29,840 bases of DNA from a virus: positions 1 to 29,840 of IMG/VR virus record IMGVR_UViG_3300008107_000643; one strand, 5' to 3'. The notes under the pieces were generated by a model that had not been told where the DNA came from, did no database searches, and worked only from the letters and a program-made list of their open reading frames with translations. Within the stretch, counting starts at the first letter, position 1. Each line of letters opens with the position of its first letter. Below are positions 1 through 29,840 of the stretch, one piece after another. The translations under genes and the position numbers were made by a program.

Positions 1-2
1 TA

Positions 3-308
3 TCCTTAAAAGCAAAAGCCTTGATCCACCGCTTGAACAAAATCGTGCAAGACGAAGTGAAAATCTTTGACGAACTGCGTCTTGAAGTTTTTAAAAAGCA
101 TGGCGATGAAGCCGAGGGCAATGTAACCATCGCACCGGAAAACATCGCAGCATTTCAAGCGGACTTCAACGAATTACTAGCGGTTGAAAAACCGATCGAC
201 TTATCGACAATATGGACGACAAAACTAAACCTTGACGATGTGGGCAGCATTGAAACGGATGAATTTTATCCGGTGTTTTTAAAACTAATTGAAGATGAGC
301 AAAAGTAA
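3..308 (+). CDS. Hypothetical phage protein, 5' truncated by window edge
   Basis: The frame is open from the left edge, so the true start lies outside the window. A TTG at 21 is possible but unlikely to be the start. About 101 residues are visible. The N-terminal half looks helical and charged (KIVQDEVKIFDELRLEVFKK), and the C-terminus is acidic. The pattern of an EL..F..LR...FKKHGDE helix followed by a FNELL segment is loosely like DUF1617-type small phage proteins, but I cannot assign it firmly. Its last codons (D-E-Q-K-stop) contain the ATGAGC start of the next gene in another frame, which places it in the same operon as the lysis genes. Function unknown. Confidence 0.7.
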   Translation, partial: SLKAKALIHRLNKIVQDEVKIFDELRLEVFKKHGDEAEGNVTIAPENIAAFQADFNELLAVEKPIDLSTIWTTKLNLDDVGSIETDEFYPVFLKLIEDEQK

Positions 309-531
309 ATTCTTTACCTTAAACTGGGGCGACCTTAAAAAGTCGCTTCAGATTGTGGTGATATCAACCGCCATTCCCGCCGTTGTCGTTATCTTTAACG
401 AAGGGCGTTTCCCCGTTTTAGACGATATTAAGACAATCGGTTTAATTAGCCTAGGCGCATGGATCAGTTATTTGACAAAAAATTTATTGACCAATTCACA
501 AGATGAATTTTTAAGCGATGAGCCAAAGTAA
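295..531 (+). CDS. Small two-TM membrane protein, holin candidate
   Basis: A 78-residue protein starting at ATG 295; an upstream in-frame TTG at 289 would add two residues but the ATG fits better. The N-terminus (SKSKFFTLNWGDLKK) is polar and basic. Hydrophobic segments at about residues 16-34 and 44-60 should cross the inner membrane, and the C-terminus is acidic. Small proteins with an FFTLNW N-terminus and two membrane helices are common in Bacteroidetes phages and prophages near lysis genes. With a second small membrane protein next to it and an endolysin 1 kb downstream, a holin or holin-partner role is the best inference, but there is no diagnostic motif. It overlaps the previous gene by 14 nt and the next by 14 nt, implying translational coupling. 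Confidence 0.75.
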   Translation: MSKSKFFTLNWGDLKKSLQIVVISTAIPAVVVIFNEGRFPVLDDIKTIGLISLGAWISYLTKNLLTNSQDEFLSDEPK

Positions 532-706
532 CGATACGGGATTGGTTGGATGGGCGTGTACATCATTCCTTTTTGTTATGAATATGATCACGCCTCAAGA
601 TTGGTCGTACATTATGACCGGAATAGCAGCGGGTATGACGGGCGTTTATTATATAGCCAAAACGATAAACGTATTTACGAAAAAAGATGAGCCAGGCGAC
701 AAATGA
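518..706 (+). CDS. Small two-TM membrane protein, second holin candidate
   Basis: A 62-residue protein with hydrophobic stretches at about residues 8-25 and 29-50 and a charged lysine-rich C-terminus (NVFTKKDEPGDK). That is the usual build of class II holins: two helices, short loop, charged tail. Start is ATG 518, nested in the last codons of the previous gene. It could be the holin with the upstream gene as an antiholin or accessory protein, or the reverse; sequence alone does not decide. It ends at 706, overlapping the DUF3310 gene by 20 nt. Confidence 0.72.
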   Translation: MSQSNDTGLVGWACTSFLFVMNMITPQDWSYIMTGIAAGMTGVYYIAKTINVFTKKDEPGDK

Positions 707-917
707 GCAAATAGGCGGCGCGCATTATAAGGACTTAGCTATCCAGCCAACGGAGTTCATACACCGCAACGGCATTCCCTTTATTGAGGGCAATGTCATT
801 AAGTATGTCTGTCGGCATCGCCATAAAAACGGAAGGCAAGACATTGAGAAGGCGATACACTATTTGAGGCTTTTATTAGAGTTTGAATATGAAACAGAAA
901 ATAAAGAAAACTATTGA
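687..917 (+). CDS. DUF3310 family protein
   Basis: A 76-residue protein with the DUF3310 signature along nearly its whole length: GGAHYKDLAIQPTEFI near residues 10-25, then EGNVIKYVCRHRHKNG at about 34-49, and a KAIHYLRLLLE helix. The family is widespread in phages and is sometimes labelled nucleotide-kinase-like, but its biochemical role is not settled. The start at ATG 687 lies inside the end of the preceding gene. It is an odd neighbour for lysis genes: in other phages DUF3310 sits with nucleotide metabolism genes. Family assignment is firm; function is not. Confidence 0.88.
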   Translation: MSQATNEQIGGAHYKDLAIQPTEFIHRNGIPFIEGNVIKYVCRHRHKNGRQDIEKAIHYLRLLLEFEYETENKENY

Positions 918-1479
918 GCGCGTGATATTCATAACTATTTTACTATTATCTGCCGCGCTTTGCCTAGTTGTCGCCACTAGGAATAAAAAAACAAAAATCG
1001 ATCCGGTGCGCACCGCTTACGATAGCACCATTAAGGATATCAACATCAAAGTTAAACTGAAGCAAGACACGATAAACGAACTGAATAAGAAAAAAGATAT
1101 TTACCATCTTAGCCTTAAAACGCGCAAGGCTAACATTTACACCATAACGGCAAGGCTGGACACCGCCACCATACCGCCGCAAGTCGATAGCTTAATTGAC
1201 AATTATAAGTACTTAGCCAAAGATTATGAGCGGGTGGATAGTTTAAATGATAGTATTATCATTAAAAAGAATGAGCAGCTAAAACTGCAAGATATTGCGC
1301 TTAAGCAATCACAGAATGAGATTAAGCGCATCGACACCGCGCTACAAAATAAAATTGCGGAGAACGTTAAACTTTACGACCAGGTCGCTAGGCTTGAGAA
1401 AAAACTAAACCGGCGTAAAAAAGTTAGTACTATCCTTATTGGTACAATTTTGGCATTTGGCTATATAGTAGTCAAATAA
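889..1479 (+). CDS. TM / coiled-coil / TM protein, spanin candidate
   Basis: A 196-residue protein from ATG 889; an in-frame TTG at 883 is the alternative start. A hydrophobic helix at residues 11-29 follows a basic N-terminus, which fits an inner-membrane anchor. The middle 140 residues are rich in K, E, D, N and Q with heptad-like spacing and almost no glycine or proline, so a long periplasmic coiled coil is likely. A second hydrophobic segment closes the protein (about 178-196). Position just before the endolysin and the anchored coiled-coil build suggest an Rz-like spanin. A canonical i-spanin has only one membrane helix and a u-spanin has a lipobox, which is absent here, so this would be an atypical one. 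A tail or lysis-timing role is possible. Confidence 0.7.
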   Translation: MKQKIKKTIERVIFITILLLSAALCLVVATRNKKTKIDPVRTAYDSTIKDINIKVKLKQDTINELNKKKDIYHLSLKTRKANIYTITARLDTATIPPQVDSLIDNYKYLAKDYERVDSLNDSIIIKKNEQLKLQDIALKQSQNEIKRIDTALQNKIAENVKLYDQVARLEKKLNRRKKVSTILIGTILAFGYIVVK

Positions 1480-1486
1480 CCCAACA

Positions 1487-1966
1487 ATGAGTAAACAACG
1501 CCGCTGCATCGCCAAATTTGGCGATCCAACAAAAGACCGCGCCACCTTTGAGAAAAGGCATATGGTGCTTTACGACATTCCGGACGATATTAACAAAGTT
1601 ATTCCGGTACTTCCCAACCGCATTTACTGCAACAAAGTAATCGTTGAGCCGCTTACCAATGTGCTTAACGACTTAGTTATCAGCGGTTTATATAAAGAAA
1701 TTAAAACATACGATGGGTGTTTTAACATCCGTAAATCGCGTGGAACGAATGTCATATCCATGCACTCCTTCGGCATTGCCATCGATATGAACGCCGCATG
1801 GAATCCCTTACTTAGGGGCGTACATCCTAATAAACGCAGCGAACTGCGCAAAGAATACGTTAAATGGTCTGAGAAATTTTTAGACGTTTGGCGGCGTAAT
1901 GGCTGGGAGTGTGGTGCTGATTGGAACACAGTCCTTGACGGGATGCACTTTGAAATAAAACTATAA
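1487..1966 (+). CDS. Endolysin, M15 family (VanY-like) peptidase
   Basis: A 159-residue zinc peptidase of the M15 D-Ala-D-Ala carboxypeptidase / L-Ala-D-Glu endopeptidase group. The zinc-binding motif SMHSFGIAID is at residues 91-100 (His93, Asp100), and the third ligand lies in DGMHFE at 151-156 (His154). The length is that of a bare catalytic domain: no signal peptide and no cell-wall-binding repeat, as expected for an endolysin of a Gram-negative host that is released by a holin. It would cut the peptide stems of peptidoglycan at the end of infection. It lies 7 nt after the spanin candidate and one base before the metallophosphoesterase gene. Confidence 0.92.
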   Translation: MSKQRRCIAKFGDPTKDRATFEKRHMVLYDIPDDINKVIPVLPNRIYCNKVIVEPLTNVLNDLVISGLYKEIKTYDGCFNIRKSRGTNVISMHSFGIAIDMNAAWNPLLRGVHPNKRSELRKEYVKWSEKFLDVWRRNGWECGADWNTVLDGMHFEIKL

Positions 1967-1967
1967 G

Positions 1968-2954
1968 ATGCGTAAAACAACAAGCAAGGCAAAATTGGCG
2001 ATCGAGTATTGTAAAAAATATCCCGAAAAAAGTACTAAGGCATTAGCTGAATTATTGGCATCAAAGTATGGCCATATTTTTGAAAATTACGGCCAAGCAA
2101 GGAATACGGTTAGATACTATCGGGATGAAAAAGACGCCAATAAAATAAAAAAGAAAAGCGAAATAGTCCAGCGCGATTTTAGACCGATGCTTCCAACGGA
2201 GGACTCAGCGGATTATCAACCCTATATTTTAGAGGGCGTGAGCCGAATTGGGATTATATCAGACATCCACATCCCCAACCATCGCAATCGTGAAATCAAC
2301 CTTGCGCTGCAAAAGTTTGATGAATATGGCGTTGACTGCATTATTATAAATGGTGATTTATTAGACAATACACCTTACACTAAGTTTTTAACGCCACCCG
2401 ATAAAAAAGACGCTAGGCGATATCTTAACATGGCAGAGGACTTTTTGCAAATGCTGCGAAATGCCTATCCCGATACGCGCATCATATGGGCAGAGGGTAA
2501 CCATGATTTTTGGTATTATCAGTACCTGATGCGCAAAGCACCGGAACTTTACGGCGATCCCTACTATCACCTTCAGCATCGATTGCGCCTTAGTGAGAAG
2601 TATATTGAGTTTATACCGCAGACAAGCTATATCATGGCTGGTAAGTTAGCTATCTGTCATGGGCACTACTTAGTGCGCGGTATATTCACACCCGTAAGTG
2701 CGGCGCGAACCGTTATGATGAAGGCAAAAGTGCCTTGCATTATTGGCCACGTGCATAAGACATCTGAGTTCACGCAGACCGATCTGCATGGGCAGATTGT
2801 TACGACCTGGTCAACCGGCTGCCTTTGTACGCTTACACCCGACTATCAACCTATGGGCGGGGATGCGAACTATGGCTTTGCAACGGCGGAGATTAGCGCG
2901 GACGGCAATTTTCACGTTAATAATTATCGGATTTATAATGGCCAAATCCTTTAA
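1968..2954 (+). CDS. Calcineurin-like metallophosphoesterase with N-terminal HTH-like region
   Basis: A 328-residue protein. Residues 91-330 carry the full set of metallophosphoesterase metal-binding blocks: SDIHIPNH (Asp99, His101), NGDLLDN (Asp130), GNHDFW (Asn178, His179), HGH at 231-233 and GHVH at 260-263. Substrates in this superfamily include nucleic acids, nucleotides and phosphoproteins; I cannot tell which applies. Residues 1-65 are separate: a basic helical segment (TSKAKLAIEYCKKYPEKSTK, ending in ARNTVRYYRD) that looks like a helix-turn-helix of the kind that counts off target sites. A DNA-directed phosphoesterase or nuclease is therefore a reasonable inference. It sits between the endolysin and a small HExxH protein, overlapping the latter by 17 nt. 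Confidence 0.88.
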   Translation: MRKTTSKAKLAIEYCKKYPEKSTKALAELLASKYGHIFENYGQARNTVRYYRDEKDANKIKKKSEIVQRDFRPMLPTEDSADYQPYILEGVSRIGIISDIHIPNHRNREINLALQKFDEYGVDCIIINGDLLDNTPYTKFLTPPDKKDARRYLNMAEDFLQMLRNAYPDTRIIWAEGNHDFWYYQYLMRKAPELYGDPYYHLQHRLRLSEKYIEFIPQTSYIMAGKLAICHGHYLVRGIFTPVSAARTVMMKAKVPCIIGHVHKTSEFTQTDLHGQIVTTWSTGCLCTLTPDYQPMGGDANYGFATAEISADGNFHVNNYRIYNGQIL

Positions 2955-3204
2955 AGTTATTGAGTCAAAGCTAGGGCGCAACAAAGCCTGGGGTATGGCG
3001 CACACCGATGATAATGTCATTGAGATAGACGCTAGGCTTAAGGGGCGTAAGAAAATGGAAATTATCATACACGAAGCGATGCACTTGTTGAACCCGCAAT
3101 TTACGGAAGAGGAGGTCATTCGGCAATCTAAGAAATTATGCTTAACTTTGTGGAACTTGCACTATCGGCAAGTGGACAACGATAAAAGTCAACCTTTGCA
3201 GTAA
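2938..3204 (+). CDS. Small HExxH putative zinc metalloprotein
   Basis: An 88-residue protein starting at ATG 2938, inside the end of the phosphoesterase gene; longer readings of the frame upstream of 2938 overlap that gene and look non-coding. The centre holds IIIHEAMHLL (HEAMH at 45-49), the zincin metal-binding and catalytic motif, followed by an acidic helix with Glu57-Glu59 that could supply a third ligand. At 88 residues it is among the smallest HExxH proteins, roughly a SprT- or ImmA-like core stripped to the active-site helix. Similar short proteins occur in Bacteroidetes phages. Substrate unknown. It is the last gene before the strong terminator at 3224-3261, so it ends the operon that includes lysis. 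Confidence 0.75.
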   Translation: MAKSFKVIESKLGRNKAWGMAHTDDNVIEIDARLKGRKKMEIIIHEAMHLLNPQFTEEEVIRQSKKLCLTLWNLHYRQVDNDKSQPLQ

Positions 3205-3223
3205 TTTTTGTTTGGTTTATAGT

Positions 3224-3261
3224 AAAAAAGGCGGCCGGCGTTTCTACGTTGGCCTTTTTTT
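3224..3261 (+). terminator. Rho-independent terminator after the lysis operon
   Basis: An A6 run at 3224-3229, an 8-bp stem GGCCGGCG (3233-3240) / CGTTGGCC (3247-3254) with two G-U pairs, a 6-nt loop TTTCTA, and a T7 tract at 3255-3261. It separates the lysis genes from the next promoter. Confidence 0.9.
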
Positions 3262-3315
3262 AGATAATTTTTAATAAATTGGCGTTTTATTTAATAAAAT
3301 ATAAATTTTTGAAAA

Positions 3316-3348
3316 TTGTTTCTTTTTATCAAAAATGCTATAATTTAG
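3316..3348 (+). promoter_or_regulatory. Probable Bacteroidota-type promoter
   Basis: TTG at 3316-3318 is followed after 22 nt by TAATTTAG at 3341-3348, a one-mismatch version of the TAnnTTTG -7 element of Bacteroidota. The region is very AT-rich and lies just after a terminator. Exactly 4 nt downstream begins the leader ACTAAAAACCAAACAAT (3353-3369) and then ATG 3370, so the mRNA leader would be under 20 nt. A -7 box with the TATAATTT register (3339-3346) is an alternative reading. Confidence 0.6.
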
Positions 3349-3369
3349 CAGTACTAAAAACCAAACAAT

Positions 3370-3693
3370 ATGTTACAACGACTTGTCAACTTCATCAACC
3401 TAGCGCACTTGCGCTTTATGGCTTTTTGCTATCGCGACTACTCCAGTAAGCAAATAACAGACGCTATTCGGATGTACTATGACATTATCCGCGAAATGAC
3501 TCAGGCCCAGGCCTTTGACGAAATTAGCCATATGTTCATAGACATTGAGATTTTTAAAAAGAAATATAAAGGCTTGATCCCTCCGGATATGTTTGACGAA
3601 AGGACAATCCGATTAGAGGAAATTTTAATAAAAGAAACGGAGCGCGTTATGAATATAAAACGTCGCCCAGCTTTAATGCGTAAAAAAAGATAA
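3370..3693 (+). CDS. Hypothetical protein, first gene after a promoter
   Basis: A 107-residue protein that I do not recognise. It is mostly helical, begins with a hydrophobic/aromatic stretch (LVNFINLAHLRFMAFCYRDY), continues with mixed charged helices, and ends very basic (NIKRRPALMRKKR), which would suit nucleic-acid contact. It is the first gene of the transcript from the promoter at 3316-3348 and shares the CCAAAC leader with the genes at 5046 and 5458. A position directly downstream of a host-type promoter suggests an early gene, possibly aimed at host takeover, but that is inference only. Confidence 0.7.
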   Translation: MLQRLVNFINLAHLRFMAFCYRDYSSKQITDAIRMYYDIIREMTQAQAFDEISHMFIDIEIFKKKYKGLIPPDMFDERTIRLEEILIKETERVMNIKRRPALMRKKR

Positions 3694-3695
3694 CT

Positions 3696-3788
3696 ATGTT
3701 AGACATGTTTATTATCTCATCGTTATTCTGTATTTTTTTTATATGCCTTGACACATACCAAAGGCGCAAGGACAATCGTAACCAATAA
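3696..3788 (+). CDS. Micro-protein with one membrane helix
   Basis: A 30-residue reading frame in the 106-nt gap between two genes. It starts at ATG 3696, two bases after the previous stop, and ends at TAA 3788. Residues 4-18 are strongly hydrophobic (MFIISSLFCIFFICL), followed by a charged tail (DTYQRRKDNRNQ): a single membrane anchor with a basic cytoplasmic end. Size and position fit the small membrane ORFs often seen in phage early regions, but nothing beyond composition supports translation. The next gene starts 11 nt later. Confidence 0.4.
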   Translation: MLDMFIISSLFCIFFICLDTYQRRKDNRNQ

Positions 3789-3799
3789 ACCCATATATT

Positions 3800-4387
3800 A
3801 TGGCACTTTTGAACAAGGGCAACAAAGGGATCTACTTATCGATCCAAAGCGGAAAAATCGCCCACCGCGTAACCGATGCCACCCAAAGCAGTAAGCAGCG
3901 CACACTAGAGAGTGGTAAAGTAATCCATGAGGAACTTTACGACTCAATGGAAGGCATGATCAAAAACGTTCAGTTTAAGGATGGCGACTACGGAACGCAG
4001 CTGGTTATCACCATTGAGAACGAGGGCGAAATCGCACATCTGCAAATGCCGCTCAGTAGCAATCCGGCAAGTGGATTTCTTAAGGCATTGCCAAATGTTG
4101 ACGCCAATGTCGCCGTTAAATTCTCACCGAAGATGGAAGAAAAAGACGGCAAACGCAAGACCTCACTATTCTTATCGCAAGGCGGTAAGGGCGTTAAGTG
4201 GTACTGGACAAAAGACAACCCAGGCGATTTACCTAGTCTAAAAAAGATTAAGGTTAAAGGCAAAGAAACCTGGGACGACTCCGATCAGATTGACTACTTG
4301 AAAGCGTATGTGAACGATGAGTTTTTACCTAAGTTATCCGGCGGCGTATCCGCTGAGATTGAAGCCGATGAGGAGGCACCGTTTTAA
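3800..4387 (+). CDS. Single-stranded DNA-binding protein (phage type)
   Basis: A 195-residue protein that looks like a phage single-strand DNA-binding protein. The first about 165 residues are beta-rich with alternating basic and aromatic positions (KGVKWYWTKDNPG near 130-142), compatible with an OB-fold. The final eight residues, EADEEAPF, reproduce the acidic D/E-rich tip ending in P-F found on bacterial SSB, which binds replisome and repair partners. T7 gp2.5 and T4 gp32 also have acidic tails, but the P-F ending is specifically SSB-like. It would coat the single strands exposed by the helicase and primase encoded from 6416 to 10463. It is closed by a terminator 9 nt downstream, so it may be produced at high level from the promoter at 3316. 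Confidence 0.72.
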   Translation: MALLNKGNKGIYLSIQSGKIAHRVTDATQSSKQRTLESGKVIHEELYDSMEGMIKNVQFKDGDYGTQLVITIENEGEIAHLQMPLSSNPASGFLKALPNVDANVAVKFSPKMEEKDGKRKTSLFLSQGGKGVKWYWTKDNPGDLPSLKKIKVKGKETWDDSDQIDYLKAYVNDEFLPKLSGGVSAEIEADEEAPF

Positions 4388-4396
4388 TTGTTAACT

Positions 4397-4431
4397 AAAA
4401 AAGCCGGGTGTAAAAGCCTGGCTTTTTTTTT
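4397..4431 (+). terminator. Rho-independent terminator after the SSB gene
   Basis: An A6 run at 4397-4402, stem GCCGGG (4403-4408) / CCTGGC (4417-4422), loop TGTAAAAG, and a T9 tract at 4423-4431. The A and T runs extend the stem to 12 pairs and make it potentially bidirectional. Confidence 0.9.
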
Positions 4432-4441
4432 AATTTATTTT

Positions 4442-4978
4442 ATGAAACTAACAACAGAACAATTTTTAGATTATGAACTGAACGCGGGGATCAATGCCGA
4501 CAATCCCGCCTTTCATGAATTGGCTAGGTTAAGCATCGCTGAACTGAAAGAATACAATATCCAAAGCGTTATGGACTACGGCGCGGGTACGGGTGTATAT
4601 AGCCAAGCGGCACATTTAGCGGGTTATGACGTAAGCGTTTACGATATATGGAAATCGCACCGCGACTACATTAAGCAATATTTCTCGCATCTTAAGCAGA
4701 TTCGCAAAGTTAAGACAACCGACGCCATGCTTTTTATCGAGGTAGCTGAACATATGACGGATGAAGAGTTGACGAAACTTATGGATAGCATTAAGCCGCG
4801 CGTCATATTATTCAGTTCAATACCCTATAAAAACCCAATTTTTGACGCAGAATGGGGGCATATTAACATAAAATCCGAAGCCGCGTGGGATGAGTTTTTT
4901 AGCCGTTACGGCTATGCGGTCAGCAAATTAGTCAAATATCCTACGGAATGGGCGCGGGTGTATCAAAAAATTATTTGA
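4442..4978 (+). CDS. Class I SAM-dependent methyltransferase
   Basis: A 178-residue protein from ATG 4442; a TTG at 4388 in the same frame would read through the terminator and is not credible. Motif I for S-adenosylmethionine binding is VMDYGAGTGVYSQAA (residues 43-57), with the acidic end of strand 2 at VSVYDIW (64-70). IEVAEHM near residue 100 corresponds to the post-motif region of Methyltransf_11/23-type enzymes. There is no DPPY or NPPY motif, so it is not a typical DNA amino-methyltransferase; small molecules, sugars or proteins are likelier targets. It lies just upstream of a consensus promoter and may have its own weak expression, as the terminator at 4397-4431 cuts it off from the SSB transcript. 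Confidence 0.82.
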   Translation: MKLTTEQFLDYELNAGINADNPAFHELARLSIAELKEYNIQSVMDYGAGTGVYSQAAHLAGYDVSVYDIWKSHRDYIKQYFSHLKQIRKVKTTDAMLFIEVAEHMTDEELTKLMDSIKPRVILFSSIPYKNPIFDAEWGHINIKSEAAWDEFFSRYGYAVSKLVKYPTEWARVYQKII

Positions 4979-4997
4979 AAATAATTTGAAAAAAGTT

Positions 4998-5026
4998 TTT
5001 GTTTTTCAAATAAAGTATTATCTTTG
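4998..5026 (+). promoter_or_regulatory. Consensus Bacteroidota promoter (TTTG-N17-TAtcTTTG)
   Basis: TTTG at 4998-5001, a 17-nt spacer, then TATCTTTG at 5019-5026, a perfect TAnnTTTG -7 element. The leader ACTAAACCAAACAAA begins at 5031, 4 nt after the box, and ends at ATG 5046. This is the clearest promoter in the window and would drive the replication operon with a leader of about 15 nt, using the host housekeeping sigma factor. Confidence 0.85.
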
Positions 5027-5045
5027 ACCTACTAAACCAAACAAA

Positions 5046-5222
5046 ATGATAACAACAACATTGACCTTCAGAGAGCAAATTCTAATTGACTCCGCTATTC
5101 GTACCCGTATTATGTGGATTGAAAACTTTATTCTAGACAACAATAGCGAGGTTGTCATGGATGCTTACTTATTAGAACTTGCCGAATTAAAAAATTTACT
5201 TAACGCATATGACCAAACCTAA
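5046..5222 (+). CDS. Small hypothetical protein, first gene of the replication operon
   Basis: A 58-residue protein starting at the first ATG downstream of the consensus promoter. It is acidic, rich in Leu, Ile and Glu, and predicted all-helical (SAIRTRIMWIENFILDNN, then LLELAELKNLLNA), suggesting a helical hairpin or small dimer. No family recognised. Its last 14 nt overlap the next gene, which starts at ATG 5209. Being promoter-proximal it is probably among the first and most abundant phage proteins made. Confidence 0.65.
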   Translation: MITTTLTFREQILIDSAIRTRIMWIENFILDNNSEVVMDAYLLELAELKNLLNAYDQT

Positions 5223-5427
5223 ACGCGGGGGCGCAAGGCCAGGAGCCGGAAGGCCAAGAGGCGCACCGCACAAAACCATTTCCTTTCGAGTACCGGCAAA
5301 ACATTCAGACGTTATAAAAAATTACTTAACCAAACTTTTACAAGATGAACTTAACAGAAAAGCAAAAACAGACCTTGACAACAATAGCCGTAATCGCGCT
5401 ATTCTTACTCATGACCTTAGCAGATAA
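5209..5427 (+). CDS. Small GGARPGAGRPRG-type DNA-binding protein
   Basis: A 72-residue protein opening with the basic, glycine-rich tail KRGGARPGAGRPRGAP, an AT-hook-like motif common on small phage and mobile-element proteins. It continues with KTISFRVPAKHSDVIKNYL (residues 22-40), which has the beta-strand-then-helix pattern of ribbon-helix-helix (CopG/Arc-like) repressors. A DNA-binding regulator or accessory factor is the best inference. The C-terminal third (from about residue 46) overlaps another reading frame, 5345-5437, that encodes a plausible membrane micro-protein; the tail here is low in structure and might be shaped by that overlap. Confidence 0.75.
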   Translation: MTKPKRGGARPGAGRPRGAPHKTISFRVPAKHSDVIKNYLTKLLQDELNRKAKTDLDNNSRNRAILTHDLSR

Positions 5428-5437
5428 TATAATGTAA
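5345..5437 (+). CDS. Overlapping membrane micro-protein
   Basis: A 30-residue frame from ATG 5345 to TAA 5437. A polar N-terminus (NLTEKQKQTLTT) is followed by a compact hydrophobic segment (IAVIALFLLMTLA, residues 14-26). It overlaps the end of the 5209-5427 gene by 83 nt in another frame and ends 5 nt before the CTAAACC leader of the nuclease gene. Similar single-helix ORFs are frequent in Bacteroidetes phages, and the membrane segment is cleaner than expected by chance in a shadow frame, but evidence of expression is lacking. Confidence 0.4.
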   Translation: MNLTEKQKQTLTTIAVIALFLLMTLADNIM

Positions 5438-5441
5438 GCCA

Positions 5442-5457
5442 TCTAAACCAAACTAAA
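5442..5457 (+). promoter_or_regulatory. Third copy of the CTAAACCAAAC leader
   Basis: TCTAAACCAAACTAAA directly before ATG 5458 matches the leaders at 3353-3369 and 5031-5045. The equivalent -7 position (5430-5437, TAATGTAA) matches TAnnTTTG poorly, so here the motif may act in translation rather than mark a transcription start. Confidence 0.5.
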
Positions 5458-6198
5458 ATGAGTAACTACACAATCAATTTTGAATCTAAGCAATTAACGC
5501 TTTTGGATTCGCGCTTCTACACCACGCCCGAAGAAGGATGGGTGCCAAGCGTGACAACTATCCTACAAGCCTTCCCTAAGGATATACATTTTTTAAAATG
5601 GCTGAAAGAAAACGGCGAAGAGGCAGACTCCATCCGCGATGCCGCCGGACGTAGAGGATCAAACGTACACGCATTGACGGAGCAATACGATGCTGGTCTT
5701 GAAGTAAGCCTAATCACCGACGAAGGCCGCGTTAACTATTCACTTGAAGAGTGGGCGATGTTTGAGCGCTATGTTGACTTTAGCACAAAACATTCGCCTG
5801 AGATTATTCAGTCAGAACAAAACTATGTCAGCAAATCACTAGGTTTTGCCGGTACGGTTGATCGGATTATTAAGCTATACAACGAAACAATCCTGGTGGA
5901 CATTAAAACGTCAAATTCAGTACACCCTACCTATTGGCTTCAGTTAGCTGCGTATCGTGAGTTGCTTCGTGCCAATGCTAACATTGAGGTGGATAAGGTG
6001 GCTATCCTTTGGCTTAACGCTAAGACGCGCACCGAAGGCCGTAAGGATCAGATACAAGGCTTAGGATGGCAGCTGGTCAGCAAAACAGACACCGATAATG
6101 ACTGGGAACTTTTTAAGCACACCCACGCGTTATGGTTAGCGCAAAATAAGGACATCACGCCTAGACGTTTAACGTATTCACTCACACATAAAAAATAA
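5458..6198 (+). CDS. PD-(D/E)XK nuclease (RecB/Cas4-like exonuclease)
   Basis: A 246-residue nuclease of the PD-(D/E)XK fold. The core is visible in order: GRRGSNVHALTEQY with the motif His at residue 71; Glu120 in a strand-turn; GFAGTVDRI with Asp135; ILVDIKTS with Asp148 and Lys150; and YWLQLAAYRELL with Gln162 and Tyr166. This arrangement (H...D...DIKT...QLxxY) is that of RecB-family and Cas4-like exonucleases used by phages for recombination, end processing or host DNA degradation. The protein starts after a CTAAACCAAAC leader and is followed by a small gene and an SF2 helicase. Nuclease plus helicase side by side suggests joint DNA resection. Confidence 0.88.
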   Translation: MSNYTINFESKQLTLLDSRFYTTPEEGWVPSVTTILQAFPKDIHFLKWLKENGEEADSIRDAAGRRGSNVHALTEQYDAGLEVSLITDEGRVNYSLEEWAMFERYVDFSTKHSPEIIQSEQNYVSKSLGFAGTVDRIIKLYNETILVDIKTSNSVHPTYWLQLAAYRELLRANANIEVDKVAILWLNAKTRTEGRKDQIQGLGWQLVSKTDTDNDWELFKHTHALWLAQNKDITPRRLTYSLTHKK

Positions 6199-6203
6199 AC
6201 CAA

Positions 6204-6419
6204 ATGACTTACTTAGCTACATTTGAAATCAATCTAAACGACGACGACATTCTTAAAGTTGCTTACGCAGAAACCGGTATATTCTTACGCATCACAGACG
6301 ATGGCGATATCGTGTCGCTGACGCCTTACGAACAAGAATTTGTTGAGGCATGGGCGTCTGAGAATTACTACTATGTCAATAGTCGTATCAGCGATAACAT
6401 AAGATTTTTAATGCAATGA
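6204..6419 (+). CDS. Hypothetical acidic protein
   Basis: A 71-residue protein with a strongly acidic composition (NLNDDDILKV, ITDDGDIVSLTPYEQEFVEA). It has no recognised family, no cysteine and no membrane segment. A DNA mimic is conceivable from the charge alone, but there is no further support. It begins after AATAAACCAA, a partial copy of the leader motif, and its stop overlaps the start of the helicase gene by 4 nt (ATGA), so the two are probably translationally coupled. Confidence 0.65.
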   Translation: MTYLATFEINLNDDDILKVAYAETGIFLRITDDGDIVSLTPYEQEFVEAWASENYYYVNSRISDNIRFLMQ

Positions 6420-7687
6420 TCTTACGCGACTACCAAATAACCCTGGCGGGTGAAATCGTGAAGCGGTTACAAACGCTAGGGATTGCTTACCTTGCCGCGC
6501 AAGTTAGGACGGGCAAAACCGCTACGTCCTTACAAGCAGCGCATGATTATCTAAGTGGTTTAAACTTATCAAACCAGTTGGTTTTATTTATCACTAAGAA
6601 AAAAGCCATATCCTCCATCATGTCCGACGCGGCGGCCTTAGACGTAAAATATGATTTATTGGTGATTAATTATGAGCAAATTCAAAACATAGAGCAACAC
6701 ATAAAAAAGAATGTCGCGCTGGTTATAATTGACGAAGCGCACTCGCTAGGAGCATACCCAAAGCCATCAGAACGTAGTAAACAATTAAAGCAGTTCATCT
6801 TCACGCGGCCAGTTATATTCCTAAGCGGTACGCCTTCGCCTGAGTCCTATTCTCAAATTTATCACCAGTTTTTTATTCATTCCCTAAGTCCGTTTGCTGA
6901 GTACGCTAACTTTTACGCATGGGCAAAAGACTTTGTTTATATTAAGCAAAAGCGTTACGCTCATGGTTTGGTTAATGATTACTCAAACGCCAATAAGGAT
7001 AAAGTAGAACAAGCTATAAAACCCTATATGATAACCTTCACCCAGGAAGAGGCGGGATTCACCGAAATGGTCAATGAATATGTTATTGACGTACAAATGC
7101 AAGCTAGCACATATGCCTTCGCTAAAAAGTTAACGCAAGACCGCGTTGTGCAAAATAAGGATGGCGATGTTGTCATGGCGGATACGAATGTTAAGTTGAT
7201 GAATAAACTGCACCAAATTTATTCGGGATCGGTTATCGTTGACCAACCTGAGCGCACCAGCGCCGCGTTTGATAATACAAAAGCGGTTTACATTCGCGAT
7301 ACATTTAAAGGGCAAAAGATTGCGATATTTTATAAGTTCATTGCTGAATTACAACTACTTCGCGCTGCGTTTGGTAAGCGGATTGTGGAAACGCCGGAAG
7401 AGTTCCGCGATGGTGATGCGGACTGCATTTATGTAAGTCAAATACAATCCGGCCGCGAAGGGATTAATTTATCTAGTGCGGATGCGCTGATTATGTTCAA
7501 CATTGATTTCAGCGCAGTATCGTACTTTCAAGCTAGGGCGCGGATGCAAAGCAGAGAACGGACGACACCGGCAAAACTTTACTGGATATTTGCAAAGGAT
7601 GGCATTGAGCATAAGATTTATAAGCGCGTTTTAAATAAAGAGGATTATACAATTAGCTATTTCAAAAAAGATTTTGCTATAAAATGA
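6416..7687 (+). CDS. SF2 DNA helicase/ATPase, SNF2/DEAH-like
   Basis: A 423-residue superfamily 2 ATPase. Motif I (Walker A) is QVRTGKTA (29-36), motif II is IIDEAHSLG (104-112) with the DEAH box, motif III is LSGTPSPES (136-144), and the second RecA-like domain has SGREGINL (345-352) and the arginine-finger motif VI QARARMQSR (372-380). The short length with no large accessory domain and the GREGINLSSAD/QARAR signature place it among phage SNF2-like helicases. It probably translocates on DNA during replication initiation, recombination or packaging repair. Overlaps of 4 nt with both neighbours (acidic protein and VRR-NUC nuclease) argue for a tight functional unit. Confidence 0.9.
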   Translation: MILRDYQITLAGEIVKRLQTLGIAYLAAQVRTGKTATSLQAAHDYLSGLNLSNQLVLFITKKKAISSIMSDAAALDVKYDLLVINYEQIQNIEQHIKKNVALVIIDEAHSLGAYPKPSERSKQLKQFIFTRPVIFLSGTPSPESYSQIYHQFFIHSLSPFAEYANFYAWAKDFVYIKQKRYAHGLVNDYSNANKDKVEQAIKPYMITFTQEEAGFTEMVNEYVIDVQMQASTYAFAKKLTQDRVVQNKDGDVVMADTNVKLMNKLHQIYSGSVIVDQPERTSAAFDNTKAVYIRDTFKGQKIAIFYKFIAELQLLRAAFGKRIVETPEEFRDGDADCIYVSQIQSGREGINLSSADALIMFNIDFSAVSYFQARARMQSRERTTPAKLYWIFAKDGIEHKIYKRVLNKEDYTISYFKKDFAIK

Positions 7688-7974
7688 CCGAGCAACAAAT
7701 CCAAACCAAAATTATTAACACACTTCGCAAAGATGGCTGGTATGTCAATAAACTGATCAGTACATCGCTTAAAGGTGTACCCGATCTGATCTGCCATAAG
7801 GACGGCAAGACGGTGTATATCGAAGTAAAGCGGCCAGGACAAAAGCCGAGAATTTTGCAAGAGTTTAGAATGAAAGAACTAAATTCGTTCTCCATCCCCA
7901 CATTAACCTTGACAAGCGAAATAGAATGTTTACAAAAGCTGCAAAGTATTATCTATCTAAAGGACTCAATGTAA
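7684..7974 (+). CDS. VRR-NUC domain endonuclease
   Basis: A 96-residue stand-alone VRR-NUC protein. GVPDLICHKDGKTVYIEVKR (31-50) supplies the PD...ExK catalytic core: Asp34, Glu47 and Lys49. QEFRMKELN follows, where the family has a conserved Gln. Stand-alone VRR-NUC proteins in phages are thought to act as structure-specific (Holliday-junction or flap) nucleases, and in eukaryotes the fold forms FAN1. It is coupled to the helicase upstream (ATGA overlap) and overlaps the primase gene downstream by 49 nt, a long overlap for this genome. Confidence 0.9.
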   Translation: MTEQQIQTKIINTLRKDGWYVNKLISTSLKGVPDLICHKDGKTVYIEVKRPGQKPRILQEFRMKELNSFSIPTLTLTSEIECLQKLQSIIYLKDSM

Positions 7975-10463
7975 TTATAACGAATAACGTTAAGCAATCA
8001 CTCTTCAAGTGGGATAAGTATAAAACGGATATGATCACCTTGCAAGAGGTAGAGCAACAAGCCGCGCATAAAAAAGCGGGCGGTATGGCCGTTGTCTGTG
8101 GCGCGGTTAGTGGTGGCCTTGAGGTAATTGACATCGATTTAAAGTACGCAACCGATCCCGACTTTTATACTAAGTTTACCGAAGCGATTGGTGACGATAT
8201 AATGCAACGCCTTTACATCGTGCAAACGAAGTCAGGTGGCTATCATTTCTACTATCGCTGCGAAGTGATTGAAGGCAATCAAAAGCTATGCCATCGCTAC
8301 AAAACAGAAGTAGAACTGAAAGAAAACCCATCCGGCAAAAAAGTTTGTCTGATTGAAACGCGGGGTGAGGGTGGCTATGTTATCGCGCCGCCAACGGATG
8401 GCTATAAAGTGATCAGCGCATCGCGGGATATAAATACCTTAAGTATTGCTGAACGTGAGGCGATATTCAGCGCGGCGATGTCGCTCAATGAAGTCATTGA
8501 AGAAAAGCACATTGACTACCGACATAATCCTAAAATGCGGGATTTTGGTCTTAGTCCGTTTGAAGCCTATAATAAAAGCGGTGATATCGTTGGACTGCTT
8601 ACGCGGCATGGTTGGCAAGTAGTTGAGGAGCGCGGGGCAAGGATTTACTTCCTACGTCCTGGCAACACGACCGCAAAATCAAGCGGTAACTTTGATCGGG
8701 ATAAAAATTGGTTCAGCGTCTTTACTACCAATAGTATTTTCGAACCCGAGAAGGCATACCAACCCAGCGCGGTCTATACTATCCTTGAAGCGGGTGGCGA
8801 TTTCAGTAAAGCCGCTAAGATGTTACTAGACGAAGGCTATGGCGAAAAGCGCGTCAGCTATGGTAATAAAATAGAAACGGAAGTCTTTAAACGCCGCCGC
8901 GAAGGACAGACGGATAAGCAGATTGCTGAGTGGCTGATACGTAAAGAGAATAAGGATATTGAAGAGGCAGAAAAGATTGTGAAACACGTCAGCGATCAGA
9001 TGGGGGAGATTATCTGCGCTTTTTGGGAGATTAACGATAAAGGACACGTTAATATAGTCCGCTCAAAATTAATCGACTTCATTATGAATGAGGGTGGATT
9101 TAGTCTTTACTTTCATAATAATAGCAAAGTATTCCAAACGGTTCGCATTGTGGATGGGATTGTCGAGGAAACGACAACGGAGCAATTAAAAAAGTTTATT
9201 AAGGATTATATCCTTAACCTCCCGGCTGTTTTTGATAACGGCATAACACCCGACCAGCTGCTTGAAATGGTGATGAAGGGCGCGAATATATATTTCTGTT
9301 CTGCTTTACTGGAGTTTGTGGATGAGCGAAAACTAGACTTTTTAAAAGATGAAGCGACAAAAGCATACTATCCCTTCCGTAATGGCGTGGTCGTTGTGGA
9401 GAAGGGTAAACCGCCCGTTCTGAAAACATATGGCGATATTAATAAGCACGTTTGGCGCAATCAGGTTATTGACTTTGATATTACTATTGATCCCGAAATT
9501 GACGCGGAACTGATTGAATACGCTAGGTTTTTGTATAATATAAGCGGTAAAGAGCAAGACCGCTTTGAGTATGCGCTGACCTTAATTGGCTATATGTTGC
9601 ATGGTTTTAAGAATCCGAGCCGCCCATTTGCGCCTATACTAGCTGAGGAAACGGACGATGAAAAAAAGGGCGGTGGAACGGGTAAAGGCTTATTTATTAA
9701 AGCCATTGGTAAGTTGATCCCGCTGGTAACCATTGACGGTAAAAACTTTAAGATAGATAAGACATTCGCTTTTCAGCGCGTGAGCTTTGACACCCGCCTA
9801 GTCGTGATTGAGGACTGCCCTAGAAATGTGGACTTCGAAAAGTTTTATCCTACGATTACGGAAGGTATAACGATTGAAAAAAAGAATAAGGACGAGATAT
9901 TCTTACCTTATGCTGAGTCGCCCAAGATAGCCTTTACGACAAACTACACCATAAGCCAGGACGCGGAACACGCCAAACGTAGGCAAAGGATATTTGAGTT
10001 CGCTAGTCATTACTCAAGCGCTTATACGCCGGAGGATGAGTTCGGGCATAAGTTTTTTGACGACTGGGATCGGGATGAGTGGAATAGGTTCTATAACTTA
10101 TTATTTCAATGCGTAGGGATGTACCTTGATGTCGGAATTAAGCAAGTCGGTAATTCGGATAAGATGAAACGTAAGCATATAAAACTGGCTTTTGGGGAAG
10201 AGTTTTTGGACTACTTTGACGACTTGGTTTCGAACCCATCCGGATGGCTTGAACTGACAAAAGAGCATACAAATTTCCTTGTATCGAATAACTTTGAAAA
10301 AAAGGATTATAGTATAAAACGCTTCCGAAAAGCCTTACAAGAGGCCTCAAATGTCTTACAACACACCTTGACCTTCCAACGGAATAGGCAGTTGAACAAC
10401 GTGCAGCAGTTCAAAATTGGTCAAAATGTAAGGGATTTGGGGGGTGATGTAAGGGATTTGTAA
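7926..10463 (+). CDS. Primase-polymerase / SF3 helicase fusion
   Basis: An 845-residue replication initiator. The N-terminal Prim-Pol domain (about 1-190) has the metal-binding DID (Asp69, Asp71 in LEVIDIDLK), SGGYHFYYR at 103-111 (His107), and IETRGEGGYVIAPP at 143-156. A linker follows, and the C-terminal ATPase has Walker A GGGTGKGLF (582-590), Walker B LVVIED (625-630), sensor TTNY (671-674) and basic residues KRRQR at 684-688. This is the DUF5906/D5-like SF3 arrangement. It would unwind the origin and prime, possibly extend, DNA strands. The last residues (QNVRDLGGDVRDL) are a short repeat because iteron-like DNA repeats lie inside the 3' end. The start at ATG 7926 gives a normal Prim-Pol N-terminus (AAKYYLSKGLNVI) despite overlapping the nuclease gene. 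Confidence 0.92.
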   Translation: MFTKAAKYYLSKGLNVIITNNVKQSLFKWDKYKTDMITLQEVEQQAAHKKAGGMAVVCGAVSGGLEVIDIDLKYATDPDFYTKFTEAIGDDIMQRLYIVQTKSGGYHFYYRCEVIEGNQKLCHRYKTEVELKENPSGKKVCLIETRGEGGYVIAPPTDGYKVISASRDINTLSIAEREAIFSAAMSLNEVIEEKHIDYRHNPKMRDFGLSPFEAYNKSGDIVGLLTRHGWQVVEERGARIYFLRPGNTTAKSSGNFDRDKNWFSVFTTNSIFEPEKAYQPSAVYTILEAGGDFSKAAKMLLDEGYGEKRVSYGNKIETEVFKRRREGQTDKQIAEWLIRKENKDIEEAEKIVKHVSDQMGEIICAFWEINDKGHVNIVRSKLIDFIMNEGGFSLYFHNNSKVFQTVRIVDGIVEETTTEQLKKFIKDYILNLPAVFDNGITPDQLLEMVMKGANIYFCSALLEFVDERKLDFLKDEATKAYYPFRNGVVVVEKGKPPVLKTYGDINKHVWRNQVIDFDITIDPEIDAELIEYARFLYNISGKEQDRFEYALTLIGYMLHGFKNPSRPFAPILAEETDDEKKGGGTGKGLFIKAIGKLIPLVTIDGKNFKIDKTFAFQRVSFDTRLVVIEDCPRNVDFEKFYPTITEGITIEKKNKDEIFLPYAESPKIAFTTNYTISQDAEHAKRRQRIFEFASHYSSAYTPEDEFGHKFFDDWDRDEWNRFYNLLFQCVGMYLDVGIKQVGNSDKMKRKHIKLAFGEEFLDYFDDLVSNPSGWLELTKEHTNFLVSNNFEKKDYSIKRFRKALQEASNVLQHTLTFQRNRQLNNVQQFKIGQNVRDLGGDVRDL

Positions 10464-10525
10464 GGGATTTGTAACACATTTTTTGTAGCATTGGCGCTAC
10501 TTGTAAGGGATGTAATACATTTTTT
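10427..10525 (+). repeat. Iteron-like repeats, putative replication origin
   Basis: TGTAAGGGATTTG occurs at 10427-10439, 10448-10460 and 10459-10471; the last two overlap by 2 nt. A shortened copy, TGTAAGGGATG, lies at 10502-10512. A second 15-nt unit, TGTAACACATTTTTT at 10470-10484, recurs with one change (TGTAATACATTTTTT) at 10511-10525, so the two units form a composite module twice. Between the modules is a small hairpin, GTAGC (10485-10489) / GCTAC (10496-10500). The first three copies start inside the primase/helicase gene or span its stop. Repeats next to the initiator gene and followed by an AT-rich tract are typical of an origin. Confidence 0.7.
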
Positions 10526-10583
10526 ACTTTTTTTTTTAACACACTATAAAAAATATATAAAAATATATATATAAAAGATAGAA
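10526..10583. other. AT-rich tract, possible DNA-unwinding element
   Basis: Nearly pure A+T between the repeats and the next gene: a T10 run at 10528-10537, then alternating ATATAT at 10550-10573. No gene and no clear TAnnTTTG promoter. Its place beside the repeats suits strand opening at an origin. Confidence 0.55.
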
Positions 10584-10796
10584 ATGGGCAAAAATCGAGA
10601 AAACCCTTACAAGCGTTTTTTAAGGGGTGGAATCACAAAATTTATTGGCGTCGTTCATGTCAGAAATTCTTACTACATTTATTCTGAAGTTTTAACCTTA
10701 AGGGAAGCGTTTGCGTGGGCAGAAGCGAAGGTTAAAGAATACAACCATCAAATTGTTAAAGCCTACGTTCAGACATGGACAGACAAACCCTTATAA
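10584..10796 (+). CDS. Hypothetical basic protein downstream of the origin candidate
   Basis: A 70-residue protein, basic at the N-terminus (GKNRENPYKRFLRGG) with a beta-like centre (TKFIGVVHVRNSYYIYSEV) and a helical tail (LREAFAWAEAKVKEYNHQ). I do not recognise the family. It is the first gene after the repeats and AT-rich tract. Size, charge and place would suit an origin-binding or regulatory protein, but there is no motif to show it. It overlaps the sigma-like gene by 22 nt. Confidence 0.65.
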   Translation: MGKNRENPYKRFLRGGITKFIGVVHVRNSYYIYSEVLTLREAFAWAEAKVKEYNHQIVKAYVQTWTDKPL

Positions 10797-11476
10797 CGAA
10801 TCTTTACGTTGATCCCGATATCGCGAAGGCAATCGGTAAAATGAACCCAGCGGAACTTCGGGATGATTTACGCCAAGAAATGTTTTTAGCATTATGCGAA
10901 CAACCCGAAGAGAAACTGATGCGTATGTACGAAGAGGGTTGGATTAAGTTTTTTCTAGTCCGTACGATGTTAAACATGATCAAATCAGACCGCAGTACCT
11001 TCCATAAACTATTTAGAGCCAATTTTAGCGAGTTTATGGATTGGCATAGTAAAGATACTACAAATGAATTTGAATCGAAGGAAGTGGCCTTAAAATGCGT
11101 CACAGAGGCATTGGATGGATTAGCATGGTATGAACGGGAGATTTTAAAGCTATATGCCGAAAAAAGAAATATCGTTCAAATATCAAGGGAAACCAAAATA
11201 CCGTATAGATCAATTTTTAAAACCATACAAAACGCAAGACGTAAAATGAAATCAGCCTTAAAAAAAGAACCAGGTCAACAAGCCAAACTTATTGGTAACT
11301 ATGTTACCGCTACAATGGAGTTCACTATTGATATCAGCAACGACATGAATCCGGATGAACTAGCGGATTTGCTGACTATTATCAGCGAAAATATCCGCGA
11401 AAAAGTATGCGGTCATTCGGTTGACGATGCCAACATTAACCAAATTACGGATTTAAAAATCAAACAAATCATATGA
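10775..11476 (+). CDS. Sigma-70-like (ECF-type) transcription factor
   Basis: A 233-residue protein with the two-domain plan of small sigma factors. Residues 27-75 look like region 2: LRDDLRQEMFLALCEQ, then WIKFFLVRTMLNMIKSDRS, where region 2 contacts core polymerase and the -10 element. Residues 112-160 look like region 4: LDGLAWYEREILKLYAEKRN, then a helix-turn-helix ISRETKIPYRSIFKTIQNAR. The C-terminal about 70 residues are an extension with no recognised domain. Divergent sigma-like proteins of this kind are known in Bacteroidetes phages. The likely job is to direct host polymerase to late phage promoters, consistent with the lack of consensus TAnnTTTG promoters before the structural genes. 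Confidence 0.75.
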   Translation: MDRQTLITNLYVDPDIAKAIGKMNPAELRDDLRQEMFLALCEQPEEKLMRMYEEGWIKFFLVRTMLNMIKSDRSTFHKLFRANFSEFMDWHSKDTTNEFESKEVALKCVTEALDGLAWYEREILKLYAEKRNIVQISRETKIPYRSIFKTIQNARRKMKSALKKEPGQQAKLIGNYVTATMEFTIDISNDMNPDELADLLTIISENIREKVCGHSVDDANINQITDLKIKQII

Positions 11477-11718
11477 TAATCAATATCTTAGCCGGTGTAT
11501 CATTCGCTTTTTTCTTTGTAGAAATTATGCGATGGCATCAAAAATCCGAATGGTTTAAGCGCAAACCCTTTAATTGCGTACCTTGCTTATCAGCATGGAC
11601 TGCGGTACTTTTGTATGTACTTCCGACAAGTTTGTCTGAATTTATGTTAATTATGTTTGGAAGTGGTACATTTGGGGCATTATTCACTCAGTTAATGTAT
11701 AAAATTTATAAACTATGA
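11473..11718 (+). CDS. Membrane protein, DUF1360-like
   Basis: An 81-residue protein with hydrophobic segments at about 3-19, 40-52 and 56-76. The polar loop before the second segment carries KPFNCVPCLSAWTA, with Cys35 and Cys38. A CxxC...W motif next to membrane helices is characteristic of DUF1360 proteins, which in bacilli include a sporulation-related protein, and of small membrane proteins in many phages. The role in phages is unknown; an effect on the host envelope, or superinfection exclusion, is possible. ATGA overlaps on both sides put it in a tightly packed operon with the sigma-like gene. Confidence 0.72.
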   Translation: MIINILAGVSFAFFFVEIMRWHQKSEWFKRKPFNCVPCLSAWTAVLLYVLPTSLSEFMLIMFGSGTFGALFTQLMYKIYKL

Positions 11719-12017
11719 CACAAGAACATTTTATCTTTTTAGCACAAAACGAAATCAATTTTGAAACGACAAAACTAGGATTCATCCGTAACCTTAGCCC
11801 TGAGTTATTGGATCAGTATGCCAACATTTATCGCGCTTACATTGATCCGCATTACGTTATTACGCCATGGTGTAGTTCATGCGTCATGGCAATGATGGAA
11901 AGGCTGATGCGTATATACGATGAGCAAAAAGCAAAGCAAAAAGTTGAGCAAGCACAAGAAACGCTTCAAAATCAATCTTTAACCGAAACCGCAAAACGAA
12001 CTAGAAAAAAGAAATAG
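11715..12017 (+). CDS. Hypothetical protein with CxxC motif
   Basis: A 100-residue protein. Residues 30-70 (ELLDQYANIYRAYIDPHY, then CSSCVMAMMERLMRIYDEQ) resemble a conserved module of Bacteroidetes phages in which a tyrosine-rich helix is followed by a CxxC (Cys53, Cys56) and another helix. The C-terminal 35 residues are a disordered, lysine-rich tail ending RTRKKK, which could bind nucleic acid. Two cysteines alone would not hold a structural zinc unless the protein dimerises or uses the nearby histidine (His46). Function unknown. It overlaps its upstream neighbour by 4 nt. Confidence 0.7.
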   Translation: MTQEHFIFLAQNEINFETTKLGFIRNLSPELLDQYANIYRAYIDPHYVITPWCSSCVMAMMERLMRIYDEQKAKQKVEQAQETLQNQSLTETAKRTRKKK

Positions 12018-12018
12018 G

Positions 12019-12144
12019 ATGTCAAACTTTAAACTAATATGTAAAGCTGGAACATATGAAGCGGATACTTTTTTCAATCTAGTGATATCTGTTTTAAAAC
12101 ATAGGTTTTGGCATTTAAGGACACATGGTAAATGGATAGATTAA
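12019..12144 (+). CDS. Small hypothetical protein
   Basis: A 41-residue frame starting at ATG 12019, one base after the previous stop, and filling most of a 161-nt gap. It contains FKLICKAGTYEADTFF, then VISVLKHRFWHLRTHGKW: aromatic and basic, not clearly membrane-spanning. The tight spacing after the upstream gene supports it. No family recognised. Confidence 0.45.
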   Translation: MSNFKLICKAGTYEADTFFNLVISVLKHRFWHLRTHGKWID

Positions 12145-12178
12145 TAATTATAAACTAAAACATATAAAAAATAAAACT

Positions 12179-12526
12179 ATGGCACAACAAACAGCAGTAG
12201 AATGGTTAATCGAACAAGTAAATTCTGAACAATATCAAATAGCGTTTGGTCAAACTTATATTTCTATTGATTTAATTGAACAAGCCAAACAAATGGAGAA
12301 GGAACAACTTGTTAAAGCATGGGATGATGGTGATTATGCTTATTTCTATTCAAAAGAAACAGGTAGAGATTTTGATAATGGAGAACAATACTATAAGCAA
12401 GTGGCACAAATAACCGGTAAACCTTTGCCAACGGTCAGCATGGTAAAGTCTAGGCTAAAACGCAGAATGGGATGCAATACTTCAAATGAAATGTTTGTTA
12501 AACTATGTAAGGAGGGGATAATATGA
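12179..12526 (+). CDS. Hypothetical protein with TAVEWLIEQ/IEQAKQMEKEQ module
   Basis: A 115-residue protein. The opening TAVEWLIEQV and the helix LIEQAKQMEKEQLVKAWDDG (residues 32-51) recur in small proteins of phages infecting Bacteroidetes, where they form an acidic helical domain of unknown role. The C-terminal 35 residues are different: basic and helix-forming (LPTVSMVKSRLKRRMGCNTSNEMFVKLC), with the look of a LuxR-type helix-turn-helix, so it could be a fusion with a DNA-binding unit. A-rich leader AAAAAATAAAACT before the ATG. Base composition from here to about 13540 is more A+T-rich than in the replication genes. Confidence 0.65.
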   Translation: MAQQTAVEWLIEQVNSEQYQIAFGQTYISIDLIEQAKQMEKEQLVKAWDDGDYAYFYSKETGRDFDNGEQYYKQVAQITGKPLPTVSMVKSRLKRRMGCNTSNEMFVKLCKEGII

Positions 12527-13539
12527 ATATCCTAGCATTCACGAAACAAAATTCAGCGGTAGGGTATCATCGCATTATGTTACCATTGCACTATATGAAG
12601 CAAGACGGCTTGATTGATGGCCATGTAAGACTTAGCGACACGTTAAATGATGAATCTTTTAAAGGTCATAACTTTGATATTGTGATCATTAACAGAATGA
12701 TTGAAGGCGTACCTGTTCATGAACTTTTGGAATATAAAAAGAAATATGGATTTAAGTTAATCATTGATATTGACGATTATTGGGTACTTGATCCCTGGCA
12801 TATATTGTCAGACGTTTACCCTACAAAAGAAATCATTGAATACATTAAAGCCGCTGATTTTGTAACGGTTACCAACGAATTACTTTATGCTGAAGTTAAA
12901 GCATTAAATCAACATAACGTGGACGTAGTGGCCAATGCCTTACCATATGACGAGGATCAATTTACGGATGTTCGAACCGAATCAAACGGACGTACACGAT
13001 TTAATTATGTAGCTGGATCAACGCATGAAGAGGATGTTTTTAATATTAAAAATGCGTTAAAACGTTTACAGACGGATAGCGAATTCAGAAATAATGCTGA
13101 GTTAATTATTTCCGGATTTCAAGATCACCCTATATGGCATCGAATGGCAACGTATTACTCAGGTGGCTATAAAGCTAATTTTAGAATACAGAACATACTG
13201 CCGATTGCTGAGTACATGAATCTGTACAACGACACAGACGTTGCACTAGCTCCGCTTAAGAATAGCTTTTTTAACCAATGCAAAAGTAACTTAAAAGTAT
13301 TGGAAGCTGGGGCAAAACGTGTACCCATTATCGCATCCAATATAAACCCTTACAAATCATGCCCACACGTTATAAAAGCTAATAATCCTTCCGAATGGTA
13401 TAGTCAGATGAAAAGACTAGCTAAAGATGCTATTTATCGCAAGGAGTATGGGGAAGCCAATGCGAATTGGTGTAGGGAGCATTTTCATATAAAAGACCAA
13501 AATAAAAAACGAAGCGATATTTATTCAAACATCGTATAA
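12523..13539 (+). CDS. Glycosyltransferase, GT-B fold (GT4-like)
   Basis: A 338-residue protein with two Rossmann-like halves. Residues 1-140 include HNFDIVIINRM and LIIDIDDYWVLDP (79-91). Residues 155-338 hold the sugar-nucleotide domain, with DVALAPLKNSFFNQCKSNLK, then VLEAGAKRVPIIASN (259-273), where Glu261 is in the position of the conserved E of GT4 glycosyltransferases. Phage enzymes of this type may modify phage DNA, virion proteins or host surface sugars; a location between replication and packaging genes does not settle which. The start has a rare Shine-Dalgarno-like GGAGGGG (12511-12517), unusual for this genome, and overlaps the previous stop by 4 nt. The A+T-rich composition suggests acquisition. 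Confidence 0.85.
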   Translation: MNILAFTKQNSAVGYHRIMLPLHYMKQDGLIDGHVRLSDTLNDESFKGHNFDIVIINRMIEGVPVHELLEYKKKYGFKLIIDIDDYWVLDPWHILSDVYPTKEIIEYIKAADFVTVTNELLYAEVKALNQHNVDVVANALPYDEDQFTDVRTESNGRTRFNYVAGSTHEEDVFNIKNALKRLQTDSEFRNNAELIISGFQDHPIWHRMATYYSGGYKANFRIQNILPIAEYMNLYNDTDVALAPLKNSFFNQCKSNLKVLEAGAKRVPIIASNINPYKSCPHVIKANNPSEWYSQMKRLAKDAIYRKEYGEANANWCREHFHIKDQNKKRSDIYSNIV

Positions 13540-13552
13540 ACAACGTATAACC

Positions 13553-14770
13553 ATGACAATTGAAACGGTAAAGATATCCGAAATAAAACCAAACCCAAAT
13601 AACCCGCGCGTCGTTAAAGACGATAAATTCAAGAAGCTCGTCAAGTCCATTAAGGATTTCCCTCAGATGTTAAACATTCGGCCTATCGTTGTCAATGACG
13701 ATATGATTGTTCTTGGTGGCAACATGAGATTAAAGGCTTGTAAAGAGGCTGGACTATCTGAGCTGCCAATAATAAAAGCCAGTCAATTAACTGAAGAGCA
13801 GCAGCGTGAGTTTATCATAAAAGATAATTTAGGATATGGCGAGTGGGATTGGCAAATGATAGCTGCGGAATGGAACGCCGAGCAATTAACAGAGTGGGGA
13901 ATGGATGTACCTGACTTTAAAACTGAAGCCGAGGCGCAAGAGGACTACTACGAAATGCCGGAGCAAGTTACAACGGATATTGTCCTGGGTGATTTATTTG
14001 AAATAGGTCAGCATCGTTTGCTTTGTGGAGATAGTACAGATAGCGACCAAGTGGCAAGGCTAATGAATGGACAAAAGGCTAATATGGCTTTTACAAGTCC
14101 ACCATACAATGCAGGTAAAAGTGAGGCATTAAGTGGAAATACACATACAATAGATAATAAATATAACGAATATAACGACAATCAAAAACAATCAGATTAT
14201 CTGAATTTATTAATTGGCTTTACAAATAATGCTTTATTAAATGCAGATTATCTAATATGTAACATACAAAGTTTAGCAGGAAATAAAATTGCATTAATTG
14301 AATATTTATATCAATATAAGAATCAATTTATTGATGTTGCAATTTGGGATAAAGGACATGGACAACCTGCAATGGCTAAAAACGTAATGACATCTGCTTG
14401 GGAGTATATGTTATTTATATCCTCAAAAGAAAACGCTAGCAGAGCAATACCAAATGCAAATTTTAGGGGAACAATTCCAAACATTTACAGAGGCACGTCA
14501 AATAGAAATAATGAATTTTCTCATGTTCACGCTGCGACATTTCCAATAGATTTATCAGAGTGGGCATTACAATTCACAAAAGAATCAAACATTATTTTAG
14601 ACCAATTCTTAGGAACTGGAACAACTATGGTAGCTTCCCATCAACTTAAACGCAAATGCTACGGTATGGAACTAGACCCTAAATACTGCCAAGTAATAGT
14701 AGATAGAATGATAAAACTTGATCCCAATTTAGAAATTAAAAAGAACGGGCAACCGTATAAAAAAGATTGA
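13553..14770 (+). CDS. ParB-domain / beta-class DNA methyltransferase fusion
   Basis: A 405-residue fusion. Residues 1-100 are a ParB/Srx-like domain (KISEIKPNPNNPRVV, then VLGGNMRLKACKEAGLSELP). Residues 140-395 are a DNA amino-methyltransferase: catalytic motif IV TSPPYNAG (181-188) comes before the SAM-binding motif I DQFLGTGTT (350-358) and GMELDPKYC (371-379), the order of beta-class enzymes. SPPY is common in N4-cytosine enzymes but also occurs in N6-adenine ones. It probably modifies phage DNA to resist host restriction, with the ParB domain as a DNA-binding or nucleotide-binding aid. The 160 residues between the motifs, which should hold the target-recognition region, are encoded by DNA visibly richer in A+T than the two ends. 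Confidence 0.9.
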   Translation: MTIETVKISEIKPNPNNPRVVKDDKFKKLVKSIKDFPQMLNIRPIVVNDDMIVLGGNMRLKACKEAGLSELPIIKASQLTEEQQREFIIKDNLGYGEWDWQMIAAEWNAEQLTEWGMDVPDFKTEAEAQEDYYEMPEQVTTDIVLGDLFEIGQHRLLCGDSTDSDQVARLMNGQKANMAFTSPPYNAGKSEALSGNTHTIDNKYNEYNDNQKQSDYLNLLIGFTNNALLNADYLICNIQSLAGNKIALIEYLYQYKNQFIDVAIWDKGHGQPAMAKNVMTSAWEYMLFISSKENASRAIPNANFRGTIPNIYRGTSNRNNEFSHVHAATFPIDLSEWALQFTKESNIILDQFLGTGTTMVASHQLKRKCYGMELDPKYCQVIVDRMIKLDPNLEIKKNGQPYKKD

Positions 14771-14771
14771 T

Positions 14772-15152
14772 ATGCCTGAGTTTATGCCTGGCCGTAATGG
14801 CGGTAAGTTAATACGACCAGCGAAAGGAGAAACGATGAATCCAAACGGTAGGCCGCGTAAATATGTGAGCTTATTAAAAGAGAGTGGATATAAACTATCT
14901 GAGATAAACGATACGATTCAAAGTATGATGGCGATGGACTTGGACGAACTTAAAGCCGTATGGGATAATCCAAAATCAACTATACTAGAAAAGACTATCG
15001 CCAACGCTATGAAAAAAAGCCTGGAGAAAGGCAGCCTTTATTCTTTGGAAACATTACTTACAAGAGTTTACGGTAAGCCAAAGGAAACGGCTCAGGTTAC
15101 AACAGACGGCAAGATTGAGGTTATATTCACGAAGGGCAAAACGATATTATGA
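14772..15152 (+). CDS. Terminase small subunit-like protein
   Basis: A 126-residue protein directly upstream of the terminase large subunit, sharing an ATGA overlap with it. It begins with a basic glycine-rich tail (GRNGGKLIRPAKGETMNPNG), and the conserved NPNGRPRKYVSLLKESGY leads into a helical core (SEINDTIQSMMAMDLDELKA, then LEKTIANAMKKSLEKGSL). The YGKPKE segment near residue 104 is typical of small-terminase-like proteins adjoining DNA-processing genes. It would recognise the packaging site and hand DNA to the motor. Identification leans on position; the sequence is only moderately diagnostic. Confidence 0.75.
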   Translation: MPEFMPGRNGGKLIRPAKGETMNPNGRPRKYVSLLKESGYKLSEINDTIQSMMAMDLDELKAVWDNPKSTILEKTIANAMKKSLEKGSLYSLETLLTRVYGKPKETAQVTTDGKIEVIFTKGKTIL

Positions 15153-16309
15153 TCCTGGAACTTCCGGAACCACATATAAATCAACAAGCCATTATTGACA
15201 GCGATGATAGATTTCGCGTGGTTATGTGTGGGCGGCGATTTGGTAAAAGTGAATTGAGCCAAATTGAAATAATTATTGAAGCATTAAAAGGTGGAGCCGT
15301 TGGGTATATAACGCCAACATATAATCTAGCTAAAACATTCTTTGATAAACTTACCAAAGTAATTCCATTCCCTTCAAACCGAAGCGAGTTAAGTATTGCA
15401 TTTCCGAATGATGGCATGGTACAGTTCTTTACTGGTGAAAGGCTGGATAATCTGCGTGGCCGCAAGTTTAACTTAATAGTTATTGACGAAGCCAGTTTCA
15501 TTCCAAACTTAGAAGATGGTTGGCTTAATTCAATCCGGCCAACATTAACGGACTATCGAGGTCGCGCATTATTCTTAAGCACACCGAAGGGCAAAAACTA
15601 TTTTTATAGCCTATACCTTAAAGGTGAAAATAAAGAGCCAGGCTGGGCGTCGTTTAAATTTACGACTTACGATAACCCGCATATTGATCCGCTGGAGATT
15701 GACGATGCGAAAAGCCAACTACCTATCGCGGTGTTCGAGCAAGAGTACATGGCGAACCCTAGCGAGAACGCAGCGAATCCGTTTGGCTTATCGTATATCC
15801 AACAATGTACTTATCCGCAAAGCCAAGCCGAGCCGGTTGCTTATGGTATTGACTTAGCGAAGTCGGTGGATTGGACGGTTATAATTGGCATAGATAAAAC
15901 AGGCAATGTTTGCTACCTTGACCGCTTCCAAAAAGACTGGCGGCAAACGCGTGAGGCGATACGCAAGTTACCCAAAGCGCCGATGCTGATAGACTCGTCA
16001 GGCGTGGGTGATCCTATTGTCGAGGACTTGCAAAGCGATGGCCTTAACGTAACCGGTTTTAAATTCAGTAGTACATCAAAGCAGCAAATTATGCTGGGCC
16101 TTGTGTCAGCGGTGCAGCAACGTAAGATCACATTCCCTGAGGGCGTGATAACAAGAGAACTGGAAACGATAGAATACCAATTCAGCGCAACGGGTGTGAA
16201 GTATGGCGCACCATCCGGATTCCATGACGACGCGGTTATGGCCTTAGCCTTAGCGTGGTCGCATTATCAAAACTTTGGACAGAGTGCCGGGCGGTATTCA
16301 TTTAGCTAA
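15149..16309 (+). CDS. Terminase large subunit
   Basis: A 386-residue packaging motor. The ATPase has Walker A CGRRFGKSE (27-35), Walker B LIVIDEAS (109-116) and coupling motif FLSTPKG (142-148). The RNase H-like nuclease has AYGIDLAKSVDWTVI (231-245; Asp235), MLIDSSGVGD with a second Asp, and FHDDAVMALALA near the end. The protein is somewhat short for the family but complete. It cuts concatemeric DNA and drives it into the prohead. It starts in the ATGA overlap with the small subunit. It is the anchor for reading everything downstream as the structural module. Confidence 0.95.
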   Translation: MILELPEPHINQQAIIDSDDRFRVVMCGRRFGKSELSQIEIIIEALKGGAVGYITPTYNLAKTFFDKLTKVIPFPSNRSELSIAFPNDGMVQFFTGERLDNLRGRKFNLIVIDEASFIPNLEDGWLNSIRPTLTDYRGRALFLSTPKGKNYFYSLYLKGENKEPGWASFKFTTYDNPHIDPLEIDDAKSQLPIAVFEQEYMANPSENAANPFGLSYIQQCTYPQSQAEPVAYGIDLAKSVDWTVIIGIDKTGNVCYLDRFQKDWRQTREAIRKLPKAPMLIDSSGVGDPIVEDLQSDGLNVTGFKFSSTSKQQIMLGLVSAVQQRKITFPEGVITRELETIEYQFSATGVKYGAPSGFHDDAVMALALAWSHYQNFGQSAGRYSFS

Positions 16310-16317
16310 TTAATAAT

Positions 16318-16530
16318 ATGAAAGACTTAACGATTACCTTTACATTCGATGACGCATACTATCTTAAGCATATTATTTTTGAAGATAATACGACTGGCTT
16401 ACCTAGCGACGTTGAAACGCTTGAGGCATTATGTTATGTACTGCGTAAAGCGTTGGATAATAAAGAGGCAGAACGACAAACAGAAAACTTACTTAAACAA
16501 TTAAACATAAAAACAAATGACCTGGAATGA
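16318..16530 (+). CDS. Hypothetical protein between terminase and tail genes
   Basis: A 70-residue protein, acidic and predicted helical after an initial beta-like stretch (KDLTITFTFDDAYYLKHI). It ends in a charged helix (LRKALDNKEAERQTENLLKQ), which could be a short coiled coil. No family recognised. It lies in the structural operon and overlaps the tail chaperone gene by 14 nt, so it is likely a small assembly factor, but that is inferred from position alone. Confidence 0.65.
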   Translation: MKDLTITFTFDDAYYLKHIIFEDNTTGLPSDVETLEALCYVLRKALDNKEAERQTENLLKQLNIKTNDLE

Positions 16531-17155
16531 CGTAACCGTATTTCAATGGCAGCAATTAATGAATTTGTATGTCAAAGAGGACGTGGCAGATTTAGAAACG
16601 GCAACCTTAAGCATATTATTCAACCGAACCGAAAACGAAATACTTAGCTTAAGCGAAGGTGAGCGGCTTGGCTTATTAAGCAAGATTGATTTTGTACATA
16701 CGCCACCGCAAGGAAAGCCGGAGAAAAGCATCAAGTGCCAAAGCGGGGCGCGGTATAAATGTATCTATGATGTAAGGCAACTTCGTGCGGCGCGGTATAT
16801 TGAAACCAAACATTTTGCTAAGGATCCGGATGAGAACCTTCACCGCGTTGCTGCGTCAATGGTACTGCCGATGCGTAAGACATGGCTTGGATATAAAGCG
16901 ACAAAATATGACGCTTCAAAGCATGAGGAGTACGCCAATGACTTACTGACCGCGCCGATACCAGCGGTTTTGGGATCAGTTGTTTTTTTTTGCGAAGTAT
17001 ATCGGAGATGGATGCAAAATTCTCAGGACTATTTGATAAAGGAGATGATGGCGAAGGGGATGACGGAAGAGCAAGCCGCGGAGGCATACCAAGTTTTATG
17101 GATGTATACGGATGGCACTACCAGGCATCTCTGGTCGCCGAATACGAGCGAATAA
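16517..17155 (+). CDS. Tail assembly chaperone, zero-frame product
   Basis: A 212-residue protein of the kind that precedes tail genes in Bacteroidetes phages (MTWNDVTVFQWQQLMNLYV opening, then acidic helical N-terminal domain). It is inferred to be the gpG-like chaperone that coats the tape measure before tail tube polymerisation. Support: position upstream of the tail genes and tape measure, and a T9 run at 16983-16991 that sits in the gene and would allow -1 slippage into an open frame continuing to 17274. The zero frame runs on for 55 residues past the slip site to TAA 17155 (EMMAKGMTEEQAAEAYQ). The tail chaperone is the classic site for this frameshift in long-tailed phages. Confidence 0.78.
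   Translation: MTWNDVTVFQWQQLMNLYVKEDVADLETATLSILFNRTENEILSLSEGERLGLLSKIDFVHTPPQGKPEKSIKCQSGARYKCIYDVRQLRAARYIETKHFAKDPDENLHRVAASMVLPMRKTWLGYKATKYDASKHEEYANDLLTAPIPAVLGSVVFFCEVYRRWMQNSQDYLIKEMMAKGMTEEQAAEAYQVLWMYTDGTTRHLWSPNTSE
16984..16990 (+). promoter_or_regulatory. Candidate -1 ribosomal slippery site T_TTT_TTT
   Basis: The zero frame reads GTT TTT TTT TGC at 16982-16993. The heptamer T TTT TTT (16984-16990) fits X_XXY_YYZ with both codons able to re-pair after a one-base backward slip. After slippage translation enters the frame that is open from 16942 to the stop at 17274. Sequence alone does not show how efficient it is; no strong downstream pseudoknot is obvious by eye. Confidence 0.7.
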
Positions 17156-17274
17156 AACTAGCTGAAGTTTGGGATCTTAGTGCGTTGAACTTTTTGAACG
17201 ATCTTAGCTATTTAAAGGCGAAGGCGGAATATGAAAAAGCTGTCTTTGAACAAGCAAGAAAATGGCAAACATAA
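16990..17274 (+). CDS. Tail assembly chaperone, -1 frame extension (gpT-like)
   Basis: 94 residues in the -1 frame relative to the chaperone, ending at TAA 17274. Fused through the slip site it gives a protein of about 252 residues (158 from the zero frame). The sequence is protein-like, not a shadow: an acidic glycine-rich linker (FDKGDDGEGDDGRASRGG), then MDVYGWHYQASLVAEYERIK and a helix LSALNFLNDLSYLKAKAEYE, matching the pattern of phage proteins encoded between chaperone and tape measure. The alternative is independent initiation at ATG 17008, where GGAG abuts the start codon too closely to act as a ribosome site. The overlap with the zero-frame gene is 166 nt, far longer than any other overlap here, which favours frameshifting. 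Confidence 0.72.
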   Translation: MRSISEMDAKFSGLFDKGDDGEGDDGRASRGGIPSFMDVYGWHYQASLVAEYERIKLAEVWDLSALNFLNDLSYLKAKAEYEKAVFEQARKWQT

Positions 17275-17999
17275 GTCAAGCGCAAGCGAAGTTACTTAAC
17301 ACAAACTTTTTAGATAGTTTAGCCAAAGACGATAGTTTTACGGCTAACTTAGATAACTTACCGCTTACGCAGCGTTTACTCATTGAAGCGGCTGCGGTGT
17401 TCGTGCAAAATGCGCGGGATAATGTACAAAAGCCAAAGAATGGTCGCAGCCTTATTTCAACCGGCGCTTTGCAAGATAGTATCTTCGCTAGTGAATTGCG
17501 TGTTGACGGCAATAACTTAGAGATTGATTTAGGATATCGCGGCAAGGGCGGTAAGTATGCTGACTTCGTCAATGAAGGTGTTAAAGGTATCGAGAGCCAA
17601 GATCGCGCACCTCAATCGCCATACTCATTTAAAGCGGCTAATGGTTTAACGCCTGGGCCATCGATGCGCAAAGCCTTAGAGCAATGGATCAAAAAAAATA
17701 GGGCAAAGATACGCAATACACCCGCAAATGTTAATTATAAAAAGTCAAGGGGTGGCGGTGTAGCTGGTGCAGCGGCAACGCAAAGCAAACGCCGCGCACT
17801 ATCGCAAGGCCAAGATGTAAAGAGTTTAGCGTATGCCATCGGAACGAATATCCGTAAAAAAGGACTAAGACGTTCCGGCTTTTTTGATGATGCGATTCGC
17901 GATACGTTTAACCAAACATTTTACGATGCGGTGGCCTCGGTTGTTGGTGCGGATATGAGCATAGGCATAAGGAAGCTAAATAATCTATCTACTAAATAA
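17262..17999 (+). CDS. HK97 gp10-like tail/neck protein
   Basis: A 245-residue protein. LIEAAAVFVQNARDNVQKPK (residues 41-60) followed by STGALQDSIFASEL and GGKYADFVNEGVKG is the pattern of HK97 gp10-like proteins: a long helix, a strand pair, then a Y-ADFVN-G signature. These are tail-completion or tail-terminator proteins at the head-tail interface. An insert of about 90 basic residues (KKSRGGGVAGAAATQSKRRA and around) is longer than in typical family members. It starts 12 nt before the stop of the chaperone extension. Family likely; exact role open. Confidence 0.65.
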   Translation: MANISQAQAKLLNTNFLDSLAKDDSFTANLDNLPLTQRLLIEAAAVFVQNARDNVQKPKNGRSLISTGALQDSIFASELRVDGNNLEIDLGYRGKGGKYADFVNEGVKGIESQDRAPQSPYSFKAANGLTPGPSMRKALEQWIKKNRAKIRNTPANVNYKKSRGGGVAGAAATQSKRRALSQGQDVKSLAYAIGTNIRKKGLRRSGFFDDAIRDTFNQTFYDAVASVVGADMSIGIRKLNNLSTK

Positions 18000-18011
18000 G
18001 AGAATAAGAAT

Positions 18012-19142
18012 ATGGCCATTACAATCAATAGTACGCCGGAGGCATTTCCATCATTGCATGATGAATTATATTTTGTAGCAACGTCAACCAATGCGGCGGC
18101 GACTAATTTTAAATATATTTTTGACATTAAGATAGGCGGCAACCTGGTGAGCCGTCTGCGTATATTCCCTGATCCAACAAGCGACAAAGGGATTTGCAAC
18201 GTGGGCAATGTAGTGCGTAATTATTGGAGCAGCTATTTTAACCCAAACACATCGCAGACGCTTTTCAGCTATAACGGCAATGGCAATAAGATTGACTATA
18301 CAATAGAGTTCGGTGAGGATATCAACGGAACGGTTACGCCAAACTTAGCTAGTGGCAACTATTCGGCTTATAACTTTGCGCCTCCAGCGTTTAGGGATTA
18401 TTCAACGAGTTACTTCCAACCATTACTAAATGACTACTTAACGAATAGGGATAAGAATGAACTAACTATAACCGGAAGCGAAAAGTTGTATGTAAGTTTT
18501 GGAGTATCAAATCCGGTAACGGCTTACCCAGCAACTATAAACAACGGCATTACAACTTCAACCGGATCAGCGGCTGGTTTAAATAGTATCGCAATACTTG
18601 ACGTTTCGCCAGCTGCGATAAATACATATTTAGGTTCGTCATTTATTACAGATGCGACGCAACAATATAGTGTTACCATAAACGATAAGACCGTTACCAT
18701 AAAGCGTGTATGCAGTCGCTTTGATACTATTGTTTTACATTTCTTGAATCAGTTAGGCGGGTACGACACGATGCCATTTAGATTAGTCAATCGTGAGATA
18801 CGGAACATAGAGCGCAAACAATACCAACAAAATGAATGGCGACTAGATACAAATACGATGCGCCCATATGATAGTTATAAAAAGCGTATAGGTGGGAACG
18901 TTCAATTTGCCGTAAAGCAAAAAGTAAATTATTCGCTTAATTCGGATTATGTTAACGCTACGGATTACAACTGGCTTAAAGAATTAATCGCATCGCCTGA
19001 GGTTTACATGGAGCGTGGCGGATATTATTATCCGGCTATTGTTACGGATAACAACTGGACAGAAAAGAAACGTATCAGCGATAAGTTATTCAATTTAGCC
19101 ATCACCATTGAACTACTTGAAACGAATAGCCAATATAGATAA
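18012..19142 (+). CDS. Tail structural protein (Bacteroidetes phage type)
   Basis: A 376-residue protein, beta-rich and short of charge, with an N-terminus (SLHDELYFVATSTNAAATN, then FKYIFDIKIGG) that has the form of an immunoglobulin-like or tube-like domain common to tail proteins of Bacteroidetes phages. IFPDPTSDKGICNVGNVVRN is a second conserved-looking block. The C-terminal half contains RLDTNTMRPYDSYKKRIGGN and PEVYMERGGYYYPAIVTDNN. Its stop overlaps the next gene's start by one base (TAATG). A distal-tail or baseplate role is inferred from its position between the chaperone and the tape measure; the exact assignment is uncertain. Confidence 0.6.
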   Translation: MAITINSTPEAFPSLHDELYFVATSTNAAATNFKYIFDIKIGGNLVSRLRIFPDPTSDKGICNVGNVVRNYWSSYFNPNTSQTLFSYNGNGNKIDYTIEFGEDINGTVTPNLASGNYSAYNFAPPAFRDYSTSYFQPLLNDYLTNRDKNELTITGSEKLYVSFGVSNPVTAYPATINNGITTSTGSAAGLNSIAILDVSPAAINTYLGSSFITDATQQYSVTINDKTVTIKRVCSRFDTIVLHFLNQLGGYDTMPFRLVNREIRNIERKQYQQNEWRLDTNTMRPYDSYKKRIGGNVQFAVKQKVNYSLNSDYVNATDYNWLKELIASPEVYMERGGYYYPAIVTDNNWTEKKRISDKLFNLAITIELLETNSQYR

Positions 19143-21274
19143 TGGTCAACACAAAGATATATATTCAAAAACAACCGCTTGACGTTTATGACGATGTTGC
19201 AGCGGAGTTCACTTATTCTATTGACGATGTTAAAGACTTTGCGAGTCGTAATACGTCATTTAGTAAAACGATAGTTATTCCAGGAACGGCCAATAATAAC
19301 AAACTATTTGGTCATGTTTTTGAGTTTGCATCTTCCAATCCTTACGATCCTTTGAAGGAGAATGTAGGGGTAAACTTCAACGCTGCTATCGCTGCGGATT
19401 GTTTAATCTTAATTGACAACGTACAAATATTTAAGGGCGTTTTAAGGTTACTGCAAATTAACATAGATCGCGGAACGATTGAATATGAATGCGCGGTTTT
19501 TGGTGAGTTGGGCGGCTTTGCTAATACGATAGGAAATAAACGGCTTGAAGACTTAGATTTTAGCGAATATAATCACGATTGGACATTTGCGAATATCACC
19601 AATAGTTGGAACACGATAAACGGATCAGGATATTATTATCCGCTTATTGACTACGGTAAAGTATCAACCAACAAAAAAGATTGGCAGTACAAAGCATTGC
19701 GCCCAGCGTATTATGTGCGCGAGGTAATCGATAAAATTATTACGGCGGCTGGTTACACTTATACAAGTGAATTTTTAGATACGGCGATTGCTAGGCGTTT
19801 AATCATTCCGCAGAATAATAAAGAGATGCGGCAAAAGTCTAACGTTTCGTTAGAGGCTGAGGCGATTGCGGATGAGTACGCTGACGACCGCGCTATATTA
19901 TGGACGCCGACAACGCTGGGTGATTTTACTTATGTAGCCGGAACGTTTACTTATAATAACGCTACACCATTTACAACGGACATATCCATAAGCACAAATG
20001 GTATTGTCAATGACATCAATATTTTATATCCTTACATTCAGTTACAAGTATTTAAGAATGGTACTCTTATAGCGTTTGAAACGTATGACTTGACAACTGT
20101 TCCGGAATCGTATGCGTTTAGTATTGTCATCAATAATATAACATTCAACCAAAACGATACCCTACAAATTAGGCAGTCAGCAAATAGTACAAGCTGGACG
20201 GTTGATACCGGTGTTATGACTTTGCTAAGTACAAACCCTGAGCAACTCATCGCGGTGAATTATGGCGATATGATCCAAATGAATCAACATATTCCAAAAG
20301 GGATATTTCAACGTGAGTTCATAACGTCAATCGTCAAGATGTTCAACCTTTACATTTTTGAGGATAGCGTTAAGTCAAAGCATTTAATTATTGAGGCGGG
20401 ATCGCAATTTTATGAACGTGGCGAAGATGTACTTTTAGCGGTTAATGACTTTGGAGATTTATTGGAGGTTGAAGTGGGTGGTGTTAACTTAATCGTTGAA
20501 CCTGGCGAGTCTGCATATTTAGATTGGACGTACAAGGTTGATCGCGCAAAGCCGATGACGCTTAGACCAATGAGTGAGTTAAATGGTCGGTACTTTGAAT
20601 ATAAATATAAGCCTGATGGCGATTATTACAACGAACAATATCAAAAGAAATATGAGCAAGGTTATGCGGATAGGATTGTAGATACTGGCTTTGCGTTTGC
20701 GAATGATAAGCAAACGGCTGAGTTAATATTCTCAGCAACACCGCTAGTAGGTTATGATGGTGAATATAAAGTTTATCCTACTATTGTTAAGTTATCAAAC
20801 GTTGGAACGGCTAACCAAGTTGAAGATGCGACGGAACACAATATCCGCATTTTACAAGCTAAGAAAATGACAAGCGCACCATCATGGATAGTTTACGATG
20901 GCGCAACGGTTCGCGGCACAACTACCAACTGGGGATATGCTGGTAACTTAGACGATCCAAAGAATCCAAGCAGCGATATAAACTTTGCACCGCCGCAAGA
21001 ATTGAACTATAATCTACCGGCTGGAATTGAATATCCGTTGACGAATTTGTTTACTGCGTTTTGGTTTGATTATGTAAGTGAGATCACAAATAAAGATAGT
21101 AAGCTATTAACTTGTTATTTAAAGTTAACGCAGCAAGATATTTTCAATTTAAACTTTGCGCGGTTAATTTATATAGATGGCGCACTATGGAGGCTTAACA
21201 AAATAGTTGACTTCAATACAATCGACACGACAAAATGCGAATTTTTACGGGTACTTGAAACGACTTACGAGTAA
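19142..21274 (+). CDS. Large tail/baseplate protein
   Basis: A 710-residue protein. The opening block (VYDDVAAEFTYSIDDV, then RNTSFSKTIVIPGTANNNKL) is highly typical of a large tail protein of Bacteroidetes phages in which a domain of gpD/gp27-like hub fold follows. The middle is beta-rich (GYADRIVDTGFAFANDKQTA) and a C-terminal segment (FWFDYVSEITNKDSKLLTCY, then IYIDGALWRLNKIVDFN) fits a hub or distal tail protein. I do not see a peptidase or depolymerase motif. It is one of the longest genes in the window, so it likely forms part of the tail tip. The tape measure follows after 16 nt. Confidence 0.65.
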   Translation: MVNTKIYIQKQPLDVYDDVAAEFTYSIDDVKDFASRNTSFSKTIVIPGTANNNKLFGHVFEFASSNPYDPLKENVGVNFNAAIAADCLILIDNVQIFKGVLRLLQINIDRGTIEYECAVFGELGGFANTIGNKRLEDLDFSEYNHDWTFANITNSWNTINGSGYYYPLIDYGKVSTNKKDWQYKALRPAYYVREVIDKIITAAGYTYTSEFLDTAIARRLIIPQNNKEMRQKSNVSLEAEAIADEYADDRAILWTPTTLGDFTYVAGTFTYNNATPFTTDISISTNGIVNDINILYPYIQLQVFKNGTLIAFETYDLTTVPESYAFSIVINNITFNQNDTLQIRQSANSTSWTVDTGVMTLLSTNPEQLIAVNYGDMIQMNQHIPKGIFQREFITSIVKMFNLYIFEDSVKSKHLIIEAGSQFYERGEDVLLAVNDFGDLLEVEVGGVNLIVEPGESAYLDWTYKVDRAKPMTLRPMSELNGRYFEYKYKPDGDYYNEQYQKKYEQGYADRIVDTGFAFANDKQTAELIFSATPLVGYDGEYKVYPTIVKLSNVGTANQVEDATEHNIRILQAKKMTSAPSWIVYDGATVRGTTTNWGYAGNLDDPKNPSSDINFAPPQELNYNLPAGIEYPLTNLFTAFWFDYVSEITNKDSKLLTCYLKLTQQDIFNLNFARLIYIDGALWRLNKIVDFNTIDTTKCEFLRVLETTYE

Positions 21275-21290
21275 ATAACTATTTATAGGC

Positions 21291-23219
21291 ATGGCGCAGA
21301 ATCAGAACGTAAATATTAAAGCGACGGTATCGGTTGACGATAGTTCCGTTAAACAATATAACAACACACTTGACCAAACGCAGCAAAAGACGGAAGCCGC
21401 CTTTAATCCAAAAAAAGCGTTAAAGGAAGCAAAGTTAGCGTTAATTGAAGCGCAACAAGCCTTTGGAACGTATAGCGAAGAGGCGGTAAAGGCAGCTCGA
21501 AGAGTTGCTGAATTACAAGATCAGATTGCAGACGCAAACGAAACGGCCGCGCTTTTTGATCCAGGTAAAAAGTTTCAAGCGTATTCAAACGCTTTGCAAT
21601 CTGCGGCGGGTGCGTTTGCCGGAGTGCAAGGTGCGATTGGTTTATTGGGTGTTGAATCAGAAAAGGTCAATGAGCAACTTTTAAAAGTACAAAGCGCACT
21701 TGCTTTGTCTGAAGGCTTATCCACTATTAGCGATATCGGTAAAAACTTTGGGCAGCTGGCAACGGTTATCAAAAGTCAAGTTGTCGGTGCGTTTCAAGCG
21801 TTAAAGGCTGCCATCGGTTCAACCGGTATTGGTCTTTTAGTTATTGCGTTGGGTACGATTGCGGCATATTGGGATGACATTAAAGCGGCGGTGAGTGGAG
21901 TAAATGAGGAGCAAAAGAATGGACTTGCAACGGCAAAACAAGCGGCGGATATTGAAGAGAAAAAACTTGATGAATTAGACGCTCAAGATAATGTACTTAA
22001 GTTACAAGGAAAGAGCGAAAAGGATATTTTAAAGTTAAAAGTTGATCAGATTGGCAAGGTCATAGATTTACGCAAAGCCGAACTGGAAAAAAATCGTGAT
22101 ATCATCAAAGGTACGATTGAAGCAGAAAAGCGTAATAATCAATTTTTACAAAATGTTTTAAGGGTAGCCATTGAAGCATCGCTAGTTCCGCTTCGTATAT
22201 TGGCCGCTCCTATTGATTTACTTTTAAAAACCGTTAATTCAGTTAGTGAATCGCTAGGTTTAGCAAAAGTAACGGCGATAAATTTAAACGATGAGATAAA
22301 TAAATTAGCAGCGGCCGGTACAAAAAAAGTTGCTGATTTTGTTTTTGATGTAAAGAAAACAGAAGCCGAAGGTGCAGCCACACTTGCGGCGGCTGAAAGT
22401 AATATAAAGAAACTAGAAAACCAACGCGCTGGTTTTCAATTAAGTTTGCAATCAATAGACAAGCAAGGCTTAGAAAAAAGATCGAAAGATGTAAGTGATG
22501 ATGAAGAAAAAAGATTGAAAGCCGAAGAGGAAGCCTACAAAGAGCGCAAAAAAAGACTTGAAGGCATTAACGATGAAATAACTGAAAACCGAAAAAAGCA
22601 GATTCGGGATGTTACCAACGCTGAGATAAATGAGTTGCCAAAAGTACTTAGCGCAAGGTTAAACATAATAAGAACAGAGGAGCAACTTAAAGAGGATCAG
22701 GCGCGACTAGATAGGGCGCGTTTTGAGGAGGCTATGGCGCGTGAAGCAGCGTTCCAAGATACGCTGAAAATAACCGGCGACACCTTTGTAAAGTTAGGCG
22801 AAATCGTTGGTAAGCAAACCGCAGCGGGTAAAGCCCTAGCCGTTGCCCAAGCACTCATAAACACTTATCAAGGTATTACGCAGATATGGGCAAATAAAAC
22901 GACAATACCTGAACCATTTGGCACTATCCAAAAAGTAGCGGCAACGATTACCGCAGCGGCCTCAGGTTTTGCAGCGGTTAAGGGAATTGTCAGAACATCT
23001 GTACCTGGCGGCGGTGGCGGTGGATCAAACGTACCGGCTGGGGCGGGTGGCGCTGCACCCATATCGCCTCAAGCACCTCAGGCCATTACGACACAATTAT
23101 CTCAACAAAGCGTTAACCAATTAGGCACAATGACCGCTCGCGCTTATGTCGTTGAGTCAGACGTAAGCAATTCACAAGAGCGCATCCGTAGAATAAACCG
23201 CGCAGCAACATTTGGATAA
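21291..23219 (+). CDS. Tape measure protein
   Basis: A 642-residue protein with the marks of a tape measure: long alanine/lysine/glutamate coiled-coil regions (for example 40-95 and 380-470), a hydrophobic segment at about 173-193 (STGIGLLVIALGTIAAYW) that could insert in the host membrane during ejection, and a small-residue C-terminal block (AAGKALAVAQALINTYQG, then a Gly-rich linker SVPGGGGGGSNVPAGAGG). At about 1.5 angstrom per residue the tail would be roughly 95-100 nm, a typical siphovirus length. It is chaperoned by the product of 16517-17274. Confidence 0.85.
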   Translation: MAQNQNVNIKATVSVDDSSVKQYNNTLDQTQQKTEAAFNPKKALKEAKLALIEAQQAFGTYSEEAVKAARRVAELQDQIADANETAALFDPGKKFQAYSNALQSAAGAFAGVQGAIGLLGVESEKVNEQLLKVQSALALSEGLSTISDIGKNFGQLATVIKSQVVGAFQALKAAIGSTGIGLLVIALGTIAAYWDDIKAAVSGVNEEQKNGLATAKQAADIEEKKLDELDAQDNVLKLQGKSEKDILKLKVDQIGKVIDLRKAELEKNRDIIKGTIEAEKRNNQFLQNVLRVAIEASLVPLRILAAPIDLLLKTVNSVSESLGLAKVTAINLNDEINKLAAAGTKKVADFVFDVKKTEAEGAATLAAAESNIKKLENQRAGFQLSLQSIDKQGLEKRSKDVSDDEEKRLKAEEEAYKERKKRLEGINDEITENRKKQIRDVTNAEINELPKVLSARLNIIRTEEQLKEDQARLDRARFEEAMAREAAFQDTLKITGDTFVKLGEIVGKQTAAGKALAVAQALINTYQGITQIWANKTTIPEPFGTIQKVAATITAAASGFAAVKGIVRTSVPGGGGGGSNVPAGAGGAAPISPQAPQAITTQLSQQSVNQLGTMTARAYVVESDVSNSQERIRRINRAATFG

Positions 23220-23240
23220 AAAAAAACTATTTAACAGAAT

Positions 23241-24287
23241 ATGGAAAAAAATAATTTACCCGTTTATAGACTTGACATCGTGGAGAATGATGAAAGCGAA
23301 GTTGAAGTGGACTTCGTTGCGCTAGTCGATAGACCAGCGATTGAAAAAACGTTCCAAATGTTTAAAGCCGATGAATTTTTAGCACCTGGGCCTACGGAAA
23401 ACCATGACGAATGGATAAGCCGCTGCATGGGTGTAATTGTTGGCGAAGAGGGCAAAGACACCGATCAAGCGTACGCTATTTGCGAAAGCAAGTGGGATAG
23501 TGAAAAATTTGCTGAGTCATATAGCGACTATCCCGAATCGGTTAAGAATAACGCAAAGGCTGCTATAAAATGGGCAGAGGAAAACGGATGGGGCGATTGC
23601 GGAACGGCAGTTGGTAAGATAAGAGCCAACCAACTGGCAAATGGTGAGCCGGTATCTTTGGAAACCATTAAGCGTATGTATTCATTCTTAAGCCGTCATA
23701 AGCAAAACGCTGAAAAGTCAAGCGGATATGGCGATGGCTGCGGTCAGTTAATGTACGACGCATGGGGTGGCGCAAGTGCGCTCAGTTGGGCAGAGTCTAA
23801 AATCAGACAAGCCGAAAAAAGCCAATTTGCCATACAAGACGAAGAGGAGCGCATTATATCCGGCCCTTTGATGTTGGCGAATAAGCCGATATTCCGCTTT
23901 GATAGTTTTGGGGAATACTATGTTTACTTTACGCCTGACACGATTAAGAAAATCGTTCAAAAAGTTTTTCGTAAAGGTTATCAGTCAAACGTTAACATTA
24001 TGCACGACGGAAACCAGGTTGTTGACGGCGTTACGATGTTTGAGTCATGGATAGTTGACCGCGAACAAGGCAAGATGCCCATGAAGGGATATGAGGACGC
24101 AGCCGATGGCAGTTGGTTTGGATCGTACAAGGTAAACAATGACGAAGTTTGGCAAGATATTAAGGAAGGCAAATATAAAGGCTTCAGCGTTGAGGGGATA
24201 TTTAACTACATTAAAGCGGATCAGGTAAGTACAGACGAAGAGAAAATGCGCAAGATTATTGACATCCTTGAAAGCATTGAAAAATAA
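23241..24287 (+). CDS. XkdF-like prohead protease with internal domain insertion
   Basis: A 348-residue protein. Residues 1-45 (YRLDIVENDESEVEVDFVAL, then VDRPAIEKTFQMF) and 195-330 (ERIISGPLMLANKPIFRFD, GYQSNVNIMHDG, KGFSVEGIF) are an XkdF-type head maturation protease split by an insert. Likely catalytic residues are His255 in NIMHD and Ser316 in KGFSVEG. The insert holds two conserved-looking units: SRCMGVIVGEEGKDTDQAYA with AICESKW at 60-85, and YPESVKNNAKAAIKWAEENG, VGKIRANQLANGEP, IKRMYSFLSRH and LMYDAWGG (97-177). It should cleave the scaffold and capsid N-termini during maturation. It lies directly before the scaffold and capsid genes, as expected for a protease. Confidence 0.82.
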   Translation: MEKNNLPVYRLDIVENDESEVEVDFVALVDRPAIEKTFQMFKADEFLAPGPTENHDEWISRCMGVIVGEEGKDTDQAYAICESKWDSEKFAESYSDYPESVKNNAKAAIKWAEENGWGDCGTAVGKIRANQLANGEPVSLETIKRMYSFLSRHKQNAEKSSGYGDGCGQLMYDAWGGASALSWAESKIRQAEKSQFAIQDEEERIISGPLMLANKPIFRFDSFGEYYVYFTPDTIKKIVQKVFRKGYQSNVNIMHDGNQVVDGVTMFESWIVDREQGKMPMKGYEDAADGSWFGSYKVNNDEVWQDIKEGKYKGFSVEGIFNYIKADQVSTDEEKMRKIIDILESIEK

Positions 24288-24315
24288 AGGTTTACAATAG
24301 CAAATGGTAAAGAGT

Positions 24316-24343
24316 ATTATGCGGCACTATTTAGCCGCATAAT
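24316..24343 (+). other. Intergenic hairpin before the scaffold gene
   Basis: A perfect 10-bp inverted repeat ATTATGCGGC (24316-24325) / GCCGCATAAT (24334-24343), loop ACTATTTA, 9 nt before ATG 24353. There is no T tract, so it is not a standard terminator. It may be an RNA processing or stability element or limit translation of the next gene. Confidence 0.7.
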
Positions 24344-24352
24344 TCATTTATA

Positions 24353-24919
24353 ATGACCGCAAAACAAGCATTAGAGCAAATCAAGGCACTATTCGCAGAC
24401 GAGAACCCGCAAGAGGCGGCTTCAGCGACTCCGGTAGAGCAGTTCAAAGAGTATCAACTTGCCGATGGGGCAAAAGTAATGATTGACAACCTAGCCGTTG
24501 GTGGTAAGGTAACCGTTGAAGGCCCAGAGGGTGAAATTCCGGCTCCAGCTGGTGATCACATTCTAAGCGATGGAACAGTTATCACAACCGATGAAGCTGG
24601 TCTTATTACTGAGATACAAGTTCCAAAAATCGAAGTGGAAATTGAAAAAGAAAACGAAACCGAACTTTTGAAAAAGAAGGTTGAGGAAATGGAAGCCAAG
24701 ATTGAGGAAATGGGTAAAAACTACAAAGAAAAGATGGAAGCACAAGCCGCTGAATTTTCTGCGATGGTTGCTGCAAGTGAGAGCAAATTAATCGCACTCA
24801 GCAATGTATTAACAGAATTTTTTGCAGCACCTTCCGCTGATCCAGTAGCACCTGAGAAATTTCATTCGTCAAAAGACGATAAAATCAATCGCTTTTTAGA
24901 GAGAGCGAAAAGTTTGTAA
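24353..24919 (+). CDS. Capsid scaffold / assembly protein
   Basis: A 188-residue acidic protein between the protease and the major capsid protein. Residues 45-90 form a beta-rich unit (VTVEGPEGEIPAPAGDHILS, then DGTVITTDEAGLITEI). Residues 95-140 are a heptad-rich coiled coil (ETELLKKKVEEMEAKIEEMG), the hallmark of scaffolding proteins. The C-terminus (DDKINRFLERAKSL) is basic and amphipathic, as in scaffolds that touch the capsid through a short basic helix. It would be removed by the neighbouring protease during maturation. Starts after the hairpin at 24316-24343; the leader is AT-rich. Confidence 0.78.
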   Translation: MTAKQALEQIKALFADENPQEAASATPVEQFKEYQLADGAKVMIDNLAVGGKVTVEGPEGEIPAPAGDHILSDGTVITTDEAGLITEIQVPKIEVEIEKENETELLKKKVEEMEAKIEEMGKNYKEKMEAQAAEFSAMVAASESKLIALSNVLTEFFAAPSADPVAPEKFHSSKDDKINRFLERAKSL

Positions 24920-24951
24920 ACAAAATTTTTAATTTTTAAATTCACAAAACA

Positions 24952-25893
24952 ATGGGTTTTAGCGTAGGATCCTTAGCGGATTACACAAAACAAAATGCTC
25001 AACAACTGGTAACTTCATCAGTATTAGGAGCAAAAACGATTGACTTAATTAAGCAATCTTCAAACGTTATGGTTGGCGTAAAATCAAGCGAAACCATCAA
25101 CATCATGGACACAGACACGCTTTTCCAAAGTGGTGCATCTTGCGGTTTTACTGCATCAGGTACAACTTCATTCACTCAGCGTACTGTAACTGTTGGTAAA
25201 ATTAAAGTTAACGAAGCGCTTTGCTTAAAAGACCTTGAAGCTAAATACTTACAAGAGGCTCTTCCACGCGGTAGCCGTTACGATTCAATGATCTTTGCTG
25301 AAGAGTATTCTAATCGTAAAGCTCAGAAAATTGCTGACGCACTTGAAGCTGCGGTATGGCAAGGCGATATCACTAGCGGAAACTCTCAGTTATTGCATTT
25401 CGATGGTTTGATTAAGCAAGTAAACGCTTCAGCGGTACAAGCCAATGCAAACCCTTACATCGCTACTGTTGCAACTGACATCACAAGTGCAAACGTTATC
25501 GCAGTATTCGATGCGGTTTACGCTGCTATCCCAGCTGCGGTTGTTGGTAAAGACGATGTTAAGATTTTCTGCGGAATGGATACTTTCCGTACTTACACCA
25601 TCGCGCTTAAGAACGCAAACCAATTCCACTACTCTTTAAACGTTAAAGCAGATAGTGAGTTCATTCTGCCAGGTACACAAATCACAGTTGTGGCTACACC
25701 AGGCTTGAACGGAACTAAAAAGGTTTACGCCATGAGAATGTCAAACATTTTCTTCGGTACTGACCTTTTGGATGAGCAAGAACGTTTCGAGTTGTTCTAT
25801 GCGAAGGAAGCTGACCAAGTTCGTTTCGTTGCCGAGTTCAAAGCCGGTGTAAACGTAGCGTTCCCAGCTGAGGTTGTGAAGTTCACCGTTTAA
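24952..25893 (+). CDS. Major capsid protein
   Basis: A 313-residue protein that fits an HK97-fold capsid subunit: an N-terminal arm (residues 1-30), an extended loop with SETINIMDTDTLFQSGASCG, a long helix (SNRKAQKIADALEAAVW near 125-141), VFDAVYAAIPAAVVGK in the peripheral domain, and a beta-rich axial domain ending in AEFKAGVNVAFPAEVVKFTV. Position after protease and scaffold and a codon set richer in GGT, CGT and CTT than neighbours support high expression. Leader is T/A-rich (AATTTTTAAATTCACAAAACA) without a Shine-Dalgarno sequence. Confidence 0.9.
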   Translation: MGFSVGSLADYTKQNAQQLVTSSVLGAKTIDLIKQSSNVMVGVKSSETINIMDTDTLFQSGASCGFTASGTTSFTQRTVTVGKIKVNEALCLKDLEAKYLQEALPRGSRYDSMIFAEEYSNRKAQKIADALEAAVWQGDITSGNSQLLHFDGLIKQVNASAVQANANPYIATVATDITSANVIAVFDAVYAAIPAAVVGKDDVKIFCGMDTFRTYTIALKNANQFHYSLNVKADSEFILPGTQITVVATPGLNGTKKVYAMRMSNIFFGTDLLDEQERFELFYAKEADQVRFVAEFKAGVNVAFPAEVVKFTV

Positions 25894-25908
25894 TCATTAT
25901 TCACTACG

Positions 25909-25932
25909 GGATAGGCGGTTCGCCGCTTATCC
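25909..25932 (+). terminator. TTCG-loop hairpin after the capsid gene
   Basis: A 10-bp stem GGATAGGCGG (25909-25918) / CCGCTTATCC (25923-25932), one G-U pair, with a TTCG tetraloop. The following CCTTTAAATAAT has only a short T run, so it may be a weak, partly read-through terminator or a 3' stabiliser that raises capsid mRNA over downstream genes. Confidence 0.6.
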
Positions 25933-25949
25933 TTTAAATAATAAAAAAT

Positions 25950-26462
25950 ATGTCTTGCGCATTAACACAAAACTACGTTTTAGATTGTAAGGACTCACAA
26001 GGCGGTCTTGAAGCCGTTTGGTTCATTCCTTACAATGATGTTACGGCTATAACCGAAGCATCAGGAGTGGTAAGTGCGATTACAAAGGCAGCTGGTAAGC
26101 AGTTTTACAAGTATCAACTTGTTAAGAATACCGCTTCATTTACTGAGAATATTCAAGGTAATATCGAAAACGGAACTATCAACTACGATCAGCAGCTGGT
26201 AATTGTTATCAACAAACTCCAGGTTAACATGAGAAATGAAATTCTTTTGTTGGCTAAGAATAACTTAATGGCCGTTATTAAAGATAAAAACGGAAAATAC
26301 TGGTTAGCTGGTCGCTATTCCGGTCTTGATCTTTTAAGCGGAACAAGCGGAAGCGGAACGGCTGCAACTGACAGAAGCGGATACTCTTTGACCTTCTCAG
26401 GTTCAGAGAAAGAACTGGCTCCGGAAGTAGCAAGTGGCGTAATTTCTACGCTGCAACCATAA
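25950..26462 (+). CDS. Probable tail tube (major tail) protein
   Basis: A 170-residue protein following the capsid gene. Its pattern (SCALTQNYVLDCKDSQGGLE, ENIQGNIENGTINYDQQLVI, then RNEILLLAKNNLMAVIKDKN and GYSLTFSGSEKELAPEVAS) is shared by a common Bacteroidetes phage structural protein with a beta-sandwich like tail tube subunits. The length of about 170 is right for a tube protein, and its codon use resembles that of the capsid gene. An alternative is a capsid decoration protein, favoured by its place among head genes. A terminator follows, so capsid and this gene may be a high-expression block. Confidence 0.65.
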   Translation: MSCALTQNYVLDCKDSQGGLEAVWFIPYNDVTAITEASGVVSAITKAAGKQFYKYQLVKNTASFTENIQGNIENGTINYDQQLVIVINKLQVNMRNEILLLAKNNLMAVIKDKNGKYWLAGRYSGLDLLSGTSGSGTAATDRSGYSLTFSGSEKELAPEVASGVISTLQP

Positions 26463-26498
26463 CAACTGATTGTTGTTTCGTTGTCATAGGTTAAGTTT

Positions 26499-26527
26499 AC
26501 CGCCTCAATTCGTTGGGGCGGTTTTTT
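26499..26527 (+). terminator. Rho-independent terminator with TTCG loop
   Basis: Stem ACCGCCTCAA (26499-26508) / TTGGGGCGGT (26513-26522) with loop TTCG and a T6 run at 26522-26527. It splits the capsid block from the portal block. No obvious promoter of TAnnTTTG type follows before ATG 26576, so the portal genes may need read-through or a promoter for the phage sigma-like factor. Confidence 0.9.
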
Positions 26528-26575
26528 ATTATTTTGCGAAATGATAAAAATTTGTAAACTTGCTATTTATTACAT

Positions 26576-26932
26576 ATGTTGAACATATACACAGGCAATA
26601 ATACTTTTATCATGACGTTAACTGAAAAGCAGACCTTAACGTCGCCGAACTATATTTTTGTGTTTACGCATCGTACAACCAACGATGAATATAAGTTTTT
26701 AAAACTAAACGCAGACGATCAAAGCCAATATAAATACCGATACAATAAGTTTACGGTGAATAGCAATTTAATCGGTAAGCCTGGGCAATATGAATATCAG
26801 ATATATCAGACATCAGGCAATACGACAGACATAACAAATAAAGTAATGTTGGAGAGTGGCATAGCTATATTTCACGAAACCGATTTAACATACATCACAA
26901 GAAATAAAAACAATGAGTTCATTTTCCAATGA
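26576..26932 (+). CDS. Small virion-associated protein
   Basis: A 118-residue beta-rich protein. NNTFIMTLTEKQTLTSPNYI, FVFTHRTTNDEYKF, and KPGQYEYQIYQTSGNT have the rhythm of a jelly-roll or Ig-like domain that recurs in Bacteroidetes phages next to capsid and portal genes. It has no cysteine, signal peptide or enzymatic motif. Possible roles are capsid decoration or a neck protein; the family is real but its role is not known to me. It overlaps the portal gene by 20 nt. Confidence 0.65.
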   Translation: MLNIYTGNNTFIMTLTEKQTLTSPNYIFVFTHRTTNDEYKFLKLNADDQSQYKYRYNKFTVNSNLIGKPGQYEYQIYQTSGNTTDITNKVMLESGIAIFHETDLTYITRNKNNEFIFQ

Positions 26933-28889
26933 CGTTGTAGTTCTGACGTTCGCGGAAGCCCGCCAACCAGAATACAGAGAACGTAAAGGCCGAGGGTATA
27001 TTGAGTTCGGAGATCGTAATGACTATCCGGACTACTTGCTTGAATTGTTTAATAAGTCAAGTAAGCATGGCGCTATTGTGCGCGGTAAGTCAAACTACGT
27101 CAGCGGCAATGGCTGGAGTGGCGGCAACGATAAGATGCTTGAAAAGCCAAATCCGGTAGAGTCGCTGAATGATATACTTAAAAAAGTTACGCTTGATATC
27201 GAACTTTTTGGCGGTTATTACCTTGAAGTAATATGGGCAATAAACGGAAAGGATATTGCAGAACTACGTCATGTGGACTACATTAAGATCAGGACAAATA
27301 AAGATTGTACTGAGTTCTATTATAAAAAAGACTGGAAAAATCACCGCGATGAGCCAACGATTTTACCAGCGTTCAATCCAAATGTAAAGGCGGGAAGGCA
27401 GATTCTTTACGTTAAAGATTACAGACCAGGGCAAGATACTTACGCGCTGCCGTCTTACTTCCCTTCGCTTAACTATATTGAGTCAGACGTTCAGGTAAGT
27501 AAGCACGTTTTGGGCAATGCGTTGACTGGTTTTAGTGCGTCAAAGTTGATCACGCTGCCAAATGGTGAGCCTGGCGATGATGAAAAGAAAAAAGTAACTA
27601 GGGCGTTTGAAAATACATTCAGCGGTGCAGATGGTAAAAAGTTTATTCTGTCATTTGTACAAAATGCAGATCGTAAGCCTATTGTTGATGACTTAGGAGC
27701 AAGTGATTTAACGAAGGAAGATTTTAGCCGCGTGGATAGCATGATCCAGCAAAACATTTACGCTGGGCATCAGATCACATCGCCATCGCTTTTTGGTATT
27801 GCCGAGCCTGGTAAATTGGGAACGCGCACCGAGTTGAGGGATGGGTACGAAATTTTCAAAAATACATATGTTAACGATCGTCAAATGTTTATTGAATCGA
27901 CATTCAATATGTTGTTGCAATATTTTGGTGGCGGTGAGGAATTAAAAATTATCCCCGTTGAGCCGATTGGTTATGAATTTAGCGAAGCTACTTTGGTGCA
28001 AGTAATGACTAAGGACGAGATCAGAGATAAGATGGGACTCCCTAAACTAGAAGAGGCAGCACCGCAAGGCGAAGCCGCACCAGGACAAACTACTGAGGCG
28101 CTAGTCAACGAGAATGTTAAGAATTTAACGGGCAGACAGCATCAGCAACTTTTGCGCATTATTCGCCAATTTGGACGCGGTCAGATTACTAAAGAAATAG
28201 CGACGACTTTACTTAAGAGTTCGCTAGGTTTAGGCGATACAGAGATTTCGACATTGTTAAGCATTGACAATGAGCAGCAATTTAAAAGCGTTGACGATGA
28301 GATGAGCGTCTTTGCTGAATATGGCGAAGCTAAGGATAAGTTTGTTGTTCATCAAAGCAGACCGGTAACCTTTAGCGCGTACGATGCGTTCTACGATTTT
28401 AGGGATATACAGATTTTAGAAATCTTAAAAAAGCAACCCTTAACACCGCCCGAAGATATTGCGAAGGCACTACGGATGAAGCCGGTGGATATTATGGAAC
28501 GTTTGGGCGTACTAAGTGAGCTAGGCATGATTGAGTTGAATAAGGATAAAGTAGGCTATAAAGTACTGAAGCCGGTTAGCGACTTGATCAAAGAAATGGA
28601 CAACGGCAAGGCAGCAAATAAAAAAGCGCAATCCGTAGAGTTTGACATTCGTTTTAGTTACGAATGGAAGTCAATCGTACCAGCGAATGAGCGCAATAGC
28701 GCCGAGCATCCAAGCCGCCCATTTTGTATAAAGTTAATGGACTTGGATAGGTTTTATACCCGCCAACAAATTGAGAGCATCAGTGAGCGATTAGGCTATG
28801 ATGTATTCACGCGCGGCGGTGGATGGTGGGGTTATTCACCTAGCTGCAGGCATGAATGGAGAAGTAATATAGTTGTAAAAAAGAAATAA
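26913..28889 (+). CDS. Portal protein fused to winged-helix-like and Cys/His C-terminal domains
   Basis: A 658-residue protein. Residues 1-375 are a portal: GYIEFGDRNDYPDYLLELFN near the start, ELFGGYYLEVIWAINGKDIA around 97-116, SPSLFGIAEPGKLGTRTEL at 290-308, and the MTKDEIRDKMGLPKLE ending (365-380). A helical segment follows (LTGRQHQQLLRIIRQFGRGQ). Residues 497-553 look like a winged helix (DIQILEILKKQPLTPPEDIA, then LGVLSELGMIELNKDKVGYK). Residues 577-658 are a compact domain with RPFC (Cys605), LDRFYTRQQIESISERLGYD and CRHEW (645-649), a pattern found at the C-terminus of phage MuF-like and portal proteins. It forms the DNA gate at the capsid vertex. Normal portals end near residue 400-500. 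Confidence 0.85.
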   Translation: MSSFSNDVVVLTFAEARQPEYRERKGRGYIEFGDRNDYPDYLLELFNKSSKHGAIVRGKSNYVSGNGWSGGNDKMLEKPNPVESLNDILKKVTLDIELFGGYYLEVIWAINGKDIAELRHVDYIKIRTNKDCTEFYYKKDWKNHRDEPTILPAFNPNVKAGRQILYVKDYRPGQDTYALPSYFPSLNYIESDVQVSKHVLGNALTGFSASKLITLPNGEPGDDEKKKVTRAFENTFSGADGKKFILSFVQNADRKPIVDDLGASDLTKEDFSRVDSMIQQNIYAGHQITSPSLFGIAEPGKLGTRTELRDGYEIFKNTYVNDRQMFIESTFNMLLQYFGGGEELKIIPVEPIGYEFSEATLVQVMTKDEIRDKMGLPKLEEAAPQGEAAPGQTTEALVNENVKNLTGRQHQQLLRIIRQFGRGQITKEIATTLLKSSLGLGDTEISTLLSIDNEQQFKSVDDEMSVFAEYGEAKDKFVVHQSRPVTFSAYDAFYDFRDIQILEILKKQPLTPPEDIAKALRMKPVDIMERLGVLSELGMIELNKDKVGYKVLKPVSDLIKEMDNGKAANKKAQSVEFDIRFSYEWKSIVPANERNSAEHPSRPFCIKLMDLDRFYTRQQIESISERLGYDVFTRGGGWWGYSPSCRHEWRSNIVVKKK

Positions 28890-28890
28890 T

Positions 28891-29487
28891 ATGAGTCAAG
28901 TCTTATTTATATCGGTTAATGACATTAAGCAGCGCACCGGACTTACGGCAAACGTTGAGGAGAAGCTAGTACTTCCTGAGATATACACAACTCAGGATAT
29001 GTATATATTACCCGCGCTAGGAACGGCTTTATATGAGCGACTACTGGCGGGTATTGTGGCGAATAACTTAAACGCCAACGAGCAAAAGTTAATCGACACC
29101 TACATAACACCCGCGCTAGTGTTTTATGTTATGGCTGAACTGCCAATGGGATTGTCGTATCAGTTTTACAATAAGGGCGTTATTCGTAAGTCAGATGCCA
29201 ATGCTACTGAGCCAAGCGCACAAGAGTTGATTGAGGTAAGCGATAAGTATAGAAGCCGCGCTGAATTTTACAAGGATAGACTGGTTAGGTATTTAAAAGA
29301 GGAAAGCGGAAAAAATACATATCCGCAATACAACACACCTGGCGACCGCTACGATACCGTTATCCCAGATCGTAATGCTTACCGCGCTTCGATGTGGCTA
29401 GGTGGTTCGGGAATGTGTTGCGACGACTTAACATATGAGCAAAAATATCAAGGTAATGTCAATTTTTGTTGCGGAGAACAAAGATAA
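28891..29487 (+). CDS. DUF6712-like head-tail connector protein
   Basis: A 198-residue protein two bases after the portal gene. The series SVNDIKQRTGLTANVEEKLV, TQDMYILPALGTALYERLLA, then LVFYVMAELPMGLSYQFYNK and KYRSRAEFYKDRLVRYLKEE match the DUF6712 family, which in Bacteroidetes phages sits right after the portal and is thought to form a connector ring below it. The C-terminus carries a double CC and another CC (GSGMCCDDLTYE, NFCCGE), unusual for a cytoplasmic assembly protein. Tight spacing supports co-expression with the portal. Confidence 0.8.
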   Translation: MSQVLFISVNDIKQRTGLTANVEEKLVLPEIYTTQDMYILPALGTALYERLLAGIVANNLNANEQKLIDTYITPALVFYVMAELPMGLSYQFYNKGVIRKSDANATEPSAQELIEVSDKYRSRAEFYKDRLVRYLKEESGKNTYPQYNTPGDRYDTVIPDRNAYRASMWLGGSGMCCDDLTYEQKYQGNVNFCCGEQR

Positions 29488-29608
29488 AAAACGCGGGTAT
29501 TCAGAAAAGAATATCCGCAAATTAGTAAAATTTTTAAAAGCGAAGCATGACGCTAAACCAATTAGTAGCCGCGATTCAAAGCCTGGGCGACAATCACGCG
29601 CTAATTAA
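29435..29608 (+). CDS. Possible small overlapping ORF
   Basis: A 57-residue frame starting with ATGAGCAAA, the same start context as several real genes here. The product is basic with a helical stretch (YSEKNIRKLVKFLKAKHDAK). It overlaps the genes on both sides by 53 and 62 nt, which is longer than usual in this genome, and includes a hairpin at 29493-29518. Either a small real gene or a chance frame; I lean towards chance. Confidence 0.25.
   Translation: MSKNIKVMSIFVAENKDKKRGYSEKNIRKLVKFLKAKHDAKPISSRDSKPGRQSRAN
29493..29518 (+). other. Hairpin between connector and next gene
   Basis: Stem GCGGGTATTC (29493-29502) / GAATATCCGC (29509-29518), 10 bp with one G-U pair, loop AGAAAA. No T tract follows. 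It sits in a 59-nt gap and resembles the hairpin at 24316-24343 in size and placement. Confidence 0.6.
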
Positions 29609-29840
29609 GAAAACATTTCAAGGAACGATTGTTGACTTCCTAAGTACGGAGAATTTATATCCGGCGATGTTATTCGACGTTACCGGTGCGGCGATAAATG
29701 GAAGTCAGCAAAGTATTGACTTTGAAATATATTTCATGGATCGCGTGGCGCAAGACGCTTCGAATGAAATGGAGATACTTAGCGACCAACTGCAAACCGC
29801 GCAAGATATTATTGCGCAAATGCGTAATCAGTTGCTTGAG
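29547..29840 (+). CDS. Head-tail/tail-completion-like protein, 3' truncated by window edge
   Basis: The frame starts at ATG 29547 and stays open to the right edge, giving 98 visible residues. The opening TLNQLVAAIQSLGDNHALIK, then ENLYPAMLFDVTGAAING and SIDFEIYFMDRVAQD with EMEILSDQLQTAQDIIAQ, matches small structural proteins that follow the connector in Bacteroidetes phages. These have a beta-sheet with a long C-terminal helix, like tail-completion or neck proteins. It confirms that the structural operon continues beyond the window. Confidence 0.75.
   Translation, partial: MTLNQLVAAIQSLGDNHALIKKTFQGTIVDFLSTENLYPAMLFDVTGAAINGSQQSIDFEIYFMDRVAQDASNEMEILSDQLQTAQDIIAQMRNQLLE

Follow-up and report, generated by a model that had tools for sequence, protein, structure and literature searches.

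A conserved nine-T run as a probable -1 recoding site for a G/GT-like protein pair in tailed phages, read by RNA polymerase or by the ribosome

The question raised by this locus is whether a run of nine T inside a phage gene joins two overlapping reading frames into one longer protein and, if it does, whether the ribosome or RNA polymerase is the machine that slips. The locus lies in a viral stretch of 29,840 nt (IMG/VR record IMGVR_UViG_3300008107_000643; hereafter the window), for which the original prediction was a -1 programmed frameshift in a tail assembly chaperone. The sequence confirmed the elements from which that prediction was built: the T9 falls in the zero-frame codons GTT TTT TTT TGC and contains the heptamer T_TTT_TTT in phase (16984-16990), the -1 frame stays open over 16942-17274, and the 166 nt at 16990-17155 (+) are coded in two frames (Table 1). 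The products are probably, as in lambda G/GT, a short protein (A, 212 aa, calculated 24.6 kDa) and a -1 extended protein (A-B, 252 aa, calculated 28.8 kDa, in agreement with the fusion of about 28 kDa that had been expected). The N-terminal part of A is common to both, its C-terminal tail past the slip site is dual-coded, and B runs for 94 codons and a stop after the slip. A zero-frame protein and a -1 fusion from one gene are also the products of lambda gpG/gpGT and of the tail-assembly frameshift of long-tailed phages, and the locus further resembles lambda in belonging to a tailed phage, in product sizes of similar order and in the -1 direction.

Table 1. Features of the recoded locus and its surroundings (window coordinates; A and B were folded as separate chains with AlphaFold2)
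Feature	Position	Strand	Evidence or remark
Terminase large subunit	15149..16309	+	Upstream neighbour, kept in most relatives
ORF A, zero-frame product	16517..17155	+	28 relatives, 42-55% identity; AlphaFold2 mean pLDDT 83
T9 slip site	16983..16991	+	At least nine T in every site-bearing relative
ORF B, -1 extension	16990..17274	+	28 relatives aligned; AlphaFold2 mean pLDDT 75.5
HK97-gp10-like protein	17262..17999	+	PF04883, 27.1 bits vs cut-off 21.4; downstream neighbour, kept in most relatives
Tape-measure protein	21291..23219	+	Not adjoining A/B; phrog_24676 E 1.8e-16; phrog_9483 E 5.9e-15

Because about one T9 per window is expected from composition (0.9 T runs of nine or more), the run at 16983 alone proves nothing. 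The window holds further homopolymers (T9 at 4423, T10 at 10528, and A9 at 23218), all outside likely coding regions, and by our reading of the ORF list the T9 at 16983 is the sole T run of seven or more within any likely coding ORF. The T9 at 4423-4431 forms the T tail of the hairpin AGCCGGGTGTAAAAGCCTGGCT in an intergenic, terminator-like element (window 4400-4431). What raises the run at 16983 above chance is its conservation in homologous contexts.

Relatives of A and B were gathered by protein-based scans of IMG/VR. P12024S_38 was reached by searching folds with the A model, and scans that started from P12024S_38 and its family brought in a second family, which is contained in phrog_32199 (unknown function). 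Family 2 proved homologous to family 1 in both parts: for A, hhalign gave a probability of 98.9 with E 2.9e-17 at 17% identity and placed FF on FF, and for B profile comparison gave a probability of 92.8 (E 4e-7). An initial tally of 78 contexts gave 76 with nine T and two with ten, all of them equal in phase and with B in -1. The final count, in which B served as anchor at all loci on viral contigs of the two families, gave at least 308 distinct homologous contexts holding both frames, with T9 in 295 and T10 in 13, numbers that overstate the statistics and are not readable as p-values, the relatives not being independent lineages. Among the matches listed, a shorter run was found in 0 of 308 and the partner frame B lay in -1 in 308 of 308; a separate count, again among the matches listed, gave T9 in 261 and T10 in 14 of 275 contexts. 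Codon-degenerate search patterns kept the scans from favouring T over C; very distant relatives lacking the run may be missed, because the patterns derive from known members. The hosts of this A/B superfamily are probably Bacteroidota, judging from the Nonlabens isolates and from one contig assigned to a Chitinophagaceae genome bin.

No named phage was found directly with A or B of the window, and the Nonlabens (Persicivirga) phages P12024S and P12024L were reached solely through family 2. Their gp38/gp39 and gp40/gp41 (phrog_32199) have a homologous A adjoining the terminase, an equally phased T9 and, in -1, an ORF that carries the B domain; they differ in being annotated as two separate hypothetical proteins and share about 20% identity with the window protein. 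P12024S_39 (L248:23578-23830) and P12024L_41 (L392) appear to be shortened gene calls on what is the -1 extension of the gene before them, the fusion having been missed.

Homopolymers are prone to error, and a sequencing or assembly error could in principle split one ORF into two; one contig, L090, does carry a continuous A-B ORF. The probability of this explanation is negligible in our view, as the 295 listed contexts with T9 come from many samples and from both of the diverged families, the phage isolates P12024S and P12024L carry the run too, and constraint on both frames beyond the run is unexpected from an error. The continuous ORF (L090:2536-3198) reflects the loss of 98 nt, slip site included, and not a change in the homopolymer; apart from this deletion, L090 matches L084 at every aligned position. 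It is possibly a rare variant or an assembly artefact and was given no weight. Sequencing error, which the original prediction had named as a way to refute it, is thus excluded in practice by T9 or T10 in the 308 listed contexts and in two cultured phages. Flavobacterium phage 6H gp10 was not counted as a relative: its fold match is weak (E 0.13) and unsupported by profile comparison, and its -1 frame stops two codons past T_TTT_TTC. On the minus strand of the same phage (L247:10044-10361), an unannotated open frame overlaps the end of gp10 just past T_TTT_TTC.

The alignment of A-B fusions from the relatives is unbroken across the junction. Divergence at codon positions one, two and three (45 clusters) was 0.37/0.27/0.61 where A alone is read, 0.39/0.27/0.60 where B alone is read, and 0.33/0.20/0.36 in the -1 frame just after the slip. 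The B frame is coding-like in that positions one and two stay conserved past the end of A, and its third position is restrained just after the slip (0.36 vs 0.60), which fits expectation because A is also read there. Constraint on the two frames peaks right after the slip, within the 166-nt overlap, and selection seems to act on both C-termini. Together with the unbroken alignment, these divergences bore out the claim that the -1 frame encodes protein-like sequence, and the comparison of slip site and both frames at homologous loci that had been proposed as a check came out in its favour, with T9 or T10 throughout the listed contexts and both frames constrained in the 45 clusters. From slip to zero-frame stop, the overlap in relatives is 51-267 nt (median 189), whereas it averages 26 nt in SEA-PHAGES tail chaperones (PMC10885494), a difference from systems of the lambda gpG/gpGT type. 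An uncultured phage protein, BFVD A0A6J7WJY4 (243 aa), matches the models of A (E 4.4e-6) and B (E 9.7e-5) alike and is possibly a natural single-frame A-B fusion.

The two frames might instead be two overlapping genes, B having its own start and no recoding taking place. The window does have an ATG in the B frame, at 17008, and the annotators of P12024S called such a short ORF, P12024S_39. This ATG is not common to the relatives, as B lacks any ATG in its first 30 codons in 79 of 86 non-redundant ones, and conservation of B begins with the codon that directly follows the slip (LSS, LSF), ahead of any ATG like 17008. A separate start for B is largely refuted by these two observations, which leave it very improbable; a conserved equivalent of ATG 17008, which would have spoken against the original prediction, was looked for and is absent. 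By comparison of relatives, recoding is well supported, and the T9 run is almost certainly a real programmed -1 recoding site.

If so, most transcripts or ribosomes would hold the zero frame and give A, some fraction would end in the -1 frame and give A-B, and the two would act as a ratio-controlled pair in tail assembly, like lambda gpG and gpGT. Two machines could produce the shift: RNA polymerase may add one U on the run, upon which translation would move to -1, or tandem tRNA-Phe may slip on U_UUU_UUU. In our view RNA polymerase is no less likely than the ribosome to be the machine that slips, because the run is never shorter than nine T, a conserved stimulatory structure was not found and no alternative heptamer is used. 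The balance is almost equal and tips slightly towards the polymerase; the ribosome stands just below an even chance, and both could contribute.

Nine consecutive A or T give efficient slippage in bacteria in vivo (PMC5009743). The run is a homopolymer in the range associated with transcriptional slippage (from about nine A or T upwards), and among the listed contexts it never falls below nine across two families of 17% identity. All 86 non-redundant relatives have T as the wobble base of the second Phe codon, even though a C there would leave protein A unchanged and, in the 83 that read TTA or TTG, B too; elsewhere, TTC follows TTT in 14% of Phe-Phe pairs. Within 263 kb of other ORFs there were 0 T runs of nine or more (2.2 expected) and 0 A runs of ten or more (8.0 expected). 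T7 in other ORFs is avoided alike in phase and out (ratios 0.35 and 0.43), so that a phase-dependent ribosomal cost is not indicated. Runs of T6-T8 and A7-A9 in the ORFs of the 86 related loci and the window lie below synonymous-shuffle expectation (for example, T7 15 vs 32 expected and A9 6 vs 18 expected), and A_AAA_AAG is not avoided there (ratio 1.03).

Shigella mxiE/spa13, Thermus dnaX and Citrobacter tssM resemble A/B in having a homopolymer of about nine A/T within an ORF and a longer product in another frame, with no need of an RNA structure; they differ in being bacterial genes with demonstrated slippage, whereas A/B is known from sequence alone and its run doubles as a perfect ribosomal slip heptamer. 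The +1 frame stops early (after 2 or 7 codons in most relatives), which would suit slippage but was given no weight because it is bound to coding constraint. Since amino acids can explain the first and the ninth T (V/L/I/F before, T-initial codons after), the T9 by itself is not proof of a length requirement.

To our knowledge, all tail-chaperone cases are cases of ribosomal slippage. Classical ribosomal -1 frameshifting, in which the P- and A-site tRNA-Phe re-pair on U_UUU_UUU and the T9 is the heptamer plus flanking codons, is the main rival here, and we rate it somewhat below an even chance. A heptamer of the form X_XXY_YYZ, as used in such frameshifting, is present in phase and perfect (T_TTT_TTT) in all relatives, and the residues before (V/L/I/F) and after it (Y/C/W/L) all give the needed T, so the T9 may equal heptamer plus protein constraint; the known G/GT-type cases reviewed in PMC5009743 are also all ribosomal. 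A downstream stimulatory RNA structure, which is common but not obligatory, was not found by pseudoknot-free folding of 45 relatives, whose z-scores are just marginally below controls while that of the window is positive, nor by RNAalifold on 26 sequences, with a consensus energy of -0.39 kcal/mol and 0 compensatory pairs; the fold scan downstream of the slip that the original prediction had suggested thus gave nothing convincing. Further against the ribosome, none of T_TTT_TTC, T_TTT_TTA, T_TTT_TTG and A_AAA_AAG replaces T_TTT_TTT among the 308 listed contexts, and in-phase T7 in other ORFs is tolerated no less than general T-run avoidance predicts. Of the programmed -1 frameshift first proposed, the conserved recoding that joins the zero frame to the -1 frame stands, but a ribosomal slip is not established, given a run that always has at least nine T and no conserved RNA structure.

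Lambda G/GT had also been invoked for having the frameshift in exactly this gene position, and here the claim failed. The order terminase, A, HK97-gp10-like gene is found in most relatives with enough flank, and some 4 kb with two large ORFs separate A/B from the tape-measure gene further downstream, whereas lambda-type chaperones lie just upstream of it (here A is at 16517, the tape measure at 21291). A/B also differs from lambda in a slip site that is always T9 or T10 and in having no sequence match above cut-off: searches of Pfam, PHROGs and NCBIfam with A and B gave 0 matches above cut-off, a PDB sequence search gave nothing, and the A model had 0 matches among PDB folds with E up to 0.001. 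The window has an unusual order at 23241-26932, in which the tape measure is followed by a protease (Peptidase_S78_2), a likely scaffold, capsid and tail-tube-like genes (assigned by ORF reading) and the portal.

Below those thresholds, A matches Phage_TAC_7 (PF10109) weakly in 5 of 28 members (best E 0.031, all below the gathering score; 12.3 bits vs a cut-off of 25). This family includes the chaperones P2 gpE/E+E', HK97 gp14 and Mu gp41, and the slip site of P2, T_TTT_TTG, is likewise T-rich. In one member the weak match covers residues 4-54, towards the N-terminus of A; A differs in being about 2.5 times the length of the 79-position model, with a best E of about 0.03 that lies under the gathering score. 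In the searched L104 genome, the only Phage_TAC_7 match (E 0.195) is an A-like ORF lying near the position of A. Five of the 18 family 2 members weakly match phrog_166 'tail protein' (best 0.004), and the B model is weakly like phiC31 gp42 and annotated tail assembly chaperones.

The recoding may be real and the pair serve head completion, DNA packaging or the neck instead of acting as a tail assembly chaperone. The locus between terminase and HK97-gp10-like gene in most relatives would suit such a role, as would the want of any above-threshold chaperone-family match and of a solved-fold match for A. We nevertheless regard it as rather unlikely, for a short protein with a -1 extended partner is found, at the level of sequence, in a tailed phage whose genome encodes a siphovirus-like tape measure, no other obvious G/GT candidate appears in the window by reading of the ORF list, and the weak matches to Phage_TAC_7 (the A-like ORF of L104 included), to phrog_166 and to annotated chaperones count towards a tail role. 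The assignment as tail assembly chaperone is therefore plausible through its sub-threshold chaperone and tail matches, and unproven in that A lacks a solved-fold match and the position differs. With moderate confidence, we suggest that the A/B pair works like the G/GT pair, and we do not file it under any chaperone family. Taken as a whole, it is fairly likely that recoding at the T9 gives A and A-B as a G/GT-like tail-assembly pair, be it by polymerase or by ribosome.

Lambda-type tail frameshifting is the textbook case of a fixed product ratio. We put forward, tentatively and at rather less than even probability, that a large undescribed superfamily, probably of Bacteroidota phages, makes its G/GT-like pair via RNA-polymerase slippage on an invariant T9, the ratio being set at transcription. 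If the polymerase reads the homopolymer in this way, the same regulatory need would be met by another machine, and the product ratio would vary with host polymerase and transcription conditions; a G/GT-like pair driven by polymerase slippage would be new within the literature and databases searched. By either mechanism, A/B genes of the superfamily, on hundreds of contigs and in two isolates, are split or truncated in annotation and their long product is overlooked, and in the cultured P12024S and P12024L the recoding arrangement is unnoticed in their annotation.
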